Shown here: positions 1-40,164 of the stretch, one piece after another | How positions within the stretch are numbered: position 1 is the first letter of the stretch | Layout of the letters: each line of letters begins with the position of its first letter | Assembly (NCBI GenBank): GCA_013694585.1 | Contig: JACDCB010000003.1 | Location: forward strand, 1-40,164 | Reading direction: 5' to 3' | DNA length: 40,164 nucleotides | DNA from: Candidatus Nitrosopumilus sp. | Lineage (GTDB): Archaea; Thermoproteota; Nitrososphaeria; Nitrososphaerales; Nitrososphaeraceae | Notes under the pieces: model-generated | What the model was told of the DNA's origin: nothing | What the model saw: the letters and a program-made list of their open reading frames with translations, nothing else | Databases searched by the model: none | Made by a program: the position numbers and the translations under genes

Positions 1-203
1 TAAATATCTAGAAAATACCTAAATGTCAATGACTTTGCATAAACTATCCTATGAGGTCTGACTTCTTCAATTACGTTGTCTCCTAAAGATAAAACAACGT
101 CCCTGAGATTGACCAATAATATTTTTGTATCTTTACTTAAATTTACTAAATGACTTTCAAATGAAATGTTCGATTTGTCTGTTTGAAATCCGAATTTGTT
201 CAT
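1..203 (-). CDS. Hypothetical protein, 5' end only (DUF5655-like, tentative)
   Basis: This is the N-terminal part of a gene running off the left edge. The frame opens with ATG at 203 and stays open for 67 codons. The translation starts MNKFGFQTDKSNISFESH and continues with a helical stretch and a segment reading GDNVIEEVRPHRIVYAKS. This resembles the start of small soluble proteins annotated as DUF5655 or predicted transport proteins, some fused to nucleases, but the match is from memory and no catalytic residues lie in the visible part. The next gene to the right is on the other strand. Confidence 0.6.
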   Translation of the reverse strand, partial: MNKFGFQTDKSNISFESHLVNLSKDTKILLVNLRDVVLSLGDNVIEEVRPHRIVYAKSLTFRYFLDI

Positions 204-412
204 AAATAAATGATTTGTAGCTTTTTAACCTATTTATTAGTTTAATGTTCTTTTAAATTTAAACGCAATGCATCCATAATTCTATAATGAAGTTGCTTTA
301 AAGAAAAATTTCCTATTCTTGTAATCAATTTACAAATTCTAAAACTGCTAGAATATTAGAGTATTGCAATCAGTTAGCAAACCCAATATATTTTTTTTAT
401 AGTATTAAAGAT

Positions 413-871
413 ATGAATAAAACAAATATTCAAAACCAAAATAGAAACAAAAACCATCATCTTATTGTAGTATCAATTGCAATAGTGGTCGCATTGGCCT
501 TAATTGCAAGCCCAATTGTAGCCATGGACGACGCCTTTGCAACTAAAAAGTAAAAAGGAAATACGGCCACACAGTCAATAGGGCAGTCACAATCTTCAGT
601 TCAAAACGCTCTTTGTGTTGCTGGTGGCATTACATTTGTATCTTGCAACAATCTTAGCTTCCAAAACCAAAAGAACAGCGGAAACAACGCATTAGCACAA
701 CAGGCTGAAGATGGGAAGGGGGGAAACTCTGCCGAACAAAGTATAAGCCAATCTCAATCATCTAGCCAAAACAGTCAGGTTGTATCAGGTGGAGATACTA
801 TTGGCTCTGGTAACAACATAAATGTCCAAAGCCAAGAAAATACAGGAAGCAACGCATTAGCACAAGGGTAA
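413..871 (+). pseudogene. Secreted CX9C/N-Q-rich small protein with an in-frame TAA
   Basis: Reading from ATG 413 gives a basic N-terminus, a hydrophobic segment (residues 17-37) and a signal-peptidase-like MDDAFA region, then TAA at 551-553 (codon 47). The same frame then continues without a stop to TAA 869-871. The second part contains C68-x9-C78 in the context CVAGGITFVSCNN, and two copies of a Q/N-rich phrase ending NALAQ (one internal, one at the C-terminus). The first part is a signal peptide and the second the mature protein, so both belong to one gene of about 152 codons. It is related to 3907-4179 and 12562-12945 by the shared C-x2-G-x5-SCNN motif. The stop may be a real null mutation or a sequence error. 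An AT-rich promoter-like tract precedes the ATG. Confidence 0.65.
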
Positions 872-1076
872 ATCTTCTTTTTTCTTTTTGATATTCATCC
901 TTAATTACTCATTTCTTTCCAATCTTGATAAGTCTCATTAAATCATAAATTAGTTATCGCATTATCTTCATTACCTCTATTTTTTCTCTTGGTCGATTTC
1001 CTATCCTAAACCATTAGTTGACTTTGATATGCCTTACCTTAAATTTTAAGGCTGGAATTACAGTCTCATCGCCCCC

Positions 1077-1511
1077 TCAATTATTCATTATGACATCAAT
1101 GATGATTTCTCTCAGGCGCTCCAATCCAATGGGCTTACAAATCAACCCATCTATTTTTGAAGTAGGGTTCAGATTTCGTGTAATTTCGTCTTGTGTGATA
1201 TTGTAAGCAGATATTAAGATAATCTTTATTTCGGGCCTGATCGCTTTTACCTTGTTTATCAATTCATATCCATTCATGCTTGGCATGCGCATGTCTGTCA
1301 ATAACAAACTATACTTTTCCGGATCCTCTATAAATTCCTTAAATGCTAGGTCTGGGTTATCAAACGTAAAGATTTCCATTCCTGTTAATTCTAGAGCTTT
1401 TTTGTATACAAACAACAAATCCTTTTCATCATCTACAATCATAAGACGATGCTGATTGCTATTAGAGGAGGTGTTCTTTGTTTGGTCAGACAATACTGAA
1501 TCTAGTTGCAA
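1077..1511 (-). CDS. Stand-alone CheY-like response regulator
   Basis: A 144-residue single-domain receiver, phosphorylated on aspartate by a partner histidine kinase. The key residues are in place: acidic pair D27-D28 (LMIVDDEKD), phospho-acceptor D73 (LLTDMRMP), S101 (ILISA) and K126 (CKPI). No output domain follows, so it should act by protein contact or as a phosphorelay intermediate. The start is TTG 1511, directly preceded by an in-frame TAG; the first 20 or so residues are hydrophilic and poorly ordered, so a later start is possible. No kinase gene is adjacent; the nearest is at 7231. Orphan receivers of this kind are common in Nitrososphaerales. Confidence 0.9.
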   Translation of the reverse strand: MQLDSVLSDQTKNTSSNSNQHRLMIVDDEKDLLFVYKKALELTGMEIFTFDNPDLAFKEFIEDPEKYSLLLTDMRMPSMNGYELINKVKAIRPEIKIILISAYNITQDEITRNLNPTSKIDGLICKPIGLERLREIIIDVIMNN

Positions 1512-1916
1512 TTGCTAATAAAAGTTTTTAAATTCTATTTCCATATGGGGAAACACAACAAATAAATTAATTATTAATTTCCTTAATAAATCTGCCCGTA
1601 CGGCTTGATCCATTTACATCCCTTTGTTCTACATTAAATCAGGCCTAGTTTGTCAAGTGTCTATAACCGAAATTTTTCCCAAGGTGTTTTTGTTAAATAG
1701 GTCATAGTATTGATCATAAATTCCTATATTTAACAAAAATTTAATTTTTTCGGGAAGTTTTATCCTATATGATTCACATTATAAATATGCTCAATCAATC
1801 ACTGCAACAGTAGAATTAAGATAAATCTTCTTATTTGGAGCCCTTAAGGGGCTCTAATCATGTTTGCTAAATAAGCACCCATGAGAGAACTTGATATCAA
1901 TATAACCCTAACATAT
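1512..1916. other. Intergenic spacer, no convincing gene
   Basis: AT-rich spacer. It contains the hairpin at 1838-1854 and, on the minus strand around 1660-1790, an open stretch of about 40 codons with no usable start, which may be a gene remnant or chance. Confidence 0.4.
1838..1854. other. GC-rich hairpin in AT-rich spacer
   Basis: GAGCCC, loop TTAAG, GGGCTC: six pairs, five of them G-C, in otherwise AT-rich DNA. No T-run follows on either strand, so it is not an ordinary archaeal terminator. It could be a protein-binding palindrome or an RNA stem. Confidence 0.4.
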
Positions 1917-2129
1917 TTATGAATTATGATGAATAGTTACTTCAACTTCCAAAGGATAATTTCTTTTCTTATAATCATTTTGATATGTTGGACCGAGAAA
2001 AAATTTAAGATAATTAATTGAAGAGGGATTCCTAGGGACATACAATTTTTCCACACTACCATAATTTCCTTGATATTTCAGCAAGGCGTCCATCCTAAAT
2101 CGTAGCAATAATAAACCCCGATAGTTCAT
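1917..2129 (-). CDS. Small hypothetical protein (doubtful)
   Basis: A 70-residue frame from ATG 2129, diverging from the gene at 2151 with only 21 bases between the starts. The translation is basic at first, and its second half (LKFFLGPTYQNDYKK and on) has mixed composition like a real protein or a gene fragment. No family is recognised. There is little room for two divergent promoters, which counts against both frames being expressed. It could be a remnant. Confidence 0.3.
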   Translation of the reverse strand: MNYRGLLLLRFRMDALLKYQGNYGSVEKLYVPRNPSSINYLKFFLGPTYQNDYKKRNYPLEVEVTIHHNS

Positions 2130-2150
2130 ACTAGTACATAGTTACCTTTA

Positions 2151-2456
2151 ATGATAGTCAGAGTTTATTTTTATAAAGAAACTAATCCTGAAATCATGCT
2201 TAGCTCAAGCAAATTAAGTCGACAAGCACTCTCTACAATTTATGAATTGGTATGGGAAGTAGAGTTTAAGAATATTCTTAACCCGGGGAGAGTTTGGATA
2301 AAGTTCGTGGAAGAAGTAAATCCATTTGGGGTTCCTCTAAAATACAAACGACATCATTCCAAGATAACTATGGGTGACATCATTCAGGTCTCTGAAGATT
2401 TTTACATCGTATTTGATGTTGGTGTAAAAAAAATCACCATGATTGATCGGTTCTAA
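2151..2456 (+). CDS. Hypothetical protein, 101 aa
   Basis: The frame runs from ATG 2151 to TAA 2456. The product is soluble and of mixed composition (MIVRVYFYKETNPEIMLSSS at the start; a beta-rich C-terminal half with VWIKFVEEVNPFGVPLKYKR). No signal peptide, membrane segment or metal site is visible and no family is recognised. The alternating hydrophobic pattern suggests a small alpha/beta fold. It stands alone, with an AT-rich spacer on its right. It is kept as a probable gene because composition and frame length look coding. Confidence 0.55.
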   Translation: MIVRVYFYKETNPEIMLSSSKLSRQALSTIYELVWEVEFKNILNPGRVWIKFVEEVNPFGVPLKYKRHHSKITMGDIIQVSEDFYIVFDVGVKKITMIDRF

Positions 2457-2773
2457 TCTTATATTTTTGTAATAATGTTTCGTTCAAAAGCCTCTTGTCG
2501 AAGGATTTTGCATTATGTTTAGATGATCCATTATGCTCTACTCTTCACATGCTTTTCTCATTCTAGAATCTCAATCGCCTAAAATGAATGGGTATCCGGT
2601 TAGAGAGTAGTGGAGTATTAAATTTTCAATTATGATACGCATCTTCTGTATATTGAAGATCTCGAGGTAGTTGGGTAAAAGTGGGGTAAAAGTAGTGATA
2701 ATATTCATATAGATTAAAGTCTGCTACCACAAATCCAAAATTAAAAATATTCTCATAGAACTATCAATATAAT
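2457..2773. other. Intergenic spacer upstream of the ion channel
   Basis: No gene seen. It carries a short direct repeat, GGGTAAAAGT at 2673-2682 and again at 2684-2693, about 80 bases before the channel start. This could be an operator but may be chance. Confidence 0.35.
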
Positions 2774-3565
2774 ATGCTTACTTCGATAAGAAAAATAATT
2801 AATTATCCTGCCTTTAATCATTTCATAACTTTAGTAATCTTATTGCAAGCCGCAGTTTTAGTATTAGAAACAATTCCAGTTTTTAATGACTATTATTTAA
2901 TATTCGAATTTATTAGTTCTATAGTATTGGTTGTTTACATAGTCGAAGCTGCCTTAAAAATTGCCTCATCCTACCCTCACTTTTCAACTTATTTCAAGAA
3001 TGGTTGGAATATTTTAGATTTTTCAATAATTGTACTCTCTCTACTACCTCTTAGCGGAGGATACACAACCATCGCTCGTTTAATAAGACTTTTGCGAGTT
3101 ACAAGGCTGACCAACCGCTCTAAGGAAATGTCTGTCGTCATAATGACAATTATGAAATCAATCCCTAGTATGGTCAATATCTTTTTACTTTTAGCCCTAC
3201 TCTTTTTTATGTATGGTATTGCTGGATATCATTTATTTAGTGACATAGACCCAGTTCATTGGGGATCCTTACCCAAAGCAGTATTAACATTATTCGAAAT
3301 ACTAACTCTGGAGGGATGGATAGAAGTTATGTCGCCAGCCACTCATGTAAATCCCCTATACGGGATTTTCTTTATTAGTTTCATAGTGATAGGAACGTTT
3401 ATAGTCATTAATATTTTTGTAGCCGTAATCGTAAGAAAGTCTGAGGAAGCGTACAAACAATTGGAAATGAATATAGCTAATCCTGTTACCCAGAAGGAAA
3501 TATTATTTGAAATAAAGGAAATAAGAAAGAAAATTGAGGATTTGGAATCCAGACTCTCAACCTAG
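2774..3565 (+). CDS. Single-domain voltage-gated cation channel with TLEGW filter
   Basis: A 263-residue six-helix channel subunit of the bacterial NaChBac/NavAb type, expected to assemble as a tetramer in the cytoplasmic membrane. S1-S3 fall at about residues 15-95. S4 has four arginines at three-residue spacing (R102, R105, R108, R111; IARLIRLLRVTRL). S5 is at about 132-155, the pore helix and filter at 172-187 and S6 at 197-221. The filter is T178-L-E-G-W182 (ILTLEGWIEVM). Bacterial sodium channels usually have TLESW; the glycine after the glutamate is what domains I and III of animal Cav channels carry, and also the calcium-selective bacterial channel CavMr as I recall it. Residues 222-263 form a charged, probably coiled-coil tail typical of tetramerisation. 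The gene stands alone. Confidence 0.9.
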   Translation: MLTSIRKIINYPAFNHFITLVILLQAAVLVLETIPVFNDYYLIFEFISSIVLVVYIVEAALKIASSYPHFSTYFKNGWNILDFSIIVLSLLPLSGGYTTIARLIRLLRVTRLTNRSKEMSVVIMTIMKSIPSMVNIFLLLALLFFMYGIAGYHLFSDIDPVHWGSLPKAVLTLFEILTLEGWIEVMSPATHVNPLYGIFFISFIVIGTFIVINIFVAVIVRKSEEAYKQLEMNIANPVTQKEILFEIKEIRKKIEDLESRLST

Positions 3566-3906
3566 TTTTTGGACTAGTAAAATTGGAAGTACTGATACCA
3601 CCACTACTAGTAGTGCTGATACTATGAAGTACTTTTTTTATACTCTAATTCAAATCTCAATTTCTTTTCTATCATGAACCTTTCATTTCCGTTCTAATAA
3701 AGTCCATAATAAATCAAATTTATGGCCCAAAGTGATTGATCCCTATGTACTTTTTTCATTGGTATATGACGTGTTGCAAAAGTTTTCTGAAGATTTTTTT
3801 ATAATACTTAATACTCGAGAAAAAACTAGTAAAGAATGATTTATTTGAATTTTGATTAATTTGTTAGATGTTTTGTTTAAAGTATACGTAAAAAAAAGAA
3901 GGAGGT
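3566..3906. other. Intergenic spacer between convergent genes
   Basis: Lies between the 3' ends of the channel gene (+) and the secreted CX9C protein (-). Apart from the palindrome and T-run no gene or RNA is seen. Confidence 0.4.
3602..3639 (+). terminator. Palindrome plus T-run after the channel gene
   Basis: A perfect palindrome CACTACTAGTAGTG (3602-3615) is followed by a T7 run at 3633-3639, about 70 bases after the channel stop. Archaeal termination needs mainly the T-run. Confidence 0.45.
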
Positions 3907-4179
3907 TTATTGTTGGCCTAAGGCTAAGTTGCCTTCGTTATTCTGGAATAATAGACCTACATTGTTGCATGATACTAATGTGAATTCTCCAGATACACAC
4001 TGTGCGTTCTGTACATTTACTTGTCCTTGCTCGATTTCTTGCTCTGCATCATTAGATTTCTTGTTTTTTCCGCCTGCATATGCCATGTTATCACCAAGGG
4101 CTACGACTGAACCAATCAAGGCTGCTGCAATAAACATTGCAAATATTCCGACTTTATAGTTTTTTGTTATGTTACTCAT
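3907..4179 (-). CDS. Small secreted CX9C protein
   Basis: A 90-residue exported protein from ATG 4179. The N-terminus is basic, with a hydrophobic stretch at residues 10-29 and a signal-peptidase-like AYAGG site near residue 36. The mature part is about 55 residues, Q/N/E-rich, with exactly two cysteines, C61 and C71, in CVSGEFTLVSCNN. The C-terminus is GNLALGQQ. Cysteine spacing, the glycine at +3 and the SCNN ending match 413-871 and both copies in 12562-12945. One disulphide per motif outside the cell is likely. The function is unknown; nothing suggests an enzyme. Confidence 0.75.
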   Translation of the reverse strand: MSNITKNYKVGIFAMFIAAALIGSVVALGDNMAYAGGKNKKSNDAEQEIEQGQVNVQNAQCVSGEFTLVSCNNVGLLFQNNEGNLALGQQ

Positions 4180-4562
4180 TATTATCTAAATATATACCTG
4201 AATTTTGATATATCATAGTTTTGATACTCGTTACTGTATTATTTCTATGTATGCATTTGCTCTTAATTTGTAATGGAAAATGATTTCGATATTATGTATT
4301 AGATTGTTACTAGTATAAATAAATAGGTGTGATGATACTGTACAAATATGAAAAATACCTTCTTTGAACCCTCGCGCCGTCAATCATTCAACTGCAAGAC
4401 ATTTTTAAGGATGAAGGCTGTGTATTAAAAATTTACAATCTTATCGTTCTTCTAGTTGACAAAGCTTTTTGAATTATTTTAGTGGGTTTTATTTTCATTT
4501 AAAATGAATTTCAAGTTTTTAAATGAGAACTCTAATATTGTTAGTGAAGTGATTTGACAGAA
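4180..4562. other. Intergenic spacer, promoter side of two divergent genes
   Basis: AT-rich, lying between the divergent starts of the secreted protein (4179, -) and the split-barrel protein (4563, +). No gene or RNA seen. Confidence 0.4.
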
Positions 4563-4984
4563 ATGAATCCAAAAGAAGTTATAAACTTTTTAAATCTGGC
4601 ACAATGACATCTAAAGTTTCTACAGCAACTTTAGATGGTATTCCCCACGTTGCACCAGTTTGGTTTGTTATTGATTATGATCCTCGTAGCAACGATAATA
4701 AAGATTTTACAGTTATTTTCACAACATTTCATAATTCAGTGAAGGCAAGACACTTGATATCCAACCCTAATGTATGCCTCTGTGTAGATGATCAAAAGCC
4801 TCCTTTTTCTTTTACCATGATCAATGGAATCGCGGAAATCGAACAAGACCCTAAATATGACGAACTCTTTAGCCTGACCAGCCGCCTAGCTGAACGATAC
4901 ATGGGAAAAGAGATTGCTGAAAAATACGGTAAGAGAAATGCCATAAAGGGAGAATGTATCATAAAAGTAAGTCCACTAAAATAG
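4563..4984 (+). pseudogene. PPOX-class F420/FMN-dependent split-barrel protein, N-terminus frameshifted
   Basis: From ATG 4604 the frame encodes 126 residues with the hallmarks of pyridoxamine-phosphate-oxidase-like split-barrel proteins, often F420-dependent reductases: TATLDGIPHVAPVWFVID, a KARHLISNPNV segment and INGIAEIEQDP. Family members begin with a short helix before this strand, and that helix is present just upstream in another frame: ATG 4563 gives MNPKEVINFL, then a stop. One extra A in the A-run near 4592 would join the halves as NFLKSGTMTSKVS. So the intact gene is 4563-4984 (about 140 residues) with a one-base loss, or translation now begins at 4604. Substrate unknown; such proteins reduce or bind flavin/F420 substrates. 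Confidence 0.7.
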
Positions 4985-5220
4985 TCGCTCAGAAGGATGT
5001 TTCCGAATAGTAAGGCGTTATTTGTTTTTTGTTCCGTCAATCTTGATAATTAACCTTTAATTTTAATTTGTTATTGGAAATTTCTGCAATAGTTTATGTT
5101 TGGTGGACAAAAATGAAATATTTAGTTTCGATGTTAAAAACAAAATCATACCGACTCCAATACCCTCCAATATTAAACGATTTTATTGGTATTTTCGAAT
5201 TTTATAATTAAGTACAACTA

Positions 5221-5226
5221 TTTAAA
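5221..5226 (+). promoter_or_regulatory. TATA-like box TTTAAA for 5249
   Basis: Centred about 25 bases before ATG 5249, the spacing expected for a leaderless archaeal transcript. Confidence 0.45.
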
Positions 5227-5248
5227 TCATGATGAATAAAAATAATTA

Positions 5249-5656
5249 ATGAAATATCTATCATTATTGCTGCTTTCAGTATTGTTTATACCGTTAGTTC
5301 AGGTGGTACATGCACAAAATATCCTAGACCAAATTGGTCAAGCCTTCAATAATTTAACCTCTGGAATGATGGGTGGTAATGAAACTAACCAAACATCAAG
5401 CAATGGTTCCAGTGCCGGTTCATCTAACCAAACATCAAGCAATGGTTCCAGTGCCGGTTCATCTAACCAAACATCAGCTGATATTGGCTCATTTCAAGAG
5501 TTACAGAATTTAACATCTGGAAATCAAGAAATGTTGGCTAATAATACATCCTTATCAGGCGCTAATACCTCTTTAGGACAAGGAATGGAACAGGAACAAT
5601 ATGTAGAGCCTGAAAATCAAAGCAATGCATTAGCAGCTGCAAACATTACACAGTGA
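5249..5656 (+). CDS. Secreted Ser/Asn/Thr-rich protein with tandem repeat
   Basis: A 135-residue exported protein. It starts with a clear signal peptide (MKYLSLLLLSVLFIPLVQ, cleavage probably after VHA). The mature part is almost all S, N, T, Q, G and A, with no cysteine, and many N-x-S/T sequons (NQTSS, NGSS, NNTS, NITQ), so heavy N-glycosylation is likely in an archaeon. Residues 47-72 are two identical 13-residue units, from a perfect 39-base duplication. The C-terminal ENQSNALAAANITQ resembles the NALAQ endings of the CX9C proteins. It probably belongs to the cell surface or extracellular matrix. Specific role unknown. A TTTAAA box sits 25 bases upstream. Confidence 0.75.
   Translation: MKYLSLLLLSVLFIPLVQVVHAQNILDQIGQAFNNLTSGMMGGNETNQTSSNGSSAGSSNQTSSNGSSAGSSNQTSADIGSFQELQNLTSGNQEMLANNTSLSGANTSLGQGMEQEQYVEPENQSNALAAANITQ
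5387..5476 (+). repeat. 39-bp perfect tandem repeat, 2 copies plus 12 bp
   Basis: Units at 5387-5425 and 5426-5464 are identical, and a partial third copy follows (5465-5476). The unit is a multiple of three and encodes NQTSSNGSSAGSS, so copy number can change without breaking the frame. Confidence 0.95.
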
Positions 5657-6152
5657 GAGATTTCTATCCTCTCCATTAATCTAAAAGTAGATCCATTTTT
5701 AGTTTCAATTATTTATTTATGAAAAATATTTAGTCAGGTTATCGCTAAACATTTGCTTACTAATTATTAGAAAATGTTAAATAACGCTTATTCAAGTTGA
5801 GTTGATGTTTTCATCTTGATGTGACTTTATGATTCAATAATATATTCAACCTTGCTTTTGTTCAAATTCATCACAAATCAGTTTTATACCGGTGGCATGC
5901 GGCCTTGATTTAATGGTATTCAATAGCATATTCATAAACTTCTAAACTTAATTATTCTCTTCAGATGTATTTAGTATAAATTTGAATTAACAGTAATGAT
6001 TGAATCAATATCCAATAGACCTATACTATTAGCATTTTTTTGCTGTTGAACCTCAAGCAATAACGTTACTCTGTATAACACTAGCTAGGTTATGAGCCGT
6101 TACGTTTGTTATTCCAATCATTTATATAAATATTGTTGACCTACATACCGTA
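5657..6152. other. Intergenic spacer, about 500 bp
   Basis: No gene, tRNA or clear RNA structure seen. The last 30 bases hold the promoter of the next secreted protein. Confidence 0.4.
6121..6128 (+). promoter_or_regulatory. TATA-like box TTTATATA for 6153
   Basis: Centred about 28 bases before ATG 6153; a canonical archaeal TATA element for a leaderless mRNA. Confidence 0.5.
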
Positions 6153-6590
6153 ATGAAATCGTTTACGAAAATAGTTGTTCCAGTTATCATGTCCATAAGC
6201 TTGATGATGATTTTAAGTACAACAAGCTATAGCAGTTATGGTCAAACGGTAGCAAATACCACTACCGCTACCATTACTGATACAGCTGCTGTTAACTCTA
6301 GTAATCAAACTAACCCGAATGTAAGTCAACCAGTCCAAGAGGAAATTAACCAAGCAGAACAACAAATACAAACACAGGCAAATCAAACTAATTCTACATC
6401 AGACTCTTCAGATTCGCTGATGAATGAAAGATTATTAAATTACACAAATGACGCTATTTTGGCATTGAACGACGACAATGAAACTGCCATACAACAAAAC
6501 CTGGTTCAAATTCAAAATACTTTGATAAAAGCAATTGGGAAACCAGTGGTAATTGTTCCAGCCCCTGCACTCGATCTAGATTCTAATTAG
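6153..6590 (+). CDS. Secreted Asn/Thr/Gln-rich protein
   Basis: A 145-residue exported protein. The signal peptide covers residues 1-31 (MKSFTKIVVPVIMSISLMMI, ending near SYGQ). Residues 32-85 are T/N/Q/S-rich with several N-x-S/T sequons (NTTT, NSSNQT, NQTNS) and a helical EEINQAEQQIQTQANQT stretch. Residues 90-135 look like a folded two-helix segment (LLNYTNDAILALNDDNETAI), and the C-terminus is a proline/valine strand. No cysteines. This type of short Q/N-rich surface protein recurs in Nitrososphaerales. The function is not recognised; surface or biofilm matrix is a guess from composition. Confidence 0.75.
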   Translation: MKSFTKIVVPVIMSISLMMILSTTSYSSYGQTVANTTTATITDTAAVNSSNQTNPNVSQPVQEEINQAEQQIQTQANQTNSTSDSSDSLMNERLLNYTNDAILALNDDNETAIQQNLVQIQNTLIKAIGKPVVIVPAPALDLDSN

Positions 6591-6645
6591 AAATCACTTC
6601 AACCTCTAATATTTTTTAAATTTGAATTATTTGCACATATCCACC

Positions 6646-6676
6646 AAACCAACCAAACCAACCAAACCAACCAACC
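6646..6676. repeat. Simple repeat, AAACCAACC x3 plus AACC
   Basis: Three exact 9-base units (6646-6654, 6655-6663, 6664-6672) and a 4-base remainder, in the spacer before the degenerate receiver. It is the only strongly biased C-rich tract here; slippage-prone and possibly of variable length. Confidence 0.9.
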
Positions 6677-6745
6677 AGTAACATGTGTATAGTTTCATAA
6701 TTCTGGAAAGATTAATTTATCAGAGATGTGGTTTTAACTGTATAG

Positions 6746-7156
6746 TTGCTAACCGAATCCACTATAGATAATAAACATTCTATTATATTAGTAGAGAATG
6801 ATATTGACGTCGCTAATATTTTAGCCGGTCATTTCACTTTGGCCAAGTTTAAGATATACAAGACTACGAGTGCTATAGAATGTCTTGATAAACTAAAGGA
6901 ATTGAACAATAAGGTGGATGCAATATTAATCAACGGCACTATTGCCGCCGACAGAGGCCCAATGTTAATCGTAAATATACGAAAATTAACTCTTGATGTA
7001 AAGATTTTTGCGCTTGCTGAAAACGAAAACAGCAAGACCAGAGTTTTAGATTATGGTGCAGATGAGTTTGCGGTAAAACCAATCAGTCCAACTACTGTCG
7101 TAGAAAAGATGAGTATGTTATTGATGAAGAAGCCTATCGAATCTCAAATCAGATAA
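6746..7156 (+). CDS. Degenerate (non-phosphorylatable) receiver domain
   Basis: A 136-residue CheY-like fold: beta1 SIILVENDIDV, beta3 DAILINGTIA, beta5 FAVKPIS with K111 retained. The chemistry is lost, however: the acidic pair is E17-N18, the phospho-acceptor Asp of beta3 is N63, and the Thr/Ser of beta4 is Ala (IFALAEN). It should therefore not accept phosphate by the usual route and may work as a pseudo-receiver by protein contact. The start is TTG 6746 immediately after an in-frame TAG. The histidine kinase at 7231 follows 74 bases later on the same strand, and the two are probably one transcription unit. Confidence 0.8.
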   Translation: MLTESTIDNKHSIILVENDIDVANILAGHFTLAKFKIYKTTSAIECLDKLKELNNKVDAILINGTIAADRGPMLIVNIRKLTLDVKIFALAENENSKTRVLDYGADEFAVKPISPTTVVEKMSMLLMKKPIESQIR

Positions 7157-7230
7157 ATAAATGCATATTTGATTCCATCAAACCTCATAATACCTTTCAG
7201 AATTATCCTTGTCTAGAGTGTATTCAAAAA

Positions 7231-9000
7231 TTGAAAGACGTATCTTCGGATCCGAATAGATTTCTAGATATTGTTAGATTCACTTCAAAATACGTCCTTT
7301 TTTGTGGACCTTATTCATTATTTTCCAGATCACTTGGAATCAATCATGTTTCTTTTTGCAAATTTTTATCAGATCTTAAAGAAAACAAAATTGAGATCAA
7401 AATTTTAACAGAAATCAATCTGTCAAATGTACCAAAGATAAAAGAACTGTTATCATTTGCAGATATACGGCATGTTGATAGGTTGAAATTAAAATTTATG
7501 ATTAATGAATCAGCTTGTATGTTCCTTCTTAAATCTGATAATAGGAATAATGTGATGAGTGTGATGAGTGACTTAAATTCTGTTACTAGTATAAATACCG
7601 AAGTATTAGAGCAACACAGGTTAATATTTGAACAGTTATGGCAATTTGGTATAGATGCAAAAAAGAAAATACAAGATTTAGAAAATGAATTTGATATGGA
7701 TTCTGTTATACATGAAATTGACAAGAAGGGTATAAAACAATTCGTTGAAAAATTAATAAGTTCATCAAAACATGAAGTCTTGTTCTATACTTCTACCCTA
7801 TGGGGGAGCAATAATTTTATATCCAAAGATCTTTTTGGACTCTTAAAAAATATGGTATTGGAAAATAAAATAAAAGTCAAATTTATCATTCCAGATCTTA
7901 CGATATTAGAGTCAAATAATTTAAAACATATAATTTTGGAATTAGGCACAATAGAGCAACAGGAGGAGCCGCACTTCTTGTTTAGGTCTTTACCAAAAGG
8001 TGATAATATTGACCTTGAATCATTCATCCTGATCATAGATAAATATCATCTGCTAATAGTAAATCCTCATCTAAATAATGAACATCAATCAAATAATGTT
8101 ATTCATAAAGACGATTATTCTTATTCTTATTCTACCCAGATAGACTCTATCAATAAATACACGTTGTTGTTTGATGTGCAATGGGGTAGAGCAGAATTGG
8201 CCGAGAGACTGTATTTTCAGGACATAATGCAAAGAAACTTGATTGATACAATAGCGCATGAATTGCGAACTCCTACACAAGCAATTTTAGGATATTCGGA
8301 AATGGCAACGATAGATATTGACAACAATGAGGCAGGTCAATCCTATAAACAATATTTTGATTCTATTATACGAAACGCTAATAGATTAAACTCTATCGTA
8401 ATAAACATATTAAATGTTGCTAAAATAGACAATACAACTTTCAATTTGAATAAGGAAGAATGCAACATTCATGATATAGTCTCTGAAGCAGTAAACGATT
8501 ATATGTATGTATTTAAGACAGATGACAATCTTGAAAATAAGAGTATTCAATTTGAGGTGTCTGAAAGTTCAGAGAAATCGGTAAGGGCCAATGTAGATAG
8601 AATTCGAATTTATGAAGTGTTAACAAATCTATTTAATAATTCGGTGGAATTCATTGAGTCCATTGGCACAATTATAGTAAAAGTTACTGTAGTAGATAGA
8701 CATTATTTAAACGAAATGAGTCAAGTTAAAAGTCATGATTACGAAAATTTAATAAAACATGATGACAAACACGATAATGACAAATTCATTCTGCTCCACA
8801 TAAAGGATGATGGAAAAGGGATAGACAAATATGTTCTTTCAAAATTATTTAACAAATTTGTCTCTACAGTTGATAATCACATAGGGTTGGGACTATATGT
8901 TTCAAAATATATTGTAGAGTCTCATGGTGGTAGAATTTGGGCCCAGAATAATACTGATGGACAAGGATCGACTTTTTCATTTGTACTTCCTCTCGTATAA
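7231..9000 (+). CDS. Cytosolic sensor histidine kinase with duplicated TrmB/PLD-like sensor
   Basis: A 589-residue kinase. The catalytic half is complete: H-box with H343 (DTIAHELRTPTQAILGYSE), N-box around N466-N470 (LTNLFNNSVEF), G1 at 526-530 (DDGKGI) and G2 at 551-555 (IGLGLYVSKY). The N-terminal half has no membrane segment and consists of two similar units, about residues 5-115 and 165-300. Each has a V-L-F strand, a basic K-I-x-I/V-K strand and a final L-L-I/V strand, and each is followed by an amphipathic helix (HRLIFEQLW; YTLLFDVQWGRAELAER). This architecture resembles the TrmB-type sensor modules of other thaumarchaeal kinases. The signal is unknown. TTG start at 7231; partner probably the preceding receiver or a distant one. 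Confidence 0.85.
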   Translation: MKDVSSDPNRFLDIVRFTSKYVLFCGPYSLFSRSLGINHVSFCKFLSDLKENKIEIKILTEINLSNVPKIKELLSFADIRHVDRLKLKFMINESACMFLLKSDNRNNVMSVMSDLNSVTSINTEVLEQHRLIFEQLWQFGIDAKKKIQDLENEFDMDSVIHEIDKKGIKQFVEKLISSSKHEVLFYTSTLWGSNNFISKDLFGLLKNMVLENKIKVKFIIPDLTILESNNLKHIILELGTIEQQEEPHFLFRSLPKGDNIDLESFILIIDKYHLLIVNPHLNNEHQSNNVIHKDDYSYSYSTQIDSINKYTLLFDVQWGRAELAERLYFQDIMQRNLIDTIAHELRTPTQAILGYSEMATIDIDNNEAGQSYKQYFDSIIRNANRLNSIVINILNVAKIDNTTFNLNKEECNIHDIVSEAVNDYMYVFKTDDNLENKSIQFEVSESSEKSVRANVDRIRIYEVLTNLFNNSVEFIESIGTIIVKVTVVDRHYLNEMSQVKSHDYENLIKHDDKHDNDKFILLHIKDDGKGIDKYVLSKLFNKFVSTVDNHIGLGLYVSKYIVESHGGRIWAQNNTDGQGSTFSFVLPLV

Positions 9001-9200
9001 GTTCTTTTAAAAGTAAAGAAGAGCATTCACAATTAGTATCATTTAGTTGAGTCATCCTGTTAAAGAATTTGTTTTTAGGTCCTTTTGTTTCATTTATGGA
9101 CGATCTCTTGAGTGCAAACAGGTAAATGTTAATGGACTTGTTGAATTTATCATGTATTTTCTAATTTAAATACGTTGTAATTGTTATAATTTTTTATCAC

Positions 9201-10895
9201 ATGAATTATGATATCTTATATTCGATTAATTATCATGAAATGACAAAACATTCTGGATTTAGTGTTATGAATTCAAATTACTTTCTGGATTGGAATAATC
9301 GGCCTAAGCCCTTTAAAGTGTATAAAGATTTATCATCTTTGCCTCTTCCAATAGATTTTCCTCATCCCACCTTGAATGCTGTTACGGCAATTAGTAATTT
9401 ATCTAGTAACGATAAATCATTTAATAACAAAAACCAAGTTCCTTCTCCATTATCCTCTTCTAAGGATATATCTAAAATTATTACATTATCTGATTTATCA
9501 TCCATGTTGTTTTATTCTTATGGTATAACACGCGTGATGCGGTTTAATTCTGTTGATTATTATATGCGCGCTGCTTCTGCTACGGGAGCTCTTTATCCGA
9601 TAGAAATCTACGTGGTTACTAAAGGTCTAGGTGCTGAATTGGATGCAGGAGTGTATCATTTTAATCCAGGTGAATTCAGTCTGTCTGCCATTCATAAAGG
9701 TGATTATAGAAGCCTTCTAGGATCTATGGCTGGTAATAATACCGATATTACAACATCTCCTATTTCCTTGATCTTTACTTCTTATGCATGGAGAAATGCA
9801 TGGAAGTATCAATCACGATCTTATAGACATTGGTTTTGGGACGCGGGGGTTATAGTTGCTAACCTACTTGCAGTCACAGGTTCTATGCAACTTTATACCA
9901 GATTAATAATGGGATTTCTGGACGACCAATCTAACAGATTTCTGGGACTGGAAGATCAAAAAGAGGCCTCGATATTGATTGCAGCCATTGATGCAGACTC
10001 TTTGAAAGACCATGTTAACCAAGAGCAATTACTGCAAGAAAAGATTCTTGATTCATTTGCTCCAAAAGTTTATCCTCTTTCATTAGAAGAAATTGATTAT
10101 CCTGAAATTTGGAAAGCTTACAACAGTTCTAAATTATTAGACAATGCTCAGGTGTCCGGGTGGATTAATCACCAGAGGAAAGCAGAAGTTGACGAACTTG
10201 ATAAAAAAGGTAATCCTAGTCTTGGTACTTTGAGACACTATGCTTTGTCCAAGTCTTCTATGGATGACAATGGCATTGATATTGGAAACAGCATTTTGAG
10301 GAGAGGTTCAACAAGACAATTTTCAAGACTACCTATCTCCTTTTTGACTTTATCTAATATTCTTTTGAATTCAACTAGAGGAATTCCGATGGATTACAAA
10401 AATGATTCAGATAGTTTAATTGATTTATATCTTGTAGTTAATGCCGTTGATGGGCTTGAAAAGGGTGGGTATTTTTTTAATTCAAGAGATAATTCTTTAG
10501 ACTTGTTAAAGGATCGACCAGGTCGTAATATTTCCGGTCATCTTTGCTTGGATCAATCTCTTTTTGCAGATGCAAGCGCTGTAATATTCATAATGACGGA
10601 TCTAAAACATGTACTTGATATTTTGGGTAATAGGGGCTACAGAGCCGCACAGATGGAAGCAGGGATTACTGCAGGAAAAATTTATCTTTTATCTTATGCC
10701 AATGGCCTGGGAGCATCGGGTTCTACATTTTATGATAATGAAGTGAATGAATTTTTCTCTCCCCACGCTAAACAAAAGGAAACATTGATTGCTATTGGAG
10801 TCGGAATTCCATCCTACCGATCGAAACCAGGTAGCGTACTACCCGTAAGGCTAACACGCGAACAAATGATAGGCGAGTCTAGTACAGTTAGTTGA
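9201..10895 (+). CDS. SagB-type two-domain nitroreductase-family dehydrogenase
   Basis: A 564-residue flavoprotein of the SagB/ThcOx class, which binds FMN and in RiPP pathways oxidises azolines to azoles. It begins with the family's N-terminal phrase (INYHEMTKHSGF). Domain 1 (about 85-265) has RAASATGALYPIEIYVV and the FWDAGVIVANLLAVTGSMQL helix. Domain 2 (about 345-545) repeats the fold: ILRRGSTRQF, GNRGYRAAQMEAGITAGKIY and a closing IAIGVGIP strand. No YcaO cyclodehydratase, precursor peptide or exporter gene lies nearby, so a RiPP role cannot be claimed; many archaeal SagB proteins are orphans. ATG 9201 is chosen because the family N-terminus starts within a few residues of it. Confidence 0.85.
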   Translation: MNYDILYSINYHEMTKHSGFSVMNSNYFLDWNNRPKPFKVYKDLSSLPLPIDFPHPTLNAVTAISNLSSNDKSFNNKNQVPSPLSSSKDISKIITLSDLSSMLFYSYGITRVMRFNSVDYYMRAASATGALYPIEIYVVTKGLGAELDAGVYHFNPGEFSLSAIHKGDYRSLLGSMAGNNTDITTSPISLIFTSYAWRNAWKYQSRSYRHWFWDAGVIVANLLAVTGSMQLYTRLIMGFLDDQSNRFLGLEDQKEASILIAAIDADSLKDHVNQEQLLQEKILDSFAPKVYPLSLEEIDYPEIWKAYNSSKLLDNAQVSGWINHQRKAEVDELDKKGNPSLGTLRHYALSKSSMDDNGIDIGNSILRRGSTRQFSRLPISFLTLSNILLNSTRGIPMDYKNDSDSLIDLYLVVNAVDGLEKGGYFFNSRDNSLDLLKDRPGRNISGHLCLDQSLFADASAVIFIMTDLKHVLDILGNRGYRAAQMEAGITAGKIYLLSYANGLGASGSTFYDNEVNEFFSPHAKQKETLIAIGVGIPSYRSKPGSVLPVRLTREQMIGESSTVS

Positions 10896-10914
10896 TTTAG
10901 TTGATTTAGTTGAT
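10888..10914. repeat. TTAGTTGAT x3 direct repeat
   Basis: Three exact 9-base units that begin in the last codons of the SagB-like gene and run past its stop (10893-10895). Slippage repeat; no function evident. Confidence 0.85.
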
Positions 10915-11087
10915 CCTTTACCTCATTTACATCCATAATTTATTACGATCCTGTGATGCGATTGCTTTGAACTACATATTCATAGATTATCGTTTTCAAA
11001 CATAAAAAAGAGATTACATTTCCTTTCATTTTAAACGATCAAAATGAGGCTCACTAGATTAGAGATATCGCATAGGGGTGATATCTA

Positions 11088-11093
11088 TTTAAA
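11088..11093 (+). promoter_or_regulatory. TATA-like box TTTAAA for 11115
   Basis: Centred about 24 bases before ATG 11115, consistent with a leaderless transcript. Confidence 0.45.
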
Positions 11094-11114
11094 GCTTAAT
11101 AAATATGAATAGTC

Positions 11115-11411
11115 ATGAGCGAACTTTCTAATAATAGTGAAAACCAAAATATGAATAATAATTCTGACCGATCAAAGAATTCATCTAAAGAGCATATTTC
11201 AGAATGGTCCGAATTAATTTCAAGAATCATAGACAAATTGACCGGCAAGGATTTGCAAGTTACTTACTCCTTTGATAATTTGGAAATCGAGATCCCAAAA
11301 GCCTACGGCCCTGATGGTCGACAACTAGGGGGTGCAAAGTGGAAAGTAGATGGCAAAATAACTATATCAACGGAATTAATTAACGACGAGAAAAATAGCT
11401 CTAATCCATAA
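11115..11411 (+). CDS. Hypothetical protein, 98 aa, disordered N-terminus
   Basis: A 98-residue soluble protein. Residues 1-26 are almost only S, N, E, K and D and look disordered. Residues 28-45 form a helix (SEWSELISRIIDKLTG). Residues 46-88 look like a small beta-rich domain (LQVTYSFDNLEIEIPKAYG, then WKVDGKITISTE). No cysteines, signal peptide or metal motif. The beta part has the look of a conserved archaeal domain but I do not recognise it. It follows the SagB-type gene by 220 bases on the same strand, with its own TATA-like box, so co-function is not implied. Confidence 0.7.
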   Translation: MSELSNNSENQNMNNNSDRSKNSSKEHISEWSELISRIIDKLTGKDLQVTYSFDNLEIEIPKAYGPDGRQLGGAKWKVDGKITISTELINDEKNSSNP

Positions 11412-11969
11412 ACATACAATCTAATATAAAATAGTGTTACCCATCATCGGTAGCTATATTTTTTTTTAAATATTTATACGATCAATTTAGATCAGATAAT
11501 ATCAGATTAATGAAATGTCTGGAACCTTTTGTTATTAAATTTAATAGAATCAAAAGACAATGTGAAATTTCATATGTTACCCTTGAGAAAGTTTTTGATA
11601 TGAGACCGTCCTAAAGCGCAAGATATTTCTAATTTCATGCGTACTAAAGGAAAGAATGTAGTATCATGGATAAGAAAGTGCCTTGGTCGTTTCTAAAGAA
11701 ACAACTAGAGAAGTAATTTCAGAAGATCAAGTTGTTTTTTAATTGAATTACCGTACCGTACCAATTGTATCAATCTTATAAAATAGATGTAATGGATAGA
11801 TGCATTATATGATTCGCACATATCAGGAAAATTTTATGTAATTCCCATAGCTGATTCAGAATCACTGGGAGTATAGCCACCACCAGGTTTAGTTTGTGTT
11901 TAGTCTTTAAGGGTAATTTTAATCCCAGAAACGAATTTAAACTATGAGGAAAAAATATTTGCTATACTA
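11412..11969. other. Intergenic spacer, about 560 bp
   Basis: No intact gene. It holds an ACCGT microrepeat at 11750-11762. On the minus strand near 11835-11940 there is a short protein-like frame interrupted by TAA (it includes KPGGGYTPSDSES), which could be gene debris. Confidence 0.35.
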
Positions 11970-12513
11970 ATGACTTTGCCTTCAGATGAAATACCTGCCA
12001 ATAACTCAAAATTGTATCCATATCCTAGTAATTTAAACCACATAGCTGTAAGTGTGACTAATTGAAGAAGTAATAGAGTGGTACACAAAAGTTTTGGGTT
12101 TTAATGTTGTGAAACCACTTTTCGAAGCCGTTGCAGACGACACTCACATAGGCAAGATCTTTCAAGATGTTTTCGGCAAGAACTTTAAGAAATTAAAGAT
12201 TGCTCATTTAAGCTTTGGTAATCAAATTGGGTTTGAAGTTTTCGAATTCGTTGAGCCTAAAGAAGCAAAAAGAGAGGACAATTTTGAGTTTTGGAAGACC
12301 GGGTTCTTTCATATATGCATAACAGATCCAAACATTGAGGATACTACAAAAAGGATTGTTAATAGTGGTGGTAAACAAAGAACTCAAATATGGGAATTAA
12401 CAAATGGAAAGCCTTTCAAGGTAGTATCATGTGAAGATCCGTTTGGAAACATCATCGATATTTATACTCATGGTTACGAATATCTTTGGAGATCTGAAAA
12501 CTATCAAAAATAG
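11970..12513 (+). pseudogene. VOC/glyoxalase-family protein with frameshift near 12063
   Basis: From about 12064 to 12513 the frame gives a standard vicinal-oxygen-chelate C-terminal half: EEVIEWYTKVLGFNVVKP, then KIAHLSFGNQIGFEVFEF, GFFHICITDPNIED and FEDPFGN-like CEDPFGNIIDIYTHG. The N-terminal strand lies in another frame: ATG 11970 gives a 20-residue lead and NLNHIAVSVTN, the usual first metal-ligand strand (His in NHIA), then TGA at 12063-12065. Two missing bases or one extra base at 12060-12063 separate the halves. The conserved E (VFEF) and H (FFHIC) are present. It is therefore a frameshifted enzyme gene or an error site; the 12094 TTG often used by gene finders would cut off the first beta unit. 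Substrate unknown. Confidence 0.75.
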
Positions 12514-12561
12514 GATTCAAAAATACTTCACTATGAATATATCAAAAGAGTAAATACTTGC

Positions 12562-12945
12562 TTAAGTTTGTCTTAGCATTTTGAGTCTATCGCTAATCAT
12601 TTCTTTAAGATCAAAGTTATTGCATGAATTGTTGTTATCCTCTCCTGCCTCGCAGTTTGAGTTTTGTTTAGATACTTGAACCTGATTTCCTCCGTCATTA
12701 CCCCTGCCGCCTGCACTCCCACTGTCACCACCACCATTTCTGGTTATGCTTATGTTATTGCATGAATTGTTGTTATCCTCTCCTGTCTCGCAGTTTGAGT
12801 TTTGTTTATTACTTTGAGATTGATCAAAATCCTTTTCTCCATATGCACTATATTCCATGATGCCTAAGAAAGAAAGTGAAGTTACAATTAATAGTAAAAC
12901 CGTTGATATTATTACAGATGTTGTTAAACGATGTTTAATCTGCAA
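12562..12945 (-). CDS. Secreted protein with two CX9C motifs
   Basis: A 127-residue exported protein from TTG 12945, with a TTTAAAAATA box about 25 bases upstream. The signal peptide/anchor is at residues 1-36 (hydrophobic 11-29, ending SAYGEKD). The mature part carries two near-identical units, QNSNCETGEDNNNSCNN (C52, C62) and QNSNCEAGEDNNNSCNN (C98, C108), joined by a glycine/serine linker (71-88). A short helical tail follows (LKEMISDRLKMLRQT). Each unit has the same C-x2-G-x5-S-C-N-N pattern as 413-871 and 3907-4179. The acidic, Asn-rich loop inside each motif (EDNNN) could bind a cation. Function unknown; extracellular by the signal sequence. Confidence 0.75.
   Translation of the reverse strand: MQIKHRLTTSVIISTVLLLIVTSLSFLGIMEYSAYGEKDFDQSQSNKQNSNCETGEDNNNSCNNISITRNGGGDSGSAGGRGNDGGNQVQVSKQNSNCEAGEDNNNSCNNFDLKEMISDRLKMLRQT
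12616..12670. repeat. 55-bp direct repeat, copy 1 (with 12754-12808)
   Basis: The 55 bases at 12616-12670 recur at 12754-12808 with one mismatch seen (GCC versus GTC). They encode the duplicated CX9C unit. Near identity at DNA level means a recent duplication or strong homogenisation. Confidence 0.9.
12754..12808. repeat. 55-bp direct repeat, copy 2
   Basis: Second copy of the repeat at 12616-12670, inside the secreted CX9C gene. Confidence 0.9.
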
Positions 12946-13394
12946 ACTTTTACCCGTATATTTTTAAACAACAATATATAATATTACTATTTTTAAAGAT
13001 TTGTACATAACTTATTTATATATCATACTAATACTACATAATTCTATCAATTATTATTATTCCAATAAAATTGAATTGAGCTTTTGCGCTTAAATAATGA
13101 AAATGATGCCTAATATCCCTATTTATCATCCAGAGTAGCGTCCATTTTTCCCCAATTGTTATGGCCCGTCTGATTTTTTAAGTAACCGTCAAAAGTTTGG
13201 ACTCATTCAAAATAATTTGACTTTGACAATGTTCGTAGTTTCGTCGACTTCTGATTGACTCCTGCTTCTCTCACCTCCGCCACCTGCGCCACCTCCGCCA
13301 CCTCCTCCAAGGACAACTGCCAATGCTTTAATTTCCTATCCTTAACTTCATCGAAATCTATCTATCCTTCATAATTTCGATCAAAATTTCAAAT
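12946..13394. other. Intergenic spacer with GC-rich nonamer tract
   Basis: Mostly AT-rich, but 13272-13307 holds four imperfect 9-base units of the type CACCTCCGC. On the minus strand these lie in a frame of 38 codons (13323 down to 13207, TTG start) giving a hydrophobic start, a run of 7 Gly, Ala and 4 Gly, then a charged tail. On the plus strand the tract would read as polyproline. Neither is a safe gene call. Confidence 0.4.
13272..13307. repeat. Imperfect 9-bp repeat CACCTCCGC, 4 units
   Basis: Units at 13272, 13281, 13290 and 13299. The local GC content is far above the surroundings. Confidence 0.85.
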
Positions 13395-13466
13395 ATGGAA
13401 AACCTGGTTAAAGAAAGTAAGATTAATCTTGGTAGATCAGAAAAGAAAAAGAGAAAGGTAAATTGA
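13395..13466 (+). CDS. Possible 23-aa upstream ORF coupled to the polymerase fusion
   Basis: ATG 13395 opens a 23-codon basic peptide (MENLVKESKINLGRSEKKKR...) whose TGA stop (13464-13466) overlaps the TTG start (13463-13465) of the next gene as TTGA. Such an overlap is typical of translational coupling. Inside the frame lies GAGAAAGG, which can serve as ribosome-binding site for the TTG. It could be a leader peptide, or simply chance in A-rich DNA. Confidence 0.3.
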   Translation: MENLVKESKINLGRSEKKKRKVN

Positions 13467-15526
13467 AATACTATATAGGTTGTTGTGGATGGAAGAGCCA
13501 AGAATGGGCCAAGCATTTTTATCCTACTGGATTGGATTCCACGCATTATCTTTCGTATTATTCTAAACTGTTCAATCTTGTACATCTTGACCTCGGCAAG
13601 AGCTTATTTCCTCCGAGTTCTATTGCTCTAAAAAAATGGGCGAATGAAACTTCTGATGATTTTCGATTCACTATAAAAATTCCTCAAAATCTTATTAACA
13701 AAACCACAACATCCGGCCAATTTGAATCTCTTGGAAGGTTTTTGGAAGATTTACATGTGTTAGAAGAAAAAATTCTTGTAATTTTATTATCACCGCCTCC
13801 CAATATATCGTTACAAAATACTGGACGTGCATGGTTAGAAGGAATATTACATAACGCTACTTATCACGGATTTTCTGTAGCAGTTGATTTTGAGATCAAT
13901 AATACGTGGTACCAAGAATTAACGTATAATATTTTAAGAAGGTATAATTCATCTTTTGCTTGGTCAAACTCGGGACATCAATATTACTATCCAGCTGTTA
14001 CCTCAAATTTCATTTTCCTTAATCTCAATAATGCCTCTATCAATAATGACAGAGCAATGAGATGGATCAATTTGATAAAGCAAAAGGAAAAGGAAACAGG
14101 TTATCTAAAACATACCAATAACACTATTGATTATTCAATTATTGTACTCCATAATCCTTCCGCGGCTCATTTGATTCAAAATTTGATATTTCCCACACCT
14201 AAGAGTCCTAATTTATCAGAAGATTCACAAAAACCTTCTTCTACTACTCAAATCTGGCCGGGAAAAATTATCATGCACATTGACATGAATGCTTTTTTTC
14301 CTGCCTGTGAAGAAATGAGAGATCCTTCTCTTAAAGGCAAGGCACATGCAGTAATAATGACCCCAGAAAGAGAAGGCAGTTCGATAACTAGAGGGGCAGT
14401 CGCTTCTTGCTCATACGAGGCGAGAAAATATGGTGTTAGATCTGCAATGTCATTATCAAAAGCCAAGGAGTTGTGTCCTAACCTTATTTTAAAACCTGTA
14501 GACAAAGAATATTACAACTTGGTCTCTCAGCAGGTAATGAGACTATTGGAGGAATATGCCGATGTATTGGAACAAACTAGTATAGATGAGGCATACATTG
14601 AGTGCACTAAAAAAATTATGCAGTATCAAAAACAGAATATTTCAAAAGATGATCCTGTCGATCAGAAAGAATTGGAAAATATTCCTAATGATTCCACACG
14701 AAAATATGACGTCCAGAAAGAGTTTTCAATCCAAGAATTTGCACTAAATATTAAAGATTCTATCAGGGCACAATGTAATGGGCTGATTTGCTCAATTGGT
14801 GTTGCGTCAAACAAGTCAGTTGCCAAGATTGCATCTGATTTTCAGAAACCAGATGGCCTTACTATCGTTTATCCGCAAGATACTACAGCATTTTTATCTA
14901 CACTGGCAGTAGATAGCATATCTGGAATTGGAATAAAAACTACCCAGACACTCAAAGATATAGGAATTGAGACTATAGGCCAATTATCCGATTCGAATAT
15001 CCAAAAACTGTCTGATAAATTTGGCAAAAAACAAGCATTGTGGATGTGGCAGATAGCCAATGGCAAAGAAAATGAACCTGTTATACCTCGAGAAAACAAC
15101 CTGTCCTTAAGTACGGAGGAGACATTGTTAAAACCCCTAATCAACAAAAAAGATATTCTAAATATTCTTGTTAATGATATGACCGATGATATTTATGAAC
15201 GTATCAGAAGAAAAGGATACGAGTTTAAAACTGTTGGAATCAAGTTAGTTAGGACTAATTTTTCTATTGAAACTAGAGAAATTACCTTTTCATCATATCA
15301 GAAGAATAAAGAAAGTATAAGCTCTGTTATGGGAACATTATTGGACCGATTCAGTTTTAATGATGATAGCAACACTGAAGAGAATAGCGAGGGAAATATA
15401 CATGTTACTAATAATTATGATGTGAATTCCATTTATGTGAGAAAACTTGGCATTAAAGTGTCCAATCTGTCAAAAATAGATAGAGATGGAAGAAATTCTC
15501 AAAAATCAATAATGGATTTCGTTTGA
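13463..15526 (+). CDS. DUF72 (YecE-like) domain fused to Y-family DNA polymerase IV
   Basis: A 687-residue fusion. Residues 1-235 are a DUF72 TIM-barrel-like domain (YYIGCCGWKSQEWAKHFYP at the start, DFRFTIKIPQNL, VAVDFE, and a late strand with SIIVLHNPSAAH). Residues 265-687 are a DinB/Dpo4-type translesion polymerase: MHIDMNAFFPACEE with D274 and F278-F279, VASCSYEARKYGVRSAMS, the catalytic SIDEAY (S373-E376), an IGVASNKSVAKIASDFQKP palm strand, a helix-hairpin-helix (ISGIGIKTTQTLKDIG) and a little-finger domain. The last eight residues, QKSIMDFV, fit a PCNA-interacting PIP box. Start TTG 13463 with GAGAAAGG upstream. The polymerase half should bypass damaged template bases; what DUF72 adds is unknown. 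Confidence 0.9.
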   Translation: MKYYIGCCGWKSQEWAKHFYPTGLDSTHYLSYYSKLFNLVHLDLGKSLFPPSSIALKKWANETSDDFRFTIKIPQNLINKTTTSGQFESLGRFLEDLHVLEEKILVILLSPPPNISLQNTGRAWLEGILHNATYHGFSVAVDFEINNTWYQELTYNILRRYNSSFAWSNSGHQYYYPAVTSNFIFLNLNNASINNDRAMRWINLIKQKEKETGYLKHTNNTIDYSIIVLHNPSAAHLIQNLIFPTPKSPNLSEDSQKPSSTTQIWPGKIIMHIDMNAFFPACEEMRDPSLKGKAHAVIMTPEREGSSITRGAVASCSYEARKYGVRSAMSLSKAKELCPNLILKPVDKEYYNLVSQQVMRLLEEYADVLEQTSIDEAYIECTKKIMQYQKQNISKDDPVDQKELENIPNDSTRKYDVQKEFSIQEFALNIKDSIRAQCNGLICSIGVASNKSVAKIASDFQKPDGLTIVYPQDTTAFLSTLAVDSISGIGIKTTQTLKDIGIETIGQLSDSNIQKLSDKFGKKQALWMWQIANGKENEPVIPRENNLSLSTEETLLKPLINKKDILNILVNDMTDDIYERIRRKGYEFKTVGIKLVRTNFSIETREITFSSYQKNKESISSVMGTLLDRFSFNDDSNTEENSEGNIHVTNNYDVNSIYVRKLGIKVSNLSKIDRDGRNSQKSIMDFV

Positions 15527-15707
15527 CATTTATAGTATAATTTTAATCAAATTTTGATTATTCTGGGGATATGTAGGATAATTTTAAATAGATACACAAG
15601 TAAAGAATAATATATTTTTTTTGCCTTATATATTCGATTGACACTGACGTTCTATGCACCCTTAAATTTATAAAAACAATCTTCTAAGTGTTATTAGCCA
15701 ATATTTT

Positions 15708-16427
15708 ATGAGCGTACCATCTTCTTTCAACCTCAAACATAAAATTATTTATGACAACAATGTTTTAGAATTTCAAATAATTAGAACACAAAGAAGAAGA
15801 ACAACTAACGAAATCTTGATTGAATATGGTAATGTGTCTGTACGAACTTCAACATCAACATCCCTGAAAGAAATCGAGTCCCTAGTAAGTAAAAAGGCAA
15901 AGTGGATACTTCAAAAAATCAAAGAGCAAGATAACCCAGATGCAATAATAAAAGTACCCAATTACCAAAATAATTCTACTTTACCATATCTTGGAAAGAA
16001 CTATCGATTAAGGATTATTGGTTATGATTCGAATCTATTGAGTTTCTCTAATAATGAATTCATTATTTATACAAATAGAAAAAACGTAAAGCGCATTTAT
16101 GAACAATGGTTATTTGGCATGGCTTATCCAATTATAACTCCTTTAATAGTGAAGTATTCTAAACTTCTAAATGTGTCCCCTAAGAAAATTTTGCTAAAGA
16201 AATTGAAAAGTAGGTGGGGCAGTGCGACATACCGTAATATCATAAATCTTAACATTCATCTTTTAAAGGCTCCGGTCAATGTAATTGAATACGTGGTATT
16301 GCACGAACTAAGTCATCTTATTGAAAGAAATCATTCTAAGCGATTCTGGAAAATAGTATCCGATAATATGAACGATTATAAAAGCAAAATAAGGTGGCTC
16401 AAAGTCAATGGCTCTTATATCATATGA
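15708..16427 (+). CDS. YgjP/DUF45-type zinc metallopeptidase
   Basis: A 239-residue protein of the YgjP (DUF45, WLM/SprT-like) group. The metal site is VVLHELSHLIERNHSKRFW: H199-E200-x2-H203 with H209 as probable third ligand. Upstream is the family's RWGSATYRNIINLNIHLL strand, and the N-terminal half has a beta-rich region (YGNVSVRTSTS) and YLGKNYRLRII. No signal peptide, so cytosolic. In bacteria such genes often sit beside restriction systems; none is present here. Substrate unknown. ATG 15708 is the first start after the spacer. Confidence 0.9.
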   Translation: MSVPSSFNLKHKIIYDNNVLEFQIIRTQRRRTTNEILIEYGNVSVRTSTSTSLKEIESLVSKKAKWILQKIKEQDNPDAIIKVPNYQNNSTLPYLGKNYRLRIIGYDSNLLSFSNNEFIIYTNRKNVKRIYEQWLFGMAYPIITPLIVKYSKLLNVSPKKILLKKLKSRWGSATYRNIINLNIHLLKAPVNVIEYVVLHELSHLIERNHSKRFWKIVSDNMNDYKSKIRWLKVNGSYII

Positions 16428-16738
16428 AGCCCTTCTTTTAATTTCAAATATTCCATGTCTATGATTTTTTGGCTGGTTTATCATTGTCATTGTAGATTGG
16501 ATAATCATCATTGTCCCGGTCCTCACGGTATTACCTGCTAAAGAGATTTCTTTTTCCATATTTGTCTATTCGGTGATGGGAGGGTGGCGATAGTAAAGAT
16601 ATTAGTGAGGATGTCAGGAATCCTGCCTGCAATTATGATTTATCTTTCTACTTTTCTTCAAAAAATCGATAGTCTCAACTATAAATGAGGTGTGATACTA
16701 AACGCTAAATAAATAAAACAGACCTTTCAATTAATTAT
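16428..16738. other. Intergenic spacer, about 310 bp
   Basis: No convincing gene. A minus-strand frame starting at 16559 runs into the metallopeptidase gene and is treated as a shadow. Confidence 0.4.
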
Positions 16739-17515
16739 GTGCTATTACTAGAGAATTGTATTCCTCACACGTTTGCAGTTACCTTTGCACTATTTTTGGT
16801 TCTATTATATGCTGAACTTGCTAATGGTCAAAATGTGAATCCAGATCCGAGTCTAATTACATGTGATTCGAATGTTGGCAAGTTTTATACCCTAAACGAG
16901 TCCTTGGATTGTGATTTTGAGAATGGTATAGCAATAAACACCAATAATACTGTTATTAATTTGAATAACTCTTCTATTTTAGGTTCAGGTTACTTGAACC
17001 CTTATACCGGCATTTTGATATCAAACAAAGAAAATGTTACTTTAAAAGGAAATGGAATAGTTGGTCATTTTCAAATTGGAGTCTATATAAATAACTCCAA
17101 AAATGTTGATATATCTGTGGTAAACTTCACTGGGAATGAAATCTCTATTTATGTTGCAAATTCTTCAGAAATTCTTATCGACAATAATCAGTTCTATACT
17201 AATACTGCCGGAATAAAATTCTACACAATTGGTGATTCTGTGATTTCAAATAATGCGTTTGATTCTAATGATATATCTTCTATTTCTCTATTTGGTTCTC
17301 ATGATAATATAATAAATAATAATATCATATCCAGCAGCTTAAACGGAATATTTGTCGACACCAAAAGTACAAATACTACCTTGAATTCAAATCATTTTAC
17401 AAGGAGTTTTGGAGTAGACATAAACATAGGAAATGGAGGAAAATTTGACGAAATCAATAATTTAATTTCAAATAACACTTGCTCTATAAGTATACCTGAA
17501 ACATTGTGTCGATAA
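16739..17515 (+). CDS. Secreted right-handed beta-helix protein (NosD-like)
   Basis: A 258-residue exported protein. GTG 16739 is used, since the overlapping ATG at 16737 hits a stop after four codons. The signal peptide spans about residues 1-30 (FAVTFALFLVLLYAELANGQ). Then comes the entry found in thaumarchaeal NosD-like proteins: a Cys pair (ITCD, LDCDF), GIAINTNNTVINLNNSSILG, and successive coils of about 22-24 residues with I-x-I/N-N ladders (NVTLKGNGIVGHF; EILIDNNQFYTN; DSVISNNAFDSN; NIINNNIISS). A second Cys pair (TCSISIPETLC) closes the helix. Many N-x-S/T sequons. Likely cell-surface carbohydrate- or matrix-binding; no catalytic residues identified. Short for the family, with about eight coils. 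Confidence 0.85.
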   Translation: MLLLENCIPHTFAVTFALFLVLLYAELANGQNVNPDPSLITCDSNVGKFYTLNESLDCDFENGIAINTNNTVINLNNSSILGSGYLNPYTGILISNKENVTLKGNGIVGHFQIGVYINNSKNVDISVVNFTGNEISIYVANSSEILIDNNQFYTNTAGIKFYTIGDSVISNNAFDSNDISSISLFGSHDNIINNNIISSSLNGIFVDTKSTNTTLNSNHFTRSFGVDINIGNGGKFDEINNLISNNTCSISIPETLCR

Positions 17516-17574
17516 CCCGTTTCAATAATCCGTAATATTAAATCGATAAATTATTTAAAATTTTTATACCATTT

Positions 17575-17781
17575 ATGCATAGTAGGTTTCGACCCCATAT
17601 GAGTAATCAAGATGCCGAAAGGGATGAAATCAAAGACGAAACCCATGAACTACAAGATGATGAGAGTGATGTAGAGGAAGAGGAAGAAGAGGAAGAAGAG
17701 GAAGAAATCGATTTTGATGATGAAGCTGAGGATGAAGCTGAGGAGGAAAAGGGTGACCCAGAGCCCGATAAGGCTAGCTGA
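17575..17781 (+). CDS. Small poly-acidic protein
   Basis: A 68-residue (or 60-residue) protein that is very acidic: a run of 11 Glu (about residues 35-45) followed by IDFDDEAEDEAEEEKGD. The two in-frame starts are ATG 17575 and ATG 17599 (MSNQDAERDE). A TTTAAA box at 17554-17559 would place the transcript start between them, so 17599 is the better guess. The coding strand is nearly pure purine in the middle. No fold expected. Acidic tails of this type occur on chaperones and nucleic-acid mimics, but no function can be assigned. Confidence 0.6.
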   Translation: MHSRFRPHMSNQDAERDEIKDETHELQDDESDVEEEEEEEEEEEIDFDDEAEDEAEEEKGDPEPDKAS

Positions 17782-17827
17782 ATGATAATTATCCGTTCTT
17801 CAATTGTTGAATGAGACGATAACCAGG

Positions 17828-18688
17828 CTAATTGATGTATTCATTCTTTTTATTCTTTTTTGAAATATAGTCCGTAATATGATATCTATTATACCAAAAT
17901 AGAGCGCCAGACATAATTATAAAATCCGCAATGTAAAATAAATCCCACGGTAAAGCAGAAGCTGAACCGTTGATGTAATCATTTGTATAGCCGTTATCTG
18001 CTATCGCGTTTACTAATAACGATACCGAAGCAAGTACCCAAGGTACAGAATGGTGATACTCTCTATATATATTCAATAATATGGTTATCGAGGGAACAAT
18101 CAAACATAAATCTAAAATTGGATAGAGTATAGTAACTACAAGATCTGACAATCCATAACCTTTTTTAGCAGCATCAATCTCCCCATTATTTAAGAACGAT
18201 TCTGGTATGGGTAGGAAGCTAACAAGATTGACTATAACAAACCCTATAATAACTGCAGAAATAATTGTCAGAGTTATAGACAAGTTTCTAATCCTTATTG
18301 TTCTGATAATGGATATCAAATGAAAAATAAGAAACAGATACCCACCCAACCATAGCATATCTAATAGAGTTATTTGTTTAAATTCATCTACATTTAAGAC
18401 AAAATAAGAGTACATTATTCCCAAGTCTGCCGCAAACCACAATGCAATACCAATTGTTAAGAACAAGTAAGATTTTCCGTGACTTCCAGAAATTCCATGT
18501 CTTAAAACTGCGATTACGCCCAAACCCGTGGCAGTAGCACCTGTAATATTGAGACTAATTATTGCAATAGCATGCTGAGTATGTGCATCAGGAATTAATA
18601 CTATAAATAAATCGACAGCTATTATGCTCGAAACTATCAAAATTATGAGATACTTTAATGTTTTTTTATAATTTGATTCGTTTGCCAA
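17828..18688 (-). CDS. Multi-pass membrane protein, unknown function
   Basis: A 286-residue integral membrane protein with about eight hydrophobic segments: residues 11-31, 41-62, 72-92, 106-126, 135-160, 185-205, 215-230 and 250-265. The short loops carry W and D residues (IALWFAADLGIMYSY, LLDMLWLGGYLF, ALPWDLFYIADFIIM). This layout resembles the N-terminal seven-helix sensor part of some histidine kinases and diguanylate cyclases, but no output domain follows; the C-terminus is a short lysine/asparagine tail. ATG 18688. It stands alone, with an AT-rich 540-base spacer on its 5' side. Sensor or transporter cannot be decided from sequence. Confidence 0.75.
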   Translation of the reverse strand: MANESNYKKTLKYLIILIVSSIIAVDLFIVLIPDAHTQHAIAIISLNITGATATGLGVIAVLRHGISGSHGKSYLFLTIGIALWFAADLGIMYSYFVLNVDEFKQITLLDMLWLGGYLFLIFHLISIIRTIRIRNLSITLTIISAVIIGFVIVNLVSFLPIPESFLNNGEIDAAKKGYGLSDLVVTILYPILDLCLIVPSITILLNIYREYHHSVPWVLASVSLLVNAIADNGYTNDYINGSASALPWDLFYIADFIIMSGALFWYNRYHITDYISKKNKKNEYIN

Positions 18689-19226
18689 TTTATTTTATGT
18701 TAATGCCTTTCATAAATACCTTAATTGATGGGCTATTTATCTATTAGCTGTGATTTTTTTTACATAGTTGTAATTTATGACTTGATTGGTCCTCTTTCTT
18801 ATGGCATTTATCGATTATTATTGTTTGCATTTTTTCTTAAATTTTTTTTGAAAAGTGCATTAGCTTATTTAGGTGAAATATACTGAATACATTCTGTTCG
18901 ACACCTGTTGGAAATAACAGTTCAAGGACAGCATGATTTTAGTGGTTACTTTTCCCGTAATGCCTGTCGTATACATCATTCCTCCCAAAAAATACCTACT
19001 ACCATCACCTTTGGTATTCGCTTAAATAATTATGTTTTATGAAGTTGTCTTCATTCATAACCATAGTTAGTAATTATTGATATAAACATTCTAGATGTGT
19101 TTTACAAGTCAAAAAATATAGGAGGTATACTGGGAAAACAAAATACCCTTCTATATTGTATTATCAATCTATACAGCCGAATGAACTATTCAATTTCTAT
19201 AAATATGGGTAACTGTTAAAAACTCT
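18689..19226. other. Intergenic spacer, about 540 bp
   Basis: Promoter side of two divergent genes. On the minus strand, about 18888-19018, there is an open frame of about 50 codons that includes GDGSRYFLGGMMYTTG, possibly a remnant. No RNA gene seen. Confidence 0.4.
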
Positions 19227-19538
19227 ATGAGTTCTTACAATCTTTTTGGAATATTCGCGATCCATAGTCCAGAATCTTGTCCATTAAATAATACCAAAAA
19301 TAAAGAGGTCTTTAAAGAGATCTATAATAAATTGCAGTCAAACACCGAAAAATATGGTGTGAAAAACATTAATGGATTCTATATGTCTGTGCTTGAACAT
19401 GAATGGATTATTATGGTTGAAGCAAACAGCGCTCATGATCTTGAACAGCTCTGCATCGATTCTGGTATCTCCTCCTTTAATACAGTGAAAATAGTTCCTT
19501 TGACAAATTACCAGGATGTCGTAAGCAAACTTACTTGA
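19227..19538 (+). CDS. Hypothetical protein, ferredoxin-like alpha/beta fold
   Basis: A 103-residue soluble protein from ATG 19227. It reads as beta (YNLFGIFAIHS), a loop with SPESCPLNN, helix (NKEVFKEIYNKLQSNTEKY), beta (VKNINGFYMSVLEHEWIIMV), helix (NSAHDLEQLCIDSG) and beta (FNTVKIVPLT). This order resembles dimeric alpha/beta-barrel proteins such as DUF3303-type proteins, where the HSPESCP-like loop recurs; the assignment is tentative. Two cysteines, one in that loop (C17). It may form a loose group with the next small gene. Confidence 0.7.
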   Translation: MSSYNLFGIFAIHSPESCPLNNTKNKEVFKEIYNKLQSNTEKYGVKNINGFYMSVLEHEWIIMVEANSAHDLEQLCIDSGISSFNTVKIVPLTNYQDVVSKLT

Positions 19539-19618
19539 TATTTAATAAATTTCATGTTTTTTATTTTTTTATTTTTTATATATTTATAGAGAACCATACT
19601 ACTATACCTTGATATTTT

Positions 19619-20005
19619 TTGGCTAGTGCGAATAATTTTGGAATAGAAAAGGGAAAGGGCGATGTAGCAGTAAAGTGGATAAATGAATTTATCATTAAGA
19701 ACAACAAATCGTTCAAAATTTCTATTACAAGCAATCAATTACATACCTTAAATTTTGGAGATTTTGATCTGGTGGAATGGGATGGTGATTGGAGTATAGC
19801 CCGAAACGTCATAAAAAAATCAAGTTCAAAATTAAATATCAAAGTAATTGAGGCTGGATATCATAAAAAACATAATATCGTTGAGGCATTTTTTGGAATG
19901 AGCCAGGAATATTGCAAAGTTTACAGCAGCGGAAAATTTGTTGGGACATTGATTCTTAAAAGAAAATCGGGTAATTGGATTGTAGATAAAGAGAAACGGG
20001 GATAG
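19619..20005 (+). CDS. Hypothetical protein, 128 aa
   Basis: The frame runs from TTG 19619 to TAG 20005. The product is soluble and basic, with mixed alpha/beta content (GDVAVKWINEFIIKNNKSFK; a LNFGDFDLVEWDGDWSI segment rich in Asp and Trp; a C-terminal KFVGTLILKRKSGNWIVDKE strand pair). It has one cysteine and no recognised catalytic motif. The TTG start follows a strongly AT-rich tract with TATATATTTATA 30 or so bases upstream, so a leaderless start is possible. No family recognised. Confidence 0.6.
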   Translation: MASANNFGIEKGKGDVAVKWINEFIIKNNKSFKISITSNQLHTLNFGDFDLVEWDGDWSIARNVIKKSSSKLNIKVIEAGYHKKHNIVEAFFGMSQEYCKVYSSGKFVGTLILKRKSGNWIVDKEKRG

Positions 20006-20055
20006 CTAATAATCCATTCTTATTTTCGTCATGATTATGGACCTATTTATTGATA

Positions 20056-20526
20056 TCATAAGGAAGAATCTCTTATCCCTTCATTTGTAATGTTGATATC
20101 TTTATTATTTGCATCGACCTTATCATGCATTATCCACTTTTGGGTTGGAAGAATAATATAGTTTTGTGTAATTGTGAGTTTTAGATCATCAACGTAAAAA
20201 ATTCCGCTAACTAAAATTGTTTTTTTATCTAATATTCTTGACTCAAATACTATTTCACCAGTTTTATCAACAATCAAAACATGTTCAAGATCGGATTTTT
20301 TCATTATCAAATCTGGGGAACAATATATGCATACGTTCTCTTCGACTTCAATTATGGTTTTATTGTTGGCATCAACTATATTAATAGAAATAGAAGGATT
20401 GTGTGAGTTTGAAATTTGATCTAATTTGAATAAAGTTTTTTCGTTATACCTTAAGCTTCTTGGACTATTTGATATAAAGTTATTCCCAACCAATAATGTA
20501 AAAGTCATATTATATATGTGATCCAA
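20056..20526 (-). CDS. Hypothetical beta-rich protein
   Basis: A frame of 156 residues from TTG 20526; ATG 20508 (MTFTLLVGNNFISNSPRSL) is the more likely start, giving 150 residues. The product alternates short strands and turns (ISINIVDANNKTIIEVEENV; HVLIVDKTGEIVFESRIL; KKTILVSGIFYVDDLKLTIT) with a CIYC pair at about residues 66-69. No signal peptide or membrane helix. It looks like a beta-barrel or jelly-roll fold; no family recognised. It diverges from the dehydrogenase gene on the right. Confidence 0.6.
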   Translation of the reverse strand: MDHIYNMTFTLLVGNNFISNSPRSLRYNEKTLFKLDQISNSHNPSISINIVDANNKTIIEVEENVCIYCSPDLIMKKSDLEHVLIVDKTGEIVFESRILDKKTILVSGIFYVDDLKLTITQNYIILPTQKWIMHDKVDANNKDINITNEGIRDSSL

Positions 20527-20569
20527 TTCGTATCTATTTTATTCTTCTTATGTGGCAGTTGCATATACA

Positions 20570-20575
20570 TTTAAA
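20570..20575 (+). promoter_or_regulatory. TATA-like box TTTAAA for the dehydrogenase
   Basis: Centred 27 bases before GTG 20600, and inside the longer open frame that begins at 20552. It supports GTG 20600 as the true leaderless start. Confidence 0.5.
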
Positions 20576-20599
20576 ACTGTTCTAATATGCTCAAAGATT

Positions 20600-21499
20600 G
20601 TGTCACTACAGAGCGATAAGGCGATTGGTGTAATTGGGGTTGGCATGTTAGGTACTGGGATTATAGAACGGTTTATAGAACTAGATACTAAAGTGAATGT
20701 TTACGGTAGGGATAAAGCCAAACTCACATATTTGCAGGATAAGGGTGCAAAAATATTTGGCGATGCCCGAACCGTGGCCGAACAAAGCGATTTAATAATA
20801 ACATGTGTTACTAATTTTGAATCATTAAAGGAAATTCTGTTTCATAATGATGGTGTAATGAAATGTAGTAACAATAAATTAATCATTGCGGATTGTACAA
20901 CAGTGAATTCTGATCAATCTTTGTATTGTTCAAATCTCGTAAGGGAGCGAAATGGATTTACGTTCCTGAGCAACCCAGTGATGGGTGGACCAAATGACGC
21001 AAGAAAGGGTGATCTTATTTCTCTCGTTTCAGGAAATGAAGATTCTTTTAAAGAAATTCGCCATGTTTTAGAAAAAATTTCTAAGCATGTATTTTATGTT
21101 GGCCAATCTAATGGGGTTTCTAATTCTATAAAATTGGCACTTAATCTAAATATTGCCATAATTACATTGGCCTTGTCTGAGGGATTAATTTTAGCCAAAC
21201 ATAGTGGAATAGATCCTAATCTTTATTTACAAATCCTTAATCTTACTAAACTTAAAACTGGAATTAGTGAAAAGAAAGGTCAAATGATGATAAGGAATGA
21301 TTATTCACCTTCTTTTTTCCTGAAAAACATGTTAAAAGATATAGATTTAATGATGGATGCGTCGCAAAATTTGCGGCTATTTCTACCAATGACGTCTTTA
21401 TCACAGCAGCTTTTTAGGGCAGCTAACAACAATGAGGATAGAAAAAATAAAGACTACTCGGTAATTTACCAGTTTATGGAGGAGCTAAACTCCAAATGA
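20600..21499 (+). CDS. NAD(P)-dependent beta-hydroxyacid dehydrogenase
   Basis: About 299 residues from GTG 20600; the frame is open from GTG 20552 but the extra 16 residues are not family-like and contain the TATA box. The 3-hydroxyisobutyrate dehydrogenase / 6-phosphogluconate dehydrogenase-like family oxidises or reduces small beta-hydroxy acids or semialdehydes in the cytosol. Seen here: Rossmann motif IGVIGVGMLGTG, a substrate-loop equivalent SNPVMGGPNDARKGDL (family D-x-PVSGG) and the catalytic lysine in SNSIKLALNLN. The all-helical C-terminal domain is complete, ending LLSQQLFRAA-like. The basic residue after the second strand (VNVYGRDKAK) suggests NADP. Substrate not determinable; glyoxylate/succinic-semialdehyde reductases are in the same family. 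Confidence 0.85.
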   Translation: MSLQSDKAIGVIGVGMLGTGIIERFIELDTKVNVYGRDKAKLTYLQDKGAKIFGDARTVAEQSDLIITCVTNFESLKEILFHNDGVMKCSNNKLIIADCTTVNSDQSLYCSNLVRERNGFTFLSNPVMGGPNDARKGDLISLVSGNEDSFKEIRHVLEKISKHVFYVGQSNGVSNSIKLALNLNIAIITLALSEGLILAKHSGIDPNLYLQILNLTKLKTGISEKKGQMMIRNDYSPSFFLKNMLKDIDLMMDASQNLRLFLPMTSLSQQLFRAANNNEDRKNKDYSVIYQFMEELNSK

Positions 21500-21580
21500 A
21501 AGTTATTATGATAGATGAATAAATGTTGAATTAAAAATCATCATAACTATATTTTTATATCCTCTTTTTATTATCAAAAC

Positions 21581-22015
21581 GTGGTTCAAGCAGTTATACC
21601 TTTTAAGAGCGGTGGCATCGCATTCATTCTGGCTTTTTTCTTTGGATTATTCCTTTTTAACGGTATAGGTCACATGTATATCGGGAAAGTGAGGAGAGGT
21701 GTTGGTTTTCTGCTATTGGGTTGGCTAATTTATTCACTGTTACTTGTATTCTTAATTTTTACTATAGGCATGAATATTGGCCAATTTTTTGATTTATACT
21801 CCAATCAGTATACAGTACCAGGAATTAATGACGATTTAATACCACAAAATAGTATACATTCCGAATCTTTCGACTCCAACATGCCTATGCCTCTTCTATT
21901 TTTCTTTGGAATAATCTATTTGGTATATTGGATAGCTCAAGCCGCAGATGCAAACCGATTGGCCAAAAAATTTAATAGGCATCTAGATAAGGAAGGCACT
22001 CTATTATGGTACTAG
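21581..22015 (+). CDS. TM2-domain-like membrane protein
   Basis: A 144-residue membrane protein from GTG 21581, with TTTTTATATCC in the 30 bases before it. Helices lie at about residues 13-34, 43-63 and 105-122. The family signature is visible as GIGHMYIGKVRRGVGFLLLG, the glycine-rich turn between helices seen in TM2-type proteins, and ADANRLAKKFNRHL after the last helix. The loop at 70-100 is polar. TM2-like proteins are widespread and of unclear function. It is a lone gene, with tfe following 235 bases later. Confidence 0.75.
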   Translation: MVQAVIPFKSGGIAFILAFFFGLFLFNGIGHMYIGKVRRGVGFLLLGWLIYSLLLVFLIFTIGMNIGQFFDLYSNQYTVPGINDDLIPQNSIHSESFDSNMPMPLLFFFGIIYLVYWIAQAADANRLAKKFNRHLDKEGTLLWY

Positions 22016-22249
22016 GCTGAAATTCACGTTTTCCATACAATTGTCAGTAAATTCTTTTCTAGTATTTTATTGCAGATTTTAAGTATCCAGTCATTAAAAT
22101 GAATTAGTGAATATAATATAATTGATATTAATCATAGTTCATAAAAACTCGATCAAAACTAAGGTATTATTTGGGGAGGAAACCCTGAAATTCTTGCAAT
22201 CATTAGGAAAACTATATATCATTTAGTCACGCTATTATAGTATATCTTT

Positions 22250-22765
22250 ATGCGAAGTGTTGACAGTAGTGAAGATCCTTTTGTAAAAATTGCATCTCTA
22301 ATAGGAGGGGACGAATATCATCATGTTGCCCAAGCGTTATTAAAAACTGAAGATTCAACTGACGAAGAAATAGCTATTGCAACAGGTCTTCGAATAAATA
22401 TTATACGAAAAGTTCTCTATGATCTTTTTGGAAAGGCGTTGATAACGGGTATACGCGTTAAAGATGAGAAAAAGGGATGGTTTGTGTATCGGTGGAGAGC
22501 AAAGAGAGATAATGTAGACAATTTTATTGACAATCAGAAGAAGAAAATATTAGAAAGATTGCAAAATAGACTTGAATATGAAGAATCGTCTGAATTTTAC
22601 CATTGCGGTAATTCTGCTTGTGATAGAATAAAATTTGATTATGCAATAGAGTTATTTTTTAAGTGTCCTAATTGTAAAGAACCATTGAATATGGTAGATA
22701 ATAGCAAATTGAAAGATGCTTTAAGGTATAAAATAGAACAACTTAGTTCAGATACCGTAAAATAA
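22250..22765 (+). CDS. tfe: Transcription factor E (TFE alpha)
   Basis: A 171-residue archaeal TFIIE-alpha homologue that helps open promoters with TBP/TFB and RNA polymerase. The N-terminal winged helix spans about residues 10-85 (EEIAIATGLRINIIRKVLYD, then GWFVYRWRA). A charged helix follows at 90-112, then a zinc ribbon with C119, C124, C139 and C142 (FYHCGNSACDR, FFKCPNCKEPL). All four zinc ligands are present and the length is normal. It converges with the riboflavin operon, leaving only seven bases between the two stops. Confidence 0.93.
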   Translation: MRSVDSSEDPFVKIASLIGGDEYHHVAQALLKTEDSTDEEIAIATGLRINIIRKVLYDLFGKALITGIRVKDEKKGWFVYRWRAKRDNVDNFIDNQKKKILERLQNRLEYEESSEFYHCGNSACDRIKFDYAIELFFKCPNCKEPLNMVDNSKLKDALRYKIEQLSSDTVK

Positions 22766-22772
22766 CAATTTC

Positions 22773-23474
22773 TTATTTTTTGATATTTTTATAATGTAGG
22801 ATTATTTCACCATTACTCTTTTTCTGTATTCTTGACAACTTTATTTTTGCACTTTCATTTATTGTCTTGTAACCTTCTCCACCCACTAAGGATATGGCCT
22901 TTTTCCCCCCAATTATGAGTGGAGATATCGTGATTATTATCTCATCAAACAAGTTATTTTTTATTATAGACCAATTAATTTCCCCTCCTCCTTCAACTAA
23001 GACATTTGATACGCCCTCCTTTTCTAATTGATCAAATAATTTTTTCAAATCCACTTTTTCTCCATTGTCTTCTCCTCTAACCTCTCTATCTTCTGTCCCT
23101 TGGTCTAGCATCATTATTTTGAGACCTCTCTCCTCCAATTTTTTCAGATTCTTAGATGGGGCTTTTGAGGTTACCACCAATCTGGTTTCAATTTGATTTG
23201 CTGTTTTTACAATTTTGGATCGAAGGGGTATTCTAGCTTTACTATCTATTATTATACGAATAGGATTTTTAGTATCATGTTTATTCATACCATATCGTAT
23301 TGTCAATAACGGATCGTCGTTTATGACAGTCGAAATACCCACCAAAATTACATCCGATTCGCGTCTTAATCCATGAACGCGTTTGAGATCCAAAGCCGAT
23401 GAAATTTTTGTATCTCCATTAATAGTAGCGATTTTTCCATCAATACTAGTAGCTGCATTTAGTATTATTTTCAT
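22773..23474 (-). CDS. arfC: 2,5-diamino-6-ribosylamino-4(3H)-pyrimidinone 5'-phosphate reductase
   Basis: A 233-residue RibD_C/RIB7-type reductase of the archaeal riboflavin pathway. It reduces the ribosyl side chain to ribityl with NAD(P)H before deamination. Motifs: ILNAATSIDGKIAT, RRESDVILVGISTVINDDP, IRIIIDSKARIP, NVLVEGGGEINWSII and DEIIITISPLIIGGK. No deaminase domain is attached, as expected for the archaeal/fungal order of steps. The 90-120 region carries a Glu/Lys-rich insert. It is the last gene of the rib operon, 15 bases after the amidohydrolase. Confidence 0.9.
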   Translation of the reverse strand: MKIILNAATSIDGKIATINGDTKISSALDLKRVHGLRRESDVILVGISTVINDDPLLTIRYGMNKHDTKNPIRIIIDSKARIPLRSKIVKTANQIETRLVVTSKAPSKNLKKLEERGLKIMMLDQGTEDREVRGEDNGEKVDLKKLFDQLEKEGVSNVLVEGGGEINWSIIKNNLFDEIIITISPLIIGGKKAISLVGGEGYKTINESAKIKLSRIQKKSNGEIILHYKNIKK

Positions 23475-23489
23475 TCGTCGTTGATACCT

Positions 23490-24869
23490 TTATCTTATTG
23501 CTGTTTTTTCGAGTACAAAATTACCATTAATCATCACTGCTTTTAGTTGTCTCTCAGTGCATCTGTGTACAATTGACATGTGGGGATCATGAATCGGATA
23601 TAGATCTAAATCATATTTATCAATAAAAAGCAAATCTGCTTGATATCCTTTTTCAATACTTCCAATATTTAAGTTAAAAATTTTACCACCATTTACTGTA
23701 GCCATTTTTAGTACCTTCTTTGCATCGAGAAAGCTAGCGTCCTTTTCAACAGCTCTTTGACTCTTTATCAGAAAATCCATTTCTCTAAACATGTCTGGAG
23801 AATTAAGCATAACATTATCTGTTCCAATACCTAATTCAAAATTATATTCTAACAATTTTCTTATTGGTACAAAACCTGTTCCAAGCACTCCATTTGCTCT
23901 AGGGCATATGACTATTTTCTTTTTTTTCTCATGTAATAATTGCAGGTCCGAGTCAGATGGGTTGGTAACATGAATGTATATGTCAGGGTTTAACGTATTA
24001 ACGGTTCTTTCAATTTCCGTCTTTTTGTAGTTTTTTGTGGATTCCATTACTGCTGTTTCGGCCTCTGCAGCATGGATTGCTACCACGGGATCCTTTTTAT
24101 GACTTTTCAATTCGATTTGTTTTTGTTTTTGTTTATATTTCGTAATTATTTTATTATACAACCGTAGCATCTCATTCGTATTTTCGTTTGCACCGCTAAT
24201 GCCAAAGCCATCACAATTCTCAATTATTTTACTACCCTGATGAATAATATCATTTTCTTCTATTACGTTCGGGTTCCCTAAAGTTTTACTCTTTGACTCG
24301 AAATCTTTACCATTTTTTGGAAATCTAGTCGTAGTCTTTGCATCCTTGTCATTAACATTAAAATCAATCCTTCCCAATATGATCTTCTTTATGGGTAAAC
24401 CTTCTACAGCATTTTGGAGGAGGTTTATTCCTTCTAGTCCTCCTTCCCTGAAATCCACAAAGGTAGTTATTCCCTTATGTAACATTGACATTGCTGCATT
24501 TCTTATCATTTGCATTAACTGGGATCTTGGAGTTCTTTCGAGTATTGTCTTTTTAATACCGTATTGTGGATGTATTCTTTGATTTAAATCCGAATTAGCT
24601 GAGATGTCTTTTCCTATGGAGTCTCCTATATGAACATGTGAATTTATTAATCCTGGCAGGAGAATAAAACCTTCTGCATCAATGATGTCTATTTTATTAT
24701 CTTTATTAACTGAATTGGTTATTGTGTTGCCTCTTTTTTCTGGACTTCTTTTGGATAAGGATACATCTTCAATCATTCCATGTTCGTTAATTAGTATAGA
24801 TCCGTTCTGAACTATTTGCAGTTCCTTACCGAACAAAATGTATGCATTTTTTATTAATATCTTTTTCAA
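23490..24869 (-). CDS. Amidohydrolase (cytosine deaminase/TRZ type) inside the riboflavin operon
   Basis: A 459-residue metal-dependent hydrolase. Metal and catalytic residues: H78-x-H80 (NSHVHIGD), H266 and E269 (AIHAAEAETAV), H300 (IYIHVTNPSD) and D351 (GIGTDNVMLNSP). This set (HxH, H, H, D plus the HxxE glutamate) is that of the cytosine-deaminase/chlorohydrolase branch, whose members deaminate purines and pyrimidines. An Asp/Lys-rich insert lies at about 172-205. The start ATG (24869) overlaps the stop of arfA by four bases (ATGA), so it is translationally coupled between arfA and arfC. That position suits the deformylase step after ArfA (no ArfB homologue is seen here) or the pyrimidine deaminase step after ArfC. 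The function is inferred from context and unproven. Confidence 0.8.
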   Translation of the reverse strand: MKKILIKNAYILFGKELQIVQNGSILINEHGMIEDVSLSKRSPEKRGNTITNSVNKDNKIDIIDAEGFILLPGLINSHVHIGDSIGKDISANSDLNQRIHPQYGIKKTILERTPRSQLMQMIRNAAMSMLHKGITTFVDFREGGLEGINLLQNAVEGLPIKKIILGRIDFNVNDKDAKTTTRFPKNGKDFESKSKTLGNPNVIEENDIIHQGSKIIENCDGFGISGANENTNEMLRLYNKIITKYKQKQKQIELKSHKKDPVVAIHAAEAETAVMESTKNYKKTEIERTVNTLNPDIYIHVTNPSDSDLQLLHEKKKKIVICPRANGVLGTGFVPIRKLLEYNFELGIGTDNVMLNSPDMFREMDFLIKSQRAVEKDASFLDAKKVLKMATVNGGKIFNLNIGSIEKGYQADLLFIDKYDLDLYPIHDPHMSIVHRCTERQLKAVMINGNFVLEKTAIR

Positions 24870-25663
24870 TTCGATTCAAAAACATTGATTATTTTTCCGC
24901 CTCTTCTGTAATCTCTTATTGTATCAAGTGACTTGGTTGCTTTCTCTGCAGCTCTTCTTGCACTACTGCCATTTCCGATACCGCAATTCAGCTTAATTCC
25001 AGTTGAGCTTATTAAAAAATTAACTATTTCTGTTATTTTTTTGGTTTGAATATCATTTTTTGCAACAATCATAAAATTATCTCCACCCAAAAAGAAAGTT
25101 AAACTTTCTTCTTTGACGAATGAATCTGATATTGCTAAATATAGCCTCATTATTAAATTTGTGATTTCATAAGTTGAAAGATTTTTAACTATCGAAGTGG
25201 AACTATTGACGTCTATATGTAGTATTTTTAAGTCGTTAAGACCACAATGATTTTCTATTTCACTAGTTCGATGACCTTCATGTACCGTGTAATTTTCTTG
25301 TATGCCATAAATATTTGGAAAAATCATGTTTTTAGTATCTTTTTTTATATCGTGTATTTTCTTGTCAGCTTCTAGTGGAGTTTTTCCGGTCCCTATCGTC
25401 ATTGATATCTTTATACTTTCATTTTTTTTCGAAAGTCTATCATAGATTTCTTTATGATCATCTAAGCTTATTTGATTTGTCACTGCAATAAACTCATCAA
25501 ATCGGTTAGAGAATACTAATCCGTTTTTAGCCGAAAAACATTCTTGTAAATCTGCATATATTTTTGACTGTAGAATTTGTAACGCATATTCTCTGTCACT
25601 ACCTAGGGTTAGAGTCCATGTACCGTAACCCTCTAATTTTATTACTGTTATTTGACAAACCAA
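24866..25663 (-). CDS. arfA: GTP cyclohydrolase III (archaeal type)
   Basis: 265 residues, the first step of archaeal riboflavin and F420 precursor synthesis: GTP to the formylamino pyrimidine (FAPy) nucleotide. The family start is clear (ITVIKLEGYGTWTLTLGSDRE), followed by LQSKIYADLQECF and NRFDEFIAVTNQIS. The C-terminal cyclase-like palm has LHIDVNSSTS and FFLGGDNFMIVA, whose acidic residues bind metal, and it ends with ARRAAEKATKSLDTIR. The start is TTG 25663, one base after the ribH stop. Its stop overlaps the amidohydrolase ATG. Confidence 0.92.
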   Translation of the reverse strand: MVCQITVIKLEGYGTWTLTLGSDREYALQILQSKIYADLQECFSAKNGLVFSNRFDEFIAVTNQISLDDHKEIYDRLSKKNESIKISMTIGTGKTPLEADKKIHDIKKDTKNMIFPNIYGIQENYTVHEGHRTSEIENHCGLNDLKILHIDVNSSTSIVKNLSTYEITNLIMRLYLAISDSFVKEESLTFFLGGDNFMIVAKNDIQTKKITEIVNFLISSTGIKLNCGIGNGSSARRAAEKATKSLDTIRDYRRGGKIINVFESN

Positions 25664-25664
25664 T

Positions 25665-26123
25665 CTAATCTACTATTTTTGTACCGCTGTTTTTCATTTT
25701 ATAATTTCTTATTCTTTTTAGCCTCTTTACCATCCCAATCGCAGTATCAACTGCATGATGTGATGCGGAAATTATCCTTGACTCGGCTTGCTCAAAGGTC
25801 ATATCTGGTCCGGTGATCCCTAAGGATATTGGTTTATTATATTTTAAAGAAAGTTCGCCAAGTAACTTGGCTGTGCTGTTAGCTATTACTTCGTCATGAC
25901 TGGTATCACCTTTTATTATCGCCCCCAAGGTTACTACTGCATCGACATCATTTTTTTTTAAAATCTCTTGTACCATAATAGGCATATCAAATGCTCCGGG
26001 GACAAAGCGAACGTAGGTTATTTTTGATGAAAGTTCCTTTGCATATTTTTTAGCTTCACTTAGCATAGCAAAGGTTATTTCATTATTAAATTCTGAAACA
26101 ACAATTCCAATTCTTATTTTCAT
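25665..26123 (-). CDS. ribH: 6,7-dimethyl-8-ribityllumazine synthase
   Basis: 152 residues, the penultimate step of riboflavin synthesis, condensing the ribitylamino-uracil with dihydroxybutanone phosphate. Motifs: IGIVVSEFNNEITFAML, VPGAFDMPIMVQEIL, AVVTLGAIIKGDTSHDEVI with the catalytic His, ISLGITGPDMTFEQAESR. The protein is short and lacks a long C-terminal extension, as usual in archaea. The start ATG overlaps the ribB stop by four bases (ATGA). Confidence 0.95.
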   Translation of the reverse strand: MKIRIGIVVSEFNNEITFAMLSEAKKYAKELSSKITYVRFVPGAFDMPIMVQEILKKNDVDAVVTLGAIIKGDTSHDEVIANSTAKLLGELSLKYNKPISLGITGPDMTFEQAESRIISASHHAVDTAIGMVKRLKRIRNYKMKNSGTKIVD

Positions 26124-26833
26124 CTTTGTTTTTCGAATGATTCCGCATATGTTATCAAATCTTTTGCCTCAATGATTACTAGATTGTTGTCATTTGCATA
26201 TTTGACTGCATCCTTATACGATAAGGCTTTGTAACTGTGAGGATCTAACATCTCACAAATGGTTGTGATGTTCGTCATATTGGCAATTTTTGTAAGAAAG
26301 ATTGACATCTCTGTGTGTCCTTTTCTTTCATTGAGTAATCCTTTTGAAGAAATTAGGATGGGTACGTGTCCCGGTGTTCTAAAGTTGCTACGAAACTTTT
26401 CAATGGTTGTTTTCTGATCTTTCTGATAATCACTCAAATCATTACAAATATTTGCTAATGATGAAATGGTTAAAGCTCTGTCACGATCAGTTATTCCAGT
26501 GTAAGTGTTAATGTGGTTTAGCGTAACGGAAAAAGATGGTCTGTCACCATATGGTGAGCTGTTACTATTAATAGAAGAAATGGTTTGATTCGTAGTCCCA
26601 AAAATATTTAGTACATCGTAAATAAATGGCAATCCCAATTTCGTGGCTATTTCCTTTGATATTGCGGTGCAGATCAACCCACCAGCATCCTTTCTCATTG
26701 TAGCAATATGTTCTGGAGATATGTTATTAGAAGATACGACCATGTCAACCTCGTCTTCACGACCATCATCATCATGAATTAAAACGAAATTTCCATTCTT
26801 TAACGAAGTTATGGCTTCCGATATCTTTGTCAA
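26120..26833 (-). CDS. ribB: 3,4-dihydroxy-2-butanone 4-phosphate synthase
   Basis: 237 residues that make the four-carbon unit from ribulose 5-phosphate. Motifs: the acidic loop HDDDGREDEVDMVV, DAGGLICTAISKEIA, the substrate loop with TGITDRDRA, and FRTPGHVPIL followed by RKGHTEMSI. It lacks a GTP cyclohydrolase II domain, consistent with ArfA supplying the pyrimidine branch. The start is TTG 26833, 23 bases after ribE. Confidence 0.93.
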   Translation of the reverse strand: MTKISEAITSLKNGNFVLIHDDDGREDEVDMVVSSNNISPEHIATMRKDAGGLICTAISKEIATKLGLPFIYDVLNIFGTTNQTISSINSNSSPYGDRPSFSVTLNHINTYTGITDRDRALTISSLANICNDLSDYQKDQKTTIEKFRSNFRTPGHVPILISSKGLLNERKGHTEMSIFLTKIANMTNITTICEMLDPHSYKALSYKDAVKYANDNNLVIIEAKDLITYAESFEKQR

Positions 26834-26856
26834 TCATATTTTTTTATACTTTAATG

Positions 26857-27513
26857 TTAATATATCTTACTATTTTTCTTGTTATTACCAGAAAATTGGT
26901 AGATATTTGATATATATCTTGATAAAATGTCTGCCTCTATGTTTACTGCATCCCCTGCCCTCTTGATTCCGAGTGTGGTGTTCTCCAAAGTATGAGGAAT
27001 CAGTGCTATTTCAACGATACTCTTTCTAACGCTTACGACAGTAAGACTTATTCCATCTATTGCTATGGAGCCCTTTTGAGCAATAAGAGGCAATAAATCT
27101 TTATTTAATATTTCTATTTTAATTCTACTTCCCAAATCTCCTCTTTCTAATTTTTTGATTATGCCTATGCCATCGATATGACCTAGCACAAAGTGTCCTT
27201 CCAGTCTGCCTCCAATGCTTAGACTCCTTTCAACATTTACTTTGTCTCCTATCTTTAAATCAATAAAATTTGTTCTATTGATGGTTTCATCAATGACCTG
27301 AAAAGTGGCTTTGGAATCGTTTAACTTTGAAACAGTCAAACATACTCCATTTATTGATACGCTATCTCCAATTTTGATATCTTTTGATTCTGGTAAAAAT
27401 AGCGTAATTTCGATATGGTGATTCGCTTTACTATCACTCTTTTTATTTCTTTTACTTTTACTTTTTTCTATGTTTTCAATTTCACCTAAATATTCTGTAA
27501 TTCCAGTAAACAT
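26857..27513 (-). CDS. ribE: Riboflavin synthase alpha chain (bacterial type)
   Basis: 218 residues; dismutates two lumazines to riboflavin. Two lumazine-binding repeats are visible: MFTGITEYLGEIENIE...GDSVSINGVCLTVSKL and GRLEGHFVLGHIDGIGIIK...GSIAIDGISLTVVSV. Many euryarchaea instead have the unrelated archaeal riboflavin synthase, so this gene is bacterial-like within an otherwise archaeal operon. A basic Lys/Ser/Asn insert sits at residues 18-32. ATG 27513 is preceded by an AAATTATATTT element about 22 bases upstream, so the operon probably starts here. Confidence 0.93.
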   Translation of the reverse strand: MFTGITEYLGEIENIEKSKSKRNKKSDSKANHHIEITLFLPESKDIKIGDSVSINGVCLTVSKLNDSKATFQVIDETINRTNFIDLKIGDKVNVERSLSIGGRLEGHFVLGHIDGIGIIKKLERGDLGSRIKIEILNKDLLPLIAQKGSIAIDGISLTVVSVRKSIVEIALIPHTLENTTLGIKRAGDAVNIEADILSRYISNIYQFSGNNKKNSKIY

Positions 27514-27561
27514 ACTTAATAATAAACGAAAATATAATTTGAAGATTGTTGAAAACCATTA

Positions 27562-27585
27562 AATGATAATGATAATGATAATGAT
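27562..27585. repeat. AATGAT x4 hexamer repeat
   Basis: Four exact hexamers between the CitE-like gene and the ribE promoter. Simple slippage repeat. Confidence 0.9.
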
Positions 27586-27595
27586 TTATTTTCTC

Positions 27596-28471
27596 TTACC
27601 TTAAGTCTAAAATTCTTCTAGCCTGTTTGTAATGTACCGCATCTATCATCTTTCCTTCCAACTTTACTGCGCCTGCACTACTGTTTTTCGCACTGTCTAA
27701 GGCTTGTACTACTTTTTTTGCCCATTCGATGTCCTGGTTTGATGGACTAAACACGCTATGTACATGCTCAATTTGAGACGGATGAATAATGCATTTTCCA
27801 TTATAACCCAATTTTTTACCTAGTTTAAGATCTTTTATCAAACCGCTATGATCATGAATGTCTTGCCAGATTGAATCAATAGAGTCGATGCCTGCAGCTC
27901 TGGCATCTACCGGTACTTTTGCCCTAGCATACATAAAACCTGTGATCGTCTCCATGTCCTGATTATCAATTTTCATGTCGTGTAAGAAATCAAAAATGCC
28001 AAATACCAACGTGGTAATTCTTTGATCTGATTTAGCTATATTATATGCGTTAACTACTCCCAACGCAGATTCAATCGACGGGATTATTTTAATGATCCCA
28101 CTTTGAATGTTTTTTTCATTCTCTTTTTTTTCTATTATTTTTGAAATTTCTGCTATCTGTTTGTCATCATCAACCTTTGGAATTACAATTGCATCAATTC
28201 CCGGGGTGATGACTTTTTTCAAATCCGTAGCCATCTGATCAGAAGTTGGAGAATTGATTCTTACCGCCAGGATTCGCTCCTTATTTATATCATTAATCTT
28301 GCTAATTTCTTGAATTGCGCTTCTTACACTTTCTCTTGCGATTTCTTTTTCTTCTTGGGGTACTGAATCTTCTAAATCATAACATATAATGTCTGAATTT
28401 ATTGTTCTGGACTTTTCTAAAAATCTCTGATTATTTCCAGGAATAAAAATTAAACTTCTTGATCTTCCCAC
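27596..28471 (-). CDS. HpcH/HpaI aldolase - CitE-like CoA ester lyase
   Basis: 291 residues of the citrate lyase beta / malyl-CoA lyase family, TIM-barrel enzymes that cleave or form C-C bonds of acyl-CoA esters using Mg2+. Motifs: SLIFIPGNNQRFLEKS, the metal/CoA region DIICYDLEDSVPQEEK, ILAVRINSP, DAIVIPKVDD, IIPSIESALGVVNAYNIA and the Mg-ligand region TTLVFGIFDFLHDM. The C-terminal LGYNGKCIIHPSQIEHV is the family CoA-binding segment. GTG 28471 with a TTTTATATCC box 26 bases upstream. Substrate unknown; malyl-CoA or citramalyl-CoA lyase activity is common. Confidence 0.88.
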   Translation of the reverse strand: MGRSRSLIFIPGNNQRFLEKSRTINSDIICYDLEDSVPQEEKEIARESVRSAIQEISKINDINKERILAVRINSPTSDQMATDLKKVITPGIDAIVIPKVDDDKQIAEISKIIEKKENEKNIQSGIIKIIPSIESALGVVNAYNIAKSDQRITTLVFGIFDFLHDMKIDNQDMETITGFMYARAKVPVDARAAGIDSIDSIWQDIHDHSGLIKDLKLGKKLGYNGKCIIHPSQIEHVHSVFSPSNQDIEWAKKVVQALDSAKNSSAGAVKLEGKMIDAVHYKQARRILDLR

Positions 28472-28504
28472 AATATACTTGTTTTACAATTGGATATAAA
28501 AAAA

Positions 28505-29554
28505 TTAAAGTTTTTGGGGATTGGTTAAGATCTTTCCTATTTGTTCGGCCCCAGCCATCATCGCATGACCTTCCACCATATTTGAAAAAGGCAATGTGGT
28601 ATGAATAAGTGGTTTTAATTTATTTTTGCTCGTCCAATAAATGACCTGTTCTAATTCTGCTTTTGTCCCCTGAGTGGACCCAAGCAAGTTAGTACCTTTG
28701 AAGAATAAGAATCTTAAATCTATGGTAGAATCATAACCTGTTGTAGCTCCTGTAGCAACGAGTGTGCCTCCAATTTTTAACAGACCAACTTCTTGAGGGA
28801 AAACGTTCTTTCCAATGTGCTCAAACACGATGTCCACACCTTCCTTCTTGGTAATTTCTCTTACTTTTTTATACCAATCAGCCTCTCTGTGATTTACAAC
28901 GTTATCTGCGCCAAGTTCCAGACATTTATCCATTTTTTGTTGGTTTCCTGCTGTGGCAATAACATTACAATTATACAACTTTGCGATTTGAATGCCTACC
29001 ATGCCTACACCACTTGTTCCTCCCATGATCAATACGGTTTGACCTGGAATTATTCTTGCTCTTCCAACAAGCATATGCCAAGCTGTCATTCCCACCATTG
29101 AAATAGCAGCAGCATCCTCAAAGGATACATTTTCTGGTAGTTTTGCCACATTTACTTCAGGCAAGTGTGTATATTGAGCAAAACCTCCCCACAGCGGACC
29201 TGTTTGGAATCCCCATATAGATCTCTCTTTACAATCATACTCTCTTCCTGCTGTACATTGCTCACATATTCTACAACTCATATTAGAATGAGATACGACC
29301 CTGTCGCCGACCTTGAGCTTTGTTACATCTTCTCCTATCTCAACTACTGTTCCTGCTACATCACTTCCAGAAATATGAGGAAGTGGTGTTTTAACCGGAT
29401 CTCCCCATATCGCCCATAAATCATTATAATTATATGCGGCCGACTCAACTTTTATCAAAACTTCATTTGCTTTTATTTTTGGTACGTCGATGTCTTCAAT
29501 TTTTACTACTTTAGTAGGATCCTTGTTATATTCTCTAAAAACAGCTGCCTTCAT
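28505..29554 (-). CDS. Zinc-type MDR alcohol dehydrogenase / possible acryloyl-CoA-type reductase
   Basis: 349 residues of the medium-chain dehydrogenase/reductase superfamily. N-terminal GroES-like domain: YNYNDLWAIWGDPVKTPLPH, GSDVAGTVVEIGEDVTKLK, then structural zinc cysteines in SCRICEQCTAGREYDC. Rossmann domain: VLIMGGTSGVGMVGIQIAK, with NADP likely. The proximal Cys of the catalytic zinc site appears to be replaced (YNYNDL), as in non-zinc reductases of CoA esters. Archaeal acryloyl-CoA reductases of the 3-hydroxypropionate pathway belong to this superfamily, and the CitE-like neighbour also acts on CoA esters; this link is inference. Single ATG start at 29554. Confidence 0.85.
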   Translation of the reverse strand: MKAAVFREYNKDPTKVVKIEDIDVPKIKANEVLIKVESAAYNYNDLWAIWGDPVKTPLPHISGSDVAGTVVEIGEDVTKLKVGDRVVSHSNMSCRICEQCTAGREYDCKERSIWGFQTGPLWGGFAQYTHLPEVNVAKLPENVSFEDAAAISMVGMTAWHMLVGRARIIPGQTVLIMGGTSGVGMVGIQIAKLYNCNVIATAGNQQKMDKCLELGADNVVNHREADWYKKVREITKKEGVDIVFEHIGKNVFPQEVGLLKIGGTLVATGATTGYDSTIDLRFLFFKGTNLLGSTQGTKAELEQVIYWTSKNKLKPLIHTTLPFSNMVEGHAMMAGAEQIGKILTNPQKL

Positions 29555-29659
29555 GGGGAGAAGATATTTTAAAACCTTAATATAGTTAACTCAAAATCAA
29601 AGGTTACTAAATAATAACCTTTAATACGTAAACAAAAAATTTAGAGTTTATTTCAAATC

Positions 29660-29953
29660 TTATCTTCTATTGATTTTAAAATCCCTTTTTGGTTGTTGAA
29701 TTGTAGAAAGTATTTGTTTTAATTCATTGTCTGTTATTGCTCTATTTAGTCTTCCAGTAGAAGCTGCGTTAAATAGATAATTCTCAACAGCGGAAGCAAG
29801 CTCTGGCTTTACCATCTTTACATTCGTAAGTCTTTGTCTTGCCTCGACATCTAATAACATACCCAAGGCTTTTTGCTTCATTGCCTCAGCTTCAGCCTGT
29901 TGCCTTCTAATTTCATCGTCAGAAGGCTGATGAGATTGTGGGGGGCCAGACAT
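29660..29953 (-). CDS. PDCD5/TFAR19-family DNA-binding protein
   Basis: 97 residues, the usual length. The family helix DDEIRRQQAEAEAMKQKALG is followed by a three-helix core (LLDVEARQRLTNVKMVKPEL, VENYLFNAASTGRLNRAITD, ELKQILSTIQ) and the basic end RDFKINRR. Archaeal PDCD5-like proteins bind DNA non-specifically. It sits ten bases after rps19e in the same orientation, a neighbourhood common in archaea. Confidence 0.93.
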   Translation of the reverse strand: MSGPPQSHQPSDDEIRRQQAEAEAMKQKALGMLLDVEARQRLTNVKMVKPELASAVENYLFNAASTGRLNRAITDNELKQILSTIQQPKRDFKINRR

Positions 29954-29963
29954 ACTAGATCCT

Positions 29964-30416
29964 CTATGCGTATCTTTCTAAATCTTTATTTAGTTTAGAT
30001 ATATCTTTAAAAATTTCAGTGGCTAGTCTGTCAACTCTTTTCATACCTTCGCTTGATATTGATCTACCTTTTTTCTTTTTTTCAACATATCCTGATGCTT
30101 CTAATTGTTGTAATGCATTTCTAATGATTGCACCCCCAGCATCTTTATGGTGATCTAAATTATAGCCAATTCTTTTTCTTCCTCCATAATAGCTTTTTAA
30201 ATCAGAAATTCCTATTGGACCATGTAAATACACCTTTCTTACTAGAGATGCACATCTAGTATACCACCAGTCTCTGCTTTGGGGAATTTTTTCCACATGT
30301 GGGCCTGTTTTTACATAACTAGCCCATTCTGGAGGATTTATTTTCTTATCCTTTTTAAGTTGATCTGATAATTTTGATATCAAGTCATCTGCTGGAACAT
30401 CAAATACCTTTGCCAT
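29964..30416 (-). CDS. rps19e: Ribosomal protein S19e
   Basis: 150 residues, the normal family length. The archaeal/eukaryotic S19e pattern is plain: VFDVPADDLISKLSDQLK, PPEWASYVKTGPHVEKIP, DWWYTRCASLVRKVYLHGPI, LKSYYGGRKR and ALQQLEASGYVEKKKKGR. It is part of the small subunit head and needed for 16S rRNA maturation. Probably co-transcribed with rnp4 upstream and the PDCD5-like gene downstream. Confidence 0.96.
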   Translation of the reverse strand: MAKVFDVPADDLISKLSDQLKKDKKINPPEWASYVKTGPHVEKIPQSRDWWYTRCASLVRKVYLHGPIGISDLKSYYGGRKRIGYNLDHHKDAGGAIIRNALQQLEASGYVEKKKKGRSISSEGMKRVDRLATEIFKDISKLNKDLERYA

Positions 30417-30502
30417 TTAATATTACAAATTCCTTTCATCAATTTTCCCTTATAATCCTTATTCTTTATCTTGTCATCTGTTTGTCCCAAAAATATAAAA
30501 TA

Positions 30503-30811
30503 TCAGGTTTGGTTGGGTTTTTCAATAATTTTTCTATAAGTATGGCCGCATAATTTGCAGGTTATCCTCAAAGCCTTTGTATTCGACTTTCCTACCCTAA
30601 TACTTGAATCCCGACCCGGGATGATGAAGTTTTTACAATGCTTACAAAAGAGAAGCTTATATTCGAAAGGAATCTTTATTTTATACTTTAAGATAATTTT
30701 TTTAGCAATGACAATATGGTGGTCAGAGAATTCATCCCTTGAATATAGTGCCCTATCAATCAAAACCTTTACTCTTTGCATTGCTATTTGTTTTATAACG
30801 CTCTTCTTCAT
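30503..30811 (-). CDS. rnp4: Ribonuclease P protein component 4 (Rpp21)
   Basis: 102 residues. N-terminal helices carry AMQRVKVLIDRALYSRDEF, then the conserved basic ARKI-like stretch (IVIAKKIILKYKIKIPFEYK). The zinc ribbon is CKHC and CKLC (LLFCKHCKNFI; ITCKLCGHTYRK). The protein supports 5' tRNA maturation with the RNase P RNA. It is divergent from nep1 and first in the rps19e group. Confidence 0.9.
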   Translation of the reverse strand: MKKSVIKQIAMQRVKVLIDRALYSRDEFSDHHIVIAKKIILKYKIKIPFEYKLLFCKHCKNFIIPGRDSSIRVGKSNTKALRITCKLCGHTYRKIIEKPNQT

Positions 30812-30875
30812 GACATACCTTTTTGTGACTGATTCGCTTTTTGTATCATATATCTTTAAATAATAATTATTTCCC

Positions 30876-30881
30876 TTTAAA
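30876..30881 (+). promoter_or_regulatory. TATA-like box TTTAAA for nep1
   Basis: Centred about 22 bases before TTG 30901; it supports that start over the longer frame from 30841. Confidence 0.45.
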
Positions 30882-30900
30882 TCAGTATCATTTGTTAAAT

Positions 30901-31578
30901 TTGATCATAGCAGATACTTCTCTTGAAACTATACCTATCAATGTTTTCAAGCATCCATCTCTTAAAAAGATTCGTAATAGTGGTAAAAAACCTAAAGAAA
31001 TCTTGTTAGATAGGTCTCTTCACCATTTTGCTATGATGTCTACTAAACTGGACGAGGATTATAAGAGGGGAAGACCTGATATCCTTCACATTGCGTTGCT
31101 GAATGCATTAGCTACACCTCTATACCAAAGAAATCATCTTAGGGTGTTTATTCATACGATTGATGATAACGTTATTTTAGTAGGGAATAATGTTAGGCTT
31201 CCCAAGTCTTATTCCCGATTCGAAGGTCTAGTGTTAAATCTTTTTAGAGATAAGAAAATAATTTCAGAAGACGGGCAATTATTATTGGATCTTCGACCTA
31301 ATACTAATTTTGGAGATCTACTACAAGAGTATGTTAAACCTGAAATAGTATTGGGTTTTTCAACAACAGGTACTTTTAAAAGCCTTGAATCGATAGGTGC
31401 TGATTTATCTTTATATACAAATGGATGTGTTGTTATAGGCGGCTTCCCAAAGGGGCATTTCTCAAAAAACGTTGATTCCTATCTTGACAAAAAGTTTTCC
31501 GTCTCAGACATGGGATTAGAATCCCAAATAATTATCTCTCGATTGTTATATGAATTTGAAAAAAATGTTCTAGTCTAA
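30901..31578 (+). CDS. nep1: rRNA (pseudouridine) methyltransferase Nep1/Emg1
   Basis: 225 residues from TTG 30901, where the translation reads (M)IIADTSLETIP as other Nep1 proteins do; the frame is open from 30841 but the additional 20 residues are not conserved-looking. It is a SPOUT-class enzyme that N1-methylates a pseudouridine of small-subunit rRNA. Motifs: ILLDRSLHHFAM, KRGRPDILHIALLNALATPL, VRLPKSYSRFEGL, and the SAM-binding knot region (CVVIGGFPKGHFS). The C-terminus is complete. Divergent from rnp4. Confidence 0.92.
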   Translation: MIIADTSLETIPINVFKHPSLKKIRNSGKKPKEILLDRSLHHFAMMSTKLDEDYKRGRPDILHIALLNALATPLYQRNHLRVFIHTIDDNVILVGNNVRLPKSYSRFEGLVLNLFRDKKIISEDGQLLLDLRPNTNFGDLLQEYVKPEIVLGFSTTGTFKSLESIGADLSLYTNGCVVIGGFPKGHFSKNVDSYLDKKFSVSDMGLESQIIISRLLYEFEKNVLV

Positions 31579-31583
31579 AAAAA
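31577..31583 (-). terminator. T7 run after the 40-aa gene (minus strand)
   Basis: On the minus strand seven T lie ten bases after the stop of the 40-residue gene, as expected for an archaeal terminator; the run also touches the end of nep1. Confidence 0.4.
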
Positions 31584-31592
31584 TTAATGGGC

Positions 31593-31715
31593 TTATCTTG
31601 CCTTTCTGGCCATTGATGCTAATGCATAAATAAGTCCAATCCCTAAACCAACTGCTAACGGTACCCAAACTCCAAAAGCTTCAGGAGCTATCACAATTTG
31701 TAAGAATGACAACAT
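31593..31715 (-). CDS. 40-aa single-pass membrane protein (overlooked small gene)
   Basis: ATG 31715 to TAA 31593-31595 encodes 40 residues: a short amphipathic start (MLSFLQIVIAPEAFG), a membrane helix with GxGxG spacing (VWVPLAVGLGIGLIYALAS), and a basic end (MARKAR). The positive end should face the cytoplasm. A TATATAA box (31738-31744) lies 26 bases upstream on the right strand, and a T-run follows the stop. A promoter at canonical spacing, a complete frame and a terminator together argue for a real gene in an otherwise unexplained gap between nep1 and rpl44e. It looks like a small accessory subunit of a membrane complex; the partner is unknown. Confidence 0.7.
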   Translation of the reverse strand: MLSFLQIVIAPEAFGVWVPLAVGLGIGLIYALASMARKAR

Positions 31716-31737
31716 TGAGGGTTATAGATCATGGATG

Positions 31738-31744
31738 TATATAA
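31738..31744 (-). promoter_or_regulatory. TATA box for the 40-aa membrane protein
   Basis: TTATATA on the minus strand, centred 26 bases before ATG 31715. Confidence 0.55.
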
Positions 31745-31891
31745 GGTTTGTATTGTATAATTTTTATCTTTAATATAACATTATTTTATAAAAAACAATC
31801 GTTGTACTATATTATTCTATTTTTGTATATCAATATAATATTTTTTATATTCTGACAAAATAATGAATTTTTAGGGACTAAGTATATTTAC

Positions 31892-31897
31892 TTTAAA
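31892..31897 (+). promoter_or_regulatory. TATA-like box TTTAAA for rpl44e
   Basis: Centred 28 bases before ATG 31923, leaderless spacing; it likely drives rpl44e-rps27e. Confidence 0.55.
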
Positions 31898-31922
31898 TTA
31901 CCCTATTGAACTGATTTTATAT

Positions 31923-32201
31923 ATGAAGATGCAGAAAGAGCTGCGCAAATTTTGTCCGAAATGTAAAACTCATACTACTCAAGCTGTTTCTACTTATAAA
32001 AAGGGTAAAGATAGAAAGGGCGCTCAGGGTGCCAGGCGCCACGCAGAAGATAAAAAAGGCTATGGTGGTCAAAAATTCCCTGAATTAAAAAGGACTGCTA
32101 AAACCACTAAAAAAGTAACCCTGAAATATACTTGCAAAACTTGCCAAAGAAAGACGATGAAACAAGGAATGCGAATTAGGAAATTGGAGATCCAAGCTTA
32201 G
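31923..32201 (+). CDS. rpl44e: Ribosomal protein L44e
   Basis: 92 residues, the usual length. The zinc ribbon is split as CPKC (KFCPKCKTHTT) and CKTC (LKYTCKTCQRKT), and the centre carries the highly basic GARRHAEDKKGYGGQKFPE stretch typical of L44e near the E site of the large subunit. The reading frame is complete and unremarkable. It is followed by rps27e nine bases later. Confidence 0.96.
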   Translation: MKMQKELRKFCPKCKTHTTQAVSTYKKGKDRKGAQGARRHAEDKKGYGGQKFPELKRTAKTTKKVTLKYTCKTCQRKTMKQGMRIRKLEIQA

Positions 32202-32210
32202 TTGGAGTGA

Positions 32211-32414
32211 ATGATTGTGAAAAAACATAATATTATGATCCCAAAACCTAATAGTAACTTTGTAAAAGTTGAATGTGATTCATGTAAAAATATTAAAGTC
32301 TTGTATACTTATAGCACAAAACCTATATCATGTCCATCTTGTAATGCTGAACTTTTGGTGAATACCGGTGGCCAGGCTAAAATATTGGGCAATATCTTGG
32401 AAACTTTGGATTAA
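32211..32414 (+). CDS. rps27e: Ribosomal protein S27e
   Basis: 67 residues. Zinc ribbon with CDSC and CPSC (VKVECDSCKNIKVLYTY; ISCPSCNAELLVNTGG), then the conserved GGQAKILG end. ATG 32211 has GGAG four bases upstream, a Shine-Dalgarno-like site as expected for the second gene of an operon. It converges with the CobY gene, with the ends overlapping by four bases. Confidence 0.95.
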   Translation: MIVKKHNIMIPKPNSNFVKVECDSCKNIKVLYTYSTKPISCPSCNAELLVNTGGQAKILGNILETLD

Positions 32415-33112
32415 TCATTTCTTACTGATTTCAAATTCTGCAATCCAATAAATTTTTCTGCTTTTTTCAAGTCGCCAATCGTGTTTATATTATAAACTAA
32501 TTCCAGATTATTCATAATCATTGGTACTTCTCTGATCTGGTCTACATGCTCCAATCCGGCAATAGTATGAAAATCTAATATCGAAATCCCAGTATAACAA
32601 TAATCAATTTTACTAATTTCTGTTACAAAAGTTGAGGGAACGAAATTGTTCTGAATAAACATTTTTTTGTCTACAACTATAGCGATACTGGGACTACTCT
32701 GATTCAAATCTGTAATTTCGTCTAAGGTTTTAGATGATATCAAGGGTAGATCAGTAGGTAAAAACAAAATTTTATTGGTAACGAAATCTTGAGTTCCATC
32801 TTTTCCTCTGTTTTCTTTACCTTTGAAGAATTGGAGTACAACTAGGTAATCATTTGAAAATCCGCTGCCAGTAGTCTCTATCAGTGTTATATCATTAAAG
32901 TATCTGCTTTTTAGGAACTCTTTGGTTTTTACTGTATTCTTACTCACTGCAGCATACATCTTAAAGTTCTTTTTTGAATTCTGTATTGCCTCTATCATAT
33001 ATTCGATAAGTGATTTATTCTTCAATTCTAAGAGGGGTTTTTCTACTTTGGCTATGGAATTTGTATTCAGTCTACTTCCTTTTCCTCCACACATCAGAAC
33101 ACAATTAATCAT
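32411..33112 (-). CDS. cobY: GTP:adenosylcobinamide-phosphate guanylyltransferase (CobY-like)
   Basis: 233 residues from ATG 33112, where the nucleotidyltransferase motif begins (INCVLMCGGKGSRL); the frame is open from 33151 but those 13 residues precede the family start. Further features: AKVEKPLLELKNKSLIEYMI, FLPTDLPLISS (metal-binding D) and SIAIVVDKK. The fold is that of MobA/GlmU-type transferases. CobY activates adenosylcobinamide phosphate with GTP in the archaeal cobalamin route. The cobalamin context with CobS and CbiB supports the call; length slightly above the usual. Confidence 0.82.
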   Translation of the reverse strand: MINCVLMCGGKGSRLNTNSIAKVEKPLLELKNKSLIEYMIEAIQNSKKNFKMYAAVSKNTVKTKEFLKSRYFNDITLIETTGSGFSNDYLVVLQFFKGKENRGKDGTQDFVTNKILFLPTDLPLISSKTLDEITDLNQSSPSIAIVVDKKMFIQNNFVPSTFVTEISKIDYCYTGISILDFHTIAGLEHVDQIREVPMIMNNLELVYNINTIGDLKKAEKFIGLQNLKSVRND

Positions 33113-33226
33113 ATTTCTCTTCTTGTCAATTTGATTTTGTAAATTTGGCAACTAATTAAATTTGCTCCCTAATTATGACACTCTTTAATTATTCTCCTAG
33201 TTAATTTTACTATTCTTACCTAATTA

Positions 33227-33433
33227 CTATTTGTTCAAATCGACAATTAATTTCATTTTTAGTTTCGTTAAATTTCCTTTATGTATGCCCAGATTCGGTA
33301 GATTATAGTTGATTTGAATATTACTCAGACTATATGCTGTCCTTGCATTAAAGTCAATAAAATACCTATTGGCTAGTTTCCTTCTTCTATTTCCTATTCT
33401 GCATGTAAATTGCTCTTTACAAAAAAATTGAAA
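33227..33433 (-). other. Startless open frame in the cobS-cobY gap
   Basis: In the same frame as cobS, right after its tandem TAA TAA, 68 codons are open to TAG 33227-33229. The translation is protein-like (CKEQFTCRIGNRRRKLANR, YFIDFNARTAYSLSNIQINY) but has no ATG, GTG or TTG near its beginning. It may be a remnant, a gene with a frameshifted start, or chance. The rest of the 33113-33436 gap shows nothing else. Confidence 0.3.
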
Positions 33434-33436
33434 TTA

Positions 33437-34180
33437 TTATGATAGAGATAAGAGTGAACAAAGCCTTACTATTTCGTTTGTTGCCCCCATTACATCTCCT
33501 GTAATTCCTCCAAAGTTCTTCTTTGAAATATATATGACTACTAAACAACAAATAATTCCTACAATAAATATCTGTAATCCAATCACACTCATATTGGAAA
33601 TTAAAAGTATCAATATTATAGTAATGATTGTTGCAATGGCCATTTTCTTTTTTGATTTCATGTTTTTTGTAAACAATGAACTATATCCATCCCAAGCTGA
33701 CTCACAATAATGCGATTGCAATACCATTGAATATTTCGACATGATTTCGGAGAGAATTATTGCAATCATTAATCTCTCCAAACTTGTGATTGAAGAAATT
33801 GCTATTACCATTCCAATAAAATATCCCGAAACCGCGACAGTTCCCGCCGATCCAATTCTTGGGTCATGCATTACCTTGTATTTCTTATCTTTGTTGCCTC
33901 TTACCATAATACCGTCGGCAAAATCTGCGAGGGCGTCAGTATGATGTATGCCTGTTAGGATTATCAGAAAAATTGTTACTATGAATGCCGATACAAACTG
34001 ATTAAAGAAATAAAAGGATATTAATACTACCGGTAGAGTCAAAAGTCCTATTAATAATCCAATAAAAGGGAACAAAAACATGCTTTTTGAGATATTTTCT
34101 AAACCATCGCCCTTACTTAATTTTCCAATCGGTATTATTGTTAAAAATGATATAATTTCTAAGATGTTCTTAAATACCAA
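33437..34180 (-). CDS. cobS: Adenosylcobinamide-GDP ribazoletransferase (cobalamin synthase)
   Basis: 247 residues, membrane-bound; joins the lower ligand nucleoside to adenosylcobinamide-GDP. The first part FLTIIPIGK is typical, then GIHHTDALADFADGIMVRG (metal-binding D residues) and KVMHDPRIGSAGTVAV, followed by five or six hydrophobic helices and GGITGDVMGATNEIVRL near the end. It starts 11 bases inside the end of cbiB. No lower-ligand activation gene (CobT) is in the window. Confidence 0.95.
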   Translation of the reverse strand: MVFKNILEIISFLTIIPIGKLSKGDGLENISKSMFLFPFIGLLIGLLTLPVVLISFYFFNQFVSAFIVTIFLIILTGIHHTDALADFADGIMVRGNKDKKYKVMHDPRIGSAGTVAVSGYFIGMVIAISSITSLERLMIAIILSEIMSKYSMVLQSHYCESAWDGYSSLFTKNMKSKKKMAIATIITIILILLISNMSVIGLQIFIVGIICCLVVIYISKKNFGGITGDVMGATNEIVRLCSLLSLS

Positions 34181-35180
34181 ATAATATTGTCCACCAATTA
34201 AAATAGTTCAAAATTATAATAACAGGAATTAGAAAACTGATCATAAATATCAATGTCGCTATCTTGGTTATTTTTAAGGATGTTTTGCATTTTTGGCTAG
34301 TGAGTTGTTCTTTCATATCTCCTAACTTATAATGATCAATTTTCTCTAAACGAATATTTAATCCTCCAGCCATAATTGACATTGGTATACCTGCATTGAA
34401 ACTTTCCGTATTTTTGTAGTCTCTTTTAAATATTTTTATTGCATTTTTCCAATCTTGCCCGCAAACCATGATGGAGGCAATCAAAAAAACTGATGATAGT
34501 CGTGCAGGTATGGCATTTAAGATGGTATCAAGTTTAGCTGACATCCATCCCAATTTATTATAGTAGTCATCCTTGTAAGCTATCATGGAATCTAATGTGT
34601 TTATGGTTCTATACATCATAGAACCTGGAATATTTAGAAACCCGTAATAGAATAGTGGCGAGAGTATACCATCGACAAAGCTTTCTGCTACACATTCGAT
34701 ACAAGCTGATAGAATTCGGGACTCTGATAGATTTCGTGTGTCTCTGCTGACAATTTTTGATAAATTTGTACGGGCTTTATTTAAATCGTTTTTGTCCAAT
34801 TCCACTAGGATTTCTCTGATATGGTTATCCATAGCTCTTATTGAAAATGTTGTTTTTAAGATTGCCGACGATACTATGACAAAAAAAATTGTGCCTAACA
34901 AATAAAATGATTGCGTACTAACATAATAAACTACTACACCAACCATGACGGTTAATCCTGATGCTAGTATCGATCCCATCACCTTTTCAAAAGTTTCTTT
35001 TCCTTTTCCTTTTCCTTTTCTATATCGAGAAGCATTCTTTATTATCTTCGTAAAGAATTTTATGATTCTGCCAATCATTACGACAGGATGCATCCTATTT
35101 GGCGGTTCGCCTATGGTGATGTCTATTAGAGTTGCAATAAATAAGATTGATATGATTTCTATCACGGGTTCAAGTGGCAT
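34170..35180 (-). CDS. cbiB: Adenosylcobinamide-phosphate synthase
   Basis: 336 residues, multi-pass membrane protein that attaches aminopropanol phosphate to cobyric acid. Motifs: LIDITIGEPPNRMHPVVMIG, IVSRDTRNLSESRILSACIE, ESFVDGILSPLFYYG, INTLDSMIAYKDDYYNKLG and FNAGIPMSIMAGGLNIRLEK. Length is normal. A TTTTCC repeat (34998-35020) encodes a Gly/Lys-alternating stretch in the first loop (RKGKGKGKE), probably a slippage product. Overlaps cobS. Confidence 0.95.
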   Translation of the reverse strand: MPLEPVIEIISILFIATLIDITIGEPPNRMHPVVMIGRIIKFFTKIIKNASRYRKGKGKGKETFEKVMGSILASGLTVMVGVVVYYVSTQSFYLLGTIFFVIVSSAILKTTFSIRAMDNHIREILVELDKNDLNKARTNLSKIVSRDTRNLSESRILSACIECVAESFVDGILSPLFYYGFLNIPGSMMYRTINTLDSMIAYKDDYYNKLGWMSAKLDTILNAIPARLSSVFLIASIMVCGQDWKNAIKIFKRDYKNTESFNAGIPMSIMAGGLNIRLEKIDHYKLGDMKEQLTSQKCKTSLKITKIATLIFMISFLIPVIIILNYFNWWTILFGI

Positions 35181-35192
35181 GTTTTGATTTTT

Positions 35193-36122
35193 TCATCCAA
35201 TTATTTTTTTTAGGACATAATCCATATTGATTGATGATTCTACTTTTTCTGCAAACCTACTGATCTCTGCGTCTAAAGCTGACTGATCTGTCGCTTTTTG
35301 ATTATCATCTATGTTGTCATTTTTGTAGATTGATCGAGCATATGTTTTCTTGTTTTCCTTCTGACTCTGTTTTATTTCATTGTTGCTATTATCTGTGTCC
35401 AGAGAGTCCTCTTTTGGTATATTGTGATCTATTTTAGGAATGATACCTAAAATTGGTTTTTCTATTTTTGATTCGACTTTTTTTATTGCGGGGAATAGTA
35501 TTGCATTATCTCCACGAAATTTGTTAATTAGAATTCCTTTTACTAATCGTTGATGCGATGGTCTTAATAACATCATTGTTCCTAATATGCTGGCGAAACA
35601 TCCTCCACGCTCAATATCTGAAACCAGGATTACTGGTGCATTTACTTTGGCTGCAAAAATCATATTGGCGATATCGTATTTTTGTATATTTATCTCAGCA
35701 GGTGAGCCTGCTCCTTCTAATATTATTATTTCGTATTTCTTTCTTAATTCTCTGAAAGCGTCTAAAGCTATTCTCAAACCTTTATTGAGAACAAAATCTG
35801 AATAGTAATCCTTGGCTTCCATGACCGACAAAAATTCACCGTTTGTATATATTCTGCTTTTGCTGTTACCTATGGGCTTTAATAATATTGGATTCATATT
35901 GCAGTCAGGAATTGCTCTACTTGCCATTGCCTGAATTGCTTGAGCATTTGCTATCACTTTATCTGTGTTTTTTATTTTATATGTAAATGAAGACATGTTT
36001 TGGGACTTGAATGGTGCAACTTTGAATCCTTTGTTGGTCAAAATTCTGCATAGTGCAGTAACGAGCATGCTTTTGCCAGCTCCCGAAGACGTCCCTTGAA
36101 TCATTAAAAGTTTTGATTTCAA
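35193..36122 (-). CDS. cobQ: Cobyric acid synthase lacking the glutaminase domain
   Basis: 309 residues; usual CobQ/CbiP is about 480-510. The N-terminal ATP-dependent amidating domain is intact: P-loop IQGTSSGAGKS (7-18), APFKSQNMSSF, PILLKPIGNSKS, VILEGAGSPAEIN-like ILEGAGSPAEIN and DIERGGCFASI. After PKEDSL (236-241), where the class I glutamine amidotransferase normally follows, there is instead a 42-residue polar linker. The protein ends with ISRFAEKVESSINMDYVL, which resembles the tail found after the GATase in full-length CobQ. So the glutaminase, with its Cys-His-Glu triad, is absent while both flanks remain. The ammonia source would have to be free NH3 or a separate subunit. Stop overlaps nothing; start ATGA-overlaps the upstream gene. 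Confidence 0.88.
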   Translation of the reverse strand: MKSKLLMIQGTSSGAGKSMLVTALCRILTNKGFKVAPFKSQNMSSFTYKIKNTDKVIANAQAIQAMASRAIPDCNMNPILLKPIGNSKSRIYTNGEFLSVMEAKDYYSDFVLNKGLRIALDAFRELRKKYEIIILEGAGSPAEINIQKYDIANMIFAAKVNAPVILVSDIERGGCFASILGTMMLLRPSHQRLVKGILINKFRGDNAILFPAIKKVESKIEKPILGIIPKIDHNIPKEDSLDTDNSNNEIKQSQKENKKTYARSIYKNDNIDDNQKATDQSALDAEISRFAEKVESSINMDYVLKKIIG

Positions 36123-37210
36123 AATGCTTCTTCCAATGATTTTAAAAGGACATTATTCTCTTTTGGAGTCTTGATGGCTACTCTAATAAATTTGTCATTC
36201 ATACCTGTGAAACTCTTGCAGTCTCTTACGAGGATTCTGTTCTTTATTAATAACTCGCTGGTCAGGTCTGTGGATGTTTTCTCATTTAGTATCTCAATCA
36301 AGTAAAAATTGACATCACTTGAGATTGCCCTTATTTTCCTGTTTTTTTCAAGTAATTTGAATACTCTTTTCTTTTCCGAAATGTTGTTTTTCCTTGCGGC
36401 TTTAATGTGAGATTTGTCTTTTAGCGCTTCTATGGCTGCTACCTGGGCTAATCCGTTTACGTTCCAGCTAATCAAATTGTTGTTTAATTTTTGAATATTC
36501 TCTTTGGTCGATAGCGCGTAACCTACTCTCAGACCTGCTAGGCCGAATGTTTTTGTAAGCGATCGTAATATCACCAAATTATTGGAATCTTTTATTAGAT
36601 TAATAAAATAGTTATTGTCCTTTTCCTTTCTAATATCGGTAAATTCAATGTAGGATTCATCTAGGAGGATTGGGATCTTTTTGTCAATTTTTTCTATTAC
36701 TTGTAATATTTCTTTTCTGAAAAACTTTCCTGTAGGGTTATTTGGATTGCATAAGAATACCGACCCTATTTCATTGTCTGGATTATTTGCTAGCTTTGTA
36801 ATAGTATCTGAATCAATTTGAAAGTTATTGTCAGAAAGGGGTACATATACCAATTTTGATTTCATGCGTTTTGCAGCAAGTTCATATTCACAAAAGGTGG
36901 GTGTTGGGATCAGTGTTTTTTTTCGCGTAAAGGCAGCGGCGAAATAATGTATTAATTCTGTGGCACCATTTCCCGTTATTAAATTCTCATTTATGTCAAG
37001 GTCAAATTCACAATTAATATACTCTATTATCTTTTTTTTTACTTCAGTGCATTTTGGATCAGGATAGATATACGCTAGTTTGATGTTGGATCTTAATTTT
37101 TCAAAAACTTTCTTGGAAATTCCAAGAGGATTTATGTTCGAACTAAAATCTATTCTTATATTATTTTGACTATTTACAGAATAGATTCCACCATGATGAC
37201 AATGTTGCAA
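36119..37210 (-). CDS. cobD: PLP-dependent threonine-phosphate decarboxylase (CobD-like)
   Basis: 363 residues of the aspartate-aminotransferase fold. It begins with CHHGGIYS and FSSNINPLGISKKV, the hallmark opening of CobD/CobC rather than histidinol-phosphate aminotransferase. Further motifs: LITGNGATELIHYF, VFLCNPNNPTGKFF, ILLDESYIEF, and the PLP lysine in RSLTKTFGLAGLRVGYA. It makes aminopropanol phosphate for CbiB from threonine phosphate. It is the first gene of the cobalamin cluster and overlaps cobQ by four bases. The HisC activity alternative is less likely in this context. Confidence 0.88.
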   Translation of the reverse strand: MQHCHHGGIYSVNSQNNIRIDFSSNINPLGISKKVFEKLRSNIKLAYIYPDPKCTEVKKKIIEYINCEFDLDINENLITGNGATELIHYFAAAFTRKKTLIPTPTFCEYELAAKRMKSKLVYVPLSDNNFQIDSDTITKLANNPDNEIGSVFLCNPNNPTGKFFRKEILQVIEKIDKKIPILLDESYIEFTDIRKEKDNNYFINLIKDSNNLVILRSLTKTFGLAGLRVGYALSTKENIQKLNNNLISWNVNGLAQVAAIEALKDKSHIKAARKNNISEKKRVFKLLEKNRKIRAISSDVNFYLIEILNEKTSTDLTSELLIKNRILVRDCKSFTGMNDKFIRVAIKTPKENNVLLKSLEEAF

Positions 37211-37301
37211 AGTCGTATCAATCAGATGATTTCTTATCTTCTTTTTTAGTATAACAAGATCTTTTTCACTTATTGTATAATAATTTTAGTTTTTTTTACG
37301 C

Positions 37302-37307
37302 TTTAAA
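37302..37307 (+). promoter_or_regulatory. TATA-like box TTTAAA for asd
   Basis: Centred about 22 bases before ATG 37327 and inside the longer frame that opens at 37273. Confidence 0.45.
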
Positions 37308-37326
37308 AACGATTATTAATTGTTTT

Positions 37327-38427
37327 ATGTCTAACCCTTTCAATATGTTAAAAGTAGCGTTAATCGGTTCAACTGGCGCAGTTGGTCAAGAATTTGTGGT
37401 TGCACTTGACAAACATCCTTGGTTTAATTTAACTCATATTGTCTCTTCTGAAAGATCTGCTGGTAAAAAATATATCGATGCAATTAGAGATCCTCAGTCG
37501 GGTATACTTAAGTGGCATAATCGAGAACAAGTCCCAGAATACGTTAGAGATAAGATCGTATCTAAAATTGACGACATAAATCCAAAGGAGTTTGACTTGA
37601 TTTTTACTGCTTTGGAATCTGATGACGCACAAATAATCGAACCAAAATTAGCTGCCCATGTTCCTGTTATTAGTACAGCTGCTGCTTTCAGATATGAAAA
37701 CGATGTTCCAATTTTGATACCGGGAATTAATGATGAACATACTGATCTTTTAAAAAAACAGCAGGAGGAGCGTCAATGGAACGGCTTTATTGCACCATTG
37801 CCTAATTGTACTACTACTGGGCTCGCTATTACTCTAAAGCCATTGATTGAGAGCTTTGGAGTGAAAAGTGTCTTTATGACCTCAATGCAAGCATTGTCTG
37901 GAGCAGGTAGGTCTCCTGGTGTTATTGCTTTGGATATACTAGACAACGTCATTCCATACATTCCTAAAGAGGAAGAAAAAGTTCAAATAGAAACCAAAAA
38001 AATATTGGGCAGATATGATAGGGAGTCTAAAGAAATTTCTGTTAACGATGTAAAGGTCAGTTGCACCTGTACTAGGGTACCAGTGTCTGATGGTCATACC
38101 GAGGTAGTCTTTGTGGAGACAATTGAAAATGCAGACCCCTCGTCAGTTAAAAAGAAAATGATGGAATTTTCTGACAATGTGTCCATAAAGAATCTTCCTA
38201 CTGCTCCACGAGATTATATTGTTGTCAATGATGATCCAACGAGACCTCAGCCACGAGTAGACAGAGAAATCAACGACGGTATGACTACAGTGGTTGGTAG
38301 ATTGAGAAAGGATTCCGTTTTTGACAATGGTATAAAGTATGTTCTACTGACTCACAATGAAAAAATGGGTTCGGCGAAAGGAGCAGTATTACTAGCTGAG
38401 TTGTTCAAAACAAAAAAAATTATATAA
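37327..38427 (+). CDS. asd: Aspartate-semialdehyde dehydrogenase
   Basis: 366 residues from ATG 37327; the frame begins at 37273 but the first 18 residues contain the TATA box region. It reduces aspartyl phosphate to the semialdehyde for lysine, threonine and methionine, and threonine also feeds the neighbouring cobalamin genes. Motifs: LKVALIGSTGAVGQEFV (NADP), catalytic C161 in LPNCTTTGLAI, ALSGAGRSPGV, CTCTRVPVSDGHTEVV with the catalytic His, and VGRLRKDSVFDNGIKYVLL near the end. This matches the archaeal/fungal ASADH subtype. A T8 run follows the stop. Confidence 0.95.
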   Translation: MSNPFNMLKVALIGSTGAVGQEFVVALDKHPWFNLTHIVSSERSAGKKYIDAIRDPQSGILKWHNREQVPEYVRDKIVSKIDDINPKEFDLIFTALESDDAQIIEPKLAAHVPVISTAAAFRYENDVPILIPGINDEHTDLLKKQQEERQWNGFIAPLPNCTTTGLAITLKPLIESFGVKSVFMTSMQALSGAGRSPGVIALDILDNVIPYIPKEEEKVQIETKKILGRYDRESKEISVNDVKVSCTCTRVPVSDGHTEVVFVETIENADPSSVKKKMMEFSDNVSIKNLPTAPRDYIVVNDDPTRPQPRVDREINDGMTTVVGRLRKDSVFDNGIKYVLLTHNEKMGSAKGAVLLAELFKTKKII

Positions 38428-38435
38428 TTTTTTTT
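38428..38435 (+). terminator. T8 run after asd
   Basis: Eight T immediately after the TAA of asd, a typical archaeal intrinsic terminator. Confidence 0.5.
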
Positions 38436-38512
38436 AAAAATAAACAAACTTTATAACAAAAATAAAAATTATACATTTATTAACCACGAAAAAATAGTAT
38501 ATTTTGAAAATT

Positions 38513-38974
38513 ATGGGAAGAATTGACGATCTTGATCTCAAGATATTAAGCGAATTGTCAAAAGATGCAAGTATATCGGTTCCCAGGCTTTCAAAAAAAA
38601 TCAACATTAATTCCTCTGTAGTTTATAGCAGAATCAAGCGACTTGTCAAGAGAGGTTTAATTAAGAAATTTACTATTGTTATAAATGATGAAGCATTAGG
38701 TTTTAATGTTAAAGCACTAACTGGAATTACCATGGATTCTAAATTGAGGGATAATGTACTTGGAGAACTTTTTAAAATTCCCGAGGTCAGAGAAGTAGCT
38801 GAAGTTACTGGAAGATTTGATGTGCTGGTAACCATGACTGCTCGTTCTCTAGATGAAATGCATCAAATCATATCTGAAAAAGTGGGAAGGATCGAAGGGG
38901 TACAGAAAACTGAAACATTTATTGAGATGAGGAAGACTTCACGAGAAATAATATCAAATTCTGTATCTAAATAA
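38513..38974 (+). CDS. Lrp/AsnC-family transcriptional regulator
   Basis: 153 residues from ATG 38513 (a TTG at 38504 would add three residues). N-terminal winged helix: IDDLDLKILSELSKDASISV, then NSSVVYSRIKRLVKRGLIKK. C-terminal RAM ligand-binding domain: LTGITMDSKLRDNVLGEL, VREVAEVTGRFDVLVTMTA and VQKTETFIEMRKT. Such proteins sense amino acids and form octamers. Its place between asd and the heme gene suggests control of amino-acid metabolism, without proof. Confidence 0.92.
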   Translation: MGRIDDLDLKILSELSKDASISVPRLSKKININSSVVYSRIKRLVKRGLIKKFTIVINDEALGFNVKALTGITMDSKLRDNVLGELFKIPEVREVAEVTGRFDVLVTMTARSLDEMHQIISEKVGRIEGVQKTETFIEMRKTSREIISNSVSK

Positions 38975-39039
38975 AAAAAATTCTCTCAAGATATAAATAA
39001 CTATTTTATTTATAATATGGTGGTAGGTTAATAGACTCT

Positions 39040-39930
39040 TTGGTTTTAGAGATTAAGACAGTTGGTAACCAAGTTAAAAATTATTACGAGCTTACAAAAC
39101 CAAAAATTTGGTATCTACTTGTTTTCACAGCTATAGGTGCTGCGGTTTCAGCATCCTGGTTATTTGATGTTCAGGTCAGTTGGATGACGTGGGCTTTATT
39201 GTTCTTTGCAATCGCTGCAGGCTCTGCAGCTGCGGATACTCTTACAGGATATAACGATAGAGATATTGACGCCATAATGGAAAGAACTAAAGGTCGTCCG
39301 ATTCCCTCAGGAAGGATTTCGCCACGTAACGCTTTAATTTTTGGGCTTATTTTAGCAGGAATTTCTCTGGTTTGTTCTTGGTTCATAAACATATGGGCAT
39401 TTGGGTTAATGGCATTTGGCTTGTTTGATAACATCATAGTATACAGCAAATGGCTAAAAAGAACTAGTCAATCTAATATTATATGGGGTGGATTTTCTGG
39501 TGGCGCCCCAGCACTCATTGGCTATATAGCAATAACTTTTCAACATGTAGAAATAGGCATTGTAATGGCTGGACTGGTATTTTTCTGGATTCCCACACAC
39601 ATCTGGAGTTTAGCCTTACACGTAAAAGAGGATTACAAAAAGGCCAATGTTCCAATGCTTCCTGTTGTATCAAGCGAATCTAAATCTGTGAGAATAATAG
39701 CACTAACAACTTTGATGATGGTTGTATTTAGTATACTGCCATTTTTCTTTAATCAATTTGGTTTGATATATCTTTTGACTGCTACCGTATTTGGAATTGT
39801 AATGATATTTTTGTCTGTGTGGTTATTGCTAAGACCAAGTGAAAAAACTTCTTGGTTAGTATTCAAATTTAGCAGTCCATATCTGGCAGCATTATTTATT
39901 GCTTTTATGGTAGATGCGTTCTTTCACTAG
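39040..39930 (+). CDS. ctaB: Protoheme IX farnesyltransferase (heme O synthase)
   Basis: 296 residues, a polytopic UbiA-family prenyltransferase that makes heme O from heme B for terminal oxidases. Motifs: YYELTKPKIWYLLVFTAIGA, the first aspartate motif region YNDRDIDAIMERTKGRPIPS, and the second loop WIPTHIWSLALHVKEDYKKA with SESKSVRII. About eight or nine membrane helices. Start TTG 39040; a T8 run follows at 39942-39949. Consistent with an aerobic heme-copper oxidase in the organism. Confidence 0.94.
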   Translation: MVLEIKTVGNQVKNYYELTKPKIWYLLVFTAIGAAVSASWLFDVQVSWMTWALLFFAIAAGSAAADTLTGYNDRDIDAIMERTKGRPIPSGRISPRNALIFGLILAGISLVCSWFINIWAFGLMAFGLFDNIIVYSKWLKRTSQSNIIWGGFSGGAPALIGYIAITFQHVEIGIVMAGLVFFWIPTHIWSLALHVKEDYKKANVPMLPVVSSESKSVRIIALTTLMMVVFSILPFFFNQFGLIYLLTATVFGIVMIFLSVWLLLRPSEKTSWLVFKFSSPYLAALFIAFMVDAFFH

Positions 39931-39941
39931 ATTACTTTCTC

Positions 39942-39949
39942 TTTTTTTT
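39942..39949 (+). terminator. T8 run after ctaB
   Basis: Eight T eleven bases after the ctaB stop, an archaeal-type terminator. Confidence 0.45.
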
Positions 39950-39981
39950 CTACTCATGACTATTCAACTCTAATTTCTTTC

Positions 39982-40164
39982 TCATCCTTTTTGATATTCA
40001 TCTAGTTTTTTCACCTTCAAGTCGAACTTTTCTTTAAATTTGGGGATATTGATAATGAACCTTTCATGCTTTCCCTCCCCTATTTGTTCTAAATTATCTT
40101 CTGTAGATACTTTAAATTGAACTCTTCTTCCATCAACACCTACAACTTCGGCTTTCAGAAGTAT
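39982..40164 (-). CDS. Thioesterase-family protein, 3' end only
   Basis: The last 60 residues of a gene entering from the right edge, stop TGA at 39982-39984. The visible part reads LLKAEVVGVDGRRVQFKV, then the hot-dog-fold thioesterase ending EQIGEGKHERFIINIPKF and a charged tail. The GEGxHERF phrase is typical of small acyl-CoA thioesterases of the FlK/4HBT type. The active-site part lies outside the window. It converges with ctaB. Confidence 0.75.
   Translation of the reverse strand: MLLKAEVVGVDGRRVQFKVSTEDNLEQIGEGKHERFIINIPKFKEKFDLKVKKLDEYQKG

Follow-up and report, generated by a model that had tools for sequence, protein, structure and literature searches.

Candidates have been put forward for the deaminase step by which archaea make vitamin B2 and F420, and no assayed archaeal enzyme was found in the open-licence literature searched. 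Pfeiffer and Dyall-Smith (2021; PMC8305020, Table 6) give HVO_2483, which shares 34% identity with MJ0699, as a predicted entry standing after arfC and ahead of the phosphatase gap (EC 3.1.3.104); that source credits the MJ0699/HVO_2483 prediction to Rodionova et al. (2017). Because they are listed at this position, MJ0699 and HVO_2483 apparently serve the step considered here, and the table row gives neither a family nor a reaction. Methanocaldococcus jannaschii (M. jannaschii) and H. volcanii each have a match to NF005552 at E<=1e-40, and the two proteins probably belong to the same family as the protein described below. A preliminary description of this DNA held that no well-established archaeal enzyme was known for the deamination; this stands in so far as no assayed one was found, and falls short in that a candidate had already been published.

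A 2026 review calls the remaining steps conserved between bacteria and archaea, a statement that does not fit the phylum of the organism studied here, because complete RibD was found in one of 398 of its genomes. In published descriptions the archaeal order resembles the fungal one, with the reduction coming first (PMC3631187, PMC13028884). The RibD/RIB2 deaminase, which has the cytidine-deaminase fold, catalyzes in this pathway the kind of reaction that is proposed for our protein, but is of another family, so that the archaeal protein would be a non-orthologous replacement. The ArfB and BrbF formamidases, of the creatininase family, are hydrolases of the same pathway and again differ from it in family; BrbF has been assayed as a formamidase (PMC9478397).

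An amidohydrolase gene within the riboflavin operon

The window (the whole 40,164-nucleotide stretch analyzed) carries an operon on its minus strand in the order ribE-ribB-ribH-arfA-AMH-arfC, where AMH is an amidohydrolase gene. In the order of transcription its genes are:

26857..27513, minus strand: ribE, riboflavin synthase (NF006767, 205.6 bits, cut-off 155)
26120..26833, minus strand: ribB (TIGR00506, 208.3 bits, cut-off 177.45)
25665..26123, minus strand: ribH, lumazine synthase (TIGR00114, 132.5 bits, cut-off 84.6)
24866..25663, minus strand: arfA, GTP cyclohydrolase III, step 1 (PF05165 GCH_III, E 6.7e-53)
23490..24869, minus strand: AMH, amidohydrolase-superfamily enzyme, proposed 2,5-diamino-6-ribitylamino-4(3H)-pyrimidinone 5'-phosphate deaminase (PF01979, NF005552)
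22773..23474, minus strand: arfC, 2,5-diamino-6-ribosylamino-pyrimidinone 5'-phosphate reductase, step 3 (TIGR01508, 191.7 bits, cut-off 186.45; PF01872)

The reading frames and the profiles of the neighbors confirm the earlier placing of AMH between arfA and arfC. The arfA product scores 170 bits against NF002587, below the cut-off of 306, and no deaminase half was found in the arfC of the window. AMH and arfA overlap by four bases, as the preliminary description had it, but the overlap is TTGA (plus-strand positions 24866-24869 read tcaa) and not ATGA. The start codon of AMH is therefore TTG, and the intact reading frame encodes 459 amino acids; the same TTGA junction occurs in all four Nitrosocosmicus relatives checked (L038, L039, L040 and L048). 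The 15-base spacer between AMH and arfC (23475-23489) was also as described. A scan for promoters and terminators found 21 and 2 sites, respectively; shuffled sequences gave 22.8 and 1.9. Genes for a HpcH/HpaI (citE-like) lyase and a crotonyl-CoA-reductase-like dehydrogenase precede ribE (27596-29554), and at many Nitrosocosmicus and Nitrosopumilus loci homologs adjoin the rib operon.

The AMH protein matches PF01979 (Amidohydro_1) with an E value of 5.7e-47 and scores 328 bits against NF005552, above the curated cut-off of 294. In the same Pfam scan it had no match at E<=0.001 to PF02633 (ArfB, creatininase family) or PF00383 (RibD/RIB2 deaminase). Its HxH, HxxE, H and D motifs and TIM barrel are those of the aminohydrolase branch (PF01979, COG0402-like) of the amidohydrolase superfamily. 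The catalytic residues named beforehand (H78, H80, H266, E269, H300 and D351) are all in place; they are invariant in the 33 rows of alignment A1, and a wider alignment has the set in each of its 69 AMH rows. By analogy, we take H78, H80, H266 and D351 to bind the metal, E269 to shuttle a proton to a ring nitrogen and H300 to help polarize the water. NF005552 (PRK07213) is an NCBIfam equivalog named ‘chlorohydrolase’, to which AMH belongs by score; nothing in these data supports dechlorination.

The predicted AMH fold (mean pLDDT 84.9) has adenosine-type, isocytosine and guanine deaminases as its nearest solved folds, and the top matches are aminohydrolases or dechlorinases whose substrates have purine, pyrimidine or triazine rings. 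Among solved structures none was recognized as a member of the AMH family. Six residues (D83, K106, E142, R324, N352 and R436) differ from the paralogs, which have glutamate at the position of K106 in 15 of 17 rows, and from the MTA/SAH and adenosine-type deaminases of known structure (TM0936, 1p1m, which we take to be an MTA/SAH deaminase; 4dyk; 4f0r). K106, R324 and R436, located along strands of the predicted model, are typical of the family and, together with D83, E142 and N352, probably read the ribityl phosphate of the substrate. From the guanine and isocytosine deaminases (2i9u; 7ww2, 8is4) AMH differs in its proposed substrate, which would carry a 5-amino group as well as a ribityl phosphate.

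Conservation and occurrence of AMH

The three closest named loci are from Nitrosocosmicus, with AMH proteins 82-88% identical to that of the window, whose genome is accordingly assigned to Ca. Nitrosocosmicus. Among 63 named loci, of which 61 were testable, arfA lies directly upstream of AMH in 54 and arfC directly downstream in 56; the gene gaps obtained with these counts were set by the first start codon of each reading frame and are not true intergenic distances. Some rib-pathway gene is near AMH in 62 of the 63, the exception (L100) being grouped with the paralogs in the tree. Upstream arfA is lacking at L100, at L090 (arfC only), at four Thermoplasmata loci (L093, L094, L096 and L097) and at L089, where arfA is detected by tblastn and was missed in the count through the start chosen by the script. 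Downstream arfC is lacking at L100 and the same four Thermoplasmata loci. The reading given beforehand would have been refuted by a lack of conserved linkage in related genomes; the linkage is in fact conserved.

Further families of the phylum, and Thermoplasmata as well, also have AMH with rib or arf neighbors, at 21-37% identity to the window protein. In distant relatives within the phylum AMH lies with ribB-ribH-arfA (L107, L113, L115-L119, L121), with arfC (L108, L111, L112, L114, L124-L127, L134, L135) or with ribH (L234); since these loci were selected by score, they give no rate of linkage. Unlinked AMH is common elsewhere, mainly in families f13 and f15 and one genus of f25. The label ‘unlinked’ applies to 29 of the 69 AMH rows of the tree, among them L128, which lies by cofH, and L120, which has arfC about 3 kb away; no pathway gene was seen among the 10 AMH-near proteins at the unlinked loci L267, L268, L269, L271, L272, L109 and L240. 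With the unlinked rows as exceptions, AMH shows the conserved association with arfA/arfC/rib or cof genes proposed for an archaeal DArPP deaminase. The linkage of AMH to the operon is old, and AMH is a real pathway gene. At one locus of the window's family (L129, genome G227) two reading frames that match no NCBIfam model at E<=1e-8 lie between AMH and arfC (7215-7592 and 7599-8108). At another locus (L041) a rib operon like that of Nitrosopumilus lies on a contig assigned to a Phycisphaerae bacterium, and this contig is probably mis-binned.

The occurrence of AMH was compared with that of ribH, whose absence was defined as no match to PF00885 at E<=1e-10. Matches to NF005552 at E<=1e-40 were found in 108 of 162 ribH-positive genomes of the phylum, versus 5 of 236 ribH-negative ones. 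For the 54 ribH-positive genomes with weaker matches, a wider profile was applied to 49 and a tree placed the other five, which raised the first count to 156 of 162. Of the 43 genomes added by the profile, 19 group with AMH across the branch in the tree and 24 were added by score alone, as the wider profile also matches a paralog (L253, 3.1e-48). Applied to 11 of the 236 ribH-negative genomes, it had no match. Six ribH-positive genomes are without a clear AMH (G091, G161, G179, G327, G331 and G364); G161 and G179 are 99% complete, and G161 has one partial AMH match (5.5e-11).

The preliminary description had named a deaminase elsewhere as evidence against its reading. Complete RibD, at E<=1e-40, was found in the single phylum genome G309 and not in the genome of the window; the other seven RibD matches among the 398 genomes comprise the reductase half only, at a threshold where a deaminase domain standing by itself with a weak match would go undetected. 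One PF00383 deaminase-like gene, with no assigned role, is present in the window's genome. Of 46 hand-chosen genomes, 44 have AMH; PF00383 has no match in 16, each of which carries AMH. The pattern proposed for a DArPP deaminase, AMH where ribH is present and a RibD deaminase is absent, was thus observed. In G309 a single 583-amino-acid reading frame (L142, 5300-7051) combines GTP cyclohydrolase II (GCH II) with the complete RibD, a bacterial-type replacement; this genome has no match for AMH, GTP cyclohydrolase III (GCH III), creatininase or ribH, and the contig ends soon past that frame.

In 14 control genomes NF005552 was matched at E<=1e-40 in all four archaea and none of the ten bacteria. 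At E<=1e-3 it matches 10 of the 14, bacteria included, so only strong matches were counted. RibD is above its cut-off in 10 of the 14 controls, which should be the ten bacteria. The archaeal control M. acetivorans has AMH and ribH matches and none for GCH III, GCH II or creatininase. A complete, single-contig 1.5 Mb genome of an ammonia-oxidizing relative of the same order (G338) has no match for AMH, GCH III, RibD/ArfC, creatininase or ribH, and has apparently lost the riboflavin route.

The step served by AMH

AMH could in principle be an MTA/SAH, 5'-deoxyadenosine or guanine deaminase that lies in the operon by chance, and the closest solved structures and folds are of this kind. Against this, it scores far below the cut-offs of the models for MTA/SAH deaminase (74.9 bits, cut-off 779), 5'-deoxyadenosine deaminase (120.5, cut-off 522) and guanine deaminase (TIGR02967; 81.3, cut-off 375.4), and its pocket residues K106, R324, R436 and N352 differ. 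In the tree one branch with 100/100 support separates AMH from the MTA/SAH-type deaminases, with all 14 sampled paralogs and three other rows beyond it. The tree is unrooted, and its midpoint drawing has the paralogs branching from among the AMH rows, so it does not establish AMH as a single clade. In G227, a genome from the family of the window, a 5'-deoxyadenosine-deaminase-like protein (L256; 518.9 bits, cut-off 522) is encoded separately from AMH. An MTA/SAH or guanine deaminase identity, proposed beforehand as a point to check, was rejected on the cut-offs and the tree, and a chance lodger of this kind is extremely unlikely. NF005552 matches all 33 rows of A1 at E<=1e-10 and is above its cut-off in only 76 of the 398 phylum genomes, so distant AMH members fall below that cut-off. 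The assumption that every match to it is AMH was discarded, as MTA/SAH-type proteins reach 2.4e-36; two loci first taken as AMH (L140 in G396 and L144 in G261) are grouped with the paralogs by the tree.

Deformylation of the ArfA product was the second role considered possible beforehand. AMH directly follows arfA at 54 of the 61 testable loci, amidohydrolases are able to cleave amides, and neither creatininase-family gene of the window's genome reaches the cut-off for ArfB. The absence of ArfB from the window, remarked on earlier, was borne out: both genes are on other contigs (in an assembly of 280 contigs that is 90% complete). One of them, on contig C72, has relatives in nine other ammonia-oxidizing archaea at 38-66% identity and scores 39.7 bits with the ArfB model (cut-off 180); the other has no match at E<=1e-5. 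The C72 gene is the better ArfB candidate of the two.

Loci from Thermoplasmata speak against the deformylase role. In all four (L093, L094, L096 and L097) the order is ribB-ribH-AMH-ribE, and the genomes have no GCH III match and one GCH II each. Every one of these GCH II proteins keeps the cysteines and the tyrosine of the KxxAY motif, a tyrosine important for the function of the enzyme. The long matches to the RibD model in the four genomes cover the reductase half only; short matches to the deaminase half, of 34-36 bits, occur in three, and the fourth (G402) has neither such a match nor one to PF00383. GCH II releases formate, and so deformylates, unaided (PMC9478397). As AMH is kept beside this self-deformylating enzyme and without a GCH III match, it is not the deformylase, and that role was rejected. 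M. acetivorans likewise has AMH without a GCH III match, one cluster (L106) holds AMH together with a creatininase-family gene, the HxxE set is typical of ring aminohydrolases and the top folds are deaminases and dechlorinases. A deformylase acting in place of ArfB is therefore very unlikely. The four Thermoplasmata genomes also carry one creatininase-family gene each, which indicates that this family has other roles too. A draw from the phylum of one of them (G400) gave NF005552 matches at E<=1e-40 in 70 of 116 genomes, two of them above the cut-off.

The five ribH-negative genomes with strong AMH set a limit on the other side. AMH-arfC-cofG-cofH is the order in two (G019 and G109), arfA-AMH-arfC-creatininase-cofG-cofH in a third (G369), and AMH lies by cofH in G234 and by arfC in G103; the ribH absences in the last two are weak, because G234 is 62% complete and G103 is in 80 contigs. 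The substrate of CofH is 5-amino-6-ribitylamino-uracil (PMC8498797). Since four genomes without a ribH match keep AMH with cofH, AMH acts before the branch between riboflavin and F420. In the genomes that hold the clusters of G019 (L125, 5944-10231) and G109 (L126, 5956-10172), GCH III, GCH II and lumazine synthase all went unmatched, which suggests use in an F420-type pathway with another first enzyme. The cluster of G369 (L106, 5184-10985) brings together almost all of the path that leads from GTP to the F420 chromophore.

The steps left after deformylation and ahead of the branch point are reduction (by ArfC), deamination and dephosphorylation, and of these deamination would suit an HxxE aminohydrolase. 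Dephosphorylation also lacks a gene, being a listed gap in H. volcanii (PMC8305020), and linkage suits any step from GTP opening to the branch point, so position alone does not separate it from deamination; the distinction rests on fold and motif. These are of N-heterocycle aminohydrolases, and if AMH filled the phosphatase gap or served the branch as some other hydrolase, such as a salvage or repair enzyme, the deaminase gap would remain in genomes that have neither RibD nor a PF00383 match; we give such a role scarcely any credence. A deamination in the bacterial order, in which AMH would act on 2,5-diamino-6-ribosylamino-pyrimidinone 5'-phosphate and ArfC would reduce the uracil product, looks the same by sequence and neighborhood as the archaeal order. 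It is unlikely all the same, as archaea are described as reducing first (PMC3631187, PMC13028884) and the reductase of the window is of the archaeal type by TIGR01508.

Proposed reaction and implications

The linkage, the Thermoplasmata loci, the cofH clusters and the motif and fold support, as the best fit, the earlier reading of AMH as a 2,5-diamino-6-ribitylamino-pyrimidinone deaminase. AMH very probably serves archaea as the deaminase in the early part of the riboflavin/F420 pathway, acting on the product of ArfC. In the proposed sequence ArfA would open GTP, an ArfB-type formamidase would remove the formyl group, ArfC would reduce the ribosyl chain and AMH would follow. A metal-activated water in AMH would exchange the 2-amino group of 2,5-diamino-6-ribitylamino-4(3H)-pyrimidinone 5'-phosphate for oxygen, giving ammonia and 5-amino-6-ribitylamino-uracil 5'-phosphate. 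As the ring of this substrate is an isocytosine (2-amino-4-oxopyrimidine), the chemistry would be of the guanine/isocytosine deaminase type.

What is new here is the evidence that parts the deaminase reading from the deformylase reading and ties AMH to F420 as well as to riboflavin. It is likely that a widespread archaeal deaminase of the amidohydrolase fold, unrelated to RibD/RIB2, serves both pathways, with deaminase and reductase as a conserved core and the GTP-opening enzyme swapped. On this view the deaminase accompanies arfC and cofG-cofH where lumazine synthase is missing, and GCH II where the first enzyme has been replaced. If so, the step would be filled for the ammonia-oxidizing archaea, and related genes would extend this to much of the phylum and to the four control archaea; the NCBI ‘chlorohydrolase’ family NF005552 would gain a function, and the archaeal route could be rebuilt in a laboratory bacterium without ribD.
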